From positions 444,938 through 508,937 of the forward strand of contig NZ_JODC01000011.1 in the NCBI RefSeq assembly GCF_000720765.1: a DNA stretch of 64,000 nucleotides, in the 5' to 3' direction. The notes beneath the pieces were generated by a model. The model was not told the DNA's origin. It searched no databases and saw only the letters and a list, made by a program, of their open reading frames with translations. How positions within the stretch are numbered: position 1 is the stretch's first letter; the number at the start of each line of letters is the position of its first letter. Shown here piece by piece: positions 1 through 64,000 of the stretch. Source of the DNA: Streptomyces sp. NRRL S-646 (lineage in GTDB: Bacteria; Actinomycetota; Actinomycetes; Streptomycetales; Streptomycetaceae). Made by a program: the position numbers and the translations under genes.

Positions 1-35
1 CGACGGGTTCGCCGACCCAGGATCCGGCTGGCCGA

Positions 36-55
36 GCTCCCCTCCGGAGGGGAGC
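36..55. terminator. GC-rich palindrome
   Basis: A perfect 20-base palindrome (arms GCTCCCCTCC / GGAGGGGAGC) inside a second, outer GAGCTC repeat. It would form a strong hairpin and probably ends transcription of a gene outside the left edge. There is no T-tract, as is usual in Streptomyces. Confidence 0.5.
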
Positions 56-90
56 CGGGAGCTCGGTCAGTCTGCACCAAACGCACAGCC

Positions 91-169
91 ACAACTGAAC
101 ACCGACAACTGAACAGCTCCATCAGTACAGCCACAACTGAACAGCTCCATCAGCACGGTCACAACTGAA
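91..169. repeat. 28-bp tandem repeat with a 14-bp half unit
   Basis: The core ACAACTGAA occurs at 91, 105, 133 and 161, so the spacing is 14, 28 and 28 bases. The 28-base units at 105-132 and 133-160 differ at three positions. The block lies just downstream of the acetyltransferase gene and outside any supported gene. It could be operator-like repeats for a gene beyond the left edge or a simple tandem duplication. Confidence 0.7.
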
Positions 170-221
170 GAGCACAGCTACGGATGAGTCATCAGTCAGT
201 CGTTGTCGGAAGGAAGGAGGC

Positions 222-1478
222 TCAGAACATGTCCGGGCACCAAGGCCGCCTGGACGTACGCAGCAGGGCGTCGGCCACTCGGGCGGCGCCCGCTCGTTCT
301 TCCTGCACCCGGCCCAGCGCCGCCAGCCGCACGACCGACTCGTCACCCAGCCACAGTCGCCCCAACTCGGCGATGTCCAGGGTGAGTTCGGCGCTGTCCG
401 TGGTCGGCGTGCAGGACGCGCCCTGCGCCGACGCCTCCAGCCGGTAGCGGCCGCCCGCCAGACCGGCGCGGTCGGCGACCTCCAGCACCAGGGAGCCCGA
501 ACCCTCGTACGTCCGCGACTCCAGCGCCCGTACGACATCCAGGATCCGCACCCACAGCCAGTCCGCGGCGCTGGTGATGCGGGCGGCCCTCGGGTCGGGG
601 AGGAGGAGGGGGAGCAGGTCGTCGGGGGCCCGATGGCCGCTCTTGACCTGGGTGACCCAGTCGATGGAGCACAGGTAGCTCCACAGGGCGCGCTCGGCGG
701 CCGGGGTCGCCGCGATCAGGCTCCGTACGGTCGCCGTGTCCAGCGGCTGCTTGGCGTCGCCCCACTTGTCGTCGACCTCGTAGGCGACCAGGCCCTCGAC
801 CTCGCCGTCCGCTGCGCGGTAGACCGCGAAGAAAGGCTCGGTCCACTTCGGGTCGACCCGCACCTCGCCCGTGTGCTGCTGCCACCAGCGGTCGCCTCGG
901 GTGACGGCGCCGGGGGTGGTGCGGCGGACGCGGTCGTGGAGTTCGGGGCCGAGTTTGCGTACGTCCTCGGGGTCCACGAGGTCGATACGGCCGCCGTCGG
1001 CCGGGCCGGACCAGCGGGGGTCGAGGCCTGAGCGCGGGACGTCCACGGTCCACTCGGCGGCGGTGGTGGCGGGGCCGAAGCCGTAGCGGCCGTAGATCGG
1101 GTACTCGGCGGCGATGAGCGTGGCCACGATGTCGCCGCGCTCCTTGGCGGTGGTGAGGTCCTGGCTCATCATGCGGGTGAGCAGGCCGCGGCGGCGGTGG
1201 GTGGCGGTGACGGTGACGGCGGAGATGGCGTCGGCGGGGACGGGGGTGCCGCCTACTGCGGTGACCTGCTGCTCGAAGGAGCGGAAGGTTGCTACGCAGC
1301 GGGTGCCGTCGAAGGCGCCGATGTACCGGTTCGGCTCGAACTGGGGGCGGCGGGCTTCGAGTTCGGGTTCCCAGACGTGGGGCTGCTGTACGAATCCCAC
1401 TTTCACGGCGCGGAGCCACTCGGGGAACTCGGGCTCGGTGATCGGGCGGACGTCGATGTCGGGGTGCGCCTGGGTCAT
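222..1478 (-). CDS. Eis-like GNAT N-acetyltransferase
   Basis: The 418-residue protein has the architecture of the Eis/acetyltransferase-plus-SCP2 family: an N-terminal GNAT domain with the acetyl-CoA pyrophosphate loop around residues 93-102 ([10 protein letters not shown]), a second degenerate GNAT domain, and a C-terminal sterol-carrier-like domain. It ends in PDMF. In mycobacterial Eis the carboxylate of the C-terminal Phe takes part in catalysis, and this ending fits that. Family members acetylate amines such as aminoglycosides or lysine side chains; the substrate here is unknown. The frame stays open upstream, but the ATG at 1478 starts the conserved [10 protein letters not shown]; the upstream extension is low-complexity translation of an intergenic repeat. 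It is cytoplasmic and monocistronic. Confidence 0.85.
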
Positions 1479-1527
1479 GGGATCACGGTAGGTCGGGCGT
1501 GGGGTGGTGTCGCGCGGATTTTCCTCG

Positions 1528-1784
1528 CCCCCGCCGCCCCTACCCGTCCCGTCCCCAGGGGCTGCCGCCCCTTCGACCCCACCAGGGGCTCCGCGCCCGC
1601 ACCCCGTTTCGGGGCTCCGCCCCGGACCCCGATCGGCCTGAACGGCCACGTCCTCAAACGCCGGACGGGCTGAAGGGCACGCACCGGCGCTACGACGGCT
1701 ACGCCCCGCGGGTGGGTGGGGGATCGGGACGGCAACCCCGACACCGGACGCCGGACGAGCTGAAGGGCACGCACCGGCGCTACG
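1528..1784. repeat. Intergenic repeat block with a 37-bp direct repeat
   Basis: The 416-base gap between the acetyltransferase start and rsiG has no supported gene. It holds GC-rich text of an interspersed Streptomyces type (AAACGCCGGACGGGCTGA at 1656-1673), which recurs near 25.7 kb and, inverted, near 41.55 kb. Bases 1658-1694 are repeated at 1748-1784 with one mismatch, an offset of 90. The promoter of the acetyltransferase should lie at its left end, but no clear -10/-35 pair is visible. Confidence 0.7.
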
Positions 1785-1894
1785 GCTGACACGCCTCACG
1801 GCGGCCCCTGCCGAAACGCCGCACCGGTCGGAGTGCACAAAGGGGTGCTACGGCGGGGGCCTGGGACGGCAATCCCGGCCCCGCCCTCCGGGGC

Positions 1895-2542
1895 TCAGGT
1901 CAGCAGGTCGTCGACCTGCGCCTCCCCCTCGCGGTAGCGGCGGGTGATTTCGCCGCTGCAGTTGTCCGTTGTCCGTTGGAGGCGTTGGCGCCTGAGGGAC
2001 ACCTGTTGCTCGTAGCGGACCAGTCGGCCCATTGCCGTGTTCAGTTCCAGGTCCGTGCGCGCGGCCAGGTCGGAGAGTTCGACCTCGGCGAGCATGTCCG
2101 CGGCCAGCTGCCCGTACTCCTCGTTGTACGGCGTGCCCAGCGTCACATGGCGGGCGGAGGAGCGATGGCGGGCCGGGGCGTCCGTGAGGATCTCCGAGAG
2201 CCGTTCGACCACGGAGCCCGCACCTGCCGGGGAGCGGCGGGCCAGTTCCGCCCGCAGGATGTCGATACGGCCCTGCAGCAGCCGCCGTACATAACTGAGG
2301 TCTGCCTCCTCGCGCTGGGCGTCCCGGCGCAGGGTGCGCAGTTCGGGCAGGCTCAGCACGGCCAGGTCGTGCTCGGGCGGCCCCGCGGGCAGCTGCGGGC
2401 GGTCCGGGCCCTCACCGCTGTCCCCGCCGGTCGCGCTGTCCGGGCTGTCCGTGCGCTGAGTGGGCGGACGCGGAGGCGTCCGCTCTCGTGTACGAATCAG
2501 TGAGACTGCCCCAGGAGGCTGCCCCATACTCGGTGTGCTCAT
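1895..2542 (-). CDS. rsiG: RsiG, c-di-GMP-dependent anti-sigma factor for WhiG
   Basis: RsiG holds the sporulation sigma factor WhiG inactive when loaded with cyclic di-GMP, which sets the timing of spore formation. The family's nucleotide-binding signature E-x3-S-x2-R-x3-Q-x3-D occurs twice and exactly: E79, S83, R86, Q90, D94 and E178, S182, R185, Q189, D193 (215-residue numbering). Two helices carrying one motif each is the known RsiG arrangement. The first 60 residues are Pro/Ser-rich and probably disordered. The ATG at 2542 gives MSTPSMGQ; an ATG 15 bases further in is possible. whiG is not in the window, which is also normal. Divergent from dtd. Confidence 0.9.
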
Positions 2543-2709
2543 GTGCCTCAACCGTCCCCTCGACCGGCGTGTGGAAGCATCGTGCCACCCCAAGTGGCCG
2601 CTATGTGACCGAGTGCCCCCGATCGGCCCCAGATGGGGGGTTAAGGATCAAAAAGAAGCCCTCCAAGGCCCCCTCGGACCTGATTCCGAGCAGACGGCAT
2701 GATGGGTTC

Positions 2710-3135
2710 ATGCGTGCAGTGGTGCAGAGAGTGGACGGCGCGAGTGTCGTCGTCGACGGTGAGACGGTCGGGGAGATCATCGGCGAGGGGCTTTGCGTCC
2801 TTGTCGGGGTGACGCATGAGGACACCAAGGAGAAGGCCGCCCAACTCGCGCGCAAACTCTGGTCGATCCGCATGCTGCAGGACGAGAAGTCCTGCAGTGA
2901 TGTGGATGCGCCGCTGCTGGTGATCAGTCAGTTCACCCTGTACGGGGATGCCCGCAAGGGGCGGCGGCCCACCTGGAACGCCGCCGCCCCAGGCGATGTC
3001 GCCGAACCCCTCGTCGACGAGGTCGTCGCCCAGCTTCGGGCCCTCGGCGCGACGGTGGCGACAGGCCGTTTCGGCGCGCAGATGCGGGTGTCGTTGACCA
3101 ACGACGGGCCCTTCACCGTGCTCGTGGAGATCTAG
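2710..3135 (+). CDS. dtd: D-aminoacyl-tRNA deacylase
   Basis: The 141-residue protein hydrolyses D-amino acids, and probably glycine mischarged on tRNA-Ala, from tRNA. Both family motifs are intact: SQFTLYG at 73-79, and the Gly-cisPro loop region NDGPFT at 131-136, which is inserted into the partner subunit's active site. Length is normal for bacterial Dtd. The frame extends upstream, but the ATG at 2710 gives the canonical MRAVVQRV start. It is followed by a short GC-rich inverted repeat and is convergent with the ygfZ-like gene. Confidence 0.95.
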
Positions 3136-3169
3136 GGTCCGGACAGCCCGGACGGCCCGGACACAGCGC

Positions 3170-4135
3170 CTACGGTTCTACGACCGTCTCCTGCGCCGCC
3201 GCCGTGTCCCCCGCCACCAGCCGCGCGTCCACCGGCACGTTCCGCTTCACCAGGGCCAGCGCGACCGGGCCCAGCTCGTGGTGGCGTACGGAGGTCGTGA
3301 TGAAGCCGATCTTGCGGCCGTCGGGGTCCTCGTCGGCGAGGCGGATCTCCGTGCCGGGGGTGGGGAGGTGGACCTCGCTGCCGTCGAGGTGGAGGAAGAC
3401 CAGGCGGCGGGGGGGCTTGCCGAGGTTCTGCACCCGCGCCACCGTCTCCTGGCCGCGGTAGCAGCCCTTCTGCAGGTGCACCGCCGTGCCGATCCAGCCC
3501 AGCTCGTGCGGGATGGTGCGGTGGTCGGTCTCGAAGCCCAGGCGCGGGCGGTGGTGTTCGACGCGGAGCGCCTCGTAGGCCAGGATCCCGGCCGGAGGGC
3601 CGGCCTTCTCCGCGTACGACTCAAGGTCCGCGCGCGGGAGGAACAGGTCGCGGCCGTACGGCGTCTCGCGTACGGCGACGCCATCCGGCACCTCCGCGAT
3701 CGAACCGGCCGGCAGGTGCACGACCGCGAACTCGGCCGTCCGGTCGGCGACTTCGACCTTGTAGAAGAACTTCATCGACTCCAGGTAGGCGATGAGTGCG
3801 TCCTGGGTGCCCGGCTCGACGTGCGCCCAGACCGTCTCGCCGTCGTCGACCAGATACAGCGCATGCTCGATGTGGCCGTGCGCGGAGAGGATCAGCGCCT
3901 CGGTGGACTGGCCGGCCGGGAGGTCGCTGACGTGCTGGGTGAGGAGCAGGTGCAGCCAGCTCAGGCGGTCCTCGCCGGTCACGGTGACCACCCCGCGGTG
4001 CGAGAGGTCGACGAAGCCGGTGCCGTCGGCGAGGGCGCGCTGCTCGCGGAACAGTTCGCCGTAGTGGGCGGCGACGCCTTCGTCCACGCCCTCGGCGGGG
4101 ACGGCGCCGGGCAGGGACAGGAGGGGGCTCTTCAT
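3170..4135 (-). CDS. ygfZ: YgfZ/GcvT-like folate-binding protein
   Basis: The 321-residue protein belongs to the YgfZ (CAF17/IBA57) family, folate-dependent helpers in assembly or repair of iron-sulfur proteins. The signature K-G-C-Y-x-G-Q-E is at 223-230, with the expected redox Cys at 225. The GcvT-like fold spans most of the chain. A GTG lies six bases upstream of the chosen ATG at 4135; neither has a strong ribosome site. The stop lies 34 bases from the convergent dtd stop, and the gene follows nur by 10 bases, so the two are probably cotranscribed. Confidence 0.85.
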   Translation of the reverse strand: MKSPLLSLPGAVPAEGVDEGVAAHYGELFREQRALADGTGFVDLSHRGVVTVTGEDRLSWLHLLLTQHVSDLPAGQSTEALILSAHGHIEHALYLVDDGETVWAHVEPGTQDALIAYLESMKFFYKVEVADRTAEFAVVHLPAGSIAEVPDGVAVRETPYGRDLFLPRADLESYAEKAGPPAGILAYEALRVEHHRPRLGFETDHRTIPHELGWIGTAVHLQKGCYRGQETVARVQNLGKPPRRLVFLHLDGSEVHLPTPGTEIRLADEDPDGRKIGFITTSVRHHELGPVALALVKRNVPVDARLVAGDTAAAQETVVEP

Positions 4136-4145
4136 ATGCACAAGC

Positions 4146-4583
4146 CTACGACTCGGTAGTTGAACTCTTCAGCGAACAGTCCTGGCATCTGCCGAAGATC
4201 GCGAAGTGCTTCATGTCCGTCTCGAAGCCGAACTCCCGGCGCAGCTTCGCGGTGAACTCGGCGGCCACCGACACATCGGCCTCGATCACGTTCTGGCAGT
4301 CCCGGCAGACCAGGTGGATGTGGTGGTGGCGGTCCGCGAGGTGGTACGTCGGCGCGCCGTGCCCGAGGTGGGCGTGGCTCACCAGTCCCAGCTCCTCCAG
4401 CAGCTCCAGCGTCCGGTAGACGGTGGAAATGTTGACCCCCGACGCCGTCTTCTTCACTTCCGTGAGGATGTCGTCGGGGGTCGCGTGCTCAAGGGCGTCC
4501 ACGGCTTCGAGCACGAGTTGCCGCTGCGGCGTCAGCCGGTAGCCGCGCTGCCTGAGGTCGCTCTTCCAGTCGGTGCTCACCAC
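4146..4583 (-). CDS. nur: Nur, nickel-responsive Fur-family repressor
   Basis: The 145-residue Fur-family regulator carries every ligand known for Streptomyces Nur: H33, H86, H88 and H90 of the nickel site and H70, H72 and H126 of the second metal site. The numbering matches exactly if translation starts at the first of two adjacent GTG codons (4583). The winged helix is at about 10-85 (RLTPQRQ, STVYRTLE) and the dimer domain follows. A C-x2-C pair (C93, C96) and another at the C-terminus are also present. Nur represses nickel uptake and the iron superoxide dismutase when nickel is plentiful. No target operator was sought elsewhere in the window. Confidence 0.92.
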   Translation of the reverse strand: MVSTDWKSDLRQRGYRLTPQRQLVLEAVDALEHATPDDILTEVKKTASGVNISTVYRTLELLEELGLVSHAHLGHGAPTYHLADRHHHIHLVCRDCQNVIEADVSVAAEFTAKLRREFGFETDMKHFAIFGRCQDCSLKSSTTES

Positions 4584-4642
4584 ACCGAAGAGTCTAGAAC
4601 TAGTTGTACTTGTCGGAACTACTTGAAAAACGCGGTGCCGTA

Positions 4643-5218
4643 CTACTTGAAGAACGCGATGCCGTCGTCGGGCATGTCGTCCGGCAGGGCCTTGGCCCAG
4701 CGCTCGACGTCCTCCGGGGTGACGACCTTCTTCAGGTGCGCCGACATGTAGGGGCGCAGCTCGACCTCGGGGGTCTGCTTCTCGCCGACCCACATGAGGT
4801 CGCTCTTCACGTAGCCGTACAGGCGCTTGCCGCCGCTGTACGGGCCGGAGGCGGCCGTCCGGGCGACCGCGTCCGTGACCAGGTCGATCTGCGGCTTCTT
4901 GTCGGCCATCTCGCCGTACCAGACCTCGACGACGCCGTCGTCGCGGACCATCGTCACCTCGACCTTGCGGTCGGCGTCGATGCGCCAGAAGCCATGCTCG
5001 GTCTCCAGCGGCCGTACCTTGTTGCCGTCGTTGTCGAGCACCCAGGTGCGGGACTGGTACTCCAGGAAGTCCCGGCCGTCATGGCTGAAGGTGACCTCCT
5101 GCCCGAAGTTGCACTTCTCGGCACCGGGGAAGTCGTGCACGCCCGCGCCCGCCCAGTTGCCGAGCAGGAAGGCGAGGGGGACGAGGTCCTTGTGGAGGTC
5201 GGACGGGATCTCGATCAT
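4643..5218 (-). CDS. Nitrobindin-like heme-binding beta-barrel protein
   Basis: The 191-residue protein matches the FABP-like/nitrobindin family of small all-beta cytosolic proteins that bind heme and can react with nitric oxide or peroxynitrite. The N-terminal family motif G-x-W-x-G-x-G is present as GNWAGAG at 20-26. It is also commonly annotated as a fatty-acid-binding-like protein, and its physiological role is not settled. It lies upstream of nur on the same strand, with a 59-base gap. Confidence 0.8.
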   Translation of the reverse strand: MIEIPSDLHKDLVPLAFLLGNWAGAGVHDFPGAEKCNFGQEVTFSHDGRDFLEYQSRTWVLDNDGNKVRPLETEHGFWRIDADRKVEVTMVRDDGVVEVWYGEMADKKPQIDLVTDAVARTAASGPYSGGKRLYGYVKSDLMWVGEKQTPEVELRPYMSAHLKKVVTPEDVERWAKALPDDMPDDGIAFFK

Positions 5219-5253
5219 GGGTCGGCAGTTCCTTGATGGGACCTTGATGGGGG

Positions 5254-5355
5254 TCAGCGCTGGCCCTGGTACAGCTTCTTCACGGTCAGCCCGGCGAAGG
5301 CGAGGACGCCGACGCAGACCAGGACCAGCAGGGCTTCGAAGAATGCCTCAAGCAC
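5254..5355 (-). CDS. Small single-span membrane protein (33 aa)
   Basis: A 33-codon frame starts at GTG 5355 behind a strong ribosome site (AAGGAG, 5 bases upstream). The peptide starts VLEAFFEALLVLVCVGVLA, continues as one hydrophobic span to about residue 23, and ends in the basic tail KKLYQGQR. Third positions are almost all G or C, as expected of real coding DNA. It lies 35 bases upstream of the nitrobindin-like gene on the same strand. No function is known; it is too short for standard gene finders. Confidence 0.7.
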   Translation of the reverse strand: MLEAFFEALLVLVCVGVLAFAGLTVKKLYQGQR

Positions 5356-5458
5356 GGGGTGCTCCTTGATGAGCTGAGGATGGGCGGTACACAAAGGCCG
5401 GGCCCCAGCTTACGCGGCCGGGGCCCGGCACTCCTTGTGAGGTACGCCCAAGCGGGAC

Positions 5459-5605
5459 TCAGCCGAGCAGCTCCCTCTGCAGGGCCACCGTCTGCCGGAA
5501 AGGTACGGCCTTCGCCGCGCCCTTCCTGGACTGCACGATCACCGCGAGGACCTCACCGGCGGACAGGTACCCCTGCCGGGTCTGCTCGGCGCGAGTTTCA
5601 GTTGA
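5459..5605 (-). pseudogene. Start-less coding-like remnant
   Basis: A minus-strand frame of 48 sense codons has strongly GC-biased third positions but no ATG, GTG or TTG before its middle (a GTG after LSAGEVLA). It ends EVLAVIVQ...LQRELLG. It looks like the C-terminal remains of a gene whose start was lost, possibly where the divergent DsrE-like gene now begins. A shorter product from the internal GTG cannot be excluded. The family is not recognised. Confidence 0.35.
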
Positions 5606-5618
5606 TTACGATTCGGCC

Positions 5619-5981
5619 ATGGCGAAGAAGCTCGTGATCAAGGTGACGGCGGGGGCCGATGCGCCCGAGCGGTGCTCGCAGGCGTTCACGGTGGCGGCGG
5701 TGGCCGTGGCCAGCGGTGTCGACGTCTCGCTGTGGCTGACCGGCGAGTCCGCATGGTTCGCCCTGCCGGGCCGCGCCGCCGAGTTCGAACTCCCGCACGC
5801 GGCCCCGCTGCCCGACCTGCTCGACGCGATCCTCGCCGCCGGGCACGTCACCCTGTGCACCCAGTGCGCGGCCCGCCGGGACATCACGGAGAAGGACGTC
5901 ATCGAGGGCGTACGGATCGCGGGGGCTCAGGTGTTCGTCCAGGAGGCACTCGGCGACGAAACGCAGGCGCTGGTCTACTGA
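5619..5981 (+). CDS. DsrE-family protein
   Basis: The 120-residue protein has the DsrE/DsrF/TusD fold pattern: an N-terminal beta strand (KKLVIKVTAG), alternating helices and strands, and Cys residues at 80 and 83 (LCTQC) where sulfur-relay members carry their acceptor cysteine. Such proteins move persulfide sulfur or act as small oligomeric scaffolds. Sulfurtransferase genes lie about 1 kb away, but on the other strand, so a functional link is only suggestive. It is convergent with the DUF3099 gene. Confidence 0.75.
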   Translation: MAKKLVIKVTAGADAPERCSQAFTVAAVAVASGVDVSLWLTGESAWFALPGRAAEFELPHAAPLPDLLDAILAAGHVTLCTQCAARRDITEKDVIEGVRIAGAQVFVQEALGDETQALVY

Positions 5982-6011
5982 GACGGTCCACTGAGCCGGT
6001 CGACCGGGACG

Positions 6012-6275
6012 CTAGGGCCTCGGGCGCTTCTTGCCGTCCAGTTCGTCCCACCACTCGTCGGACTTCGGGTCGCCTGACGGGTCGTCCCACCAGCGGTCGT
6101 CCGGACCCCTGCGGTTGGCGACCATCGCGGCGACCGGGGGGATCAGCATCGCGACCACGCACATCCCGACCGCGACCGGGACAGACCAGATCCGTACGAC
6201 TCCCCAGGCCAGGACGAACAGCCCGACGCAGGTGCCCATCATGGCGAAATACACGTGACGGCGACGTGCCAGCAT
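6012..6275 (-). CDS. DUF3099 membrane protein
   Basis: The 87-residue protein has two hydrophobic helices (about 10-30 and 33-50) after a basic start (MLARRRHVYF), then an acidic Trp-rich tail (DDRWWDD, DEWWDEL). This is the usual make-up of the actinobacterial DUF3099 family, whose function is unknown. The GGAGG at 6277-6281 is only one base from the ATG at 6275, so initiation there may be weak or another codon may be used. The first 24 bases of the gene and its ribosome site are duplicated 179 bases upstream (see repeat). Confidence 0.7.
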   Translation of the reverse strand: MLARRRHVYFAMMGTCVGLFVLAWGVVRIWSVPVAVGMCVVAMLIPPVAAMVANRRGPDDRWWDDPSGDPKSDEWWDELDGKKRPRP

Positions 6276-6470
6276 GCCTCCAGGGTAGGCCTGGGCACGC
6301 CCATCGGGCGCGAGCAGCCCGGGCGGGAACGTCCACCCCAGGACCGGCCCACCGCCGAAGGCCGCCGGACGGAGTCCGGCGCAGCGCTCCGAAACTGCGA
6401 AGCAGTGCGAGGCGCGCATCAAAGAGGGGCCACGTGACGGCGACGTGCCAGCATGCCTCCAGAGTAGGCC
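6252..6470. repeat. 40-bp direct repeat duplicating a gene start
   Basis: Bases 6252-6291 recur at 6431-6470 with one mismatch. The unit contains the ribosome site and first codons of the DUF3099 gene. In the distal copy the frame continues for only a few codons before a stop. The 139 bases between the copies contain no recognisable gene. The arrangement could be a partial duplication or the footprint of a small insertion bounded by long direct repeats. The rest of 6276-6525 holds only the terminator at 6482-6511. Confidence 0.85.
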
Positions 6471-6481
6471 CGTACATGCCG

Positions 6482-6511
6482 AGGGGCCGCACCCCGGAGG
6501 GTGCGGCCCCT
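6482..6511 (-). terminator. Terminator after sseC
   Basis: Perfect 13-bp arms (AGGGGCCGCACCC and its complement) with a 4-base loop lie 14 bases downstream of the sseC stop codon. This is a strong rho-independent-type hairpin without a T-tract. Confidence 0.8.
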
Positions 6512-6525
6512 GGTCGGGCAGGTCG

Positions 6526-6813
6526 TCAGACCGCGATCGCGACCTCCGCGAGGCCGCCCTGCTCGGCGACGACCGTGCGGTCCGCGGTGGCGCCGGGGAC
6601 GAGGGCGCGGACGGTCCAGGTGCCCTGGGCGGCGTAGAAGCGGAACTGCCCGGTGGCGGAGGTCGGGACCTCCGCGGTGAACTCACCGGTCGAGTCCAGG
6701 AGGCGGACGTAGCCGACGACGGGCTCGCCGTCCTTCGTCACCTGGCCCTGGATGGTGGTCTCACCGGGCTTGATCGTCGAGGCGTCCGGGCCGCCGGCCT
6801 TCGCTCCACACAT
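6526..6813 (-). CDS. sseC: SseC-like protein (DUF1416)
   Basis: The 95-residue protein begins MCGAKAGG and has a predicted all-beta fold, matching DUF1416. Its mycobacterial homologue SseC is encoded next to the CysA/SseA sulfurtransferase, as here. The conserved Cys2 near the start may be the functional residue in sulfur handling, but the reaction is unknown. The ATG at 6813 follows GGAGAAAGAC. It is separated by 85 bases from the upstream sulfurtransferase gene and is probably cotranscribed with it. An in-frame extension upstream is rejected because it lacks a ribosome site and the family starts at MCG. Confidence 0.85.
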   Translation of the reverse strand: MCGAKAGGPDASTIKPGETTIQGQVTKDGEPVVGYVRLLDSTGEFTAEVPTSATGQFRFYAAQGTWTVRALVPGATADRTVVAEQGGLAEVAIAV

Positions 6814-6898
6814 GTCTTTCTCCAAGAGGGGTCTGACCGGAGGAAGGCCGGTCGGGATTTGCGGGTCTGTTCGCTTGCTGCTGTGCCTGCGGCAGTTC

Positions 6899-7738
6899 TT
6901 ACTTGTTGGCGCCGAGCTCGATCGGGACGCCGACGAGGCTGCCGTACTCGGTCCACGAGCCGTCGTAGTTCTTGACGTTCTCGACACCGAGCAGCTCGTG
7001 CAGGACGAACCAGGTCAGGGCAGAGCGCTCACCGATGCGGCAGTAGGCGATCGTGTCCTTGGCCAGGTCCACCTGCTCCTCGGCGTAGAGCTCCTTGAGC
7101 TCGTCGTCCGACTTGAAGGTGCCGTCGTCGTTGGCGTTCTTCGACCACGGGATGTTGCGCGCGGACGGGACGTGACCCGGACGCTGCGACTGCTCCTGCG
7201 GCAGGTGCGCGGGAGCGAGCAGCTTGCCGGAGAACTCGTCGGGCGAACGGACGTCGACCAGGTTCTGCGAACCGATGGCCGCGACCACGTCGTCGCGGAA
7301 GGCGCGGATCGCCTTGTTCTGCGGCTTGGCGGTGTAGGTGGTCTCGGGACGCTCCGGGACCTCCTCGACCAGCTCGCGGGCGTCCAGCTCCCACTTCTTG
7401 CGGCCGCCGTCGAGCAGCTTGACGCTCTCGTGGCCGTACAGCTTGAAGTACCAGTAGGCGTACGACGCGAACCAGTTGTTGTTGCCGCCGTAGAGGATCA
7501 CCAGCGTGTCGTTGGCGATGCCCTTGGCCGACAGGAGCTTCTCGAAGCCCTCCTGGTCGATGAAGTCGCGGCGGACCGGGTCCTGCAGGTCCTTGGTCCA
7601 GTCGATGCGGATCGCGTTCTTGATGTGGTTCTTCTCGTAGGCGGACGTGTCCTCGTCCACCTCCACGATCGCGATGTTCGGGTTGTCGAGGTTGGCCTCG
7701 ACCCAGTCGGCGTCGACCAGGACGTCGCTGCGGCTCAT
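6899..7738 (-). CDS. cysA: Thiosulfate/3-mercaptopyruvate sulfurtransferase
   Basis: The 279-residue protein has two rhodanese domains. The active-site loop CRIGERS puts the catalytic cysteine at 233 in the C-terminal domain; the N-terminal domain lacks a matching Cys, as is normal. It moves sulfane sulfur from thiosulfate or mercaptopyruvate to acceptors. The length and motif match the CysA/SseA proteins of actinobacteria. The start ATG at 7738 has a good ribosome site (GGAGGAGAAAGAGC). A leader peptide and hairpin lie upstream, which suggests attenuation by cysteine supply. Confidence 0.92.
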   Translation of the reverse strand: MSRSDVLVDADWVEANLDNPNIAIVEVDEDTSAYEKNHIKNAIRIDWTKDLQDPVRRDFIDQEGFEKLLSAKGIANDTLVILYGGNNNWFASYAYWYFKLYGHESVKLLDGGRKKWELDARELVEEVPERPETTYTAKPQNKAIRAFRDDVVAAIGSQNLVDVRSPDEFSGKLLAPAHLPQEQSQRPGHVPSARNIPWSKNANDDGTFKSDDELKELYAEEQVDLAKDTIAYCRIGERSALTWFVLHELLGVENVKNYDGSWTEYGSLVGVPIELGANK

Positions 7739-7849
7739 GCTCTTTCTCCTCCGGGGCAGTTGCGGCGGGGCGTGCGAGTGCAGGGGGTGCGGGGGGCCTC
7801 CGACGGTGGGCCGGGGCGCGCACGGGTGCCCTGAGCAGGGCGGGGGGAT

Positions 7850-7870
7850 GCGGAGGTCTGGGCCTTCCGC
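7850..7870 (-). promoter_or_regulatory. Hairpin directly after the leader peptide
   Basis: Immediately after the leader stop codon the minus strand reads GCGGAAGG, a short loop, then CCTCCGC, an imperfect stem with one mismatch. The position fits an attenuation device controlling the sulfurtransferase gene 111 bases downstream. Role inferred from position only. Confidence 0.4.
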
Positions 7871-7951
7871 TCAGAAGGGGCGACAGAGCATGGCGGCGAC
7901 GCGGCACAGGTCGACTGCCCGCCGCTTCGTAAGGTCCGCCTGTCGCTTCAT
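7871..7951 (-). CDS. Cys-containing putative leader peptide (26 aa)
   Basis: A 26-codon frame begins MKRQADLTKRRAVDLCRV and ends MLCRPF. It fits a class of tiny Streptomyces leader peptides (basic N-terminus, then D-L-C-R-V ... L-C-R near the stop) found before sulfur and cysteine genes; it has two Cys codons, the last three codons from the stop. GAGG precedes the ATG. It ends 132 bases before the sulfurtransferase start with a hairpin between. In mycobacteria, Cys-rich leaders are known to sense cysteine by ribosome stalling; the same role here is inference. Confidence 0.75.
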   Translation of the reverse strand: MKRQADLTKRRAVDLCRVAAMLCRPF

Positions 7952-8149
7952 GGCCTCGATCGTAGGGACGTACGGCGGGGCGTGTCACCGCCATGTCGTA
8001 TCCTGAGACGCGATCGTCCGGGATGTGAGAAACGATCACAGCCCGGGCCGCATCGGCGCAGCCTCCGGGCGTACGAATCGGTCATCACATCTACGGCGCG
8101 GACGCGAGCGTCTCGCCTTTCGGACACCTTGCGTCCACCGCCCGTGGTA

Positions 8150-8896
8150 CTACCCCGCGAGCTTGACGTTCGAACCCTTCACCGTGATCTCCACACCGTT
8201 CTGCGCAGCCTGCACACTGTCCAGCTTCACGCCACCCGGCAGCTGGTGGATCGCCTGCTGGAAGTCGGTGATCGACCGGATGCGGGAGTCGGCGAGGTCG
8301 ACGACCAGCTTGGGCAGGTTGTCCGCGTGCACCTTGACGGTGTCGCCGTCCACGGTCACCGAGCTGAGCACGGGATATGTCTGCGCGGCGCCCGCGGCGG
8401 TGACCTTGATGTCCACCTTGATCTTGCCGTTGCCGCCGTCGGAGAGGCCGACGACCTGGGCGTTGACGCCGGGGATGATCTGCGTCGGCTCGGACTTGGC
8501 CGCCTTGAGGAGTTCGTCGTAGGCGATCGTCGCGGTGCCCGTCGCGGTGGCCGCGGTGGCGGAGCTGTAGTCGCCGGAGAAGCTGACGCCCTTCATGTCG
8601 GCCTTCAGGTCGTCGATACGGATCGTCTTCGGGCCGCCGTTGCCGCCGGCGGCGGTGCCGGTGTCGGCCTCGTAGTCCTTGATGCCGATCTCGACGTCGT
8701 CCAGCTCGCCGGAGGCGACCTGGGTGAGGAAGGGGAAGCCCTTGATGGACACGTCCGGAGTGGTGGCGAGGTTCTCGGTGGTCCTCACCTTGTCCGCCGC
8801 CTCGTTCTCGGCGAAGTGGACCGCGACGCGGTCCGCGATGACGAAGAGGCCGCCCAGGACCACGACGACGATCAGAAGTATTCGCAGGGCGCGCAT
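8150..8896 (-). CDS. DUF2993 (LmeA-like) lipid-binding protein
   Basis: The 248-residue protein has an N-terminal signal anchor (about 4-22) followed by a DUF2993 domain. LmeA of mycobacteria, the best-known member, is a periplasmic phospholipid-binding protein involved in mannan elongation. The conserved stretch FPFLTQVASGELDDV recurs as FPFLTQLANGRVKSV in the second DUF2993 protein at 21.4-22.6 kb. It probably acts outside the membrane. It stands alone, with 253 bases between its start and the next gene upstream. Confidence 0.82.
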   Translation of the reverse strand: MRALRILLIVVVVLGGLFVIADRVAVHFAENEAADKVRTTENLATTPDVSIKGFPFLTQVASGELDDVEIGIKDYEADTGTAAGGNGGPKTIRIDDLKADMKGVSFSGDYSSATAATATGTATIAYDELLKAAKSEPTQIIPGVNAQVVGLSDGGNGKIKVDIKVTAAGAAQTYPVLSSVTVDGDTVKVHADNLPKLVVDLADSRIRSITDFQQAIHQLPGGVKLDSVQAAQNGVEITVKGSNVKLAG

Positions 8897-9069
8897 TCGG
8901 TGTTTCCCCCACCTGGCCGGACGACAATGACGGTCACGACGGCCGGGTGGCCGTCCAGCGCGAGACTAACCCTGCACCGGGGTTTGATCGGGGAGTTGTC
9001 GATCAGCTGTGACAGTTGTTGCCGGGGTTGGTCCGGCCGTGAGCCGGGGGCTGCCGCCCCAGGCCGGCC

Positions 9070-10203
9070 CTACGCCAGCGCCCGGCCCAGCACGAACACC
9101 ACCGGTGCCGCCGCCGTCAGTGGCAGGGCCACGCCCGCTGTGAAGTGGACGAACCTCGACGGGTAGTCGTAGCTCGCCACCCGGTGGCCGATCAGGGCGC
9201 AGGCCGCCGCGCCCGCGCCGAGCAGGGCGCCCTTCGCGCCGAAGCCGGTCATCCCGCCGACCGCGATGCCCGCCCCCGCCGCGGCGAGCAGCGAGACCAC
9301 GACCGACGCCGGGGTGGGCAGCGGCAGGGCGCGGGCCAGGACGGCCACCGCCACGGCGGCCGCGCCGACGGTCACCGCGTCCGGCTCGGCCGCGAGGTAT
9401 CCGGCCGCGACGATGGACAGCGCCGCCGAGGCGACGGTCGCCATCAGGCCGTACATCCGCTCGTCCGGGTCCGCGTGCGAGCGCAGCTGGAGGACCAGGG
9501 AGAGCAGGACCCAGACGCCGAGGGTGCCCAGGATCGCCGCGGGGGCGTTCTCCCGGCCCGCCACCAGCAGCGCGACGTCCGCGGCCAGCGCGCCCAGGAA
9601 CGCCAGCGCGATGCCCTGCCGGGCCGGCCACATGCCGTTCAGCCGGAACCAGCCCGCCGCGGTGACCGCCTGCAGGGCGATGAGCGGGACGAGCAGGGCG
9701 TACGAGCCGACCGCCGCCGCACCGGACACGAGCAGGCCCAGCAGCGCCGTGAGCCCGGCCGGCTGCATTCCCGGCTCGATGATCGGGGAACGTCCCTCCT
9801 CACGGGCGCGCTGGGCGTCCGTGATCCGGGAGTTGCCGGCGAGGGTCGCGGGGCCGTAGTCGGAGTCCTCCTCAGGCTCCGCACCGCCTTGGGCGAGGCC
9901 CGCACCGCCGGGTGCGTCGTACCCGGGCTCAGCTGCAGCGCCGGCGTACCCCTGCTGCGCGAGGTACGCCGTCTCCGCGGCCGACACCGGCACCTGCGGC
10001 TGTGCCTCCCAGGTCTGCCCCTGCCACTGCTGCGTGTACTGCTGGTACTGCTGAGCCTGGGCGGCGTGCGGGTCGTCGTACCCCTGGTAGCCCTGGTACG
10101 GCTGCTGCCCCTGCTCGCCGGTCCACGCCTGCTGCTGGGGCTGCTGCTGATACGGGTCGTACGCGTCGTACGGACCCTCGTACGGCTGGTTGGTCATCGT
10201 CAC
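9070..10203 (-). CDS. Multi-span membrane protein with Q/Y-rich N-terminus
   Basis: The 377-residue protein has about 110 hydrophilic residues rich in Gln, Tyr and Gly (repeated YQQY, QGYQGY), then about eight hydrophobic helices from residue 148. No catalytic motif is visible. Disordered Q/Y/P-rich heads are common on actinobacterial membrane proteins linked to cell envelope or polar growth, but no function can be assigned. Its start overlaps the moaD-like stop by four bases (ATGA), so the two are translationally coupled. An alternative ATG lies two codons downstream. Confidence 0.75.
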   Translation of the reverse strand: MTMTNQPYEGPYDAYDPYQQQPQQQAWTGEQGQQPYQGYQGYDDPHAAQAQQYQQYTQQWQGQTWEAQPQVPVSAAETAYLAQQGYAGAAAEPGYDAPGGAGLAQGGAEPEEDSDYGPATLAGNSRITDAQRAREEGRSPIIEPGMQPAGLTALLGLLVSGAAAVGSYALLVPLIALQAVTAAGWFRLNGMWPARQGIALAFLGALAADVALLVAGRENAPAAILGTLGVWVLLSLVLQLRSHADPDERMYGLMATVASAALSIVAAGYLAAEPDAVTVGAAAVAVAVLARALPLPTPASVVVSLLAAAGAGIAVGGMTGFGAKGALLGAGAAACALIGHRVASYDYPSRFVHFTAGVALPLTAAAPVVFVLGRALA

Positions 10204-10454
10204 CCTCCTGCGAACGGCGGGAGCACCTCGACCGTGCCGCCGTCGGCCAGCCGTACCGTCTCATGTCCGCGGGTGCCCACGGGGTCACCGTCGATGAGGA
10301 ACGAGCATCGCTGCAGGACGCGCGTGAGTTCTCCGGGGTGTCGCCCGCGCACGGCGTCGAGCGCCTCGGCGAGGGTGGCCGCGTCGTACGGCTCCTCGGC
10401 GACCCCGGCCGCGGCCTTCGCGGCAGCCCAGTAGCGCACCGTGACCTTCGGCAT
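10200..10454 (-). CDS. moaD: MoaD/ThiS-family sulfur carrier
   Basis: The 84-residue ubiquitin-like protein ends in Gly-Gly (LPPFAGG), the terminus that is adenylated and thiocarboxylated in MoaD and ThiS. MoaD carries sulfur to precursor Z in molybdopterin synthesis. Other molybdenum-cofactor genes are not nearby, so assignment as MoaD rather than another carrier rests on sequence type (VRYWAAAKAAAG start, LPPFAGG end). It is coupled to the downstream membrane protein by ATGA. Confidence 0.8.
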   Translation of the reverse strand: MPKVTVRYWAAAKAAAGVAEEPYDAATLAEALDAVRGRHPGELTRVLQRCSFLIDGDPVGTRGHETVRLADGGTVEVLPPFAGG

Positions 10455-10495
10455 CCGGTTCCTCTGGTAGTGGATCGGCGGTGTACACGGTCAGG

Positions 10496-11359
10496 CTAGC
10501 CCGCCTGCGCGGCACCCCAGGTCCCGATACGGGCCAGCAGAGCGTCGGTGGCCGCGTGTTCCGCGTGGCCCATGCCGGGCTCCAGCCACAGTTCGCCCCG
10601 GTCACCGGCGGCGTCGGCCAGCATGCGGGGGTGGTCGACCGGGAAGTACCCGTCCCGGTCGCCGTGCACGATCAGCAACGGCGTGGGAGCGATCCGCGGT
10701 ACGGCCTCCACGGGGGACAGCGGCACCGGGTCCCACTCCCGGTGGTGGATCCGGGTACGGAATCCGTAGCGGCCCACCAGCCGGCCCTCCGGCCGCGTTA
10801 CCAGCCAGTGCAGCTTCCGCATAGGGGCCGTGCCCCGGTAGTACCAGCGGGCGGGTGCACTCACCGAAACCACGGCGTCCGTCGCCGCTTCGGTGCGCCC
10901 CTCGCGCCCCTTTCCGTACAGCGCCGCATGGCGCAGCACCACGGAGCCGCCCATCGAGAAGCCGACGGTCACCACGCGCGCGTGCCCGAAGCCCCGCGCC
11001 CACTCCACCGCGGCCGCCAGGTCGAGGACCTCACGGTCGCCGACCGTCGAGCGGCCGCCGGAGGCGCCGTGGCCGCGGAAGGAGAACGTGACCACGGCCC
11101 CGTACTGCGCGAACGCCTCCGCCACCCGCCGAACATGTGGCCGGTCCACGTCGCCGGTGAATCCGTGGGCGACGACGAACACCGGAACAACGGAAGGTGG
11201 CGTCGAGGCGTCGTATACGACGACACCCGGGTCGTATACGGAATCGATCGCAACCTCGTCGTCGGTGCGCAGAAACGTACGGAAAGGCCCCCGTCTGCCC
11301 GTCTCACGATTCGGACGAACGGTGGATCGCGCCACATGACCTGCCGGAGTGATGCTCAT
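10496..11359 (-). CDS. Alpha/beta hydrolase
   Basis: The 287-residue hydrolase has the nucleophile elbow GFSMGG with Ser135, the acid in VHGDRDG (Asp234 or Asp236) and the base His265 (GMGHAEH). The HGFTGD stretch at 65-70 provides the oxyanion loop. The substrate is unknown; related proteins are esterases or acyl peptidases. The start ATG at 11359 gives MSITPAGH; a much longer in-frame extension runs antisense through glnR and is rejected. It is divergent from glnR across 183 bases. Confidence 0.82.
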   Translation of the reverse strand: MSITPAGHVARSTVRPNRETGRRGPFRTFLRTDDEVAIDSVYDPGVVVYDASTPPSVVPVFVVAHGFTGDVDRPHVRRVAEAFAQYGAVVTFSFRGHGASGGRSTVGDREVLDLAAAVEWARGFGHARVVTVGFSMGGSVVLRHAALYGKGREGRTEAATDAVVSVSAPARWYYRGTAPMRKLHWLVTRPEGRLVGRYGFRTRIHHREWDPVPLSPVEAVPRIAPTPLLIVHGDRDGYFPVDHPRMLADAAGDRGELWLEPGMGHAEHAATDALLARIGTWGAAQAG

Positions 11360-11542
11360 GTGGGCTATTCTGCTGGGCAGAGGACTCGGGCAGCGTAGCC
11401 CCCGGGTCCTTTTGTGCTTTCGGAAGCGTTGTATACGAAGCGGGAAACTCCAGTTGACCGCAGGTGTACGGGGCCTTTCGGGATCGCAGAGCAGGTGATG
11501 CACCACACACGTCCTCGCAGGGACCGAGGAGGAACCAGACGT

Positions 11543-12322
11543 ATGAGTTCTCTGCTGCTCCTGACCAATGCCCTCCAGCCGTCGACGGAGGTGCTCCCCG
11601 CCCTCGGTCTGCTCCTGCACACCGTGCGAGTGGCTCCGGCGGAGGGCCCCGCCCTCGTCGACACCCCCGGTGCCGACGTCATCCTCGTCGACGGCCGCCG
11701 TGATCTGCCCCAGGTCCGCAGCCTCTGCCAGCTGCTGCGCTCCACGGGCCCCGGCTGTCCGCTCGTCCTCGTCGTCACCGAGGGCGGCCTCGCGGCCGTC
11801 ACCGCCGACTGGGGCATCGACGACGTGCTCCTCGACACCGCCGGCCCGGCGGAGGTCGAGGCGCGACTGCGGCTGGCCATGGGCCGGCAGCAGATCGTCA
11901 ACGACGACTCCCCCATGGAGATCCGCAACGGCGACCTGTCGGTCGACGAGGCGACGTACTCCGCGAAGCTCAAGGGGCGGGTTCTCGACCTCACCTTCAA
12001 GGAGTTCGAGCTCCTCAAGTACCTCGCACAGCACCCGGGCCGCGTCTTCACGCGTGCGCAGCTGCTGCAGGAGGTCTGGGGCTACGACTACTTCGGCGGC
12101 ACCCGGACGGTCGACGTCCATGTACGACGCCTGCGCGCCAAGCTCGGCCCCGAGCACGAGTCGCTGATCGGGACCGTCAGGAACGTCGGTTATCGATTCG
12201 TTACTCCCGAGAAGGCCGATCGCGTCTCCGACGAGGCCAAGGCCAAGGCAGACCGGGCAAAGCCGGAGGATGCGGACGAGACCGCCGCTCTGGACAGCAC
12301 CGAGGTGGCGGCCGAGGCATAG
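11543..12322 (+). CDS. glnR: GlnR, global nitrogen response regulator
   Basis: The 259-residue OmpR-type regulator has a degenerate receiver domain (1-115) and a winged-helix DNA-binding domain (about 128-225, with [12 protein letters not shown] as recognition region). It controls glnA, amtB, nitrate/nitrite and related nitrogen genes in actinobacteria. Asp50, which holds the homodimer together in GlnR, is present, while the rest of the acidic pocket needed for normal phosphorylation is not, and no partner kinase lies nearby. The C-terminal 30 residues are a charged Ala/Lys/Asp tail. The ribosome site GAGGAGGAA lies 8 bases before the ATG. Confidence 0.93.
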
Positions 12323-12407
12323 CGGACCGCCGGAAGGGGCATTGCTTCCGCACAGAGAGCGTGGAGGCAAGCTCCTTCTCGCCCTGCCCAGGGCCGGTAT
12401 ATCCGCG

Positions 12408-12413
12408 TAGACT
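12408..12413 (+). promoter_or_regulatory. -10 element of a probably leaderless promoter
   Basis: TAGACT fits the Streptomyces -10 consensus and ends seven bases before the GTG of the LacI-type gene, which has no ribosome site. This spacing predicts a transcript starting at or next to the start codon. No good -35 hexamer is visible. Confidence 0.5.
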
Positions 12414-12419
12414 CCGCGC

Positions 12420-13442
12420 GTGGCCAAGGTGACTCGGGATGATGTGGCGCGACTGGCGGGGACTTCGACCGCGGTCGTCAGTTACGTCATCAACAACGGA
12501 CCCCGGCCGGTCGCCCCGGCCACGCGCGAGCGTGTCCTCGCCGCCATCAAGGAGCTGGGGTACCGGCCGGACCGGGTCGCCCAGGCGATGGCGTCCCGGC
12601 GCACCGACCTCATAGGCCTGATCATCCCGGACGCGCGCCAGCCCTTCTTCGGGGAGATGGCGCACGCGGTCGAACAGGCCGCCTCCGAGCGCGGAAAGAT
12701 GGTGCTCGTCGGCAACACCGACTACGTCAGCGAGCGCGAGGTCCACTACCTGCGCGCTTTCCTGGGGATGCGGGTCTCCGGGCTCATCCTCGTCTCGCAC
12801 GCCCTCAACGACCAGGCCGCCGCGGAGATCGAGGCCTGGGACGCCCGGGTGGTCCTGCTGCACGAGCGGCCCGAGGCCATCGACGACGTCGCCGTCGTCA
12901 CCGACGACCTGGGCGGCGCCCAGCTCGCCGTACGCCACCTCATCGAGCACGGCTACGACTACGTCGCCTGTATGGGCGGCACCGCCGAGACCCCGGCGGT
13001 CGGCGACCCCGTCTCCGACCACGTCGAGGGCTGGCGGCGCGCGATGGACGAGGCCGGGATCTCGACCGAGGGGCGGCTCTTCGAGGCGCCGTACAACCGC
13101 TACGACGCCTACCGCGTGGCGCTGGAGATCCTCTCCGGGCCGCAGCGACCGCCCGCGATCTTCTGCTCCACCGACGACCAGGCGATCGGCGTGCTGCGGG
13201 CCGCCCGCGAGCTGCGCATCGACGTGCCGGGCCGGCTGGCGGTGGCCGGCTTCGACGACATCAAGGAGGCGGCGCTGGCGGATCCTCCGTTGACCACGAT
13301 TGCGTCGGACCGCAGCGCCATGGCTCGGGCCGCGGTGGATCTTGTGCTTGATGATGGGTTGCGGGTGGCCGGGGCTCGGCGGGAGCGGTTGAAGACGTTT
13401 CCTTCGCGACTGGTGGCCCGGGGTTCCTGCGGATGCTCGTAG
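12420..13442 (+). CDS. LacI-family transcriptional regulator
   Basis: The 340-residue regulator has the LacI helix-turn-helix at 1-50 ([19 protein letters not shown]), hinge helix near 50-60, and a periplasmic-binding-protein-like sugar domain to the end. It ends in a Cys-rich SCGCS. The start is GTG 12420, which gives MAKVTRDDV exactly at the family's normal beginning. There is no ribosome site and a -10 box lies seven bases upstream, so translation is probably leaderless. No sugar genes lie beside it, so the effector cannot be inferred. Confidence 0.87.
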
Positions 13443-13477
13443 GCGTTCGGCTTGCGGTTTGTTCGTTGTGGCTGGTC

Positions 13478-13567
13478 GCTCCCCCACTCTCGACTTCGCT
13501 CGAGCGGGGGGACCCCCATCGCGGCGGAGCCGCATATCAGCACAGCCCCGCGCCCCTGATGGGGCGC
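13478..13567. terminator. Tandem hairpins of an interspersed repeat type
   Basis: Downstream of the LacI gene lie two hairpins: CTCGA/TCGAG around a 6-base loop at 13489-13504, flanked by C and G runs, and GCGCCCC-TGAT-GGGGCGC at 13550-13567. Similar text is scattered in many Streptomyces genomes between genes. They probably end the LacI transcript. The rest of the 255-base gap shows no gene. Confidence 0.65.
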
Positions 13568-13697
13568 CTGCATGAGGTCCGGCTGAGAAGCTGACCGAAG
13601 GCGCGAGAACGCTCTTTATATCGGGCAAACAAGGTTCTGCCGGGCTTCTCAGCCGGCACTCAGGAAGCTCTCATGGTCACGGTTCAAGCTCGTTGTC

Positions 13698-14756
13698 ATG
13701 ACCGAGAGCTTCCGCCGCAGCGGCGAGTACGAGAGCTATGACAGCTACGGGAACCCGCAGCAGGGCACCCCGCAGCACGCCTCCTCCCCTGTGAACCCCG
13801 AGTGGCCGCCCCCGCCGGCGCAGCCACCGGTGCAGCAGGTCATGGTCGAGCCCGCCGCTCCGGCACCGAAGAAGCGGGCCCGGGGCCCCATGGCCCTGCT
13901 GGCAGCCGTGGCGATCGTCGCCGCGGCGATCGGCGGCGGCACCGCGTACGGCTTCCAGGAGCTGACCGGCAACGACACCGTCGCCACCAGCAGCACCAGC
14001 ACCAATGTGGTGCCGGCCGGCAAGAAGGGTGACGTCGCCACCATCGCCGCGGCGGTCAGCCCGAGCGTGGTCGAGATCAGCGCCACGCTGAGCAACGGCT
14101 CGTCGACCGGCTCCGGCGTGATCATCACCAGCGGCGGCGAGGTCGTCACCAACAACCACGTCATCTCCGGCGCCCAGTCGATCAAGGTGACGACCAGCAG
14201 CGGGAAGTCGTACACCGCGAAGGTCGTCGGCACCGACAGCAAGAAGGACCTCGCCCTGATCAAGCTGGAGGGCGCCTCCGGTCTCAGGCCGGCCACGCTC
14301 GGCAACTCCTCCGGCGTCCAGGTCGGCGACACGGTCGTGGCGATCGGCTCCCCCGAGGGCCTGAGCGGCACGGTCACCAGTGGCATCGTCTCGGCCCTGA
14401 ACCGCGACGTGACCGTCTCGACCGACGAGGGCCAGAGCCAGGGACAGGGCCAGGGCGGCGGTGACGGCCGGTGGCCGTTCTCCTTCGGCGGCCAGCAGTT
14501 CAACGGCGACACGGGGTCCTCGACGACGACGTACAAGGCGATCCAGACCGACGCCTCCCTCAACCCGGGCAACTCCGGCGGCGCGCTGATCGACGCCGCG
14601 GGCAACATCATCGGCATCAACTCCGCGATGTACTCGGCCAGTTCGCAGTCGTCCTCGGGTTCGTCGGACGCCGGCAGCGTCGGCCTCGGCTTCGCCATCC
14701 CGATCAACACCGTCAAGTCCGACCTGGCCACGCTGCGGTCCGGTTCCACCAGCTGA
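13698..14756 (+). CDS. Membrane-anchored trypsin-like (HtrA-type) protease without PDZ
   Basis: The 352-residue protein has a Pro-rich cytoplasmic head, one membrane span (about 64-83) and an extracellular chymotrypsin-fold protease. The triad is His154 (TNNHV), Asp184 (KKDLAL) and Ser293 (NPGNSGG). Most HtrA/DegP relatives carry at least one PDZ domain; this one stops shortly after the protease domain. A Gly/Gln-rich loop (about 246-256) interrupts the domain. Role in envelope protein quality control or signalling is inferred; the mprAB-like pair lies 350 bases downstream. Confidence 0.87.
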   Translation: MTESFRRSGEYESYDSYGNPQQGTPQHASSPVNPEWPPPPAQPPVQQVMVEPAAPAPKKRARGPMALLAAVAIVAAAIGGGTAYGFQELTGNDTVATSSTSTNVVPAGKKGDVATIAAAVSPSVVEISATLSNGSSTGSGVIITSGGEVVTNNHVISGAQSIKVTTSSGKSYTAKVVGTDSKKDLALIKLEGASGLRPATLGNSSGVQVGDTVVAIGSPEGLSGTVTSGIVSALNRDVTVSTDEGQSQGQGQGGGDGRWPFSFGGQQFNGDTGSSTTTYKAIQTDASLNPGNSGGALIDAAGNIIGINSAMYSASSQSSSGSSDAGSVGLGFAIPINTVKSDLATLRSGSTS

Positions 14757-14789
14757 TCCAGGGGCCCCCGGTCCAGTAGGGAGTACGTC

Positions 14790-14990
14790 ATGTTCCAGCA
14801 GGTTTCCCACACCGCCGCCGGCACCGACCCGGCCGGTCTCGCCCTGGCCCTCGAGGTGGCGTACGAACTGCACGCACCGACGACCCGGGCGCCCGAGGTG
14901 GCCCCGCAGCTGATGGGCCTGCACACCACGGCCGCCCGCCCGCACCGCCGCAAGGTGCCGCTGAACCGGCTCGCGACGATGCACGGCTGA
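14790..14990 (+). CDS. Small hypothetical protein (66 aa)
   Basis: The 66-codon frame is preceded by GGGAG at the right distance and its third positions are almost all G or C, so it is likely translated. The product is Ala/His/Pro-rich with no hydrophobic span and a basic C-terminal part (HRRKVPLNRL). No family is recognised. It lies 33 bases after the protease gene and may be cotranscribed with it. Confidence 0.55.
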   Translation: MFQQVSHTAAGTDPAGLALALEVAYELHAPTTRAPEVAPQLMGLHTTAARPHRRKVPLNRLATMHG

Positions 14991-15109
14991 TCCCCGCCGC
15001 TGCTCCTGTCTTCACGTGCCCGCAGGGAAACATGCGACGCTGAGGGCGTTCAGCAGTGCCGGCCCCCTGAGCTCCTGTCGTCCCACCGCACCCGAGGAAT
15101 CCGAATCCC

Positions 15110-15847
15110 ATGAGCCCCGCCGATGGCGACCGTGACCCGCAGCGCATCCTGATCGTCGACGACGAGCCGGCCGTACGCGAAGCGCTCCAGCGCAGCCTCG
15201 CCTTCGAGGGCTACGAGACGGAGGTCGCGGTCGACGGTGCGGACGCCCTGGAGAAGGCGACGGCGTACCAGCCCGACCTGGTCGTCCTCGACATCCAGAT
15301 GCCGCGCATGGACGGCCTGACCGCGGCACGCCGCATGCGGGGGGCGGGCACGACAACGCCGATCCTGATGCTGACGGCGCGCGACACCGTCGGCGACCGC
15401 GTGACGGGCCTGGACGCCGGCGCCGACGACTACCTGGTCAAGCCCTTCGAGCTGGACGAGCTGTTCGCGCGCGTCCGTGCCCTGCTGCGGCGCAGCTCGT
15501 ACGCGGCCGCGGCGGCTGCCGGGGCCCTCCAGGAGGACGAGGCACTGACCTTCGCCGACCTGCGGATGGATCTGGCGACCCGGGAGGTGACGCGGGGCGG
15601 GCGCCCGGTGGAGCTGACCCGCACGGAGTTCACCCTCCTGGAGATGTTCATGGCCCACCCGCGTCAGGTGCTCACGCGTGAGCAGATCCTGAAGGCGGTG
15701 TGGGGCTTCGACTTCGAGCCGAGCTCCAATTCTCTGGACGTGTATGTGATGTACCTGCGCCGCAAGACGGAGGCGGGCGGGGAGCCGCGCCTCGTGCACA
15801 CCGTGCGGGGCGTCGGGTACGTACTGCGGCAGGGCGGCGCGGAGTGA
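15110..15847 (+). CDS. OmpR-family response regulator (MprA-like)
   Basis: The 245-residue protein has a complete receiver domain with Asp61 as phosphoacceptor ([12 protein letters not shown]), acidic pair at 17-18, and the conserved Lys in VKPFEL. A winged-helix output domain follows an Ala-rich linker. It resembles actinobacterial MprA, which responds to envelope stress. It overlaps the kinase gene by four bases (GTGA), so the two are made together. The ribosome site GAGGAAT precedes the ATG. Confidence 0.9.
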
Positions 15848-17277
15848 GGAAGGTTCTGCGCCGCTTCCAGACGCTGCCGATCCGCTCGCGGCTGGCGATG
15901 CTCGTCGCTGCCGCTGTGGCGTTTGCGGTGGCGGCGGTGTCGGTGACCTGTTGGTTCATTGTGCAGGGGAAGCTGTACGACCAGGTCAACGACGATCTCA
16001 ACCAGATGGCGGGCAGGCCCGGCACGGTCAACCAGCTGCTGCAGAGGTGCACGCAGAACCCGCAGGAGAACACCCAGAACTATCCGGGCCGGAACAACTA
16101 CGTTCAAGCGATCAAGGAGAGCGGCGCACCCTGCGTCGACCCGAGCTCCCCTGGCACGGTCCAGGTCACCGGCTCCGACAAGGACGTGATCAAGGCGGGG
16201 AAGTTCCTCCGGGGTACTTTCCGCAACGGCACCGACGACCACGGCAACGCCGTCCGCGTGCTGACCCTGTACCTGGGCGTCGACCAGAACGACTCACAGG
16301 GGGTCGCGCTGCAACTCGCGGTCCCGCTCAAGGGCACGCAGTCCACCCTCAACGAACTCGCCCTGATCCTCCTCCTCGTCTCCGGCGTCGGAGTCCTCGG
16401 CGCCGGCGCCGCAGGCCTCGCGGTCGCCCGCGCGGGACTGCGCCCAGTCGACAAACTCACCGAGGCCGTCGAACACGTGGCCCGGACCGAGGACCTGGGC
16501 ATCCGCATCCCGGTGGAGGACGACGCCGAGGACGAGGTGGCCCGGCTGTCCCGCTCCTTCAACTCGATGACCGCGTCCCTCGCCAGCTCCCGCGACCTGC
16601 AGCAACAGCTCATCGCCGACGCCGGCCACGAACTCCGCACCCCCCTCACCTCCCTCCGCACCAACATCGAACTCCTCACCCGCAGCGAGGAGACCGGCCG
16701 CCCCCTCCCCCCGGCCGACCGCAAGGCGCTGCTCGCCTCTGTGAAGGCGCAGATGACCGAACTGGCCGCGCTGATCGGCGACTTGCAGGAGCTGTCGCGG
16801 TCGGCGGGCCAGCGGGGCGAGCGGGTGCAGGTGATCTCGCTGGAGGACACGGTGGAAGCGGCGCTGCGCCGGGCACGGCTGCGCGGGCCGGAGCTGACGA
16901 TCACGGCGGACCTGCATCCCTGGTACGTACGGGCGGAGCCCTCCGCCCTGGAGCGGGCGGTCGTCAACATCCTCGACAACGCGGTGAAGTTCAGCCCCGA
17001 GGGCGGCACCATCGAGGTGGAGCTCGGCAGCGGCATCCTGACCGTCCGCGACCACGGCCCCGGCATCCCCGCCGAGGAACTCCCCTACGTCTTCGACCGC
17101 TTCTGGCGCTCACCGAGCGCACGGGCGCTGCCGGGCTCGGGCCTGGGTCTGTCGATAGTCGCGCGGACGGTGGAGCAGGCGGGCGGCGAGGTCACCCTGG
17201 CCCGCGCGGAGGGCGGCGGCACGGTGGCGACGGTACGGCTGCCGGGGGCGCCGACGCCGCCGCCGGAAGGGCCGTAG
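15844..17277 (+). CDS. Sensor histidine kinase (MprB-like)
   Basis: The 477-residue kinase starts at GTG 15844. It has two membrane spans (about 14-40 and 172-196) flanking an extracytoplasmic sensor of about 130 residues, a HAMP linker, the H box [10 protein letters not shown] with His262, and the ATP-binding N (ILDNAVKF), G1 (DHGPGIP) and G2 (GSGLGLS) boxes. It phosphorylates the regulator encoded just upstream. The nearby membrane-anchored protease could be part of the same envelope response, by analogy with mycobacterial MprAB and PepD; this is inference. Confidence 0.9.
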
Positions 17278-17572
17278 TCCGGCCGGCCTCAGCCGCGCTT
17301 CGGGCCGGTGATCGTCTCCCCGATCACGAATCCTTCGAGGGGCCTTCGGGAATGGTGACCTCGGTGCCGTAGGGGACGCGGTGGATGTCCTCCCAGTCGG
17401 AACACCGGTGCGGGGTCGGGTGCGGCGAGCAGTGACCGGCCGCAGCTGACCGACGCGCAGGCCGCGGACCAGGAGGTCGCGGACTGGCTGGCCGGCTGGA
17501 CGCCGACCGCCTCCTGACTCCCTCAGCTCCCCGCTCTACGATCACCTCGGACATGGATGCCGGGGAGGGCGT
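17278..17572. other. Gap with two coding-like fragments
   Basis: This 295-base gap has no complete gene. On the plus strand 17401-17517 reads as a GC3-biased frame ending LAGWTPTAS without a start codon. On the minus strand 17324-17400 reads as a fragment ending PEGPSKDS that lacks its N-terminus. Both look like remains of genes broken by deletion. The families are not recognised with confidence. Confidence 0.4.
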
Positions 17573-18322
17573 ATGGGCGGGGACACGGGCGGGATCGAGC
17601 GGGTGTACCGAAGACGGCGCGGGCTGCCGTGGCTGCAGCTGGGCCTTATGGCGGTGATCGGCGCGAACGCCCTCATCCAGGCGACCCGATTCGACGATCC
17701 GTACGCCTATCGCGACGGGCCGCCCGGATGGGCGCCGTTGGCGGTGTCACTGCTCATGGTGGCGACCTTCGTCCGTATCGCACTGGAGCAAGTGCGGGCG
17801 CACACCCGCGTCACGGCTTCCGGCATCACCGTTCAGGGGCGCCTGCGCTCTCGCTCCTGGACCTGGCACGAGGTGTACGACATCCGGGTCGAGCACGCTC
17901 CACGCGGAATGGGCTCGATGGGCCCCCGCTGGCTCAGCTTCCTCTACGACGAGGAGGGCCGCCGTCACCTGCTCTGGCATCTCGACGACTGGCAGCTGGC
18001 CGACCCGTATGCCGAGGTCTCGGAGCTGTGCCTGACGGCCGCCCCGTACCGCAGCCTGGCCTGGGAGCCACGTCCTGAGGTCGAGGCGCGGATCCTGCGC
18101 GGGGCGGCACGGCGCAAGGCGTGGACGTGGGCTGCATACGGGGCGCTCGCGGTGCTGATCGCCATGTCCGTGGTCGACTTCTGGGAGGCCGTCGACGGGC
18201 GGCCCGAGCATGCGTTCCTGCTGCTCGTCTGCGTACCGCTGGTCTCCTTCGGCGTCCTGGGCGCCGCACTCGACCGGTACTGGGGCGGTCGTCCGCCGGT
18301 CTCCCCCGTACCGCGGCCGTAG
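17573..18322 (+). CDS. PH-domain-like membrane protein
   Basis: The 249-residue protein has a basic N-terminus, two membrane helices (about 18-36 and 50-70), a central region resembling bacterial PH domains (HTRVTASGITVQGRL, then SWTWHEVYDIRV), and two more helices near 182-232. Proteins of this type are common in actinobacteria and of unknown function. The ATG at 17573 has a ribosome site (GGGGAGGG). It is convergent with the PIN toxin gene with only 7 bases between stops. Confidence 0.7.
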   Translation: MGGDTGGIERVYRRRRGLPWLQLGLMAVIGANALIQATRFDDPYAYRDGPPGWAPLAVSLLMVATFVRIALEQVRAHTRVTASGITVQGRLRSRSWTWHEVYDIRVEHAPRGMGSMGPRWLSFLYDEEGRRHLLWHLDDWQLADPYAEVSELCLTAAPYRSLAWEPRPEVEARILRGAARRKAWTWAAYGALAVLIAMSVVDFWEAVDGRPEHAFLLLVCVPLVSFGVLGAALDRYWGGRPPVSPVPRP

Positions 18323-18329
18323 CGTCCGG

Positions 18330-18728
18330 TCAGTAGTTGCCGAGCATGCCTGGGGAGTCGATGTCGACGGTGAGGATGCCGGGCGGGTAGTCGCTGTCCC
18401 GGCCGGTCAGGATGATCGACATACCGCCGGACTCGTGGTGCGGAGTGGCGACGTAGAGCGCGTGACAGATGTCGGGACCGCCCCACCCGTCCCGGATCAT
18501 CCCGCCGACCGTGGCCGCCGCAGTCTGGCCGAGCGGGTCGATCATGACCCCGGGGAGTGCGAGAACGTCGCTCGCCACCCCTTTCTCGGTCGACTCCGCG
18601 TACATCAGACACAGTGCCGGGATGTGCAGCCAGTCCCCCGGCGTGTGGGCGACGTTGTCGGCGAGGTGGTGCAGAGCGCGGTGCCCCTGGGACAGGGCGA
18701 CAACCGCGCTCGTGTCGAGAATGATCAC
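18330..18728 (-). CDS. PIN-domain toxin (VapC-like)
   Basis: The 132-residue protein has the four acidic residues of a PIN nuclease at the expected spacing: Asp5 (ILDTSAVV), Glu45, Asp86 (PDICHALYVA) and Asp111. VapC-type toxins cut tRNA or rRNA when their antitoxin is lost. The start overlaps the stop of the antitoxin gene by four bases, the usual antitoxin-first layout. The target is unknown. Confidence 0.82.
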   Translation of the reverse strand: MIILDTSAVVALSQGHRALHHLADNVAHTPGDWLHIPALCLMYAESTEKGVASDVLALPGVMIDPLGQTAAATVGGMIRDGWGGPDICHALYVATPHHESGGMSIILTGRDSDYPPGILTVDIDSPGMLGNY

Positions 18729-19012
18729 GCGGCCCCGCCCCGCAGGCCGTGCATCTTCTCGGCAGCCATCGCATAGATGTTGGCCAGGACATCCGGCCCT
18801 TGATCGAACTCCTCGTCGGTCAGCGTGCAGCCCATGCGCTCACGCAGCACCTTGCGGGTCGCGGCGACGCGCTCCGCGATCTGCTCCGCCGTGAGCTGCT
18901 CCGAGGCCAACTGCTCGACAAGCTGCCCCAAAGTCATCCCCCGCTCCTTGGCCACCTGGGCGAGATGGTCGCGGGCCTGCCGGGACACCTGAATGGTCGT
19001 GTGCTCTGCCAT
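18725..19012 (-). CDS. Ribbon-helix-helix antitoxin
   Basis: The 95-residue protein starts with a ribbon-helix-helix DNA-binding segment (HTTIQVSRQARDHLAQVA), followed by a charged helical region that would wrap the PIN toxin. It is encoded first and is coupled to the toxin by a four-base overlap. As in other vapBC modules, it probably represses its own promoter, which must lie in the 68 bases between its start and the ABC exporter's 3' end. Confidence 0.78.
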   Translation of the reverse strand: MAEHTTIQVSRQARDHLAQVAKERGMTLGQLVEQLASEQLTAEQIAERVAATRKVLRERMGCTLTDEEFDQGPDVLANIYAMAAEKMHGLRGGAA

Positions 19013-19080
19013 GGCTCCACCATAGGGCCGCTACTGCACCCCGGTGCCCATTCCGCACCCACATCACCCGAACATGTGGG

Positions 19081-20865
19081 CTACCACCTGAGGATCATCG
19101 TCTCGTCCTGCGTCGGCGGTACGTCGGCCACGGCGTCCGGCAGCGGCTCGGCGAGCCGGGCGTAGGCGCCCAAGCGGGCGAGGAGTTCCTGGTGGGTGCC
19201 CGCCTCCACCAGGCGGCCCCGGTCGACGACGAGGATCCGGTCCGCGTCCGGTGCGAGGCTCAGGTCGTGCGTGATCATGATCGTCGTACGGCCCGCCATC
19301 AGCTTGCGCAGCGGTGTCACCACCTGGCGGGCGGCCACCGCGTCCAGGCCCGCGGTCGGTTCGTCCAGGACCAGGACCGGTGCGGCGCGGAGCATCGCGC
19401 GGGCGATGGCGACGCGCTGCAGCTGGCCGCCGGAGAGGGCGGCCGTGCCGGGCGCGATGTGGGTGTCGTACCCCTCGGGCAGGGCGGTGATGAAGTTGTG
19501 CGCCGCCGCCTCGCGGGCCGCCTGCTCGATCTCCTCGTCGCTCGCGCCGGGCCGCCCGCAGGCGATGTTCTCCCGGATGGTGCCGCTGAGGACGAGGGTC
19601 TCCTGGGGCAGCAGCGCCACGTTCTCGCGCAGGAACTCCAGCGGTACGTCCGTGAGCGGGACGCCGTCCAGGGTGATCGTGCCCTGCGCGGGGTCGTAGA
19701 AGCGGGTGAGGAGCTTCGAGAGGGTCGACTTGCCTGCGCCGCTCGAACCGGTGACGATCACCAGCTCGCCGGGCCCCGCGGTGAAGGTCACGTCGCGCAG
19801 GGAGGCGCGGCGGGACTCGGGGTAGCGGAAGGACACGTCGTGGAAGGCGACCCAGCCGCGCACCGGCCATTCGGCGACCGGTTGGGCGGGGTCGGCCACG
19901 GCGGGCTTCGCGTCCAGGATCTCGTTCAGGCGCTGGGCGCCCGCGGTGGCCGCGGTGAGGGTGAGGCCGAGCCGGCCGAGGTTGCGGACCGGCGGGTAGA
20001 GGTAGCCCAGGAAGGCGGCGAAGGCGAGGAGCTGGCCGAGGGTCATACGGCCGGCCGAGATCTCCCAGACGCCCAGGCCGATGACGGCCAGCACGCAGAG
20101 GGTCTCCACGACCTCGACGAACTGCTCGTACATCTCGCTGAGGCGGGCCCCGCGGACCGATGCCGTCATCCAGGCGCGCGCCTCGCGGTCGAGGCGCTGC
20201 TCCTCGTCCCGGCGGCGGTTGTAGGCCTGGGTGAGGACGATGTTGCCGAGCGACTCCTCCACGACGGAGGTGATCGCGCCGTCGGCGACCCGTTCGTCCT
20301 GCGAGGCCGTCCTGATACGGCCGGAGAAGCGGCGGGCGGCGAGGAGGAAGAGGGGCGCGAGGACGAACGTGGCCAGGGCCAGGTCCCAGCGCAGGTAGAG
20401 GGCGGCGCAGGAGTAGAAGACCGCCGAGAAGGCGGCCGACGCCGTGCCGACGACGCCCGAGACGACCATCTGCTCGATGGCCTCGACGTCACCGGTCAGC
20501 CGCTCGACCAGGTCGCCCTGGCGGTGCTTCTGGAAGAAGTGCGGTGGCAGGCCCTGGACATGCCGGAAGACGCCCGCCCGTAGCCGCAGCACGAATCTCT
20601 CCGCGGTCCAGGTGGCAAGGGAGTTGCCGAGGTAGCCGACGAGCGCGCCGAGCGCGGCGACGGCCAGCCAGGCACCGGCCGGGCCCCAGAAGGCGGAGAG
20701 CGAGCCGGCCTTCAGGGCGTTGTCGGTGAGCTCCGCGAACAGCAGGATCGAGGCGGTCTCGGCGAGCGCGGACACCACCACGCACGCGACGATCGCCACG
20801 AGCCACTTGCGGTCGCCGCGGGTCAGCGGCCAGAAACGGCGGAAGGCCGCACGGACCTCGCTCAT
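19081..20865 (-). CDS. ABC exporter, fused membrane and ATPase domains
   Basis: The 594-residue half-transporter has six predicted membrane helices in residues 20-310 and one ATPase domain: Walker A at 373-380 (GSSGAGKS), signature LSGGQLQR, Walker [10 protein letters not shown] and a switch His (MITHDLS). It should act as a homodimer. There is no N-terminal C39 peptidase domain. Two tiny Lys/Pro-rich peptide genes lie directly upstream on the same strand, separated by a hairpin. A role in exporting them is plausible but not shown; lipid or drug export is the alternative. Confidence 0.88.
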
Positions 20866-20915
20866 GGTCGACTCCCTTCGGGCACACGGCCCTTGATACG
20901 GCCATCGGACATGGC

Positions 20916-20969
20916 CGAGGCGGGGCCCCGGTGCGAGCAGGATGCTCGCCGACCGGTGACCCCGCCTCG
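20916..20969 (-). terminator. Nested hairpin between peptide genes and ABC exporter
   Basis: Perfect 10-bp outer arms (CGAGGCGGGG and complement) enclose an inner stem GCGAGCA/TGCTCGC. Placed between the second peptide gene and the exporter, it could cut most transcripts after the peptides, giving many peptides per exporter. Confidence 0.75.
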
Positions 20970-20978
20970 TGGCCTGGC

Positions 20979-21107
20979 TCAGCCCTGGTGGCCGACGGGG
21001 CGGCGCTTCGGGGCCGGGGCGGGCTTCTTCGGCGCCTTCTTGCGGGGGGCCGGGGCACCCTTCTTGCAGTCGTTCTTCTTCACCGGGGCAATCTTGTGGA
21101 AGCTCAT
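20979..21107 (-). CDS. Lys/Pro-rich small peptide A (42 aa)
   Basis: A 42-codon gene starts MSFHKIAPVKK, has one internal Cys (14), then repeated Lys/Ala/Pro text (RKKAPKKPAPAPKRR) and ends PVGHQG. The ribosome site AAAGG lies 11 bases upstream. It is a paralogue of the peptide gene 55 bases upstream, sharing the first 11 residues and the Lys/Pro core plus PVGH end. The net charge is strongly positive. It might be an exported peptide precursor of the adjacent ABC exporter or a nucleic-acid-binding peptide. No family is recognised. Confidence 0.75.
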   Translation of the reverse strand: MSFHKIAPVKKNDCKKGAPAPRKKAPKKPAPAPKRRPVGHQG

Positions 21108-21162
21108 GGGATTCTGCCTTTCTGGCTGTGAATTGCTTTGATTTACCGAGCTAAATTCTGTG

Positions 21163-21276
21163 TCAGCACTTGTGGCCGACGGGGCGCTTCGGCGCGGGCT
21201 TCTTCGGGGCCTTCTTCTTGGGGGCCGGCGCGGGCTTGTGGGCCTTCTTGACCGGGGCGATCTTATGGAAGCTCAT
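21163..21276 (-). CDS. Lys/Pro-rich small peptide B (37 aa)
   Basis: A 37-codon gene with a near-perfect ribosome site (AAGGAG, 7 bases before ATG). It starts MSFHKIAPVKK like peptide A, has a Lys/Ala/Pro core (PAPAPKKKAPKKPAPK) and ends RPVGHKC with a C-terminal Cys. The identical head and tail and variable middle length suggest tandem duplication. The spacers on both sides are much richer in A and T than the rest of the window. The promoter for both peptides should lie in 21277-21400. Confidence 0.75.
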   Translation of the reverse strand: MSFHKIAPVKKAHKPAPAPKKKAPKKPAPKRPVGHKC

Positions 21277-21404
21277 TATGTTCTCCTTCGTTTCGCGTCG
21301 TTCGCTTTCGACATGGAAAACATTACGGCATTCCCGAAGCAGGAAAAGTCCAATACCGCTTAGAGGTTCCTGAGTTGATGCTGTGAGAGATTCTTATGTA
21401 AATT
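21277..21404 (-). promoter_or_regulatory. AT-rich upstream region of the peptide genes
   Basis: This stretch is unusually A/T-rich for the window (for example TGGAAAACATTACGG). It precedes the peptide genes and must contain their promoter. No hexamer pair can be assigned with confidence. Confidence 0.4.
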
Positions 21405-21420
21405 GCGGAACCGAATCCGC
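21405..21420 (-). terminator. Hairpin after the DUF2993 gene
   Basis: On the minus strand GCGGA and TCCGC pair around a 6-base loop and are followed by AATTTA. It lies 13 bases after the stop of the DUF2993 gene and fits a weak terminator. Confidence 0.5.
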
Positions 21421-21433
21421 ACTCACACAGCTT

Positions 21434-22639
21434 TTATGGGGCGCCGGGGGTGCTGCCGACCGCAAGGCCCGAGCCCTCGATCCGCACCCGAATCCCGTCC
21501 TTCTCCACCCGCACATCCCGAAGCCGCAGCTCACCGCGGTGCGGTGTGGGCAGGCGGAAGCCCAGGGACAGGCGGTCGACCAGCACCGGGCGGGTGAGCC
21601 GGGGCAGGGCGTCCAGGAGGGACGGGTCGAAGCCGAGGCGCTTGAGCAGGGCCGGGTGTTCCAGTGCCAGGTCGATGAGGTTGAGCCGCATGGCCCGGTG
21701 GATGAAGCGCGGTGAGCCCGTCACGCGCGCCAGCTCGGTGTCGGAGCGCAGGGCCGTGCGTACGACGGAGTCGGGTACGCCGAGCCGCCGTATCACCGCC
21801 GGAACCGCGAACAGCGCCTTCGCCTTCTTCGTCTCGTGCGCGAGGCGTGCGGCGGAGGTGCGGGTCAGGTGCAGGCCCTCGGAGGCGCGGGTGCCGGGCC
21901 GGTAGGTGGCCAAGTCCCCGATGTCCAGGCGCATTCCGCCGATCTGGGTGGCGATGCCGTGCTCGCCGTCCCGGCCGATACGGGCGTCGGCCCGCAGCCG
22001 GAGGTCGTGGCCGGCCACCGGGAGCGTGCCGCGCGCCAGCACCCGGTCGTGGCCTTCTCCCGTGAACGTCACCTGGGACGCGCCGAGTTCGCGGTTCAGG
22101 TCGTCGAAGGAAAGCAGTACGTCGCCGTCGAGCCGGGGAATCCCCGCGCCACGTACGGAGGTCGGTCCGTCGGGCGCGTCCAGCCGTACGTCGTGTGCGG
22201 TCGCCGTCACCGTGGCCAGCGTGACCCGGTCGGCGGCGACGTCCGGCACGGTGACCTTCACCGACTTCACTCTGCCGTTGGCGAGTTGGGTGAGGAAGGG
22301 GAAGCCGTCGATGTCCACTTCGGGCGCCGCGCTCAGGTGCATCCGGGCCTTGAGCTCATCGGCCGCCCGGCGCTCGGCGTACAGGAGCGCCCAGCGGTCG
22401 GCGAGGGTGAGGAAGGCGGCGAGGACGACGACGCCCACCACCGCCTTCAGCGCGAGCGGCAGGCCCGCGAAGCGTTTTCGCCTGCGGCGGCCGCGGCGAC
22501 GGTGGTTGGGCGGAGCCCAGGGCTCGTCCTCCTCTTCCTCGCTCGCGACGAACTCGACCTCGCTTGCGGCAGAGGCACCCTCGAAAAAGTCGTTGATGTT
22601 TGTACCAGGATGCGTCGTTATGTGGTGGGGGGCACGCAT
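21434..22639 (-). CDS. DUF2993 (LmeA-like) protein with cytoplasmic head
   Basis: The 401-residue protein has an acidic then Arg-rich head (1-60, HRRRGRRRRKR), one membrane span (about 65-83) and a long DUF2993 region outside. It shares FPFLTQLANG with the protein at 8.1-8.9 kb but is about 150 residues longer. Lipid binding at the outer face of the membrane is the known property of LmeA; the role here is unknown. It lies 58 bases after the 5'-nucleotidase stop on the same strand. Confidence 0.8.
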   Translation of the reverse strand: MRAPHHITTHPGTNINDFFEGASAASEVEFVASEEEEDEPWAPPNHRRRGRRRRKRFAGLPLALKAVVGVVVLAAFLTLADRWALLYAERRAADELKARMHLSAAPEVDIDGFPFLTQLANGRVKSVKVTVPDVAADRVTLATVTATAHDVRLDAPDGPTSVRGAGIPRLDGDVLLSFDDLNRELGASQVTFTGEGHDRVLARGTLPVAGHDLRLRADARIGRDGEHGIATQIGGMRLDIGDLATYRPGTRASEGLHLTRTSAARLAHETKKAKALFAVPAVIRRLGVPDSVVRTALRSDTELARVTGSPRFIHRAMRLNLIDLALEHPALLKRLGFDPSLLDALPRLTRPVLVDRLSLGFRLPTPHRGELRLRDVRVEKDGIRVRIEGSGLAVGSTPGAP

Positions 22640-22697
22640 CGATCCATCCGACCATGCGAACGCCCCCCACCCGCAACCTCTACCTCAGGTATGCGAT

Positions 22698-24497
22698 CTA
22701 GCTCACGATCGTGATCCGGTCGGCCGCCGGGGGCGAAATCGGGCCGCCGGCCGAGGAGTTGGCCGTCAGGTACTTCTCCAGCGCGGCCAGGTCGTCGGTG
22801 CCCACCAGGTCACCGGTGCCCTGCCCGAGCGTCGGGAAGCCGTCACCGCCGCCCGCGAGGAAGCTGTTGGTGGCGACACGGTAGGTGGCGGCCGGGTCGA
22901 TCGCGGACCCGTTGAGCTTGATGGAGTCCGTCACCACCCGGTCCGCGCCCGTCTTCGTCAGGTCCAGCGTGTACGTCAGGCCCGACGAGGGCTGCAGGAT
23001 CTTCGGCGCGGCGGCGTTCGTGCCGCTCACCTGCTCCTTCAGGACCTGGATCAACTGGGCGCCGGTGAAGTTCTGCAGATTCACGGTGTTGGAGAAGGGC
23101 TGGACGGTGAAGCCCTCGGCGTAGGTGACCACCCCGTCGCCCTCGCTGCCCTTGGCCGCGTAGGTCAGCCCGGCCCGCACCCCGCCCGGGTTCATCAGCG
23201 CGAGGTCGGTCTCCGGGTCGAGCTCCTTGCCGTACGCGAGCTGCGCGTCGGCGATCAGGTCGCCCATCGGGGACTCGGTGCCGGTGTTGGGGACGTCGGC
23301 GGAGATGTAGCCGATCGTACGGTTGCCGATGGGCGCGGCCAGGGTGTTCCACTTGCCGATCAGCTCGGTCATGTCCGGCGCCTTGGCGACGGTCCGGGTG
23401 ACCACGTGGTTCGCCGACTTGACCGCGGTACGGGCGATGTCACCGGTGAAGCGGTCGTACGTCAGCGTGGTGTCCGTGTAGAGACGGCCGAAGGACGCGG
23501 CCGAGGTGACCATGCGTGGCCTGCCCGCCGGGTCGGGGATCGTGCAGACGTAGGCCGCGTGCGTGTGGCCCGTGACCAGAGCGTCCACCGACGGCGTGAT
23601 GTTCTTCGCGATGTCGACGATCGGGCCGGAGATGCCGCTGCCCGCGCCCGCGGAGTCGCAGTTGTAGTTGTACGAGCCGGAGGCGGGCAGGCCGCCCTCG
23701 TGGATCAGCGCGACGATCGACTTCACGCCCTGTGCCTGGAGCACACGCGCGTACTTGTTGATCGTCTCGACCTCGTCCTTGAACTTGAGGCCCTTGACTC
23801 CTTCGGCGGAGACGACTCCCGGGGTGTCCTCCAGCGTGACGCCGATGAAGCCGATCTTGACGTCCTTCTTCTTCCACACCCAGTAGGGCTTGAGGATCGG
23901 CTTGTTCGTCTTCTCGTCGAGGACGTTCGCCGCCAGGTAGGGGAAGTCGGCGCCCTCGAACTCCTGGTCCGTGTAGCAGCCGGCCGTGGGGTGGCATCCG
24001 CCGTTCTGCAGCCGGGCCAGTTCCCTGGCGCCCTCGTCGAACTCGTGGTTGCCGACGGAGGTGACGTCCAGGTCGAGCTTGTTCAGCGCCTCGATGGTGG
24101 GCTCGTCGTGGAAGAGGCCCGAGATCAGCGGGGAGGCGCCGACCATGTCGCCGCCGGCCGCCGTGATGGAGTACGCCTTGCCCTTGCGGGCCTCGCGCAG
24201 ATGGGTCGCGAGGTACTCGACACCACCGGCGTCGATGGTCTTCGTCGTACCGTCGGCCTGCAGCTCGGTGACCCGGCCGGACGAGCCCGACGGCGGCTCC
24301 AGGTTGCCGTGCAGGTCGTTGAAGGACAGCAGCTGTACGTCCTGGTAGCGGCTCGGGTGGTGACCGCCGCCCTTCGTCTCGTGCGCGTCCGCCGGAAGCG
24401 CGGCGGCAAGGGCGCCGGCGGTGGCGAGTCCGGCGGCTGCGGCGACGAGACGGAACGCCCGTCTGCGGCGCGGGTACGGCTGGGAAGTGGCTGGCAT
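22698..24497 (-). CDS. Secreted 5'-nucleotidase/2',3'-cyclic phosphodiesterase
   Basis: The 599-residue protein has a signal peptide (basic start PRRRRAF, hydrophobic core, cleavage near ALPADAHE). The metallophosphatase domain shows the metal motifs FNDLHGN, GNHEFDEG and GHTHAAYV. The C-terminal nucleotidase domain follows (about 350-590). It should dephosphorylate extracellular nucleotides and supply phosphate and nucleosides. The ATG at 24497 follows AGGGGGGCGC; a longer start at 24545 is rejected. It is divergent from mshD across 175 bases that must hold both promoters. Confidence 0.9.
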   Translation of the reverse strand: MPATSQPYPRRRRAFRLVAAAAGLATAGALAAALPADAHETKGGGHHPSRYQDVQLLSFNDLHGNLEPPSGSSGRVTELQADGTTKTIDAGGVEYLATHLREARKGKAYSITAAGGDMVGASPLISGLFHDEPTIEALNKLDLDVTSVGNHEFDEGARELARLQNGGCHPTAGCYTDQEFEGADFPYLAANVLDEKTNKPILKPYWVWKKKDVKIGFIGVTLEDTPGVVSAEGVKGLKFKDEVETINKYARVLQAQGVKSIVALIHEGGLPASGSYNYNCDSAGAGSGISGPIVDIAKNITPSVDALVTGHTHAAYVCTIPDPAGRPRMVTSAASFGRLYTDTTLTYDRFTGDIARTAVKSANHVVTRTVAKAPDMTELIGKWNTLAAPIGNRTIGYISADVPNTGTESPMGDLIADAQLAYGKELDPETDLALMNPGGVRAGLTYAAKGSEGDGVVTYAEGFTVQPFSNTVNLQNFTGAQLIQVLKEQVSGTNAAAPKILQPSSGLTYTLDLTKTGADRVVTDSIKLNGSAIDPAATYRVATNSFLAGGGDGFPTLGQGTGDLVGTDDLAALEKYLTANSSAGGPISPPAADRITIVS

Positions 24498-24672
24498 GCG
24501 CCCCCCTGAGGGTCCATTGAGGCCTGCGGGTCTGCTGAATGTCATGGCCTCGTCCGGCGCAGCCTAGAGTCAACGCGCGTAGCACGAAAAGGGATTCGTG
24601 GTTACATCCTGGTTTCCCTTTGCCCTTCCGTTGACCCCCACTTTGCGGGGCGCTCCGCTTACCCTCGTACGC

Positions 24673-25599
24673 ATGACCAGCGACGACACCGCCCGGCCCG
24701 GCCGGACCCGCTCCATCGAGACCTACTCGGCGCTCTCCCCGGAGCAGACCGAGGCCGTGCTCTCCCTGCTCGCCGCGGCCGCCGAGGACGACGGCCAGCA
24801 GGCGGTGTCCGAACAGGGGCGGCTGCAGCTGCGCGGCGGCGAACGCGAGGGCGTGTCCCATCTGCTGCTCAGCGTCGGCGACGAGCTCGTGGGTTACGCG
24901 CAGCTGGAGGACACCGACCCGGTGGAGGCGCCGGCCGCCGAGCTGGTCGTGCACCCCGCGCACCGCGGGCACGGGCACGGGCGGGCGCTCGGCTCGGCAC
25001 TGCTCGCGGCCTCCGGCAAGCGGCTGCGGGTGTGGGCGCACGGCGGGCACTCCGCGGCCCGGCATCTCGCGCAGGTCCTGGGGCTCACGCTCTTCCGCGA
25101 ACTGCGGCAGATGCGGCGGCCGTTGACCGACCTGAACCTGCCCGAGCCGGTGCTGCCGTCGGCCGTGACGGTCCGTACCTTCGTCCCCGGCGAGGACGAC
25201 GCCGCCTGGCTCGCGGTGAACGCCGCCGCCTTCGCCCACCACCCCGAGCAGGGCTCCCTCACCCAGCGCGGCCTCGACGACCGCAAGGCCGAGCCGTGGT
25301 TCGACCCCGCGGGCTTCTTCCTCGCCTTCCAGGGCGGCGAACTCATCGGCTTCCACTGGACGAAGGTGCATGCGGCCGACCGGCTGGGTGAGGTGTACGT
25401 CCTCGGGGTGCGTCCCGGGGCGCAGGGCGGGGGGCTGGGCAAGGCCCTGACGACGATCGGGCTGCGCCATCTGGAGGCGCAGGGGCTGCCGACCGCGATG
25501 CTGTACGTCGACGGGGACAACAAGGCGGCGGTGTCGGTGTACGAGCGGCTGGGGTTCACGACGTACGAGACGGATCTGATGTACCGCACGGAGACGTGA
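24673..25599 (+). CDS. mshD: Mycothiol synthase
   Basis: The 308-residue protein has two GNAT domains. The C-terminal one carries the acetyl-CoA loop (RPGAQGGGLGKAL) and the N-terminal one a matching HPAHRGHGHGRAL. MshD acetylates Cys-GlcN-Ins in the last step of mycothiol synthesis, the main thiol buffer of actinobacteria. The ATG at 24673 gives MTSDDTARP; the frame opens 75 bases earlier but that part reads like promoter DNA. There is no clear ribosome site. Confidence 0.9.
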   Translation: MTSDDTARPGRTRSIETYSALSPEQTEAVLSLLAAAAEDDGQQAVSEQGRLQLRGGEREGVSHLLLSVGDELVGYAQLEDTDPVEAPAAELVVHPAHRGHGHGRALGSALLAASGKRLRVWAHGGHSAARHLAQVLGLTLFRELRQMRRPLTDLNLPEPVLPSAVTVRTFVPGEDDAAWLAVNAAAFAHHPEQGSLTQRGLDDRKAEPWFDPAGFFLAFQGGELIGFHWTKVHAADRLGEVYVLGVRPGAQGGGLGKALTTIGLRHLEAQGLPTAMLYVDGDNKAAVSVYERLGFTTYETDLMYRTET

Positions 25600-25654
25600 G
25601 CCAGCCTCCGGCGGTCGGGCGGAGTGTTGTGCGGGCCAGTCGGGGTGCGCGTCC

Positions 25655-25725
25655 CTGGGGGCTACGCCCCCAGACCCCCATCGGCCTCCGGCCTCGTCCT
25701 CAAACGCCGGACGGGCTGAAAGTGC
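25655..25725. repeat. Interspersed repeat overlapping a gene end
   Basis: A hairpin (CTGGGGGC-TAC-GCCCCCAG, 25655-25673) is followed by CTCAAACGCCGGACGGGCTG, the same text as near 1.65 kb and, inverted, near 41.55 kb. It separates convergent genes and also encodes about the last 20 residues of the membrane protein at 25662-26381. Confidence 0.8.
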
Positions 25726-26381
25726 CGCACCGGCTCCGGCAGACAGATCCCCAACGCCACCGCCGCAATCCCCAGCAGCACCCCCCACCGCTCATGCGCA
25801 TCCCCCCAGCGGGGATCACCGGCGGTGGCGAGCAGGGTCCAGCGGCTGGGGATCAGCAGGGCCCCCAGCGTCGCCGCGGTCAGGACGGCGGCCGCCACCG
25901 ACGGGCCCGGTTCGGGCTCGTCCGTGAGGCGTACGGCGATGGCCGCCGCGGCCAGGGCGAGGGCGGCGGTTGCGCCGGCCTCCAGGGTGACGGCGCCGAC
26001 CGGGGGACGTACGCCGTGCGGGACGAGGGCCAGTGCGGCCGTCCACCACAGCGCGGCCACCGGCGCGACCAGCAGCACCCGCAGGCCCGTGCGCACCCAA
26101 CGCGGGGTGGTGACGGGTGTGGTGAGGTGCCGGGCCGGGTCGTCCAGCAGGAACGTCAGGCCCAGCGCGAAGGCGAGGGCGGCGGCCCGCAGCAGGGTGA
26201 GCGCGAGCCAGGCACCCGGCGGGCCGTCGGACAGCCGTGGCAGGGTGACGAGCAGCAGCCCCACGGCCGCACCCGCCCCGAGCGCCCGCCACGGCACCGT
26301 GCGTGCCACGGCCGCCACCAGCGCCCCGCTCACCGGCACGGTTTTGCGCTCACTTCTCACACTCGTCCGCTCACCGCCCAC
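25662..26381 (-). CDS. Membrane protein of an ABC operon
   Basis: The 239-residue protein has about six hydrophobic helices between 40 and 215 and no motif of its own. It is the last gene of the sigma/anti-sigma/ABC operon and overlaps the preceding permease by 11 bases, so it is probably a permease subunit or accessory. The last 20 residues ([18 protein letters not shown] region) are encoded by an interspersed intergenic repeat, so the ancestral C-terminus was probably replaced. The start is GTG 26381. Confidence 0.7.
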   Translation of the reverse strand: MGGERTSVRSERKTVPVSGALVAAVARTVPWRALGAGAAVGLLLVTLPRLSDGPPGAWLALTLLRAAALAFALGLTFLLDDPARHLTTPVTTPRWVRTGLRVLLVAPVAALWWTAALALVPHGVRPPVGAVTLEAGATAALALAAAAIAVRLTDEPEPGPSVAAAVLTAATLGALLIPSRWTLLATAGDPRWGDAHERWGVLLGIAAVALGICLPEPVRHFQPVRRLRTRPEADGGLGA

Positions 26382-27903
26382 ACTCGTCCGCCCCCTTCGG
26401 CACCTTGGTCCCGAGCACCCGCGCCACCTCGGCCGTGGTCACCTTGGGAGCCGTCAGCTGCGACCAGTGGGCCTTGACCGCGGACGTCACCTCACCGCGC
26501 GGGCGGGAGAGCAACTCCCGTACGACATCGGTCTGTCCGGCCGACATCGACACCGGGTTGGTCGGTGTCAGAGCGATCGCCGGGCCGCTCAGGCTGTCGT
26601 CGAGGCGGACGTGCTTGAGGTCGGCGAACGGGTCCGCGTCGCGGCCCAGTGCCAGCCACATCACCGTCACCACGCGGCCGTCGCAGAGCTCGCTGCCCTT
26701 CTTCTCGTCGCCGCCGACCAGCACGGAGGCGACGCCGACCGCGAACTCGGGCACCCTGTTGCCGCCCCAGCGCGTGCCGACCGTCACCTGGCCGGGTGTG
26801 GTGGACGGTTCGATCGCCGCGTCGCCGTCGAGGCCGTAGCGGGCGTCGATCCGCTGCCGTACGAGCAGGGGCCGGCTCGCGGCCGTGCCACCGGCGAGGG
26901 CCTGGACGCGGTCGACGACCCCGGCCCAGGTACCGGTCCGGGCGTTCCACTCGTCGAAGGCGCAGTACTGCGAGGCGCCGTGACGTACGCACGACTGCTC
27001 CTTCTCCGGGGAGACCGTGGCCCGCTCCCGGGCCGCCGCCAGCTCCGGCGAGACGCCTCCGGACTGCCCGACCGCGCCGGTCAGCGCGAGGGCCAGCGCA
27101 CCCGCGAGACCCGCCTTCAGCGGCCAGGACCGGCCGCCGGCCGCCACCACCGCGGCCATGGCCGCCAGCAGAACCAGCCCGGCGAGGTACAGGGCGTGCC
27201 AGGCCGCGGGGCGGCCGAGCAGGTCGGACGGCAGGGTCGAGCTGCTGGTCTCGCTCACGACCGGTGACAGCCAGCGGCTCCACTGCGCATCACCCGTCCC
27301 CGTGGAGACGAAGAGCAGGGCGGTGAAGAGACCGATCACCACGATCGGGGCGGCGAACGCGGACGGGATCAGCCGGGCGACCAGCAGGCCGAGGGCCCCG
27401 AAGAGCAGCACGTACAGCGGAGCCACGGCCAGTTCGGCCACCGACCCGTGGCCCACCGCGCCCGACCGCAGCGCCTGCCAGGTGAACTGGGTCAGCACGA
27501 CAAGTGCGGTGAGCACGGCGAACGGCACCACGGACAGGACGTGCCCGACCGTGCGCCGCCACGGCTCCATGACCAGCACGTCGAAGTGGCGGTCGGTACC
27601 GCGCCGGCGGGAGCGCAGCGCGGCCCGGTTGACGCAGACGAACAGGGCGATGCCGAGCAGGATCGGCGTGGCCTGGGTCGCACGGTCGACGTCCTGGAGC
27701 GCCGGGTAGGCGGCCATGCCGTCCGAGGGGGACACCAGCTTCCAGCCGGTGTAGCCGACGTAGAACAGCAGGGTCGCCGCCACCGGGATGTACTGGAGCA
27801 GATCGCGTGCCTCGAAGCGGGCGAGGGCGAACACGGCCGCCCAGCTGCGGCGCTGTTCGCCGTCTACGACGGGCGGGGCCGTCGCCTCCATGAGCGTGCT
27901 CAT
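26371..27903 (-). CDS. ABC-2-type permease with extracytoplasmic domain
   Basis: The 510-residue protein begins MSTLMEAT, coupled to the ATPase gene by ATGA. It has about six membrane helices in residues 40-280 and a soluble region of about 220 residues at the C-terminus, with Cys residues (SCVRHGASQYC) that could form a disulfide outside. It forms the membrane part of the ABC transporter encoded in this operon. A longer upstream frame overlaps the ATPase gene and is rejected. Confidence 0.8.
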   Translation of the reverse strand: MSTLMEATAPPVVDGEQRRSWAAVFALARFEARDLLQYIPVAATLLFYVGYTGWKLVSPSDGMAAYPALQDVDRATQATPILLGIALFVCVNRAALRSRRRGTDRHFDVLVMEPWRRTVGHVLSVVPFAVLTALVVLTQFTWQALRSGAVGHGSVAELAVAPLYVLLFGALGLLVARLIPSAFAAPIVVIGLFTALLFVSTGTGDAQWSRWLSPVVSETSSSTLPSDLLGRPAAWHALYLAGLVLLAAMAAVVAAGGRSWPLKAGLAGALALALTGAVGQSGGVSPELAAARERATVSPEKEQSCVRHGASQYCAFDEWNARTGTWAGVVDRVQALAGGTAASRPLLVRQRIDARYGLDGDAAIEPSTTPGQVTVGTRWGGNRVPEFAVGVASVLVGGDEKKGSELCDGRVVTVMWLALGRDADPFADLKHVRLDDSLSGPAIALTPTNPVSMSAGQTDVVRELLSRPRGEVTSAVKAHWSQLTAPKVTTAEVARVLGTKVPKGADECGR

Positions 27904-28763
27904 GCGGCCGCCACCTCCGCGCCCGCGCCGTCCAGGGTGAGCAAGTAGCCGTCCTCCAGGGTGGGTTCGAGCAGGTCGGCGCCGACGGGCGGACTGCCGA
28001 CGTTGCGGAAGGTGCCCGTGCCGGTGCGCCAGCCCGCCTTCGCGCCGGGGTCGCGTTCCGTACTGCTCCACACCCGTCCGGCCGCCCGTGCGGTCAGTTC
28101 GGCGGGCGTGCCGTCGAAGCGGATGCTGCCGCCCGCCATCACCAGCACACGGTGGCAGAGCATCGCCACGTCCTCGGTCTGGTGGGTGGAGAGGAGGACG
28201 GTGCGACCCTCCCCAGCCTGTGCGATCAACTCCCGGAAGCGCATGCGCTGTTCGGGGTCGAGCCCGACGGTCGGCTCGTCGAGCACGAGGAAACCGGGGT
28301 CGCCGACCAGCGCGGCGGCCAGCGCGACCCGCTGCCGCATCCCGCCGGACAGCTTCTTGATGCGCTTGGCACGTACGTCGCCGAGGTCGACCTCGTCCAG
28401 CACGCGCCGCACCTCCCGGTGCCGGGCACCCCGGTCCGTCACCTCCTTGAGGATCGCCACATAGTCGACGAACTCGAAGGCCGTGAAGTCCGGGTGGAAG
28501 CCGGGCGTCTGCGGCAGATAGCCGAGCCTGCGCCGCACCTCCTGCCGGCCGGCCGCCGTCGCCGGGTCGTGCCCGAGCACGGTGAAGGCACCCCGGTCCG
28601 GGGGCACGGCGGTGGCCAGCACACGCAACAGGGTGGTCTTTCCTGCCCCGTTGGGCCCGAGCAGCCCGGTGACGCCCGAGGTCAGCCGCAGCGACACCTC
28701 GTCGAGGGCCTGTGTCCCGCCGAAGCGGAGACTGAGCCCGGAAGCGGAAACGGTCGGTGTCAT
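27900..28763 (-). CDS. ABC transporter ATP-binding protein
   Basis: The 287-residue ATPase has Walker A GPNGAGKT, Q-loop (LPQTPGFH), signature LSGGMRQR, Walker B LVLDEPTVG and the switch His in LLSTHQTED. It is of the ABC-2 export class (drug, lipid or Cu/NosF-like). It overlaps both neighbours by four bases, so anti-sigma factor, ATPase and permease are made in coupled fashion. Confidence 0.9.
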   Translation of the reverse strand: MTPTVSASGLSLRFGGTQALDEVSLRLTSGVTGLLGPNGAGKTTLLRVLATAVPPDRGAFTVLGHDPATAAGRQEVRRRLGYLPQTPGFHPDFTAFEFVDYVAILKEVTDRGARHREVRRVLDEVDLGDVRAKRIKKLSGGMRQRVALAAALVGDPGFLVLDEPTVGLDPEQRMRFRELIAQAGEGRTVLLSTHQTEDVAMLCHRVLVMAGGSIRFDGTPAELTARAAGRVWSSTERDPGAKAGWRTGTGTFRNVGSPPVGADLLEPTLEDGYLLTLDGAGAEVAAA

Positions 28764-29590
28764 ACGGCATCCCCCTGGAAGCGGTCGAAACGGTCACGTA
28801 CGAAGAAGAGCAGCCCGCCGGCGAGCGCGGCGACCGCCGCCGCCACCCCCTGGCCGGCCGCGGTGAACGGCACGGGCGTGGCGCCCGCGTCGTAGGCGCG
28901 GGCCGCCAGGAGCAGCGCCACCCACACCCCGCCGACCAGCGACGGCGCGAGCACCGGGCCGAGCCGGGCGGTGAGGACCAGGCCGGTCGAGGTCAGGGCC
29001 AGCGCGGGCAGCAGCCAGGCGAGGGCGCCCAGTCCGTAGCCCGGCAGCGCGAGCGTCGCCAGGCCGCTGAGGCCGAGCACGGCGGTGAGCACGGCCACCG
29101 TCCGCACCATCAGCAGCCTGAACCCGTGCATCGGCGCGACCACCGCCATCTCGTACGTCGGGTCCAGCGCGGGTCCGTACGACAGCGCGACCCCGCCGAG
29201 GGGCAGCAGCGGCGCAAGGGCGAGGAAGAGCGTGGGCGAGGCGGCCGCCGTACCCGCGTGGGCCGCGACGACGCTCATCACCAGCACGGCGACGACCGCA
29301 CCCAGCCAGGAACGGCGCAGCACGGGCGTGGCCGCGAGCAGCCGCGCGGTGTGATCGGCGACCCCCAGCCGCATCAGCAGCCCCTCGAACACCCCCGGCC
29401 GGGGCGCATCCAGCTCGGCGTCCAGCCGCTCCCAGCCGGCGTCGACCCGGTCCGGGTCACCGACCTCGGCGAGAACGCCACGGCACTGCGCGCACGCGAC
29501 GAGATGGGTGTCGGCGGACCACAGCGCGGGTGGCGCCAACTCGCCCCGGGCGTAGGCCCGTAGGTCCTCTGCATCCACATGCCAGGTCAT
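28760..29590 (-). CDS. Zinc-finger anti-sigma factor fused to membrane domain
   Basis: The 276-residue protein starts with a zf-HC2 segment, H-x3-C-x2-C (HLVACAQC at about 28-35), typical of ECF anti-sigma factors. About six membrane helices follow (from about 92), more than the single helix of most such proteins. It should hold the sigma factor encoded upstream until a signal, perhaps transporter activity, releases it. The ATG at 29590 follows GGAGGTGACGGC and overlaps the small ORF by four bases. Confidence 0.78.
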   Translation of the reverse strand: MTWHVDAEDLRAYARGELAPPALWSADTHLVACAQCRGVLAEVGDPDRVDAGWERLDAELDAPRPGVFEGLLMRLGVADHTARLLAATPVLRRSWLGAVVAVLVMSVVAAHAGTAAASPTLFLALAPLLPLGGVALSYGPALDPTYEMAVVAPMHGFRLLMVRTVAVLTAVLGLSGLATLALPGYGLGALAWLLPALALTSTGLVLTARLGPVLAPSLVGGVWVALLLAARAYDAGATPVPFTAAGQGVAAAVAALAGGLLFFVRDRFDRFQGDAV

Positions 29591-29721
29591 GCCGTCACCT
29601 CCAGCACCGGCACGCGGCCCGGCAGAGCCCGGTCGCGCACCTGCCTGCCCATGCCGCCGCTTCCCTGCCCGTGCGGCCGGCGCGCGGCCCGCCAGACCCG
29701 ATTGCACATCCGCCCGCTCAT
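29587..29721 (-). CDS. 44-aa ORF joining sigma and anti-sigma genes
   Basis: A frame of 44 codons starts in the sigma gene's stop (ATGA) and ends in the anti-sigma start (ATGA), exactly filling the gap. Third positions are mostly G or C. The product is strongly basic (RVWRAARRP, GRVPVLEVTA) with one Cys. It could be a third partner in the sigma switch, or exist mainly to carry ribosomes from one gene to the next. No family is recognised. Confidence 0.6.
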   Translation of the reverse strand: MSGRMCNRVWRAARRPHGQGSGGMGRQVRDRALPGRVPVLEVTA

Positions 29722-30257
29722 GTCAGCGCCTCCCGCAGTTGCTTACGGGCCCGCATCGCCCGTGTCTTGACCGTCCCCGGCGGTATCCCGAGCAGGACGG
29801 CGGCCTCCCGGGTGGTCAGGCCGTCGATGACGGTGGCCTGGAGCACCGCGCGCAGCTCCGGTGAGAGCCGGACCAGGGCACCCGCGAGATCCCCGTGCTC
29901 CACCCCCGCGAGCACGCGTTCCTCCGCGGACGCCTCGTCCCGGTGCCGCAGCCTGGACAGTGCCTGCCTGAGGCGCCCCCGGGCCCCGTCGCTCCGCAGC
30001 GCGTCGATCAGCCGCCGGGAGCCGATCCGCCACAGCCATCCGGCGACGTCGCCGTCCTCCCGGTAGCGGGCCTTGCCCCGCCAGATCGCGAGGAACGTCT
30101 CCTGTACGACGTCGTCGACCACGCCCGCGTCGGCGCACCGGCCGCGCAGCCGGGCGGTCAGCCACGGCGCGTACCGCCGGTACAGCTCCTCGAAGGCGCG
30201 CCGGTCCCCGTCCGCGGCGGCCCGCAGCAGCTCACCGTCGCTTCTCGTTTCGCTCAC
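29718..30257 (-). CDS. ECF RNA polymerase sigma factor
   Basis: The 179-residue protein has sigma region 2 (FEELYRRYAPWL, VVQETFLAIWR) and region 4 with its helix-turn-helix (LTTREAAVLLGIPPGTVK). No C-terminal extension is present. It heads an operon with a zinc-finger anti-sigma factor and ABC transporter, so it probably controls that transporter and other genes. It is divergent from the GntR operon across 129 bases. Confidence 0.88.
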   Translation of the reverse strand: MSETRSDGELLRAAADGDRRAFEELYRRYAPWLTARLRGRCADAGVVDDVVQETFLAIWRGKARYREDGDVAGWLWRIGSRRLIDALRSDGARGRLRQALSRLRHRDEASAEERVLAGVEHGDLAGALVRLSPELRAVLQATVIDGLTTREAAVLLGIPPGTVKTRAMRARKQLREALT

Positions 30258-30341
30258 GTCCCCTCATCGGACCGGCCCCGCGGATCGGTTCACACGGTTT
30301 CCCTCGACTTTCTCAGGCGGCTTGACTTTCACAGGCCACTT

Positions 30342-30381
30342 CAACCACCCTTTCACTACTCAATTAGTGAAAGGGTGGTTG
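30342..30381. promoter_or_regulatory. 40-bp perfect palindrome, probable GntR operator
   Basis: Arms of 17 bp (core CACCCTTTCACTA and complement) flank a 6-base spacer CTCAAT. It ends five bases before the chosen GTG of the GntR gene. TTGACT at 30322-30327 could be the -35 box. The place and symmetry suggest autoregulation by the YtrA-type repressor it precedes. Confidence 0.8.
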
Positions 30382-30386
30382 TCCGC

Positions 30387-30812
30387 GTGGTCGAGTACCG
30401 CATCGACCGGCGCTCCGGCGTCGCCACCTACGTCCAGATCGTCCAGCAGACCAAGCAGGCCCTCCGTCTGGGCCTCCTGGAACCGGGGGACAAGCTGCCC
30501 ACAGCCCGCGAGGTGGTCGAGGCCACCGCCATCAACCCGAACACGGTCCTGAAGGCCTACCGCGAGCTGGAACGCGAGGGCCTGGTCGAGGCCCGCCGGG
30601 GCCTGGGGACCTTCGTACGGCGGTCACTGGGCACCGCACCGGCCGAGTCCCCCCTGCACGGGGAGCTGGACGTCTGGGCCGCGAAGGCCCGCGCGGCCGG
30701 CCTGGACCGGGACGACGTGGCCGCGCTCTTCACCGCCGTACTCGAGAAGCACTTCGCCGACTTCCCGGCCCAGCACAGTTCGGACCAGCACAGCCAGGGG
30801 GACCTTTCATGA
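30387..30812 (+). CDS. GntR-family regulator, YtrA type
   Basis: The 141-residue protein has an N-terminal GntR winged helix (YVQIVQQTKQAL, then LPTAREVVEATAINPNTV) and only a short C-terminal helical tail, as in the YtrA subfamily that represses ABC operons. GTG 30387 gives VVEYRID; GTG 30375 lies inside the palindrome and is less likely. It is coupled to the ATPase gene by ATGA. Effectors of this subfamily are often cell-wall-active compounds. Confidence 0.85.
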   Translation: MVEYRIDRRSGVATYVQIVQQTKQALRLGLLEPGDKLPTAREVVEATAINPNTVLKAYRELEREGLVEARRGLGTFVRRSLGTAPAESPLHGELDVWAAKARAAGLDRDDVAALFTAVLEKHFADFPAQHSSDQHSQGDLS

Positions 30813-31723
30813 CCGACACCACCGGCTTCGCCCTGGAGGCGGCCGCTGTGGGCAAGCGCTTCGGCAGGCGCCGGGGGGCCGGGGGCTGGGCGCTGCGCGA
30901 CTGCGGCTTCCGGCTGCCCGCGGGCCGCGTGTGCGCCGTCGTCGGCCCGAACGGGGCGGGCAAGTCCACGCTCCTGGCGCTCGCCGCCGGGCTGCTGGTC
31001 CCTACCGAGGGCAGGGTCACCGTCCTCGGCACGGACCCGGCCTCGGCCCGCGCCCGCGTGGGCTTCGTCGCGCAGGACAAGCCGCTCTACCCGCACCTCA
31101 CGGTCGCCGAGACGCTGCGCATGGGCGCCGACCTCAACCCCGACCGGTGGGACGCACCGACCGCCGAGCGGATCGTCGCCGACGGCGACCTCGACCCGAA
31201 GACGAAGATCCGCGCGCTCTCCGGCGGCCAGCGCACCCGCGTCGCGCTCGCCCTCGCCCTCGCCAAGCGGCCCGAACTGCTGCTCCTGGACGAGCCGATG
31301 GCCGACCTCGACCCGCTGGCCCGGCACGAACTGATGGGGGTGCTGATGGCGCAGGCCGCGCAGTACGGCACCACGATCGTGATGTCCTCGCACGTGGTCG
31401 CCGAACTGGAGGGCTCCTGCGACCACCTGCTGCTCATAGGCGGCGGCCGCGTCCGCCTCGCCGGGGAGATCGACGAGCTGCTGGAGGCGCATGTGCGCGT
31501 GTCCGGCCTCGCGACCTCCCTCGACCCGCACACCGTCGTCGAGTCCCGTACGACGGGCCGCCAGCTCAGCGCGCTGATCCGCCCGGCGGGCCCGCTCCCG
31601 GAGGGCCTGCGCACGAGCGCGCCCTCCCTGGAGGAGCTCGTCCTCTCCTACCTGCGCAACCCCCAGGCCCCGGGTACGACACCGGCCGAAGCCGCGTCCG
31701 AGTCCGAGAAGGCCGCGCTGTGA
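30809..31723 (+). CDS. ABC transporter ATP-binding protein
   Basis: The 304-residue ATPase has Walker A GPNGAGKS, Q-loop (VAQDKPLY), signature LSGGQRTR, Walker B LLLDEPMAD, and SSHVVAELEGS at the switch position. It overlaps the GntR gene (ATGA) and the first permease gene (GTGA). Together these encode a complete ABC-2 transporter under the GntR regulator. Confidence 0.9.
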   Translation: MTDTTGFALEAAAVGKRFGRRRGAGGWALRDCGFRLPAGRVCAVVGPNGAGKSTLLALAAGLLVPTEGRVTVLGTDPASARARVGFVAQDKPLYPHLTVAETLRMGADLNPDRWDAPTAERIVADGDLDPKTKIRALSGGQRTRVALALALAKRPELLLLDEPMADLDPLARHELMGVLMAQAAQYGTTIVMSSHVVAELEGSCDHLLLIGGGRVRLAGEIDELLEAHVRVSGLATSLDPHTVVESRTTGRQLSALIRPAGPLPEGLRTSAPSLEELVLSYLRNPQAPGTTPAEAASESEKAAL

Positions 31724-32685
31724 GCGCGCTCCGGGTGCCGGGACTGCCCCGGACGGTCCTGCGGCTGCACCGCCCGGCGCTGATCGTGTGGGGTGCCTTC
31801 GTGGCCGCCCTGATCGGCTGGCTGGTCTGGCTGAACACGGTGACGTCGAGCGCGGGCGAGCGGGAGCGGGCCTACTGCGACCATCACGGGACCTGCAACA
31901 TCCTGGACCAGCTGAACTACGGCCAGCGGACCGTCTGGGGCGCGACGCTCGTCTGCTACAGCTCCCTGGCCGTGGCCGCCTGGGCGGGCGCCTCCCTGAT
32001 CGGCCGCGAACTGGAGTCCGGTACCGCGCAGTTGGCGTGGACACAGGGCGTCTCCCCGGCCCGCTGGCTGGCCGCCAAGCTCGCCGTGCCCGCACTGCTG
32101 CTCACGCTCGGCTGCACGGCGCTGGTCCTGGCGTACCGCCACGCCTGGAACGCCCACCCCGGCCTGCGCGACGGCGCCTGGTTCTCCGTCGTCACCTTCG
32201 TGGCCCGCGGCCCGGCGACGGTCGCCTACGCCCTGTGCGCGCTCGCCGTCGGCACGCTCACCGCCCTGCTGCTGCGCCGCACACTGCCTGCCCTCGGCGC
32301 CTCCCTCGCCGTGACCTGGGCGCTGCACTTCGTCCTGGAACGCTTCCGCGAACACCTATGGCCGCCGGTGACCCGCGTCACGGCGACCGAGGCCCTGACG
32401 ACCCGGCACGCCTGGCAGCTGGAGGACGGAGCCATCGAGCACGGCCACCGCGTCGCGTACACCGGCACCACGCCATGCGACGGCACCCCCGCCCAGGTCA
32501 AGCAGTGCGCCGCAGACCTGCACATCACCGGCTACTACCAGGTCTTCCACCCCCAGTCCCACTACTGGCCCCTGCACCTCGTGGAGACCGGCATCGTCCT
32601 GACCGTCGCCGCCCTCGCGACCTTCCTCGCCTTCCGTCTCCTGCCCGCCCCTGCTCGGGCCGCCCGCAAGGAAACCCTCGTATGA
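31720..32685 (+). CDS. ABC permease, copy 1
   Basis: The 321-residue membrane protein has six predicted helices with a large extracytoplasmic loop before the last one. It shares with the next gene LIGRELE-GTAQLAWTQG near residue 95 and HPQSHYWP close to the C-terminal helix. Such paired permeases probably form a heterodimer. The GTG start overlaps the ATPase stop; the stop overlaps the next start. Confidence 0.83.
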   Translation: MSALRVPGLPRTVLRLHRPALIVWGAFVAALIGWLVWLNTVTSSAGERERAYCDHHGTCNILDQLNYGQRTVWGATLVCYSSLAVAAWAGASLIGRELESGTAQLAWTQGVSPARWLAAKLAVPALLLTLGCTALVLAYRHAWNAHPGLRDGAWFSVVTFVARGPATVAYALCALAVGTLTALLLRRTLPALGASLAVTWALHFVLERFREHLWPPVTRVTATEALTTRHAWQLEDGAIEHGHRVAYTGTTPCDGTPAQVKQCAADLHITGYYQVFHPQSHYWPLHLVETGIVLTVAALATFLAFRLLPAPARAARKETLV

Positions 32686-33665
32686 CCGCCCTGACCACCG
32701 GCGCCGCTCGCGCCGTCATACGAGTGCACCGCACGACGCTGATCGTGTGGGCCGTGTTCATCGTGGGCGCCGTCGCGTGTCTGGTGTGGCTGAACGAGGT
32801 CACCGCACCTTCCGCCCGCCGGACGATCGCCGCCTGCAGCCGCATCGGGCACTGCGACACCCCTTTCACCGCCCTCGGCTTCACCGAGCTGATGGGCTGG
32901 GTCGTCACCCTGGCCTACTACACCTTCTGGGCCGTCGCCGCCTGGGCGGCCACCTCGTTGATCGGCCGCGAACTGGAGCACGGCACCGCGCAGCTCGCCT
33001 GGACGCAGGGCGTGAGCCCCGCCCGCTGGCTCGCCACCAAGCTCGCCCTGCCCGCGCTGGCGATCGTCCTCGGCGGCACGCTCTTCTCCCTCGTCTACGG
33101 CTGGGCCCGGTCGGCGAACCACGCCCTGTTGGGCGACGACTGGACCTTCCCCGAGGTGTTCGCCGACCGCGGCCCCACCCTGGCGGCGTGGAGCCTCGCC
33201 GCCCTCGCCGTCGGCACGCTCAGCGCGCTCGTGCTGCGCCGCTCGCTGCCCGCGCTGGGCGTCGCGGTCACCGTGATGATCGTGCTCAACCGCTGCCTGG
33301 AGCAGTACCGCGTGGACCTGTGGCCGACGGTGACACGCACCTTCGCGAGGCCGCTTCCGATGGGCAACGGCGTCTGGCAGGTCGAGCAGGCGGGCAAGGG
33401 CACATGGGGGGTCGAGACCGGCGTCCTCGTCCACGGGCAGCGGAACCCGAACATCGACGCCTACGGCCTCTGCGACGGCACCGCCGCAGAGGCCAGGCGC
33501 TGCCTCGACAGACTGGGCATCGACGGCTACTACACCGTCTACCACCCCCAGTCCCACTACTGGCCCATGAACCTCGTCGAGACCGGCATCCTCCTCACGA
33601 TCGCCGCCCTCGCGACCGCCGCCGCCTTCCTCGTCCTCCGCCGCCGCACCGCTCGCACCGTGTGA
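32682..33665 (+). CDS. ABC permease, copy 2
   Basis: The 327-residue paralogue of the preceding permease is clearly similar along its whole length (AWTQGVSPARWLA in both, and YHPQSHYWPMN matching FHPQSHYWPLH). The loops between these motifs diverge, as expected for an old duplication with heterodimer assembly. It is the last gene of the operon, followed by two strong hairpins. Confidence 0.83.
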   Translation: MTALTTGAARAVIRVHRTTLIVWAVFIVGAVACLVWLNEVTAPSARRTIAACSRIGHCDTPFTALGFTELMGWVVTLAYYTFWAVAAWAATSLIGRELEHGTAQLAWTQGVSPARWLATKLALPALAIVLGGTLFSLVYGWARSANHALLGDDWTFPEVFADRGPTLAAWSLAALAVGTLSALVLRRSLPALGVAVTVMIVLNRCLEQYRVDLWPTVTRTFARPLPMGNGVWQVEQAGKGTWGVETGVLVHGQRNPNIDAYGLCDGTAAEARRCLDRLGIDGYYTVYHPQSHYWPMNLVETGILLTIAALATAAAFLVLRRRTARTV

Positions 33666-33678
33666 GGCATCCGATGCG

Positions 33679-33710
33679 CGTACGTCCTTCCACGGGGGGA
33701 TGGACGTACG
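33679..33710 (+). terminator. Hairpin after the GntR-ABC operon
   Basis: Nine-bp arms (CGTACGTCC / GGACGTACG) with a 14-base loop lie 14 bases after the operon stop. Confidence 0.6.
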
Positions 33711-33717
33711 TATTCTC

Positions 33718-33779
33718 GGGGCGGCTCCCAGCAGGCTCGTACGCCGGTCCCGCCGACGTAGACGTCTGGGAGCCGCCCC
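33718..33779. terminator. Second hairpin after the GntR-ABC operon
   Basis: Perfect 14-bp arms (GGGGCGGCTCCCAG and complement) enclose 34 bases. With the preceding stem it should isolate ppk from the ABC operon. Confidence 0.7.
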
Positions 33780-33813
33780 CAGATATCCCGCACGCCATGT
33801 CGCCGTAACCAAC

Positions 33814-33824
33814 GGTTCAGACAG
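33814..33824 (+). promoter_or_regulatory. Possible PHO-box unit upstream of ppk
   Basis: GGTTCAGACAG resembles the 11-base PHO-box unit seen before pstS in this window. Only one unit is evident. ppk is known to be PhoP-controlled in Streptomyces, which makes the site plausible; the match itself is weak. Confidence 0.3.
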
Positions 33825-33980
33825 GCTTGCGACGCTCAGCCAATGACGCCCTCCGTGCCGAAGCCTTCGCCGCCCCCCGAGGGGCCCGCGGGGAACGGGG
33901 ACGCCCTCCGCTCCGCAAAAGCACTCCCACCCGCGCTTTCCGACGCGCCCGTTTCGCTGGGAACGCGGAAGAATGGGTTC

Positions 33981-36215
33981 ATGAGTCAGCCAGACACCGC
34001 CCAGGCACAGGTCCAGCACGCGCAGCCCTCCGTGGGCTCCATCGCCGCGCACCGCCCGCACACGGTGGCCGCCGCGGTCTCCGACCTGGAACCCGACATC
34101 GATGCCGATCTCGATGCCTACGAGGAGTCGCCGTACGACGGCCCTCAGTTGCCGCAGGGTCGTTTCCTCGACCGGGAGCGCAGCTGGCTGGCGTTCAACG
34201 AGCGGGTCCTCGAACTCGCCGAGGACCCCAACACCCCGCTGCTGGAGCGCGCCAACTTCCTCGCGATCTTCGCGAGCAACCTGGACGAGTTCTTCATGGT
34301 CCGGGTGGCCGGTCTGAAGCGCCGTATCGCGACCGGTGTCGCCACCCGCTCCGCCTCCGGCCTCCAGCCCCGCGAAGTCCTCGAGATGATCTGGGCCCGC
34401 TCGCGCGAACTCATGGCCCGGCACGCCGCCTGCTACCACGAGGACGTCGCCCCCGCGCTCGCGGAGGAGGGCATCCACCTGGTCCGCTGGAGCGAGCTGA
34501 CGGAAAAGGAGCAGGCCCGCCTGTTCACTCTGTTCCGCCACCAGATCTTCCCGGTGCTCACCCCCCTCGCGGTCGACCCGGCGCACCCCTTCCCCTACAT
34601 CTCGGGCCTCTCCCTGAACCTGGCCGTGGTCGTACGCAACCCGGTCACCGGCCACAAGCACTTCGCCCGCGTCAAGGTCCCGCCGCTGCTGTCCCGCTTC
34701 CTGGAGAGCTCCCCCGGCCGCTACGTCCCCATAGAGGACGTCATCGCCGCCCACCTGGAGGAGCTGTTCCCGGGCATGGAGGTGCTGGAGAGCCATGCCT
34801 TCCGGCTCACCCGCAACGAGGACCTGGAGGTCGAGGAGGACGACGCCGAGAACCTCCTGCAGGCCCTGGAGAAGGAGCTCATGCGGCGCCGCTTCGGGCC
34901 ACCGGTGCGCCTGGAGGTCGAGGAGTCCATCGACCGCGAGGTCCTGGACCTGCTGGTCCGCGAGCTGAAGATCAGCGAGGCCGAGGTGTACCCGCTGCCG
35001 GGTCCGCTGGACCTCACGGGCCTCTTCCGTGTCGCCGGCCTCGACCGTCCCGAGCTGAAGTACCGGAAGTTCGTCGCCGGCGTCCACCGCGACCTCGCGG
35101 AGGTCGAGTCGGCGTCCGCGCCCGACATATTCGCCGCGCTGCGCAGCCGGGACGTGCTGCTGCACCACCCGTACGACTCCTTCTCCACGTCGGTGCAGGC
35201 GTTCCTGGAGCAGGCGGCCGAGGACGAGGACGTCCTCGCGATCAAGCAGACCCTGTACCGGACCTCCGGCGACTCCCCCATAGTCAACGCGCTCATCGAC
35301 GCGGCCGAGGCCGGCAAGCAGGTCCTGGTCCTGGTCGAGATCAAGGCCCGCTTCGACGAGCACGCCAACATCAAGTGGGCGCGCAAGCTGGAGGAGGCCG
35401 GCTGCCATGTGGTCTACGGCCTGGTCGGCCTGAAGACCCACTGCAAGCTGTCCCTGGTGGTCCGCCAGGAGGGCGACACGCTACGGCGTTACAGCCATGT
35501 CGGCACGGGCAACTACCACCCGAAGACCGCGAGGTTGTACGAGGACCTCGGCCTGCTGACCGCCGACCCGCAGGTCGGCGCGGACCTCTCCGACCTCTTC
35601 AACCGCCTCTCCGGCTACTCGCGCCGCGAGACGTACCGCCGTCTCCTCGTCGCCCCCAAGTCCCTGCGCGACGGCCTGATCGCGCGGATCAACAAGGAGG
35701 CCCAGCACCACCGTGCGGGCCGCCCGGCCTTCATCCGCATCAAGGTCAACTCGATGGTCGACGAGGCCCTCATCGACGCCCTCTACCGAGCGTCCCAGGC
35801 CGGCGTACCGGTCGACATCTGGGTGCGCGGCATCTGCGCGATCCGCCCCGGCGTCACGGGCCTGTCGGAGAACATCCGGGTCCGCTCGATCCTCGGCCGC
35901 TTCCTCGAACACTCCCGGGTCTTCGCCTTCGGCAACGGCGGCGAACCCGAGGTGTGGATCGGCAGCGCCGACATGATGCACCGCAACCTCGACCGCCGTA
36001 TCGAGGCCCTGGTCAGGGTTACCGACCCGGCCCACCGCGCAGCCCTGAACCGGCTGTTGGAGACCGGCATGTCCGACACCACCTCGTCCTGGCACCTCGG
36101 CCCGGACGGCGAGTGGATCCGGCACGCCACCGACGCGGACGGCGGGCCCCTGCGAAACATCCAGGAGATGCTCATAGACGCCCGGAGGCGCCGGCGTGGC
36201 ACAGCAACACCTTGA
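33981..36215 (+). CDS. ppk: Polyphosphate kinase
   Basis: The 744-residue enzyme makes long-chain polyphosphate from ATP and can run in reverse. The N domain ([17 protein letters not shown]), head domain and two catalytic C domains are present; the phosphorylated His lies in [14 protein letters not shown] prefer the ATG at 33981 because the 46 codons back to an ATG at 33843 use A/T third positions unlike the rest and may be leader DNA. A CHAD-domain gene overlaps its end and phosphate transporters lie nearby, which fits a phosphate-storage role. Confidence 0.92.
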
Positions 36216-37335
36216 CCCGACGGTCCCCACAGGCGAAGCCCTCGCGGGCTACCTGAGGGCCCAGGCCACGGAGTTCCTCCGCGCCCTGCGGCTGCACCGG
36301 GAAACCGGCGGTGCGAGCGGCAACGGCACGGAGGACTCCGTCGACGCGGCCCGCGCCCTGCGCCGCTCGGTCCGCCGCATCAGCGGCAGCCTGCACACGT
36401 TCCGCCCCCTCCTGGAAACGGAATGGTCGGAGTCCCTCCAGCCCGAACTGGCCTGGCTGTCCGGCACCTTGGCCATGGAACACGCCTACGCGGCAAGGCA
36501 GGAACGGCTGTTGCTGGCGCTGCACAGGTTGTCGGGGGCGACGGCATTCCCGGCCCAGACGGCTGCTGCAACGCCGGCTGTCTCTGCGTCACCGGCCGCC
36601 GTTGTGGGCAGCCGTGCCGACGTAGCTGCGGGCAGTCGTGCCGCTGGGGCGGCACCCGTCCCACTGAAAGCGGCACCGTCCCACGCGGGCCCCCCACCCC
36701 CCACGCCCACAACAGACCGCGGGAACTTGACAGTTGGCGCCGCCAAAGCAGGCGCCCTACTGGAGCGCCAGCTGACCCTGGCCCGCACCCGAGCCCACAG
36801 CACCGCCCTCCAGGCCCTGGGTTCCTCCCGCTTCCACGCCGTAGCAGACAAGATCGCAGTCCTCGCCAGCGAAGTCCCCCTCACCCCCACCACCCCCCTC
36901 CACCCCCTCGCCACCGCAGCCGAGGAGCGCCTGACCGACGCCATCACCGCGCTCCCCCTCGTCACCGCAGGCAGCCCCTACAACGCGGAGGCCCTGATCC
37001 ACGGCCTCTCCCCGGACCCGTCCCCGCACCCCCAGGACGCCCCCTGGCACCAGGTCCGCCTGCTGCTGCGCCTGCACCGCTATGCCCGCGAGGCCCTCCA
37101 CGGCACCGGCGGCCCCATCGACGTCCGCCTGCTGACCGCGGGCCAGGCCCTGGACCGGCACCGCGACGCCTCGGAGGCGGCGGCGGCCGCGGCCTCGGCG
37201 GCCCGTACCCCCCGGATCGCCCCGGCGACGGCGTACGCGCTCGGGGTGCTCCACGCGGACCAGCGGCACGAGGTGGAGGCAGCCCGCTTCGCCTTCCAGC
37301 AGTGCTGGCAGAAGCAGGCGGTGAGCACGCCCTGA
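36196..37335 (+). CDS. CHAD-domain protein
   Basis: The 379-residue helical protein has two CHAD-type halves: an N-terminal segment [19 protein letters not shown], matching the basic His-poor CHAD helix, and a second part after an Ala/Pro-rich linker (about 115-175). CHAD domains bind polyphosphate, and the gene overlaps ppk by 20 bases, so it probably acts on ppk's product, for example at polyphosphate granules. The GTG start has GGAGG nine bases upstream. Confidence 0.83.
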
Positions 37336-37387
37336 GCCGGTGACCCCGGCGCCCTCAACCCCTGTCGAAGGAGGCGGTGACCCACCC

Positions 37388-37810
37388 GTGACCCACACCA
37401 ACGACACCATCGTCCAGGCAGCCGGCTGCGTCCTGTGGCGACGCTCACCGGTCGACGGCGAGCTGGAGATCTGCCTCGTCCACCGGCCGAAGTACGACGA
37501 CTGGTCCCACCCCAAGGGCAAGCTGAAGCGGGGCGAGGACCACCTGACGGGCGCCCTGCGCGAAGTCGCCGAGGAGTCGGGCTACATTGCGGAGCCGGGC
37601 GCCGAGCTGTCCACCCTGCGCTACTTCGCCAACGGACGCCCCAAACAGGTCCGTTACTGGGCGGCCGAGGCGGTCTCGGGCGGCTTCACCCCCACCACGG
37701 AGGTGGACCGCATCCTGTGGCTCTCCCCCGCCGCGGCCCGCAGCCGGCTGACCCAGTACCGCGACCGCACCCTCGTCGACGAACTGCTGACGACGCTGCG
37801 TCACGCCTGA
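37388..37810 (+). CDS. Nudix hydrolase
   Basis: The 140-residue protein has a complete Nudix box, G-x5-E-x7-REVAEESGY, at about 44-66. It begins VTHTNDTIVQAAG at GTG 37388, 13 bases after AAGGAGG. Its closest type is the N-terminal half of MutT1-like proteins, which degrade oxidised nucleotides or diadenosine polyphosphates; the phosphatase half of MutT1 is missing here. It follows the CHAD gene by 52 bases and probably belongs to the ppk operon. Confidence 0.88.
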   Translation: MTHTNDTIVQAAGCVLWRRSPVDGELEICLVHRPKYDDWSHPKGKLKRGEDHLTGALREVAEESGYIAEPGAELSTLRYFANGRPKQVRYWAAEAVSGGFTPTTEVDRILWLSPAAARSRLTQYRDRTLVDELLTTLRHA

Positions 37811-38060
37811 AGGCTCACGTGCCCTTCGGCGTCCGTCCGGGCCTGGCTGCGCGCTCTGCGGGCCGGTCCGCGCCATCCGCAGCTGCACCTGGCAAAACAG
37901 AAGCGACCCTGCTCGACGGTCGTCGTCCGATGTTCGTGCTGCGCCACACTGACAACGTTACCCACCCCACGGCTGCATTCATCAGCTGCCTCCGGCAGCG
38001 GAGCCGGTATGCGCGTGACGAGCCCACCCACCCGTCGTTATCCGGAACGACAGGGGGCCC

Positions 38061-38924
38061 GTGACGGACGTACCGGCTGGGGGTAGGCAGGCGATGGCGG
38101 AGCGGCAGCACAGGGGGACGGTCGTCACGGCAGGACTCATGGTCTGTGTCTGCCTGGGAGCCGGCGGATGCTCCGGCACCGGGTCCGCCGCCGAGGACCC
38201 CCGCGCCTCCGATCCCGTCGAGACCCTGCACCGCGCCGCCGAAACCCTGGTGGAAGCAGGCAGTTCAAGGGCGACCACGTCGATGGAGATGGCCATCGGC
38301 GGCACCCGCGTCACCATCCGCGGCGAGGGCGACTACGACTACCGCCGGCAGCTCGGCAGGCTGAAGGTGCAGCTCCCGCAGAACCCGTCCGGCACCGCCG
38401 ACCACCGCCCGATCACCGAACTCCTCGCGCCCGGCGCCCTGTTCATGAAGAACCGGGGCGCAGGAGTGCCCGCCGACAAGTGGGTGCGCGTCGACACGGC
38501 CACCCTCTCCGACGGCAACCTGGTGACCGGCGGCGCCACCGACCCGTATGCCGCGGCCGAGTTGCTGCGCGGGACGCGCAGGGCGACGTATCTCGGCCGG
38601 ACCGAGTTCGCCGGTGTCGAGGTGCGGCACTACCGCGGCACCGCCGACCTCACCACAGCGGCGCGGCACGCCTCGAAAGGCGTCCGGGAGGCCCTCGCCG
38701 CGGCGGCGAAAGGGTTCGCCACGGCCGAGGTCCCGTTCGATGTCTACCTCGACGACCAGGGCCGCATCCGCAAGATCCGGCACCGGTTCCGCTTCGTCAA
38801 CGGCCTCCAGAAGGGCACCGTCGCGGTCGCCTCGACGACGCTGCTGTACGACTTCGGGGCCCCCGTCGACGTACGTCTTCCGGCCTCGAAGGACATCTAC
38901 GCAGGGAAGATCGCCGAGCAGTAG
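38061..38924 (+). CDS. Putative lipoprotein
   Basis: The 287-residue protein has a long basic start, a hydrophobic signal and a lipobox ending in GAGGC (Cys37), followed by Ser/Gly-rich spacer. The mature part resembles LprG/LppX-like Streptomyces lipoproteins in size and in its beta-rich repeats (DVYLDDQGRIRKIRHRF near the end). It could bind a lipid or other hydrophobic ligand outside the membrane; this is inference. The GTG start has AGGGGG five bases upstream. The 250-base gap before it shows no gene. Confidence 0.75.
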   Translation: MTDVPAGGRQAMAERQHRGTVVTAGLMVCVCLGAGGCSGTGSAAEDPRASDPVETLHRAAETLVEAGSSRATTSMEMAIGGTRVTIRGEGDYDYRRQLGRLKVQLPQNPSGTADHRPITELLAPGALFMKNRGAGVPADKWVRVDTATLSDGNLVTGGATDPYAAAELLRGTRRATYLGRTEFAGVEVRHYRGTADLTTAARHASKGVREALAAAAKGFATAEVPFDVYLDDQGRIRKIRHRFRFVNGLQKGTVAVASTTLLYDFGAPVDVRLPASKDIYAGKIAEQ

Positions 38925-39033
38925 CCCGTACTGGAGGATGACTGACGGGCGTCAAGAACTAGCCCGTCCGTGCCATGCGCGGCGTGTAGGCCGCTCCCTA
39001 CTCTAGGAAGTCGGTAACGGCAGAGATGAGGTG

Positions 39034-39207
39034 ATGCACGTGGCTCCGGTCGGCGGTACGGCAGTTCAGGACCACGTGGCCCTCGCCGAGATCGAGCTGT
39101 GCGGAGAGCTGATCATCGCGGCCTCGGCCGCGGAGGACCGGCTCAGCCTGGAGAGCATCGACGAGGTGCTGAAAGTGGCCGAAGAGCGCGACGCCTCCGG
39201 CGACTAG
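39034..39207 (+). CDS. Small conserved-type protein (57 aa)
   Basis: A 57-codon gene starts MHVAPVGGTAVQDHVALAE and encodes a compact acidic protein (LAEIELCGELIIAASAAE, then a charged helix). Third positions are strongly GC and GAGG precedes the ATG; a GTG one codon earlier is an alternative. I believe similar short proteins exist in other streptomycetes, but no function is known. Convergent with csoR. Confidence 0.65.
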   Translation: MHVAPVGGTAVQDHVALAEIELCGELIIAASAAEDRLSLESIDEVLKVAEERDASGD

Positions 39208-39230
39208 CCGGAGGCCCTGCACCGGCGGGT

Positions 39231-39578
39231 TCAGGTGCGCAGCAGCCGGGCGATCGCCTTCGTCGCCTCGTCCACCTTGGCATCGATCTCCTCACCGCCG
39301 CGGACCGCGGCATCGGCGACGCAGTGCCGCAGGTGTTCCTCCAGGAGCTGCAGCGCGAAGGACTGCAGGGCTTTGGTGGAGGCGGACACCTGGGTGAGTA
39401 TGTCGATGCAGTAGACGTCCTCGTCGACCATCCGCTGCAGGCCGCGGATCTGGCCCTCGATCCGGCGCAGGCGCTTGAGGTGCTCGTCCTTCTGCTTGTG
39501 GTAGCCGTGCGTCGTGTTCGTCACGTTCTGCGTGCTGTCGTCGGAGGGCGCCGTCGCGCCGGCCTCGGTGGTCGTCAT
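39231..39578 (-). CDS. csoR: CsoR-family metal-sensing repressor
   Basis: The 115-residue helical repressor has the CsoR copper ligands Cys57, His82 and Cys86 (VYCID; EEHLRHC) in the expected register. CsoR releases DNA when it binds Cu(I). A matching palindrome lies 27 bases upstream of its start, so it should repress itself. No copper ATPase or chaperone gene is present in the window, so its main targets are elsewhere. Confidence 0.9.
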   Translation of the reverse strand: MTTTEAGATAPSDDSTQNVTNTTHGYHKQKDEHLKRLRRIEGQIRGLQRMVDEDVYCIDILTQVSASTKALQSFALQLLEEHLRHCVADAAVRGGEEIDAKVDEATKAIARLLRT

Positions 39579-39604
39579 CGCGTCCTCCCGTAAGACATGC
39601 GGAC

Positions 39605-39625
39605 ATATACCCCTGGTGGGTATAT
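39605..39625. promoter_or_regulatory. CsoR operator
   Basis: The perfect palindrome ATATACCC-CTGGT-GGGTATAT matches the ATACCCC/GGGGTAT type of CsoR operator known in Streptomyces. A half-site GGGTATAC lies at 39641-39648. It overlaps the likely csoR promoter. Confidence 0.85.
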
Positions 39626-39802
39626 GGTATCGAACTTTGCTGGGTATACGGCCCTTGGTCCTTGCCTGGACCGGGCCTCCGTACGGCCCCCGTGCCGACC
39701 ACTCTGCCCGATGGGCGACACTGGGGGACGGCCCATTAGCCGTGGCCGGATGATGCGCCTAGCATCAGCCTGACCGAAACCGAAGCATCCCGAGGACCCC
39801 AC

Positions 39803-40423
39803 GTGCGCTTTCGTCTGACCCCCAGGGAGACGAGCTTCTACGACATGTTCGCCGCCTCCGCGGACAACATCGTCACGGGCTCGAAGCTCCTGATGGAACT
39901 GCTCGGGGCGGACGCACCTGCCCGGGCCGAGATCGCAGAGCGTATGCGGGCCGCGGAACACGCGGGTGACGACGCCACACATGCGATCTTCCACCAGCTG
40001 AACTCCTCGTTCATCACGCCCTTCGACCGCGAGGACATCTACTCCCTCGCCTCGTCCCTCGACGACATCATGGACTTCATGGAGGAGGCCGTCGACCTGG
40101 TCGTCCTCTACAACGTCGAGGAACTCCCCAAGGGCGTCGAGCAGCAGATCGAGGTCCTTGCGCGGGCTGCCGAGCTGACGGCGGAAGCCATGCCGAACCT
40201 CCGCACTCTGGACAATCTGACCGAGTACTGGATCGAGGTCAACCGCCTCGAGAACCAGGCCGACCAGATCCACCGCAAGCTGCTCGCGCATCTCTTCAAC
40301 GGCAAGTACGACGCGATCGAGGTGCTCAAGCTCAAGCAGATCGTGGACGTACTGGAGGAAGCGGCGGACGCGTTCGAGCACGTGGCGAACACGGTGGAGA
40401 CCATCGCCGTCAAGGAGTCCTGA
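39803..40423 (+). CDS. DUF47/PhoU-like protein
   Basis: The 206-residue all-helical protein belongs to the DUF47 family, distant relatives of PhoU that are encoded next to Pit phosphate transporters and are thought to control them. Acidic metal-binding motifs typical of PhoU bundles are visible (DREDIYSLASSLDDIMD, NQADQIHRKL). The GTG start has CGAGGA upstream. It is followed 7 bases later by pit. Confidence 0.87.
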   Translation: MRFRLTPRETSFYDMFAASADNIVTGSKLLMELLGADAPARAEIAERMRAAEHAGDDATHAIFHQLNSSFITPFDREDIYSLASSLDDIMDFMEEAVDLVVLYNVEELPKGVEQQIEVLARAAELTAEAMPNLRTLDNLTEYWIEVNRLENQADQIHRKLLAHLFNGKYDAIEVLKLKQIVDVLEEAADAFEHVANTVETIAVKES

Positions 40424-40430
40424 CCCCTCC

Positions 40431-41429
40431 ATGGACACCTTCGCTCTGGTCGTGACCATCGCGGTCGCGCTCTTCTTCACGTACACGAACGGCTTCCACG
40501 ACTCGGCGAACGCGATCGCGACGTCGGTCTCGACCCGGGCGCTGACGCCGCGGGCGGCGCTGGCGATGGCCGCGGCGATGAACCTGCTGGGTGCGTTCCT
40601 GGGCAACGGAGTGGCCAAGACGGTCAGTGAGGGGCTGATCGAGACCCCGGCCGGATCGAAGGGGATGGGCATCCTCTTCGCGGCACTGGTCGGTGCCATC
40701 GTATGGAACCTGATCACCTGGTACTTCGGCCTGCCCTCCTCGTCCTCCCACGCGCTCTTCGGCGGCCTGGTCGGCGCGGCGCTGGCGGGCGGCACGGACG
40801 TCCTGTGGAACGGCGTGCTCGACAAGGTCGTCATCCCGATGTTCGCCTCGCCCGTCGTTGGCCTGATCGCCGGCTACCTGGTGATGACGGCCATCATGTG
40901 GCTGTTCCGCCGCTCCAACCCGCACAAGGCCAAGCGCGGCTTCCGTATCGCCCAGACCGTCTCCGCGGCCGGCATGGCGCTCGGCCACGGTCTCCAGGAC
41001 GCCCAGAAGACCATGGGTGTCGTGGTGATGGCCCTGGTGATTTCCGGCCACCAGACGTACAGCGACCCGATCCCGGTCTGGGTCAAGATCGTCTGTGCGG
41101 TCATGCTCTCCCTGGGTACCTACGCGGGCGGCTGGCGCATCATGCGCACCCTCGGCCGCAAGATCATCGAACTGGACCCGCCGCAGGGCTTCGCCGCCGA
41201 GACGACCGGCGCCTCGATCATGTTCACCACCGCGTACCTCTTCAAGGCCCCCATCTCCACGACCCACGTCATCACGTCGGCCATCATGGGCGTCGGTGCG
41301 ACGAAGCGGGTGAACGCGGTGCGCTGGGGCGTCGCCAAGAACATCATCCTGGGCTGGTTCATCACCATGCCGGCGGCGGCACTGGTCGCAGCGGGCGCCT
41401 TCGGCGTGGTCAACCTGGCATTCCTGTAG
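40431..41429 (+). CDS. pit: Low-affinity inorganic phosphate transporter Pit
   Basis: The 332-residue membrane protein has about ten helices and the duplicated Pit signature: GFHDSANAIATSV near the N-terminus and GHGLQDAQKTMGV in the second half. It moves metal-phosphate complexes with protons. It works with the DUF47 protein and complements the high-affinity Pst system encoded convergently. Confidence 0.92.
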   Translation: MDTFALVVTIAVALFFTYTNGFHDSANAIATSVSTRALTPRAALAMAAAMNLLGAFLGNGVAKTVSEGLIETPAGSKGMGILFAALVGAIVWNLITWYFGLPSSSSHALFGGLVGAALAGGTDVLWNGVLDKVVIPMFASPVVGLIAGYLVMTAIMWLFRRSNPHKAKRGFRIAQTVSAAGMALGHGLQDAQKTMGVVVMALVISGHQTYSDPIPVWVKIVCAVMLSLGTYAGGWRIMRTLGRKIIELDPPQGFAAETTGASIMFTTAYLFKAPISTTHVITSAIMGVGATKRVNAVRWGVAKNIILGWFITMPAAALVAAGAFGVVNLAFL

Positions 41430-41600
41430 GGCGTTTCCTCGCCCCCGCCGCCCCTACCCGTCCCGTACCGGGGGCCGGCCCCCGGACCCCCGCTCCTCAA
41501 ACGCCGGAGGGGCTGGATTGGCCCAGCCATCTCAGCCCGTCCGGCGTTTGAGGACAAGGCCGTTCAGGCCGATCGGGGGTCTGGGGGCGGAGCCCCCAGG
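41430..41600. repeat. Interspersed repeat between pit and pstB
   Basis: The gap contains palindromes (GGGGGCC/GGCCCCC at 41470-41483; CTGGGGGC-GGA-GCCCCCAG at 41581-41599) and CAGCCCGTCCGGCGTTTGAG, the inverted form of the repeat text near 1.65 and 25.7 kb. No gene is present. Confidence 0.8.
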
Positions 41601-41619
41601 GGACGTGCCGAACGACGAC

Positions 41620-41650
41620 GGGCCCGCCCCCGGGAGCCAGGGGCGGGCCC
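41620..41650. terminator. Bidirectional terminator between pit and pstB
   Basis: Perfect 11-bp arms (GGGCCCGCCCC and complement) with a 9-base loop. It serves both convergent genes. Confidence 0.8.
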
Positions 41651-41705
41651 TTCATCGTCCTCGCGGTGGCACCGCCATGCAGCACCGCGAGGGGTTCGTG
41701 GCGGC

Positions 41706-42482
41706 CTAGCCGAAGCGGCCGGAGATGTAGTCCTCCGTCGCCTGGACCGACGGGTTGGAGAAGATCCGCTCCGTGTCGTCGATCTCGATCAGCTTGCCGG
41801 GCTGCCCGACCGCCGCCAGGTTGAAGAAGGCCGTACGGTCCGAGACACGCGCCGCCTGCTGCATGTTGTGCGTCACGATGACGATCGTGAACCGCTCCTT
41901 CAGCTCACCGATCAGGTCCTCGATGGCGAGCGTCGAGATCGGGTCGAGCGCCGAGCAGGGCTCGTCCATGAGCAGGACCTTCGGCTCGACCGCGATCGCC
42001 CGCGCGATGCACAGACGCTGCTGCTGACCACCGGACAGACCCGAACCGGGCTTGTTGAGGCGGTCCTTCACCTCGTTCCAGAGGTTCGCGCCCTTGAGCG
42101 ACTTCTCGACGACGTCCGCGAGCTCGGACTTCTTGTACGAGCCGTTCAGCCGCAGCCCCGCCGCCACGTTGTCGAAGATCGACATCGTCGGGAACGGGTT
42201 CGGCCGCTGGAACACCATGCCGACCTCGCGGCGCACGGACACCGGGTCTATGCCCTGTCCGTACAGGTCCTCGTCGTCCAGCAGCACCTTGCCCTCGACC
42301 CGGCCGCCGGGCGTGACCTCGTGCATACGGTTCAGCGTGCGCAGGAACGTCGACTTGCCGCAGCCGGAGGGGCCGATGAACGCCGTCACCGAACGCGGCT
42401 CGACGGTCATCGAGATGTCTTCGATCGCCTTGTGGGCGCTGTAGTAGGCGGTGAGCCCGCTTACGTCGATTCGCTTGGCCAT
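41706..42482 (-). CDS. pstB: Phosphate ABC transporter ATPase
   Basis: The 258-residue ATPase has Walker A GPSGCGKS, signature LSGGQQQR, Walker [13 protein letters not shown] and switch His (VTHNMQQA). Length and motifs are standard for PstB. It is the last gene of pstSCAB and lies 45 bases after pstA. Confidence 0.96.
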
Positions 42483-42527
42483 GATTGCTTCACTTCCAGA
42501 AAGTCTTGATCGGTCGCTGTCGGCCGG

Positions 42528-43589
42528 TCAGCGACCGGTCTTCGGGGCCTTCCAGCGCGCAATGGCGCGGGCCACCAGGTTCAGGATCATCACGAAGGCG
42601 ATCAGGGTGAGCGAGGCCGCCCACGCCCGGTCGAACGCCGCGTTCGCGCCTGCGCTGTTCGCGTACTGCTGGTAGATGTACAGCGGCAGCGACTGCTGCG
42701 CACCCTCGAAGGGGTTGTTGTTGATGAACCGGTTTCCGAACACCAACAGCAGCACCGGAGCGGTCTCACCGGCGATACGGGCGACCGCCAGCATGATGCC
42801 GGTCGTGATGCCGCCGATCGAGGTCGGCAGGACCACCTTCAGGATGGTGCGCCACTTGGGGACACCGAGCGCGAGAGACGCCTCACGCAGCTCGTTCGGG
42901 ACGAGCTTGAGCATCTCCTCCGTGGAGCGCACGACCACCGGCATCATCAGGATGGCCAGGGCCATCGAACCGGCGAAGCCGAACGGCTCCATGTCGAAGA
43001 TCAGCATCAGCGACAGGATGAACAGACCCGCGACGATCGACGGGACACCCGTCATCACGTCGACGAAGAAGGTGACGGACCGGGCGAGGCCGCCACGGCC
43101 GTACTCCACGAGGTAGATCGCCGTGAGCACGCCGATCGGCGCGGCGATGATCGTGGCAAGGCCGACCTGCTCGATGCTGCCGATGATGGCGTGGTAGATG
43201 CCACCGCCCGGCTGGGAGTCGGCGACGATGCCCATCGAGTGGGTCAGGAAGTAGATGTTGAGGACCTTCACACCGCGTGCGATGGTCGTCCAGACCAGGG
43301 AGACCAGCGGTACGACGGCGATCAGGAAGGCGACCCAGACCAGCGCGGTCGCGATGCGGTCCTTGGCCTGTCGGCGGCCCTCGACGCGCGCGGCGATGCC
43401 GTACGTGGCGAGGAGGAAGATCAGCCCGGCGAGCAGGCCCCACTGGACCTTGCTGTCGAGGCCGGCGCCCAGGCCGATGGCGACCGCGACGGCGATCGAG
43501 CCGACAGCGATCACCCAGGGCGACCACTTGGGCAGACGGGCGCCGCGCAGGGTGCTGGCGGGCTTTTCGGCGATGGCGGCGTGGCTCAT
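42528..43589 (-). CDS. pstA: Phosphate transporter permease PstA
   Basis: The 353-residue permease has a long N-terminal part with two extra hydrophobic segments (about 24-70) before the usual six-helix core and the EAA-like loop (EASLALGVPKWRTI). It overlaps pstC by four bases. Confidence 0.95.
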   Translation of the reverse strand: MSHAAIAEKPASTLRGARLPKWSPWVIAVGSIAVAVAIGLGAGLDSKVQWGLLAGLIFLLATYGIAARVEGRRQAKDRIATALVWVAFLIAVVPLVSLVWTTIARGVKVLNIYFLTHSMGIVADSQPGGGIYHAIIGSIEQVGLATIIAAPIGVLTAIYLVEYGRGGLARSVTFFVDVMTGVPSIVAGLFILSLMLIFDMEPFGFAGSMALAILMMPVVVRSTEEMLKLVPNELREASLALGVPKWRTILKVVLPTSIGGITTGIMLAVARIAGETAPVLLLVFGNRFINNNPFEGAQQSLPLYIYQQYANSAGANAAFDRAWAASLTLIAFVMILNLVARAIARWKAPKTGR

Positions 43590-44590
43590 GCGTTGGCCCC
43601 CGAGTACTCCTTGCGGCGGGCGATGATCATGCGGGCCGCGCCGTTGACCAGCAGGGTGATGACGAACAGGACCAGACCGGAGGCGATCAGCGCGTCACGG
43701 CCGAACTCGTCCGCCTCGCCGAACTTGCTGGCGATGTTCTGGGCGAAGGTGCCGCCACCCGGGTTGAGCAGGCTGCCGTGGATGAGGAAGTCCGGGGAGA
43801 GCACGGTGGCCACGGCCATCGTCTCGCCGAGCGCACGGCCGAGGCCGAGCATCGAGGCGGAGATCACACCGGAGCGGCCGAAGGGGATCACCGCCATGCG
43901 GATGACCTCCCAGCGCGTGGCACCGAGGGCGAGAGCCGCCTCCTCGTGCATCTGCGGGACCTGGCGGAAGACCTCGCGGCTCACGTTGGTGATGATCGGC
44001 AGGATCATGATCGCGAGCAGGATGCCGACGGTGAGCAGCGAACGCGCCGGGCCCTCGTCCCAGGAGAAGAGGCCGGTCCAGCTGAAGTAGTCGTTCAGCC
44101 AGCCGAAGAGGCCGTTCATGTGCGGTACGAGGATCAGCGCGCCCCAGAGGCCGTAGACGATCGACGGCACGGCGGCGAGCAGGTCGATCACATAGGCGAT
44201 CGGGCCGGCCAGCTTGCGCGGGGCGTAGTGCGTGAGGAACAGCGCGATGGCCACCGCGACCGGGACCGCCAGGGCCATGGCGATGATCGAGGAGACCACC
44301 GTGCCGTAGGCCAGAACCGCGATGCCGAAGCTCGGCGGCTGGATGCTGGTGTTCCACTCGAAGGTGGTGAGGAAGTTGCCGTGGTCCTTGCTGATGGCGA
44401 GGGACGCACGGTAGGTGAGGAAGACCGCGATCGCGGCCATGATCACCAACAGGAAGATGCCCGACCCGCGGGAAAGACCGAGGAAGATCCGGTCACCGGG
44501 TCGGGTGGCGCCGCGAGCCGCGCGCTTCTGCTCGGCGGTGGGCTGCGGGGTGGGGGGTGGCGTGTCAGATATCTCTGTAGATGTGTCCAT
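43586..44590 (-). CDS. pstC: Phosphate transporter permease PstC
   Basis: The 334-residue permease has six helices and the EAA-type loop (EAALALGATRWEVI) that contacts PstB. The ATG at 44590 has GGAG eight bases upstream; the frame opens nine codons earlier without a ribosome site. Confidence 0.95.
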   Translation of the reverse strand: MDTSTEISDTPPPTPQPTAEQKRAARGATRPGDRIFLGLSRGSGIFLLVIMAAIAVFLTYRASLAISKDHGNFLTTFEWNTSIQPPSFGIAVLAYGTVVSSIIAMALAVPVAVAIALFLTHYAPRKLAGPIAYVIDLLAAVPSIVYGLWGALILVPHMNGLFGWLNDYFSWTGLFSWDEGPARSLLTVGILLAIMILPIITNVSREVFRQVPQMHEEAALALGATRWEVIRMAVIPFGRSGVISASMLGLGRALGETMAVATVLSPDFLIHGSLLNPGGGTFAQNIASKFGEADEFGRDALIASGLVLFVITLLVNGAARMIIARRKEYSGANA

Positions 44591-44680
44591 CGGGTTCTCC
44601 GGTCTGCGGAACCTCACGCGAGGTGCGGTTCTGCGAAGCCGTACGGGACGTACGGCTCGTGGCGGCGGTGCACCGGACGA

Positions 44681-44722
44681 TGCGGTCCGGTCCCGGGTTT
44701 TCAGGCCCGGGACCGGACCGCA
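44681..44722 (-). terminator. Hairpin between pstS and pstC
   Basis: Perfect 17-bp arms (TGCGGTCCGGTCCCGGG and complement) lie just after the pstS stop. Partial termination here would give the excess of binding protein over permease seen in many pst operons. Confidence 0.85.
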
Positions 44723-44728
44723 CTCAGA

Positions 44729-45853
44729 TCAGCTCAGGCCCTCGATGGTGGTGCGGACCTTGGCGTTGATGTCGGCGGGGATGGGGGCGTACTTCAGGTT
44801 GGGCAGCAGGCCCTGGCCGTCCTCGGAGGCGATGTAGCGCAGGAACGCCTTGGTCGCCGGGAGGGTGTCGGCCTTGTTGCCCTTGTCGCAGACGATCTCG
44901 TAGGTGACCAGGGTGATCGGGTAGGCGCCGTCGGCCTTGGTCGCGTAGTTCAGCTTGAGCGACAGGTCCTTGCCCACGCCCACGACCTTCGCGTCGGCGA
45001 TGGCCTTGGTGGCGCTGTCGCTGCTCGGGGCGACCGGGGCGCTGGCACCGGTGTTGATGCTGACGGCCTTCACGCCGTCGGCGACGTAGGACAGCTCGAA
45101 GTAGCCGATGGCGCCGTTGGTCTGCTTGACCTGGGCGGCCACACCGGAGGACTGCGCGGCGGACTGGCCGCCCTTGGCCTGCCAGGCCTTACCACCGGAG
45201 TACGTCCAGTTGGTGGGCGTCGCGGCCTTGAGGTACTTGGTGAAGTTGTCCGTGGAGCCGGACTCGTCCGAGCGGTGGAACGCCTGGATCTTGAGGTCGG
45301 GCAGCTTGACGCCCTTGTTCAGCGCGGCGATCGCCGGGTCGTTCCACTTCGTGATCTTGCTGTCGAAGATCTTCGCAATGGTCGGAGCGTCCAGGACCAG
45401 GTTGTCCACGCCGGAGAGGTTGTAGCCGAGCGCGATCGGGCCGCCGACCATCGGGAGGTCGATGCCCTGGCCGCCAGTGCAGACCTTCTTGGAGGCGGTG
45501 ACCTCTTCGGGCTTCAGCGCCGAGTCGGAACCGGCGAAGGCGAGCTGGCCCTGGGTGAAGGAGGTGACACCCGCACCGGAACCGCCGGCCTTGTAGTTGA
45601 TCTGCACGCCGCAGGCCTTGGAGAACTGCGCCACCCACGCGTCGATCGCGTTCTTCTGCGCAGACGAGCCGTCGGACAGCAGCTGGCCCTTGGCGTTGTC
45701 GCACTTGATCGAGCTGGCGTTGCCCGTCGAGGACGCGCTGGCGCCGCCGCCGCTGCTGGTGTCGTCCGAGCCGCACGCCGTGAGGACCAGGGCGCTCGAC
45801 GCGGCGATGGCACCGAGGGCGATGGCCCGCCGATTCATGCGCTGAAGCTTCAC
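44729..45853 (-). CDS. pstS: Phosphate-binding lipoprotein PstS
   Basis: The 374-residue lipoprotein has a signal ending in the lipobox LTAC, a Ser/Gly linker, and a periplasmic-type phosphate-binding domain (SDESGSTDNF and GSGAGVTSF are phosphate-contact stretches). I choose GTG 45853 behind AAGGA; an ATG five codons downstream (MNRRAIAL) is an alternative. It is preceded by PHO boxes, so it is switched on by PhoP under phosphate limitation. Confidence 0.95.
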   Translation of the reverse strand: MKLQRMNRRAIALGAIAASSALVLTACGSDDTSSGGGASASSTGNASSIKCDNAKGQLLSDGSSAQKNAIDAWVAQFSKACGVQINYKAGGSGAGVTSFTQGQLAFAGSDSALKPEEVTASKKVCTGGQGIDLPMVGGPIALGYNLSGVDNLVLDAPTIAKIFDSKITKWNDPAIAALNKGVKLPDLKIQAFHRSDESGSTDNFTKYLKAATPTNWTYSGGKAWQAKGGQSAAQSSGVAAQVKQTNGAIGYFELSYVADGVKAVSINTGASAPVAPSSDSATKAIADAKVVGVGKDLSLKLNYATKADGAYPITLVTYEIVCDKGNKADTLPATKAFLRYIASEDGQGLLPNLKYAPIPADINAKVRTTIEGLS

Positions 45854-45978
45854 TTGAAAGAGTTCCTTCCAGGAGCCGCCGTCCTGAATTCGGCGGCGTG
45901 CAGGTTGAAGTCCTGGCGACGGAGGACGCACCTTCCCCAAGGCACGGCCCACATCGCGTAAGGCCGAAATTAGGCAGA

Positions 45979-46022
45979 CCAGGTGAAGGCGCCTACGGCC
46001 GGAAATGAACGGCAGGTGAACC
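45979..46022 (-). promoter_or_regulatory. PHO box of pstS (four 11-nt units)
   Basis: Read on the minus strand, four contiguous 11-base units occur: GGTTCACCTGC, CGTTCATTTCC, a degenerate third unit, and CCTTCACCTGG. This is the direct-repeat layout bound by PhoP in Streptomyces. It lies 126 bases from the pstS start and also faces the divergent flavoprotein gene. Confidence 0.9.
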
Positions 46023-46187
46023 CCTGCCGACGGTGTGGTTAGGTCACGGAACGCTTACGGGGAGAGCACACGAAGGTTCCGGCCCAGCGGGTGTCTCCCT
46101 CCACGGTGACACAGGAGTGACACTTCCGCCGGAACCCATGTGGTCGGCGAGCCGTCTCGTTCCCCGAGAGCTATCGGGAGGCGCAAC

Positions 46188-47747
46188 ATGGAACGTCGTA
46201 CGTTCATGGGAGGCGGCGCGGCCGCACTGGCGGCGGTCGCCACGGCCGCGTGCAGGGGCGGGTCCGCCGACGCGGACGCCAGCACCTCGTCGTCGTCCTC
46301 GTCCTCCTCCGGTACGGCGATCAGGTCCCAGTCCGCCGCGGCAGCCCCCGCGAACTGGACCGCGCTCTCCCGCGACCTCGACGGCGCCCTGATACGCCCG
46401 GGCGAGGCGACCTGGACCACGGCCCACCAGCTGTACAACACCCGCTTCGACGGCCTGAAGCCGGCGGCCGTGGCCTACGTCGCCCACGCCGACGACATAC
46501 GCACGACCCTCGCCTACGCCCGCGCCCACAACATCAAGGTCGCGATCCGCAACGGCGGCCACTCCTACGCGGGATGGTCCTCCGGCAACGGCAAGCTGAT
46601 CGTCGACGTCTCGAAGCTGAAGCAGATACGGGTGGGCGGCGGCCAGGCGGTGGTCGGCGCCGGCTCCAAGCTGATCGACGTCTACCGGGCGCTGACCGCG
46701 AAGGGCGTGACGATCCCCGCGGGCTCCTGCCCCTCGGTCGGTGTCTCGGGCCTGGTCCTGGGCGGCGGCCACGGCGTGGTCTCCCGGGCGTACGGCCTCA
46801 CTTGCGACAGCCTCACCCAGGCAACCCTGATCACGGCCGACGGCAAGCAGCTCGTGGCCAACGCGACCGAGAACAAGGACCTGTTCTGGGCCCTGCGCGG
46901 CGCGGGCAACGGCAACTTCGGCGTCGTGACGGAACTGCACTTCAAGACCCACCCGGCACCGCAGGCCGTCTCCGCGTATCTGACCTGGCCCTGGTCGAAG
47001 GCCGCCGCCGTGCTGAAGGCCTGGCAGGAGTGGGGCCCCGACCAGCCCGACGAGATCTGGTCCTCCTGCCACCTGGAGAACGGCGGCTCGCCCACCGTCT
47101 CGGTGGCGGCGTTCTCCATCGGTACATACGGAGAACTGCAGAACGCCCTCGACCGCCTGGTCTCCGCGGTCGGCTCACCGGCCCGCAGCGAAACGCTCAA
47201 GCGGCACACCTACGAGGGCGCGATGGAGGCATACGCGGGCTGCTCGTCCTTCCGCACCGAGGCCCAGTGCCACCTCCCCGGCTCCACCCCGAACCGCAAC
47301 CCGCAGGGCGCCCTGGGCCGGGAGACCTACACGGCCCGCTCGGACTTCTTCGACCGGTCGATCTCCTCGGCGGGCATCCAGACCCTGCTGCGGAACGTCA
47401 GCTCGGTCCCGGGCGGCGCGGGCAGCATCGCGCTGACGGCCCTGGGCGGCGCGGTCAACCGCGTCTCCCCCACCGCCACGGCCTTCGTCCACCGCCGCTC
47501 CCGGATGCTGGCCCAGTACCTGGCGTCCTGGCGCGCGGGCACCACAGGCTCAGCAGCCCAGACCTGGCTGACCAACACCCACAAGGCAATGCGCCCGTAC
47601 GCCTCGGGAGCGGCCTACCAGAACTACACGGACCCGACGCTGACGGACTGGCGGAAGGCGTACTACGGGGATGCGGCGACCCGCCTGTCCCAGGTGAAGA
47701 ACCAGTACGACCCGAACCGCTTCTTCACGTACCCGCAGGCGCTGTAG
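46188..47747 (+). CDS. Tat-exported FAD-linked oxidase (BBE family)
   Basis: The 519-residue protein has a Tat signal (MERRTFMGGG) and possibly a lipid-attached Cys (TAAC). The FAD domain carries His125 (RNGGHSYAG) and Cys181 (GSCPSVGVSG), the two residues that attach FAD covalently in bicovalent members such as berberine bridge enzyme and gluco-oligosaccharide oxidase. The BBE segment is at the C-terminus (YQNYTDP, NQYDPNRFF). It probably oxidises sugars or secondary metabolites outside the cell. GGGAGG precedes the ATG. Confidence 0.9.
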   Translation: MERRTFMGGGAAALAAVATAACRGGSADADASTSSSSSSSSGTAIRSQSAAAAPANWTALSRDLDGALIRPGEATWTTAHQLYNTRFDGLKPAAVAYVAHADDIRTTLAYARAHNIKVAIRNGGHSYAGWSSGNGKLIVDVSKLKQIRVGGGQAVVGAGSKLIDVYRALTAKGVTIPAGSCPSVGVSGLVLGGGHGVVSRAYGLTCDSLTQATLITADGKQLVANATENKDLFWALRGAGNGNFGVVTELHFKTHPAPQAVSAYLTWPWSKAAAVLKAWQEWGPDQPDEIWSSCHLENGGSPTVSVAAFSIGTYGELQNALDRLVSAVGSPARSETLKRHTYEGAMEAYAGCSSFRTEAQCHLPGSTPNRNPQGALGRETYTARSDFFDRSISSAGIQTLLRNVSSVPGGAGSIALTALGGAVNRVSPTATAFVHRRSRMLAQYLASWRAGTTGSAAQTWLTNTHKAMRPYASGAAYQNYTDPTLTDWRKAYYGDAATRLSQVKNQYDPNRFFTYPQAL

Positions 47748-47777
47748 CCGCCCCGCCCGCCTTGGATGCGGGCGTCA

Positions 47778-47796
47778 GTGCCGCTAAGGGCGGCAC
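47778..47796. terminator. Hairpin between convergent genes
   Basis: GTGCCGC and GCGGCAC pair around a 5-base loop between the flavoprotein and PAP2 stops. Confidence 0.6.
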
Positions 47797-47867
47797 CCGT
47801 CCCTAAGAGAGCGGCACCCCGCGCGCGGGCAAGCAACGCCCCCGTACGCCGGCCCACCCCGGGTCAC

Positions 47868-48575
47868 CTATGCAGCGAGGTCCCGCTCATCCGCCCCCAG
47901 GGCCTCATTCCGCGCCCCGGGGATCAACGCGCCCTGCCCTACGGCCGCCCGCCCAGGCTTCCGCACGAACCACCCACCCCAAGCCGACCCCTCAACGGCC
48001 TTCACCACAGGCGTAAGCAGCAGCATGGCAACCGGCGACAACAGCAACGCCACAGCCGTCCCGAGCGCAAACCCCCCGACCACATCAGTCGGATAGTGCA
48101 CACCCATATAAACCCGGCAAAACCCTTCGAGCAGCGCCAACCCGATCCCGACAGCCCCGAACTTCCGATTGGCGACAAACACCCCCACCGCCACAGCCAT
48201 GGTGATGGTCGCGTGATCGCTCACAAACGAGTAGTCGGTCTTCCCGGACACCAGAACATCAAGCCCGTCATGGGTACGAAACGGCCGAGGCCGCTCGACA
48301 AACCCCCGTATCGGCACATTCACCAGCACCGCCAACGCCGCAGCAACCGGCGCCCATACCAACGCGGCCACGGACGAAGCAGCGTCCTCGTCCCCCCGCC
48401 GCCGCACGGACGACCAGCACCACACCACCAGCAGCACCATGGCCAGCAGCAGCCCGTACTCACCGACGAAGGAGACGACCCGGTCGAGCCAGTGCGGCGC
48501 GTCCTTGGCCAGGCCATTGATGTCGTAGAGCAGGTCGACGTCGGGGTTCGACCCGGATTCGGCGAGTCCAGCCAT
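47868..48575 (-). CDS. PAP2-family membrane phosphatase
   Basis: The 235-residue membrane protein has about six helices. The phosphatase motifs are VERPRPF, FVSDHAT in place of the usual PSGH, and CRVYMGVHYPTD with the catalytic His. Members hydrolyse undecaprenyl diphosphate or phosphatidate. The expected Lys of the first motif seems replaced by Arg. Third positions hold more A and T than in neighbouring genes, so it may be a later arrival or weakly expressed. The ATG is at 48575. Confidence 0.83.
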   Translation of the reverse strand: MAGLAESGSNPDVDLLYDINGLAKDAPHWLDRVVSFVGEYGLLLAMVLLVVWCWSSVRRRGDEDAASSVAALVWAPVAAALAVLVNVPIRGFVERPRPFRTHDGLDVLVSGKTDYSFVSDHATITMAVAVGVFVANRKFGAVGIGLALLEGFCRVYMGVHYPTDVVGGFALGTAVALLLSPVAMLLLTPVVKAVEGSAWGGWFVRKPGRAAVGQGALIPGARNEALGADERDLAA

Positions 48576-48793
48576 GGTGCTGCGGCCCCTTCGTCGTCTG
48601 CTGCCGGACGTACTCGCGCACGCCCGCTTACCCACCCCCGTGGTTGTAGGTCATGTCGTGGACAGCCACCGGGATGACTGTCGGATGACTACGAGAACAG
48701 GAACGCACGGTCCCAGTCACTACGTTCCACACTCCACCGAATGATCACGCAGACGTTATCGAAGAGAGACTCATCTCTGCAGCTCAGGGGGTG

Positions 48794-48815
48794 GGTTCAC
48801 GCTCGGTTCACACCG
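48794..48815 (+). promoter_or_regulatory. Two PHO-box-like direct repeats
   Basis: GGTTCACGCTC and GGTTCACACCG stand in tandem at exactly 11 bases, and both match the PHO-box half. They overlap the 3' end of the hydrolase gene, 219 bases upstream of the PAP2 start, in the orientation opposite to that gene. Confidence 0.4.
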
Positions 48816-49809
48816 TGGTGGGCAGTGCTTTCGCGCCATCTTCGGTGACTCGCGTGGCTCCGAAGTACTCGGAGGTGTCGATGGGGTCGAACCGGATCAC
48901 CGCGCCCGTCCTCGGCGCGTCGATCATGTACCCGCCACCCACATAGATCCCCACGTGGTGGATGGCCCGGGAGTCGGTGGGGTCCTGGGAGAAGAACACG
49001 AGATCGCCGGGCAGTAGCTCGTCCCGCTTCGGGTGCGGTCCGGCGTTGTACTGGTCGTTGGCCACCCGCGGCAGCGTGATCCCGACACTCTCGTACGCGG
49101 CCTTGGTCAGCCCCGAGCAGTCAAAACGCCCGTTGTCCTCGGCGGTCCCGTTGCCGCCCCACAGATAGGGCGTGCCGAGCTTCTTCTGCGCGTAGTAGAT
49201 GGCCCCCGCGGCCTGCTTGCTGGGATCCACCCGGCTGACGGGCGCGGCGAAGCTCTCCTCGAGCGTAGTGATCGTCTTGACGTAGTTCTGGGTCTCCTTG
49301 TACGGCGGCACGCCGCCGTACTTGATCACCGCGTAGGACCCCGCGTTGTACGAGGCGAGCATGTTTTCAGTCAGATTCCCGGGCACGTCCTTGACGTACG
49401 AGGCGAGCTGGCAGTCGTAGGAGGCGGCGGACGGAATGGCATCCGCCGGGTCCCAGACGTTCTTGACCCCGTCCCCGTTGCCGTCGACACCGTGCGTGGC
49501 CCAGGTGCCGGGGATGAACTGCGCTATCCCTTCCGCGGCCGCCGCACTCCTGGCGTTCGGATTGAACCCGCTCTCCTGGTAGAGCTGGGCGGCGAGCAGC
49601 GCGGGGTTGAGGGCGGGGCAGAGGTTGCCCCACCTCTGCACGATGGCCGAGTACGCGGCGGGCACGGCCCCCTTGGCCAACGCCTTGGTCCCGCCGCCCA
49701 CCCCGTTGACGAGGTTCCCGGCGACGACGTACACCCCGACGACGAGCAGCATGACGAAGGACAGGGCAGAGCCGACGGAAACGCCGGCAATGATCCACGC
49801 CTTACGCAC
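48808..49809 (-). CDS. Lytic transglycosylase-NlpC/P60 cell-wall hydrolase
   Basis: The 333-residue protein has an N-terminal membrane anchor (about 7-32), a transglycosylase domain (QLYQESGFNPNARS with catalytic Glu, GIAQFIPGTW), and a C-terminal NlpC/P60 endopeptidase with Cys in FDCSGL and His in HHVGIYVGG. It can cut both glycan strands and peptide stems. Two-domain hydrolases of this kind often open the wall for conjugation systems, and a type IV-like operon lies 6 kb away, so a partnership is possible but unproven. Confidence 0.88.
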   Translation of the reverse strand: MRKAWIIAGVSVGSALSFVMLLVVGVYVVAGNLVNGVGGGTKALAKGAVPAAYSAIVQRWGNLCPALNPALLAAQLYQESGFNPNARSAAAAEGIAQFIPGTWATHGVDGNGDGVKNVWDPADAIPSAASYDCQLASYVKDVPGNLTENMLASYNAGSYAVIKYGGVPPYKETQNYVKTITTLEESFAAPVSRVDPSKQAAGAIYYAQKKLGTPYLWGGNGTAEDNGRFDCSGLTKAAYESVGITLPRVANDQYNAGPHPKRDELLPGDLVFFSQDPTDSRAIHHVGIYVGGGYMIDAPRTGAVIRFDPIDTSEYFGATRVTEDGAKALPTTV

Positions 49810-50021
49810 CGTCAGCCGCCCCTCACCGCCCGGTAGTCCGATAGCCCACGTCAGTCTAGGGGCGCGTCCGGTGTTTCCGGGTGATCACACAGAAGGAGAA
49901 ACAGACGGAGAAACTGCACGCGGAAAGGCCATACCCATCCCCTGCCAACAGGCATGCACCGCAAGGTGGTTACGCGCCAAATGGCGCCCGATATCCGCCT
50001 TGTGGCGCGCCCCGCCGGCCG

Positions 50022-50795
50022 TCAGCCGGTCGCGTCCCGATACAGCTCGGCCACTTCCGCTCCGAACACCACGCTGTACGAGATGTCGTCCGTGCTCCCG
50101 CCCTTCTCGTGCCCGCCCAGGATCCCGACGACCGCCTTGTCCCCGTTGACCCAGGGACTGCCGCTGGTTCCTCCCGCAAGGCCGGGACAGTAGATCCGCT
50201 GCTGGGTACGGCTGTGCACGGTCGGTCTGTTGGTACAGCTGACGGGCACTTCCCGGGAGTTGGGATACCCGGTGATGGTGACGGCGGTGGCCCCGGTCGC
50301 CATACCGGCCACGAAGGGGTTCCCGCCGACGGCGTCCTCGACGCCCTTCCCGCCCTTGTTTTCGACGACGGCAAAGGCGACGTCACTGTCCTCGTGCTGC
50401 CCCTTGGCCCACCCGTCAGGCAGGAACACCTTCCGCACCGTCCACACCCCGTACGGCGCCCGGCCCGCCCGGTACCCGGGCACGAAGACGAGGTCCCCGT
50501 CCTTGCTCCCGCCCAGACAGTGGGCCGCGGTGACGATGAGATTGCGGCGCGGGCTGTACACGACGGAGGCGGTGCAGAAGTGCCCGCCGGCCAGTGAGGA
50601 TCTTCGGTCGGCGTCGAAGAGGGCCCCGACCTTCCTGGACTGCGCGTTGTCCGACGCGACGGCGGTGACCCCGAGGGGTCCCGGCCCGTCATCCGCATTG
50701 GCGAGGGAAGCGGAGGTGAGCGCCGGCACAAGGAGCACGACGGCCGCGCACAGGGGACTGGTGACACGCCTGCTGATGCGTGGGATGCGCTTCAT
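50022..50795 (-). CDS. Secreted trypsin-like serine protease
   Basis: The 257-residue protein has a signal peptide (MKRIPRISRRV start, cleavage near SLANA) and a chymotrypsin fold with His in VTAAHC, Asp in EDSDVAF and Ser in GGTSGSPW. Cysteines are placed for at least one disulfide. The ATG at 50795 is chosen over an ATG 48 bases upstream. It is exported; substrate unknown. Confidence 0.87.
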   Translation of the reverse strand: MKRIPRISRRVTSPLCAAVVLLVPALTSASLANADDGPGPLGVTAVASDNAQSRKVGALFDADRRSSLAGGHFCTASVVYSPRRNLIVTAAHCLGGSKDGDLVFVPGYRAGRAPYGVWTVRKVFLPDGWAKGQHEDSDVAFAVVENKGGKGVEDAVGGNPFVAGMATGATAVTITGYPNSREVPVSCTNRPTVHSRTQQRIYCPGLAGGTSGSPWVNGDKAVVGILGGHEKGGSTDDISYSVVFGAEVAELYRDATG

Positions 50796-50839
50796 CGGCA
50801 CCCACTGTGGCCGACGAAGGTGAGAAAAAGGTCTGCCGT

Positions 50840-51091
50840 TCACTTGGATCTCTCCGTGAACGATCCTTCCTGCGGCCGCGCCCTCAGGTACATGGAAGCC
50901 TCGGACGATACGGACATCGCTCGCTGCCTCCGTCCCTCCTCCTCGCCGGCTGCACGAGCGGGGTCACTGGGAGGTCCGAGATCCCGCTCAGCGTCGAATC
51001 CACCGTACTGTGCGACCTGCTCCCCCGCCTCCGCGTCACGCTCCGCACACGCGCCCGCAGCCCTCCTGCCCCACGACTCCACCTTTGCCAC
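50840..51091 (-). CDS. Doubtful 83-aa ORF
   Basis: A frame starting at a GTG behind GGGAGG encodes a very hydrophilic Glu/Ala/Arg-rich product. Third-position GC is lower than in sure genes, and it lies just downstream of a decayed gene, so it may be pseudogene text. The rest of 50796-51124 shows nothing recognisable. Confidence 0.25.
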   Translation of the reverse strand: MAKVESWGRRAAGACAERDAEAGEQVAQYGGFDAERDLGPPSDPARAAGEEEGRRQRAMSVSSEASMYLRARPQEGSFTERSK

Positions 51092-51124
51092 AACACCCTC
51101 CCATCACTCTCCGAACCCACACCA

Positions 51125-51405
51125 TCACGTTAGGCCACCGGACTGACATTCGGCCCACAGCAGCTTCCCGCCCCTCGACGCGGCGAGCTCCCGCAGCACG
51201 GAAACCCCGACCGAGTCCGCAAAGGCCGCACGAGCTGCAGCCCACGCCCACCTTCGGCGCCTTCTGCGGCTACGGCGGGTTCAGCCCGGAACCCGTACGG
51301 GACGCGGAGGTCCGTGTCCCGTACGGCCACCCGGAGCCGCCCGGATTCCATGAGCACGACACGGAGGGCGTACGGGCCCCGGGTATGACACGGCGCGAAC
51401 GCTAG
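51125..51405 (-). pseudogene. Frameshifted HATPase_c_2 regulator remnant
   Basis: The minus strand encodes the C-terminal half of a SpoIIAB/RsbW-like ATP-binding protein in two frames. One frame reads HTRGPYALRVVLMESG, RLRVAVRDTD (G1-like box) and GGRGLQLVRPL (G2-like box). After a frameshift near 51205-51235 another frame continues ADSVGVSVLRELAASRG to KLLWAEC and the stop. The N-terminal half is missing, cut off where the adjacent lipoprotein gene ends. Such proteins are abundant in Streptomyces, so this is probably one decayed copy. Confidence 0.7.
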
Positions 51406-51412
51406 GGATCAC

Positions 51413-51988
51413 TCAGAAAACCGATTTCCCCCCGGCCGGAGTGACCGCATACCACTCCCCGTCCTTCCCCTGCCCGTTCAGCTGCCCCGCCCCCGTATCC
51501 CCCACATACCGGTACAACGGCCACCCCCCGAGGGTGAGTTGCTTCCTGCCGTCACGGTGGACCGTGCCGAGAAGACTCTTCTCCACACCCACCGTCTGCA
51601 CGGAGTCAGGCACGATGACCGGAATCCACGTCTTCACGCATGCACCCGCACACGTCCACCTGGACGGATTCGGCCTGTCCTTGTCGTAGCGGTAGAGGGT
51701 CGCCCCGGTGCCGTCGGTGACCACGCTGCCCCCGCCCTTGACGGCCTCGGCCCTCACCGTGGCCGTCTGCCCGCTCCCGGAGTCCCCGCCACCGGCCGGC
51801 GCCGAGGTCGCCGGCGCCGACGCCGCCGACGTGACCGGCGCGACGCCGGCAGCGCTCGTACCGGAGGCGTCACTGTTCGACGAGTCGCACGCCGCCAGCA
51901 GGAAGGCGCAGACGAGGCCGGCGGCCGACGCGAGGACGATGCGGTGCTGGATCACAGGATTGCTCTTCTTCGGAGTCGCCATCCACAT
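51413..51988 (-). CDS. Secreted-repeat lipoprotein
   Basis: The 191-residue protein has a lipoprotein signal with lipobox LLAAC, an Ala/Ser/Thr-rich linker, and two units of the secreted repeat family (COG4315): GTGATLYRYDKDRPNPSRW with CAGACVKTW, and GGWPLYRYVGDTGAGQ. These small domains occur on actinobacterial surface lipoproteins; their ligand is unknown. ATGs at 51988 and 51982 are both possible and neither has a ribosome site, so leaderless initiation may occur. Confidence 0.82.
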   Translation of the reverse strand: MWMATPKKSNPVIQHRIVLASAAGLVCAFLLAACDSSNSDASGTSAAGVAPVTSAASAPATSAPAGGGDSGSGQTATVRAEAVKGGGSVVTDGTGATLYRYDKDRPNPSRWTCAGACVKTWIPVIVPDSVQTVGVEKSLLGTVHRDGRKQLTLGGWPLYRYVGDTGAGQLNGQGKDGEWYAVTPAGGKSVF

Positions 51989-52213
51989 GCCAACTACATA
52001 CGTAGGCCAACTCCCGCCCTCTCAGACGCCGATGCCACATGACACAGACTTGACCCCCGCCCTTCCCAAGCAGAGCCGACCACAGCCGGGGACGTGACGC
52101 GCGTAAACCTGTCCCCCACCTGTCCGAATGCTGTGCGCGAAGTCAAGCCACCCCCAACCCCCCTCCATCGCACCGCCATTGAGCAGCAATCCGCCAACCC
52201 CCTTCAGTAATGC

Positions 52214-52260
52214 GGAAGTCAGTATTCCGAAACTGCCTTGTTTGTCGCGTACTCAACAAG
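52214..52260 (+). promoter_or_regulatory. Conserved element upstream of S53 peptidase 1
   Basis: A 47-base element (starts GGAAGTCAG, ends TCGCGTACTCAACAAG) lies 91 bases before the peptidase start. Nearly the same element precedes the second S53 gene. It contains GGAA...TTCC and an inverted repeat CTTGTT/CAACAAG. The remaining part of the 363-base gap (51989-52213) shows no gene and should hold the lipoprotein promoter. Confidence 0.75.
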
Positions 52261-52351
52261 CGATGGTCTACGCGGGTCGCCGCCCCTGCCGGACACCCCC
52301 GGCAGTCCCCCCACCGCAGGCCTCTGCCCACCACTCCCAGGAGGCTGTACG

Positions 52352-53725
52352 TTGCGTACGACCACCCCCAACTCCCCCCACATATCCGACAGATGGCGCC
52401 GGATCGGCTCGGCCGCCGCGGCCACCGCAGCGCTGGTCCTCGCCGGATTCGGCACCGCGGTCCAGGCGAACGCCGCCACCACGACCACGACGGCCGCCCA
52501 CAAGGTGAGCACCAAGGCGATCGCCGCGCAGGTCGCCAAGGCCCACGTGCAGTACACGAAGGCCTGTGGCGCGACCCCGAAGAAGGGCTACGCCGCGTGC
52601 AACGCCCTGCGCGTCACCGGCGGCACCACGGCCTTCATGGAGAAGCAGGCCGCGCTCAAGGGCGTCGCCCCCAAGACCATCAAGCCGAACGCCGCCACCG
52701 ACGACCCGACGGGTTACGGCCCGAGCGACATCCAGTCGGCGTACGGCCTGACGGACGCGGCCTCCTCCAACGGCTCCGGCGAGACCGTCGCCATCGTCGA
52801 CGCCTACGACGACCCGAACGCCGAGGCAGACCTGGCCACTTACCGTTCGTACTACGGCCTGTCGGACTGCACGACCGACAACGGCTGCTTCAGCAAGGTC
52901 TCCCAGACCGGCTCCACGACCTCCCTCCCCTCCGCCGACAGCGGCTGGGCCGGTGAGATCTCCCTCGACCTCGACATGGTCAGCGCGACCTGCCCGAACT
53001 GCAACATCCTCCTCGTCGAGGCCAAGTCGGCGTCCGACGCCAACCTGGGTACGGCCGTGAACGAGGCCGTCAAGCTCGGCGCCAAGTTCGTGTCCAACAG
53101 CTACGGCGGCTCCGAGTCCTCCTCGGACACGACGTACGACTCCTCGTACTACAACCACCCGGGCGTCGCCATCACGGCGAGCGCCGGCGACAGCGGCTAC
53201 GGCGCCGAATACCCGGCCGCCTCGAAGTACGTGACAGCAGTCGGCGGCACCAAGCTCTCGACGTCCTCCAACAGCCGCGGCTGGACCGAGAGCGTCTGGA
53301 ACACCAGCAGCACAGAAGGCACCGGCTCCGGCTGCTCCTCGTACGACGCGAAGCCCTCCTGGCAGACCGACACCGGCTGCACCAAGCGCATGATCGGTGA
53401 CGTCTCCGCGGTCGCCGACCCCGCCACCGGCGTCTCCGTCTACGACACCTACGGCTCCGACGGCACCGGCTGGAACACCTACGGCGGCACCAGCGCCTCG
53501 TCCCCGCTCATCGCATCGGTCTACGCCCTCGCCGGCACCCCGGGCAGCAGCGACTACCCGGCGCAGTACCCCTACAAGGCGGCCGGCACCTCCGCCCTCA
53601 ACGACGTGACGAGCGGCAGCAACGGCTCCTGCTCCACCAGCTACTTCTGCACCGCGAAGTCCGGCTACGACGGCCCGACCGGCTGGGGCACCCCCGAGGG
53701 CCTCGACGCCTTCACGGCGAGCTGA
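52352..53725 (+). CDS. Secreted S53 (sedolisin-like) peptidase 1
   Basis: The 457-residue serine-carboxyl peptidase has a signal peptide (DRWRRIGSAAAATAALVL core) and the S53 catalytic set: Glu202 and Asp206 (GEISLDLDM), oxyanion Asp280 (SAGDSGYG) and Ser381 (GGTSASSP). DVTSGSNG near the end is the calcium site type. The propeptide is very short compared with classical sedolisins. The likely start is TTG 52352, eight bases after AGGAGG; the paralogue has ATG at the same place. Sedolisins usually work at acidic pH. Confidence 0.87.
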   Translation: MRTTTPNSPHISDRWRRIGSAAAATAALVLAGFGTAVQANAATTTTTAAHKVSTKAIAAQVAKAHVQYTKACGATPKKGYAACNALRVTGGTTAFMEKQAALKGVAPKTIKPNAATDDPTGYGPSDIQSAYGLTDAASSNGSGETVAIVDAYDDPNAEADLATYRSYYGLSDCTTDNGCFSKVSQTGSTTSLPSADSGWAGEISLDLDMVSATCPNCNILLVEAKSASDANLGTAVNEAVKLGAKFVSNSYGGSESSSDTTYDSSYYNHPGVAITASAGDSGYGAEYPAASKYVTAVGGTKLSTSSNSRGWTESVWNTSSTEGTGSGCSSYDAKPSWQTDTGCTKRMIGDVSAVADPATGVSVYDTYGSDGTGWNTYGGTSASSPLIASVYALAGTPGSSDYPAQYPYKAAGTSALNDVTSGSNGSCSTSYFCTAKSGYDGPTGWGTPEGLDAFTAS

Positions 53726-53804
53726 CAGCAGTAGGCAGCACGACCACCCCGTCGGGTCACGGGGAGCCGCCGGAACGAGGGAGTACGTGGGGCCTCCTCG
53801 GCGG

Positions 53805-53855
53805 CACGGAAAGGGAAACGGGTCACGGCAGCCGGTCGCGGCCCGTTTTCCCGTG
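53805..53855 (+). terminator. Hairpin after S53 peptidase 1
   Basis: The strands GGGAAACGGG and CCCGTTTTCCC, extended by GCACGG/CCGTGC, form an imperfect stem 80 bases after the stop. Confidence 0.5.
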
Positions 53856-53943
53856 CGGCCCCGCCGTTCTGACACGACCGTGCATCGGGCACCATCTTCC
53901 GGAGAACGTCGCCGTCCGATCCACGACGCCCCGGGGGAAACAC

Positions 53944-54228
53944 ATGAAGCGCACGCTCGCAGTCCTGCTCACCGTCGCCGCACTCACCGCGCCACTGGCC
54001 GGTTGCAGCAGCAGCTCGAAGAACGTCACCGGCACCGTGGTCAGCAAGAACACGGACCACGAGTGCAAGACGAAGAAGAAGGGCACGAAGAGGACCCGCA
54101 GCTGCCACACCGAGTACGAGCTGATGGTCCGCCCGAAGAACGGCGACGAGCAGGAGGTCGACGTCAGCTACAGCGCCTACAGCAACTGCGCCGAGGGTTC
54201 GACCTACCCCAAGTGCACCACACGCTAG
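53944..54228 (+). CDS. Small lipoprotein (94 aa)
   Basis: The 94-residue protein has a lipoprotein signal with lipobox LAGC (Cys21), a Ser run, and a basic Lys-rich middle (CKTKKKGTKRTRSC) with four Cys in the mature part that may form two disulfides. It sits between two S53 peptidase genes on the same strand. Function unknown; a substrate or inhibitor role for the peptidases is speculation. Confidence 0.75.
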   Translation: MKRTLAVLLTVAALTAPLAGCSSSSKNVTGTVVSKNTDHECKTKKKGTKRTRSCHTEYELMVRPKNGDEQEVDVSYSAYSNCAEGSTYPKCTTR

Positions 54229-54312
54229 GGGAGCAGACACAGGCCCGGTTCAATGCAACTCCGGTGAATTGCCTGTGAGTTGAGTAAAGCCCAAGACCGC
54301 GTTCGGTAAGCC

Positions 54313-54358
54313 GGAAGTCAGGATTCCGAGCCTCACTTGTTGTCGCGTACTCAACAAG
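54313..54358 (+). promoter_or_regulatory. Conserved element upstream of S53 peptidase 2
   Basis: Second copy of the element at 52214-52260, shorter by one base. It contains GGAAGTCAGGATTCC and the perfect 7-bp inverted repeat CTTGTTG/CAACAAG around TCGCGTACT. It ends 76 bases before the ATG. Confidence 0.75.
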
Positions 54359-54434
54359 AGAGGCTCGGCAGCGCACCCGCACCGCCCCTGTCCCACCCCC
54401 ATCGGAAACACCGGGAACATCAGGAGGCTGCACG

Positions 54435-55748
54435 ATGCGTTCCGCTCCCCCCGACAGACCGGCCGGCCGCCGCGGTTGGCGTCGTATCACCACCGCAGCG
54501 GCCGCCACGGCCGCCCTGCTCCTCACCGGCTTCGGCACCGCCGTCCAGGCCGACGCGGCCCAGCAGGCCGCCTCCACCAAGGTCACCTGGACCGCAACCC
54601 CCTGCGCCATCCCCGCCCACAAGGGCGAACTGGCCTGCAACTCCTACCGCGTCACCGGCGGCCTCACCGCTTTCCAGAAGCAGCAGGCGGCAAAGACGGG
54701 CGTCACCCCCAAGGCAGCCGACGCGGCCACTCCCTCCGGCTACGGCCCCACCGACCTCCAGTCGGCCTACGGCCTCACCTCAGCCGCCGCCTCCAACGGC
54801 TCCGGCGAGACCATCGCCATCGTCGACGCCTACGACGACCCGAACGCCGAGGCCGACCTCGCCACCTACCGCTCGTACTACGGCCTCTCCGCCTGCACCA
54901 CCGCCAACGGCTGCTTCAAGAAGGTCAGCCAGACGGGCTCGACGACCTCCCTGCCCTCCGCCGACAGCGGTTGGGCCGAGGAGATCTCCCTCGACCTCGA
55001 CATGGCGTCCGCCATCTGCCCCAAGTGCAACATCCTGCTCGTCGAGGCGACCTCCGCCACGATGGCCAACCTCGGCACGGCGGTGAACCGCGCGGTCACC
55101 CTCGGCGCGAAGTACGTCTCCAACAGCTACGGCGGCTCGGAGTCCTCCTCCGACACGAGCTACGACTCCTCGTACTTCAACCACGCGGGCGTCGCCATCA
55201 CCGTCAGCGCGGGCGACAGCGGCTACGGCGCCGAATACCCGGCGGCCTCCCGCTACGTGACCTCGGTGGGCGGCACCGCGCTCTCCAAGTCCACCTCCAC
55301 CACCCGAGGCTGGACGGAAACCGTCTGGAAGACGTCAAGCACCGAAGGCACAGGATCCGGCTGCTCCTCCTACGACGCCAAGCCGACCTGGCAGACCGAC
55401 ACCGGCTGCACCAAGCGCACGATCTCCGACGTCTCCGCCGTCGCCGACCCCGCCACCGGCGTCTCCGTCTACGACTCCTACGGCATCACCGCCGGCTGGT
55501 ACACCTTCGGCGGCACCAGCGCCTCGTCCCCGATCATCGCGGGCGTCTACGCCCTCGCCGGCACCCCCTCGTCCTCCTCCTACCCGGCCTCCTTCCCCTA
55601 CGCGAAGGCCGGCACCTCCGCCCTCAACGACGTCACCAGCGGCAACAACGGCAGCTGCTCCACCAGCTACCTGTGCACCGCCCGGTCGGGGTACGACGGC
55701 CCGACCGGTTGGGGCACCCCTGAGGGGGTCTCCGCCTTCACCGGCTGA
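54435..55748 (+). CDS. Secreted S53 (sedolisin-like) peptidase 2
   Basis: The 437-residue paralogue of the peptidase at 52352 keeps the same catalytic stretches (AEEISLDLDM, SAGDSGYG, GGTSASSP) and calcium-site motif (DVTSGNNG). The signal peptide lies at about 18-42. The two proteins are very similar from the first catalytic region to the end, but differ in the short pro-region. AGGAGG lies seven bases before the ATG. Tandem duplication with the shared upstream element points to joint regulation. Confidence 0.9.
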   Translation: MRSAPPDRPAGRRGWRRITTAAAATAALLLTGFGTAVQADAAQQAASTKVTWTATPCAIPAHKGELACNSYRVTGGLTAFQKQQAAKTGVTPKAADAATPSGYGPTDLQSAYGLTSAAASNGSGETIAIVDAYDDPNAEADLATYRSYYGLSACTTANGCFKKVSQTGSTTSLPSADSGWAEEISLDLDMASAICPKCNILLVEATSATMANLGTAVNRAVTLGAKYVSNSYGGSESSSDTSYDSSYFNHAGVAITVSAGDSGYGAEYPAASRYVTSVGGTALSKSTSTTRGWTETVWKTSSTEGTGSGCSSYDAKPTWQTDTGCTKRTISDVSAVADPATGVSVYDSYGITAGWYTFGGTSASSPIIAGVYALAGTPSSSSYPASFPYAKAGTSALNDVTSGNNGSCSTSYLCTARSGYDGPTGWGTPEGVSAFTG

Positions 55749-55770
55749 CGACTGACTCTCCGTCACCGAG

Positions 55771-55797
55771 CGGGCCGTGGCCACCAGCCGCGGCCCG
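55771..55797 (+). terminator. Hairpin after S53 peptidase 2
   Basis: CGGGCCG and CGGCCCG pair around a 13-base loop that extends the stem partly, 23 bases after the stop. Confidence 0.65.
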
Positions 55798-56107
55798 TTC
55801 GCCGTACCGGATACTCTTCATGCGTTCGTCCGTCACCCGGAGAACATCGGCTCGACCCCTCGCCCGACCCCCCGTCAGGAACGATTCAGGTCGTAAGAGA
55901 GATCAACGACGGAACCCCACCACAGGTTCCGCTCAGGCCTCATTGCCCGGCGTGACCTGCCGTGATACACAGAGTGACCTAACAGCTATTCGTACGAAAC
56001 CCGCCAAGCAATGACGCCAAGTCGACATACGAAGGCAGCATTGTCGGCGAGAATGAGCCTGACCTCTGCATCCCCGCAGGGGACTGCGGAACTACCCACC
56101 AGGGGCG
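55798..56107 (+). other. Gap before the type IV-like operon
   Basis: These 310 bases contain no supported gene. The composition is less GC-rich toward 55960-56040, so the operon promoter probably lies there, but no hexamer pair is convincing. Confidence 0.5.
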
Positions 56108-56425
56108 GTGACTTACATGCTCTTTGCGGCCGACAAGGGAGACATCAACACCATCATCGGCGGGATCGCTCCGGACTGGGGCCCCTTCGGCAGCCTGGGC
56201 AACGAGGCGAAGGTCATGATCGAGGTGGTGATGGCCGTCGCCATTCTCCTCTGCCTCGGCATCGCCGTCTGGGGCGCCGCGAAGCAGCGCATCGGCGCGA
56301 CCGCGCTCCGCGACACCTTCAGCGCGGAACAAGGCAAAGGCCTCATCATCGCCGGTCTCACCGGGGTATTCATCATCGGTTCGCTGGGCACGCTCTTCAC
56401 CATCGTGTACGGCATGGCCGTCTAG
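56108..56425 (+). CDS. Small two-helix membrane protein (VirB2/TrbC size)
   Basis: The 105-residue protein has two hydrophobic helices (about 38-56 and 80-102) after a polar N-terminus (DKGDINTIIGGIAP). Size, topology and position at the head of a type IV-like operon fit a pilin/TrbC-type subunit, though sequence similarity to VirB2 is not evident. GTG 56108 follows AGGGGC; ATG 56117 is the alternative. Confidence 0.7.
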   Translation: MTYMLFAADKGDINTIIGGIAPDWGPFGSLGNEAKVMIEVVMAVAILLCLGIAVWGAAKQRIGATALRDTFSAEQGKGLIIAGLTGVFIIGSLGTLFTIVYGMAV

Positions 56426-56611
56426 CAGGCCTTTTACGGCAGGCGTCCTCCAGTCCCCGCCGGGCCCGCCCGGTCCCCTCTACCCCCACCCGCCCGTCGT
56501 GCCCACCGGCTGAGGTTGCGTTTCCCTGATGTCGAGTCACCACACCGCGCCCGCGCGGGAACCAGCACGGCTACCGTCGTATGTCTACGAGCTGGAGAGG
56601 GCGTACACGGC

Positions 56612-57442
56612 ATGAGTCTCGGAGACGAGCACGAGGCCTCCGGCGGTTACGGCGGCACGGGCCAGACCCGGACCAGGCTGCCCGAGGGGGGCGGCGATGT
56701 GTACGGGGGCGCACGGCGCGGCGGCCGGTCGTCGTCCCGGAGCCTGATCACGGTGGTGGGCGTGGTGGTCCTGCTCATCGCCGCGATCGCCTTCGCGAAC
56801 CGTGGAGGAGGCGATTCCTCTTCGGACAGCGGGAGCGGGAGCAAGCCGGACGCTGCGTCTACGGCTGCGAGCGGCACGAAGCCGGTACGGACGACGGCGG
56901 GCGGGATCCCGACGGGGTTCGCACATGACCAGCAGGGGGCGCAGAGCGCTGCGGCGAACTACTCGGTCGCGCTGGGCTCATCCGACATGTTCAACAAGAC
57001 CAGGCGGGACGCCATCCTGCAGGCCGTGATCACGCCTTCCCGCGTCGCAGGCTTCGAGTCGAAGCTGGACCAGGCGTACACGCCGGAGTTCAACAAGAAC
57101 GTTGGGCTCAACGAGGACGGTTCTACACCGTCGGGCTATACCTTCGTTTCCCGCACAAGCCCGATCGGCACCAAGGTCACCGCGTCCTCCGAGAACAACG
57201 CGACCGTCGAGGTCTGGTGCAGCGGCCTCCTCGGCCTTGCCGGTGAGAACTCCACGAACCCGGTCACGAACAGCTGGTTCACCATCACCATCAAACTGGA
57301 GTGGACCGGCGGTGACTGGAAGATCGTGACGCACTCTCAGAAGGAAGGCCCCGCGCCCGTCCCAGGCGACGACAAGGCCTCCAACGCCGACGACATGGCG
57401 AAGGCCGTCGAGGAGTACGGAGGGTTCACGTATGCCCGCTAA
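56612..57442 (+). CDS. Single-span membrane protein (VirB8-like position)
   Basis: The 276-residue protein has a Gly/Arg-rich cytoplasmic head, one membrane span (about 46-62), a Ser/Gly/Ala linker and an extracytoplasmic domain of about 170 residues (ANYSVALGSSDMFNKT ... WFTITIKLEWTGGDWKIV). That closing beta-strand pattern is common in VirB8/NTF2-like domains of secretion systems. It overlaps the next gene by 11 bases. The ATG is at 56612; an in-frame upstream extension lacks support. Confidence 0.72.
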   Translation: MSLGDEHEASGGYGGTGQTRTRLPEGGGDVYGGARRGGRSSSRSLITVVGVVVLLIAAIAFANRGGGDSSSDSGSGSKPDAASTAASGTKPVRTTAGGIPTGFAHDQQGAQSAAANYSVALGSSDMFNKTRRDAILQAVITPSRVAGFESKLDQAYTPEFNKNVGLNEDGSTPSGYTFVSRTSPIGTKVTASSENNATVEVWCSGLLGLAGENSTNPVTNSWFTITIKLEWTGGDWKIVTHSQKEGPAPVPGDDKASNADDMAKAVEEYGGFTYAR

Positions 57443-58772
57443 GCGACGCGCACTCAAGCTGACCGCCCTTGTCGCGGCCGTACAAACCTCCGCAGTCCTC
57501 ATGGCCACGCATGCCTTCGCGGCACCCACGCCCTCGCCCACGGCGAGCAACGACCCTTGCGACCTGATCCACGGCCCCGCCAAGGACTACTGCGAACGCG
57601 GCAACGGCGACAAAGGCCTCACCGGCACGGGCGGCGGCTCCCTCGACCCCACCTCCACCCTCGACCCCCTCTCCTCCCTCGCCAAGGGCTGTGCAAAGGC
57701 CGCCTCCTGGACCGTCGACAAGCTCAGCGAGGCCGTAAAAGAAACCGCGAACGTCGACTTCACCAACCAGAAGTTCCTTCAGCAGTACGCAGTGGTCTTC
57801 GCGGCCTCCACGATCCTCACCCTCCTGCTCTGGCTGCTGGCCGTGGCCAAGCGAGCCGTCCGAGGTGTCCCCCTCACGACGGCGATCTCGGAGGCGATCG
57901 GCTTCCTCTGGCTCACCGTCCTGGCCTCGGCCTTCACACCCCTGATCCTCTACACCGTCGTATCGGCGACCGACGGCGTGACCGACGTCCTCGCCAAGAC
58001 GACCGGCGACCAGACGGACACCTTCTTCGGCACGTTCTCCGGCGCCCTCAACAAGGGCGAGAACATCGGCGGCGGCCCCATCATGCTGATCGTCGTGTCC
58101 CTGGTCAGCATCCTCGCCGCAGGCGTGCTCTGGCTGGAGCTCGTCATCCGCGCCGCCCTCCTCTACGTCGGCGCCCTCCTCGGCACCGTCGTCTACGCGG
58201 GCCTGGTCGACAAGAACCTGTGGAGCCACGTCCGCCGCTGGGCGGGCATCATGATCGCGGTGATCCTCGTCAAGCCGATCATCGTGATCGTGCTCGGCCT
58301 CGCCGGCGCCCTGTCCTCCGCGAACGGCCCGGACTCGTTCTCCGCCGTCGTCTCCGGCCTCGCCATCATCCTGCTGGCGATCTTCGCCTCGGCGATGATC
58401 TACCGCTTCGTCCCCGGCTTCGGCGACGAGATCGCCAGCGGCCGCAACAACCGCATCATGCAGGGCGCCGAGGGCAAGGCCGCCGCGGTCATCAGCTCCC
58501 CGGCGACCATGGTCGCGCAGGGCATCAAGACCCACAGCGCCCGCGCCAACGACAACGGAGGCGGCGGCCAGTCGTCCTCCAACGGCGGCCCCCGCCCGGC
58601 CAACCCGGCCTCCGGCGGCGTCGCCGCCCACAGCACCCGCCCCTCGAACGGTGGCGGCGGATCCGTCCCCTCCGCCGCACCCGCACCCCGTTCGTCGAGC
58701 CCGGTGAACACCCCGCACGCCAGCAACACCCGCAACAGCAGTACCAACCGCACGGGAGGTGAAGGGCGTTGA
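57432..58772 (+). CDS. Polytopic membrane protein (VirB6/TrbL-like)
   Basis: The 446-residue protein has a signal-like start, then about five to six strong helices (about 120-330), and a long Ser/Gly/Asn-rich tail (about 360-446). This matches the topology of VirB6/TrbL inner-membrane channel proteins. Its stop overlaps the TTG start of the next gene. Confidence 0.75.
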   Translation: MPAKRRALKLTALVAAVQTSAVLMATHAFAAPTPSPTASNDPCDLIHGPAKDYCERGNGDKGLTGTGGGSLDPTSTLDPLSSLAKGCAKAASWTVDKLSEAVKETANVDFTNQKFLQQYAVVFAASTILTLLLWLLAVAKRAVRGVPLTTAISEAIGFLWLTVLASAFTPLILYTVVSATDGVTDVLAKTTGDQTDTFFGTFSGALNKGENIGGGPIMLIVVSLVSILAAGVLWLELVIRAALLYVGALLGTVVYAGLVDKNLWSHVRRWAGIMIAVILVKPIIVIVLGLAGALSSANGPDSFSAVVSGLAIILLAIFASAMIYRFVPGFGDEIASGRNNRIMQGAEGKAAAVISSPATMVAQGIKTHSARANDNGGGGQSSSNGGPRPANPASGGVAAHSTRPSNGGGGSVPSAAPAPRSSSPVNTPHASNTRNSSTNRTGGEGR

Positions 58773-60328
58773 CGACCGAGTCCCACCTGTCCCATCCGGT
58801 CACGCCCCGCCGTACATATCTCATCGGCCGCGCCCGGCCGAACGCGATCGTCGGCCGCAACCGCGAGTCCGGCGAGATCGCGCTGATCATCGCGGGTGCG
58901 TTCCTCGGCATGATGTGCGGGCTCCTCGTCCCCGTCCTCTCCCTGCGCATCGTGCTGCTGATGGGCTTCCCGCTGCTGGCGCTGATGGCGGTCTACGTGC
59001 CGTACAAGCACCGCACGTTCTACAAGTGGTTCGAGATCAACCGCAGTTACAAGCGCACCCTGAAGCAGGGCACCCTCTACCGCAGCGGTGTCATCGAGGC
59101 CGGTACGCGGCTCGACGGACGCGAGGTCGAGATCGGCCCGCCCCCCGGGATCGGCCGCATCACCTGGCTGGCCGCCCCCTTCGGCCCGGACGAGATCGCC
59201 GTACTCCTCCACGCGGACCGCCGCACGGTGACAGCAGCCATCGAAATCGAGGGCCCCGGAGTCGGCCTGCGCGACTCGGAGGACCAGGAAGCCCTCGTCG
59301 ACCGCTTCGGCACGCTCCTCAAGCACGTCGCCAACGGGGACGGCTTCGTCACCCGCCTCCAGATGCTCGCCCGCACCCTCCCCGCCGACCCCGACGCCCA
59401 CGCCAAGGACGTCGCCATCCGCGGGGACGAGAAGTCGCTGGGCTGGCTGCAGCAGTCGTACGACCAACTGCAGTCGATGGTGTCGACGAGCAGCGAGCAG
59501 CACCGCGCCTACCTCGTCGCCTGCATGCACTTCACCCGCGACCTCGCGGCCGAGGCACAGGCGATGGCCCGCGCCGCGCGCCCCCAGAACGGCCGCAAGG
59601 TGGACCGGGACGCCGGTCTCGCGGTCGTCATGGCCCGTGAGCTCACCGACATCTGCTCCCGCCTCCAGGAGGCGGACATCCGCGTACGCCAGCCCCTCGG
59701 GCAGGGCCGTCTCGCCTCCCTCATCCACTCCATGTACGACCCCGACCACCCGATCGACCACATCCAGGCGATGACCAAGCGCAACGCCTGGCCGGCCGAA
59801 CTGGACGCCATGGAGCCGACGTTCCTCCAGGCCAAGACCCGGGAGTCGTCCACCCGCGCGCCCTGGTGCCACGCCACGGCCTGGGTGAAGGAATGGCCGA
59901 TGACACCCGTCGGCGTCAACTTCCTGGCCCCGCTGCTCGTCCACACCCCGGACGTCATCCGAACGGTCGCCGTCACTATGGATCTCGAGCCCACCGAGGT
60001 AGCCATCGAACGCATGCTGACCGAGAAGACCAACGACGAGGCCGAGGCCTCCCGCGCCGCCAAGATGAACCGCACCGTCGACCCCCGCGACGTCGCCGCC
60101 CACAACCGTCTGGACCAGCGCGGCGAGGACCTGGCGAGCGGCGCGGCAGGCGTGAACCTGGTCGGCTACATCACCGTCTCCTCCCGCTCCCCCGAGTCCC
60201 TCGCCCGCGACAAGCGGACCATCCGCGCCTCGGCCGGAAAGTCGTACCTGAAGCTGGAGTGGTGCGACAGAGAACACCATCGCGCCTTCGTGAACACGCT
60301 CCCGTTCGCCACCGGCATCCGAAGGTAG
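58769..60328 (+). CDS. SCO6880-like protein (VirB3 + VirB4 N-domain)
   Basis: The 519-residue protein begins with two membrane helices (about 36-75) as in VirB3, followed by a soluble part resembling the N-terminal domain of VirB4/TraC ATPases (for example GPPPGIGRITWLAAPF). It lacks a P-loop. The ATPase half is the next gene, so the usual VirB4 is split in two. The start is TTG 58769 with GGGAGG nine bases upstream and a TTGA overlap. Confidence 0.8.
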   Translation: MTTESHLSHPVTPRRTYLIGRARPNAIVGRNRESGEIALIIAGAFLGMMCGLLVPVLSLRIVLLMGFPLLALMAVYVPYKHRTFYKWFEINRSYKRTLKQGTLYRSGVIEAGTRLDGREVEIGPPPGIGRITWLAAPFGPDEIAVLLHADRRTVTAAIEIEGPGVGLRDSEDQEALVDRFGTLLKHVANGDGFVTRLQMLARTLPADPDAHAKDVAIRGDEKSLGWLQQSYDQLQSMVSTSSEQHRAYLVACMHFTRDLAAEAQAMARAARPQNGRKVDRDAGLAVVMARELTDICSRLQEADIRVRQPLGQGRLASLIHSMYDPDHPIDHIQAMTKRNAWPAELDAMEPTFLQAKTRESSTRAPWCHATAWVKEWPMTPVGVNFLAPLLVHTPDVIRTVAVTMDLEPTEVAIERMLTEKTNDEAEASRAAKMNRTVDPRDVAAHNRLDQRGEDLASGAAGVNLVGYITVSSRSPESLARDKRTIRASAGKSYLKLEWCDREHHRAFVNTLPFATGIRR

Positions 60329-60341
60329 GGGCTGAGCTCTG

Positions 60342-61769
60342 ATGCGGGATCCGCTGTCCGTCCTGACCGACGCCTTCACGTCCTTCCTCTTCGGGAAGGT
60401 CGAGACGACCCGGCTGCCGGTGCGCACGTCGACAGGCCAGGCCCAGGCGGTCTACCTGCCCACGGCCGCCCCGGGCCTGGGCGACTCGGGCGTGATCATC
60501 GGCCGCGAGGTCTACTCCGGCAAGGGCTACATCTACGACCCCTTCCAGCTGTACGGCCAGCAGCTCCCGGCCCCCCACTGGCTGGTCCTCGGCGAGTCCG
60601 GCAACGGCAAGTCGGCCCTGGAGAAGACCTACGTCCTACGGCAGCTGCGCTTCCGCGACCGCCAGGTCGTCGTCCTCGACGCGCAGGGCGAGGACGGCGT
60701 CGGCGAATGGAACCTGATCGCGGAGGAGCTGGGGATAACTCCCATCCGGCTCGACCCGACGGCGGCCCTGGACCACGGCATCCGCCTCAACCCCCTCGAC
60801 CCGGCGATCACGACGACGGGCCAGCTCGCGCTGCTCCGGACGATCATCGAGGTCGCGATGGGCCACGGCCTGGACGAGCGCTCCGGCTTCGCCCTGAAGG
60901 TCGCCCACGCCTACGTCAACGAGACGATCCTCGAACGCCAGCCGGTCCTCACCGACATCGTCGAGCAGCTACGGCACCCCGAACCGGAGTCGGCCGAGGC
61001 GATGAACGTCGCCATAGAGGACGTACGGGCCTGGGGCCTGGACGTGGCACTGGTCCTGGACCGTCTGGTCGACGGTGACCTCCGCGGCATGTTCGACGGC
61101 CCGACCACGGTCGGCATCGACCTCGACGCACCCCTCATCGTGTTCGATTTGTCCCACATCGACCGCAACTCCATCGCCATGCCGATCCTGATGGCGATCG
61201 TCGGCGTATGGCTGGAACACACCTGGATCCGCCCCGACCGGAAGAAGCGCATCTTCCTGGTCGAGGAGGCCTGGCACATCATCAACAGCCCCTTTGTGGC
61301 CCAGCTGTTCCAGCGGCTGCTGAAGTTCGGCCGCCGGCTCGGTCTGTCCTTCGTGGCGGTGGTCCACCACCTGTCGGACGTCGTCGACGGCGCGGCGGCA
61401 AAGGAAGCCGCGGCCATCCTGAAGATGGCGTCGACGAGGACGATCTACGCCCAGAAAGCCGACGAGGCGCGGGCGACGGGCCGCGTCCTGGGCCTCCCCC
61501 GCTGGGCGGTGGAGATCATCCCCACCCTCACCCCCGGCATCGCCGTCTGGGACGTCAACGGCAATGTCCAGGTCGTCAAACACCTGATCACCGAGACGGA
61601 ACGCCCACTGGTCTTCACCGACCGCGCCATGACGGAGTCGTCCGCCGAGCGCCAACTGAACGACGACGCCCTGCGCGCCGCCGAGCTGGAGGCGGAGGAG
61701 CGCGCGGCCGCCTTCGTGGAGCAGCACCTGAGCGACTTCGAGGGGCCGTCCGAGTCGACGGTGGCGTAG
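60342..61769 (+). CDS. VirB4/TraC-like ATPase
   Basis: The 475-residue ATPase has Walker A GESGNGKS (84-91), Walker B RIFLVEEAW, and the downstream motif III/arginine-finger region (FVAVVHHLSDVVDG, then TRTIYAQKADEARATG) of VirB4 proteins. It should power assembly or transport by the type IV-like complex. It lies 13 bases after the SCO6880-like gene. Confidence 0.85.
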   Translation: MRDPLSVLTDAFTSFLFGKVETTRLPVRTSTGQAQAVYLPTAAPGLGDSGVIIGREVYSGKGYIYDPFQLYGQQLPAPHWLVLGESGNGKSALEKTYVLRQLRFRDRQVVVLDAQGEDGVGEWNLIAEELGITPIRLDPTAALDHGIRLNPLDPAITTTGQLALLRTIIEVAMGHGLDERSGFALKVAHAYVNETILERQPVLTDIVEQLRHPEPESAEAMNVAIEDVRAWGLDVALVLDRLVDGDLRGMFDGPTTVGIDLDAPLIVFDLSHIDRNSIAMPILMAIVGVWLEHTWIRPDRKKRIFLVEEAWHIINSPFVAQLFQRLLKFGRRLGLSFVAVVHHLSDVVDGAAAKEAAAILKMASTRTIYAQKADEARATGRVLGLPRWAVEIIPTLTPGIAVWDVNGNVQVVKHLITETERPLVFTDRAMTESSAERQLNDDALRAAELEAEERAAAFVEQHLSDFEGPSESTVA

Positions 61770-61784
61770 CAGGGGAGGCGGGAC

Positions 61785-63281
61785 GTGGTGAGACCGGACG
61801 ACCGGCGAAGAGAAGCCCGGGACGGGCAGGGCGGCATCCCGGACGGGCTCCTGCTCGGCATACTCGCCTTCCTCCTCGGCATGACCCTGCTGGTGTGGAC
61901 GGCCACGGGCCTCGCCGGCCTGTTCGCCAAGGGCAGCTGGCCAAATGGCGTCACCTTCACCCGCACCCCCCTCGCCATGCGCCACCTCATCGGCCAACCG
62001 CACGACATCCCGGGCGCCTGGCCCGAGACCCCGAGCACGCAGCTTTCCGGCTACGGCCTGTTCTGGGGCCTGTTCATCGGCCAGCTGATGGTGCTGTTCG
62101 TACTGACGGTGTTCGCGATGGGCACGTTCGCACGCTGGCGCGCAGGCCGCCTGAAGCGACGCACAGAACATCCGACGCCACTCGAACGCCCCACACCCGA
62201 GCCGCCGCACCACGAGGTCCCGACACCGAGGACGGTACCGCCCGAACCGCAGCCGACGGAACTCCTCCAGGAACCGGCACCCATGCCCGAACCCTCACCC
62301 TCCCTGTTCGCCGACGACCGGACGACGGTGGCCGGGGTGGGCGGAATGAGCGGCGCTCGGGAAACACTCGTCGTAGCCCCGAGAGAAACCCGCCAGGCGA
62401 CCGCCACCCAGGCCGTACGCGACGCGGAAGGCCCGGCCCTCGTCATCACCTCGAACCCGGCGGTCTGGTCGGACACCAAGGACGCCCGGGCAAAACTGGG
62501 CCCCGTCCTCCTCTACGACCCCGCCCACCTCTGCGACACCCCGGCCCGGCTGCACTGGTCCCCCACCACGGGCTGCGAGGACAAACAGACGGCCACGGCC
62601 AGAGCGGACGCCCTCCTCGCCCCGATCCGCCCCACGGCGAAACTCGACCAGGCCCTGGCAGCAACAGCCGAAACGCTCCTGCGCAGCTATGTGCACGCGG
62701 CCGCCGTCGACGGCCGCACCATCCGCCACGTCCACCGCTGGTCCCAGGGCGCCCAGGTCCAGGACGCGGTCCGCATCCTCCGTACGAATCCCAAGGCGGC
62801 CCCCGGCTCCGCCGGCGAACTCGAGGCCGCGCTCACCGCACACCCCGAACGCCGCGACATGGCCCAGGAGTTGACCAGCCGAGCTCTCTCCGCCCTCTTC
62901 ACGGTCAACATCCGCGAGGCATGCACTCCAAACCGAACAGATGCCCTCACCTTGGATTCCTTCGTCCATGAAGGGGGCACGCTTTATGTGGTGGGGGAAT
63001 CCATCGAGGACCCCAGAACCAACCCGGGCGCGATGCCCCTTCTGACGGCCCTCGTCTCAAGCGTGGTCGAGCGCGGCCGGCGCATGGCCGAACGGTCATC
63101 CTCCGGTCGCCTCGACCCACCACTCACGCTCGTCCTCGACGACGTCGCAGCCGTGGCTCCGCTTCCCCAGCTCCCGGAGCTACTGGCCACCGGAGCGGAC
63201 CGGGGCCTGCCGACCCTGGCCCTGCTCCGCTCCCGCGAACAGGGCCGCGCCCGCTGGCCACACGACGAACTGCCGGTATAG
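61785..63281 (+). CDS. TraG/VirD4-like protein with degenerate ATPase site
   Basis: The 498-residue protein has two N-terminal membrane helices (about 20-45 and 84-106), a Pro-rich linker and a domain collinear with TraG/VirD4 coupling proteins (PALVITSNPAVWSDT, GPVLLYDPAHL, LTLVLDDVAAVAPLPQLPEL). The P-loop is missing: no G-x4-GK[ST] is present where the family has it (near GGMSGARETLVV). Walker B ends DD rather than DE, and the chain stops right after LLRSREQGRARW, before the usual C-terminal part. It may have a structural role only. Confidence 0.8.
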   Translation: MVRPDDRRREARDGQGGIPDGLLLGILAFLLGMTLLVWTATGLAGLFAKGSWPNGVTFTRTPLAMRHLIGQPHDIPGAWPETPSTQLSGYGLFWGLFIGQLMVLFVLTVFAMGTFARWRAGRLKRRTEHPTPLERPTPEPPHHEVPTPRTVPPEPQPTELLQEPAPMPEPSPSLFADDRTTVAGVGGMSGARETLVVAPRETRQATATQAVRDAEGPALVITSNPAVWSDTKDARAKLGPVLLYDPAHLCDTPARLHWSPTTGCEDKQTATARADALLAPIRPTAKLDQALAATAETLLRSYVHAAAVDGRTIRHVHRWSQGAQVQDAVRILRTNPKAAPGSAGELEAALTAHPERRDMAQELTSRALSALFTVNIREACTPNRTDALTLDSFVHEGGTLYVVGESIEDPRTNPGAMPLLTALVSSVVERGRRMAERSSSGRLDPPLTLVLDDVAAVAPLPQLPELLATGADRGLPTLALLRSREQGRARWPHDELPV

Positions 63282-63297
63282 CCCTCCGGACAAGCCT

Positions 63298-63849
63298 CTA
63301 GAGCTGCTCGCGCTCGACAGCCATCTCCAGCTCGCGCTCCTCGGTGTCCTCACCGAGCGGCACGACTAGCCCGGTGAGGACGAAGCCGGCCTTGCCGTAG
63401 AAACGCCGGGCCCGGTCGTTGTCCTCGTGGACGATGAGCCGCACCCGCTCCACGTCACGCCCCCAGGCCCACTCCAGGCCGGCGTCGAAGAGCACTTCGG
63501 TCAGTCCGATCCCGCGGTATTCGGGCTGCACGAACACACCGACGATGTGCCCCTGCCTCCGCTCGACCGTGAGCCCGGTCCAGTCCTGAGTGCCGGCCTC
63601 CTCGATCAGCACGGTCAGAGTTCCGACCCATTCCCCGTCCGGACCCTCCGCGATGATCTGCTGTGCCCCGGTCGCACCTTCAGCACCGCCGATGGCCCGC
63701 TCCTGCCAGAAGGAGTCCGGCTGGGCAGTGGCCTGGTCGTAGGTCTCGAGGAACGCCAGATGCGCAACGGGATCCCGCAACGCCTCGAGCCTCAGCTCCT
63801 TGACCGCGGCCCACTCGTCGGCACGTATGGAACGGATCTTGTACGTCAT
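63298..63849 (-). CDS. GNAT-family N-acetyltransferase
   Basis: The 183-residue protein has a single GNAT domain with the acetyl-CoA loop QPEYRGIGLTEVL and the late motif DNDRARRFYGKAGF. The substrate is unknown; small molecules or protein N-termini are typical. The ATG at 63849 gives MTYKIRSI; an upstream extension reads through the rRNA terminator and is rejected. It is convergent with the type IV-like operon. Confidence 0.87.
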   Translation of the reverse strand: MTYKIRSIRADEWAAVKELRLEALRDPVAHLAFLETYDQATAQPDSFWQERAIGGAEGATGAQQIIAEGPDGEWVGTLTVLIEEAGTQDWTGLTVERRQGHIVGVFVQPEYRGIGLTEVLFDAGLEWAWGRDVERVRLIVHEDNDRARRFYGKAGFVLTGLVVPLGEDTEERELEMAVEREQL

Positions 63850-63873
63850 GTCGGCCACCGTACCGGAAATGCA

Positions 63874-63910
63874 GAAAACCCCCGTACCGGTTATCGGTAC
63901 GGGGGTTTTC
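63874..63910. terminator. rRNA operon terminator
   Basis: Perfect 16-bp arms (core AACCCCCGTACCG and complement) with a 5-base loop, ending in TTTT on either strand. It lies directly after the 5S gene and ends the rRNA operon on the minus strand. Confidence 0.93.
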
Positions 63911-63918
63911 TCAAATTT

Positions 63919-64000
63919 TGTTCGGCGGCGTCCTACTCTCCCACAGGGTCCCCCCTGCAGTACCATCGGCGCTGTAAGGCTTAGCTTCCGGGTTCGGAAT
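63919..64000 (-). rRNA. rrf: 5S ribosomal RNA, 3' part
   Basis: Read on the minus strand, the end of the window is the 3' two-thirds of a 5S rRNA, with the conserved stretches ATTCCGAACCCGGAAGCTAA and GAGAGTAGGACGCCGCCGAA. The 5' end lies beyond the window edge. The 3' boundary is set by similarity to Streptomyces 5S genes and may be off by a few bases. Confidence 0.95.

Follow-up and report, generated by a model that had tools for sequence, protein, structure and literature searches.

The stretch of DNA analyzed here (the window) is 64,000 nt long and spans positions 444,938–508,937 of contig NZ_JODC01000011.1 from Streptomyces sp. NRRL S-646. It lies within the pst-ppk phosphate supercluster: it carries ppk, a PHO4-type phosphate transporter, pstSCAB and MshD (mycothiol synthase), as well as a 5'-nucleotidase-type protein and an LmeA-like protein. 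The pitH1-pst-ppk supercluster and the PhoP-regulated 5'-nucleotidase SCO4152 are both described in PMC7866108.

The features of interest lie on the reverse strand and consist of (i) two tiny peptide genes, (ii) a strong stem-loop, and (iii) an ABC exporter gene, in that order. Peptide gene 1, the first copy (21163–21276), is an ORF of 37 aa with the head MSFHKIAPVKK, the tail KRPVGHKC, an AAGGAG ribosome site, and homologues elsewhere. Peptide gene 2, the last copy (20979–21107), encodes 42 aa with the same head, the tail RRPVGHQG, and an internal cysteine (Cys14). A sequence-only reading of the window had proposed both genes, and both are real: they share their head and a (K/R)RPVGH tail, and they have relatives in other genomes. 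The good ribosome site that had been credited to each is present before gene 1, while that of gene 2 (AAAGG) is weaker. The placement of cysteines had been read correctly for the two window ORFs, with one internal and one C-terminal. The exporter, a half-transporter of 594 aa (PF00664 and PF00005; 19081–20865), is encoded on the same strand downstream, its ATG at 20865 lying 113 nt beyond the stop of the last peptide gene. Between the two, at 20916–20969, the proposed nested structure is present: a strong stem-loop with an inner hairpin, terminator-like and lacking a T-run.

The region ahead of the array (21277–21433, the presumptive promoter region) has a GC content of 0.465 and the spacer between the two peptide genes one of 0.436, against 0.698 for the window; these spacers are AT-rich and unlike their surroundings, as had been noted. 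Within the upstream region lies a near-invariant box, ATGTTTTCCATGTCGAAAGCGAAC (21300–21323, reverse strand), perhaps a promoter or transcript start region. Pfam recognized no modifying enzyme among 20 window ORFs scanned, two of which are the peptides themselves and some of which are not likely genes. Rfam gave no match at E ≤ 1 within 20850–21450. In PADLOC, 0 of 4 peptides were matched, and the exporter was matched by four models, all over its ATPase part.

Family I peptides and their exporter in Streptomyces

A search of 5.8 billion proteins returned 126 relatives of the window peptides at E ≤ 10 (120 of them listed), and the family, here family I, occurs in 59 of 392 Streptomyces genomes; the peptide genes are thus not chance ORFs. 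The head is common to all relatives read and the tail to most, while core length varies. Among the listings seen, the tiny genes, where named, are called 'hypothetical protein' or 'uncharacterized protein'. Some database versions (P0080, P0082, P0083 and similar) carry 15–35 extra N-terminal residues that run through the upstream box, and are probably mis-called starts; in the family I loci, the starts shown are preceded by purine-rich, ribosome-site-like sequence.

Copy number was counted with a pattern of head plus (K/R)RP tail in 42 loci (41 named loci and the window). The pattern finds 70 copies in 38 of these—an undercount, since four loci fell outside it—with one, two, three, four and five copies in 15, 17, 4, 1 and 1 loci, respectively. 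Two genes is hence the right number for the window but not for the family, and cysteine, present in only 18 of the 70 copies, is not a family feature. Judged from its codons, family I is under protein-level constraint at both head and tail: Pro8, the tail Arg and the tail Pro are each invariant in 70/70 copies despite the use of 3, 4 and 3 codons, respectively. Some head codons are fixed at the DNA level too (AGC in 70/70, AAG in 70/70), so part of the head constraint may be codon bias.

The upstream box (GTGTTTTCCATGTCGAAAGCGAAC-like) precedes the first peptide gene in the window and in the arrays of loci L015–L055. Its pattern was found in 35 of 38 upstream regions, and has a single match in the genome when up to 3 mismatches are allowed. 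An ATG/GTG in the box could start a leaderless MSKAN mini-ORF; an N-terminal extension of the peptide in this frame was rejected, the three frames being used 15/10/10 times among 35 regions, as at random. A conserved element, approximately GTTGCAGCAGATCGGTAGAGGAACTGTTGCAGAAC, lies between tandem copies (e.g., in L018, L020, L037 and L055) and is present in some, not all, of 33 aligned spacers.

The link between peptide and exporter, which the sequence-only reading had put forward as a test, is strongly supported across Streptomyces. A same-strand exporter match lies downstream in 40 of the 41 named loci (the best aligned exporter piece being short in L017, L021 and L055); the exception, L026, keeps a peptide and has no exporter match. 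Of the 392 genomes, 55 have the exporter (counted from 74% identity upward and near full length), 59 a peptide profile match, and 54 both (Fisher p 3e-59, ignoring shared ancestry). The 55th exporter genome (G103) carries a divergent peptide, MSIRKVLP...RRRPIGF, 419 nt upstream, which the profile missed. As for the other peptide-bearing genomes, G108 has an exporter of 71–72% identity beside its peptide, below the counted identity, and in four genomes the exporter is broken or missing: it is split between frames in G180 (L090) with peptides kept, missing in G208 (L026), truncated together with the peptide in G291 (L095), and in fragments beside a kept peptide in G294 (L088). G189 (L094) has a frame-split exporter and yielded no peptide. 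G180 and G189, both frame-split, stand outside the count of 55, as do G032 (contig end) and G129 (69%, partial). These intact and decayed loci indicate that the two genes are mostly retained as a pair and often degenerate jointly.

Tiny genes before one clade of exporters

Upstream of more distant exporters of the same clade (36–78% identity) there is likewise a tiny gene, followed by a very strong stem-loop. The head of the product is short and hydrophobic, and its tail, of low complexity, is rich in K/P, R/D, R/G/Y or H/G/D, so the conserved head and variable core of the sequence-only reading hold across clades with quite different tails. One case lies in the same genome: an exporter paralogue of 70% identity (G000:C11:231534-233270) has its own, distinct tiny gene, MSLKKLAPLPPK... 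(MSLKKLAPLPPKSKNKQLPPPPPPKPKKK...), 277 nt upstream, with a ribosome site and hairpin. Clade II peptides read MSFKKLAPLPPKPKSKQLPPPPKPKPKK..., clade III MSFRKVFPRRRRRDHDDW...RRRRRRR, and clade IV MAIFSDLFPAKHRDHGDEGTS... with H/R/G/D repeats, several ending in GGHGGHGGY. Others read MTFKAFFP... and are Gly/Arg/Tyr-rich, and a further family (f20) reads MPLKKILPPPPKPKKHKK.... Locus L188 has two unusual acidic-aromatic peptides (MRFAFRHHWY..., MRFFHHLHRW...) upstream of a 37% exporter.

The layout was scored with a pattern-free criterion: an ATG ORF of 28–80 codons, a ribosome-site match of at least 4, a tail entropy of at most 3.2 bits, and a hairpin of at most −28 kcal/mol near the stop. It was scored in 126 loci, these being those of 134 with the exporter start found and 300 nt upstream (the eight left out are L019, L021, L026, L089, L093, L115, L128 and L166). 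All four elements were found in 116 of the 126 loci. The fair figure is that of the 82 loci chosen by exporter alone (36–78% identity over the aligned part), since 38 loci had been found by peptide and 6 picked for a peptide match; here the layout was found in 75 of 82, and in 32 of the 36 with under 60% identity. By eye, a peptide precedes the exporter in 79 of the 82, and an exporter conserved without peptides is thus rare. By head patterns written after reading the misses, peptides are present in 122 of the 126 loci; a first head pattern, which caught just 87 of 126 and missed MAIF... heads, was discarded. The final 300 upstream bases are different in each of the 126 loci; the counts are nonetheless not independent events, as the loci are related by descent.

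In controls, the same layout was scored before 2 of 20 further PF00664 exporters from the window's genome (both in one region), in 0 of 67 regions before other genes of the same loci, in 4 of 252 dinucleotide shuffles and on 4 of 126 opposite strands. Because the thresholds had been set after viewing the first loci, fresh loci were run with the criterion fixed, giving 15 of 18; the misses were L248 (43 nt upstream), L220 (a GTG-start candidate) and L240 (a real miss). Within the class, 8 of 114 genera and 18 of 296 genomes have exporter matches at E ≤ 1e-110, and the system is therefore patchy. The layout was found in six genera including Streptomyces, with 11 of 13 loci in the other genera by the fixed criterion; two exporters in other genera (L174, L183) have no peptide. 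Searches with the f20 exporter turned up an exporter in one more genus, accompanied by a candidate peptide that starts with GTG.

What the peptides share can be stated for 122 of them, taking the last copy of each locus. They are 31–70 aa long with a median net charge of +11; 11 of the 122 have a net charge of zero or below, so 'cationic', as the sequence-only reading had it, does not serve as the common property. What they have in common instead is a hydrophobic head joined to a hydrophilic tail of low complexity. The head typically reads M-[S/A/G/P]-hydrophobic-x-x-hydrophobic-x-P; its hydrophobicity exceeds that of the tail in 122/122 peptides, and Pro occupies position 8 or 9 in 112 of them.

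These properties bear on the idea, also raised at the outset, that the peptides are intracellular, histone-tail-like binders of nucleic acid or polyphosphate and the exporter an operon neighbor with a separate job. Family I is indeed Lys/Ala/Pro-rich, and ppk, pst, the PHO4-type transporter and the 5'-nucleotidase homologue lie in the same window. Nothing was found that specifically favors nucleic-acid binding, however: tails are chemically diverse between clades, and the pairing persists at other loci (e.g., G000:C11:231534) with different tail chemistry, including the 11 peptides that are not net positive. The array promoter also gave no PHO box by a simple score for two 11-nt GTTCACC-type repeats (maximum 14): the mean best score was 8.4 over 38 regions vs 7.9 when shuffled, and PHO-box control of the array was rejected, while the same scan scores 12 upstream of pstS (45952). 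For the 5'-nucleotidase homologue upstream of the array (22698–24545, reverse strand), the 300 nt scanned in this way reached 9 of 14, short of a clear PHO box. On this evidence we consider an intracellular binding role very improbable.

The exporter itself has a PF00664 membrane domain from residue 23, a PF00005 domain, and weak generic AAA/SMC matches; Pfam found no C39 or other N-terminal peptidase domain on it, and no known secretion signal was found on the peptides. Among the PDB and NCBIfam entries listed, those closest to it are exporters of the generic MsbA/P-glycoprotein type, and no NCBIfam model reaches its cut-off among the best 25 of 188 matched. With the MsbA-like models TIGR02203 and TIGR02204, the best of those 25, it shares the half-transporter layout; its scores of 418 and 396 fall short of their cut-offs (602 and 780), and the clade to which it belongs is a separate one, marked by membrane-domain acidic residues of its own. 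In a membrane-domain tree, 17 other exporters of the genome fall fully apart from this clade (support 1.0). When 75 clade sequences (a few being the same gene fetched twice and two coming from peptide-less loci) were divided into three identity groups, positions E36, E131 and E254 proved acidic in 69–100% of every group; for the 17 control exporters the corresponding figures are 0%, 6% and 0%. E244 and E247 are acidic only in the closer groups. Such residues would be compatible with a path for polycations, a point to which we give little weight since their number does not follow peptide charge (exporter acidity vs peptide charge: rho 0.18, p 0.16, n = 62).

The same residues could instead bind basic tails if the peptide were a partner or regulator of the exporter, its head docking so as to plug or tune the transporter, and were not itself exported. 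The near-obligate pairing and the conservation of the head within each exporter clade fit such a role. A copy number of up to 5 would be unusual for a subunit, as would tails that swap composition wholly between clades, and the lack of correlation between exporter acidity and peptide charge also speaks against it. A partner role therefore seems improbable to us.

The hairpin, and export versus attenuation

A strong hairpin follows the peptide in 122/122 peptide-bearing loci, with a mean best energy of −40 kcal/mol and no value above −28. When a quarter of the loci were mononucleotide-shuffled, the mean was −25 and the lowest value −37.5 kcal/mol, so single hairpin energies overlap with shuffles. 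The sequence of the hairpin varies between clades while its position is kept, 0–39 nt beyond the stop codon, and several hairpins of clade II have a T-run behind them, the arrangement of an intrinsic terminator. The family I arms hardly vary in sequence (at 11 of 16 pairs, at least 19 of 20 sequences are identical), which leaves the covariation evidence thin (two-sided change in 4 of 16 pairs, 20 sequences). This conservation exceeds pairing and is more than a plain terminator needs, and the window hairpin has no T-run. The presence of a strong hairpin behind the peptide in all 122 loci makes a role in dosage or termination plausible.

Two further observations concern the family I stem. The sequence just past it (GGCCATGTCC; alignment A2) is largely conserved, beyond what termination needs, and may be bound by something. 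The possibility that the hairpin is a dispersed repeat was rejected, its pattern matching once in the genome.

We propose, with a probability of roughly one half, that these loci are peptide–hairpin–exporter modules: the exporter would secrete the peptide by way of its head, and the hairpin would keep the peptide in excess over the exporter. A tiny gene, in one to five copies, would be translated in the cell into a peptide whose head is hydrophobic and whose tail is hydrophilic and of low complexity; the ABC exporter of the neighboring gene would recognize the head and secrete the peptide; and the stem-loop just past the peptide stop would end most transcripts, giving far more peptide than exporter. 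Counting against this proposal are the lack of a recognized secretion signal or peptidase domain, the exporter acidity that does not follow peptide charge, the four genomes with a peptide match and a broken or missing exporter, the exporters without a peptide at L174, L183 and L240, and a family I hairpin more conserved than termination calls for. Outside the cell, the peptides might serve in antagonism, in coating anionic cell-wall polymers, or in polyphosphate binding, and His-rich tails might bind metal; these roles are guesses.

The main rival to export is leader-peptide attenuation. Here, slow or drug-stalled ribosomes on the tiny ORF would let RNA polymerase pass the hairpin, and a drug exporter would be made; in a possible variant, a ribosome at the stop codon would simply cover the hairpin base. 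The order of short ORF, strong hairpin and ABC exporter in the clades read is as attenuation would have it, the tails are basic and proline-rich (Lys/Arg runs and Pro runs, which would make the ORF hard to translate), and PMC4191407 supplies a precedent in bmrB for bmrCD of Bacillus subtilis. The terminator-like hairpin here lies after the stop codon, however, rather than within the ORF as in bmrB, and at a loose distance from it. Among up to 5 tandem ORFs, just the last lies beside the hairpin, and the tails, ranging from K/P-rich to H/G-rich and acidic-aromatic, have no common stall motif by eye. An anti-terminator overlapping the peptide ORF was rejected: across 122 loci with one shuffle per locus, the hairpin 5' arm shows no excess complementarity to the coding region (7.26 vs 7.34 nt), and matches of 10 or more nt occur in 6 loci vs 9 shuffles. 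Finally, peptides remain intact where the exporter is gone or fragmentary (L026, L088). Tandem copies, protein-level constraint and peptides that outlive their exporters disfavor a pure leader role, and we regard attenuation as unlikely. If the peptides are leaders instead, they would represent the widest leader-peptide control of ABC exporters known to us.

The recurrence of these tiny genes and hairpins ahead of one exporter branch, in Streptomyces and in some further actinobacteria, points to a kind of exported peptide that has not been described. More tentatively, and at somewhat less than even odds, the loci may be undescribed, patchy actinobacterial secretion modules built on one ABC exporter clade, each dedicated to a ribosomally made, unmodified low-complexity polypeptide whose short hydrophobic head is recognized and whose tail chemistry—Lys/Pro, Arg/Gly, His/Gly or acidic-aromatic—is free to evolve; in effect, disordered polymers would be exported in a programmable way. 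Many such exporters have no known substrate; a conserved arrangement that points to the probable substrate gene throughout an exporter clade can be tested directly. Should the peptides prove to be exported, their head would amount to a new minimal signal for exporting tails that are disordered, highly charged or His/Gly-rich.

Comparison with known systems

In the literature searched, whose scope left out most subscription papers and all preprints, no description of the family or its sequence fragments was found. Besides the MsbA-like exporters compared above, three known arrangements come close. The first is the RiPP precursor and exporter cassette, with a conserved head, a variable core, and a hairpin after the precursor gene. 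The loci described here share all three features; they differ in that no modifying enzyme was recognized in the window (20 ORFs) and the exporter is without a peptidase domain.

The second is the leaderless bacteriocin. According to PMC6131525 and PMC11580447, systems of the aureocin A70 and A53 kind encode tiny, mostly cationic peptides without a cleavable leader, sometimes as 2–4 related peptides, together with membrane or ABC transporter genes; A53-like bacteriocins are Trp-rich, and an index given for the four A70 peptides, which we take as hydropathy, runs from +0.53 to +0.71. Our loci resemble these in having a tiny peptide gene adjoining an ABC transporter gene. The present peptides differ in being very hydrophilic (GRAVY median −1.37, maximum −0.38) and low-complexity with a conserved head; Trp occurs in 21 of the 122, and an amphipathic or Trp-rich composition was thus not found.

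The third is bmrB-bmrCD, in which, according to PMC4191407, a 53-aa ORF containing a terminator hairpin with a predicted anti-terminator is followed by an ABC exporter. The order of short ORF, hairpin and ABC exporter is common to both. Our loci differ from it in placing the hairpin after the stop and giving no anti-terminator signal, and in carrying tandem ORFs under protein-level constraint.
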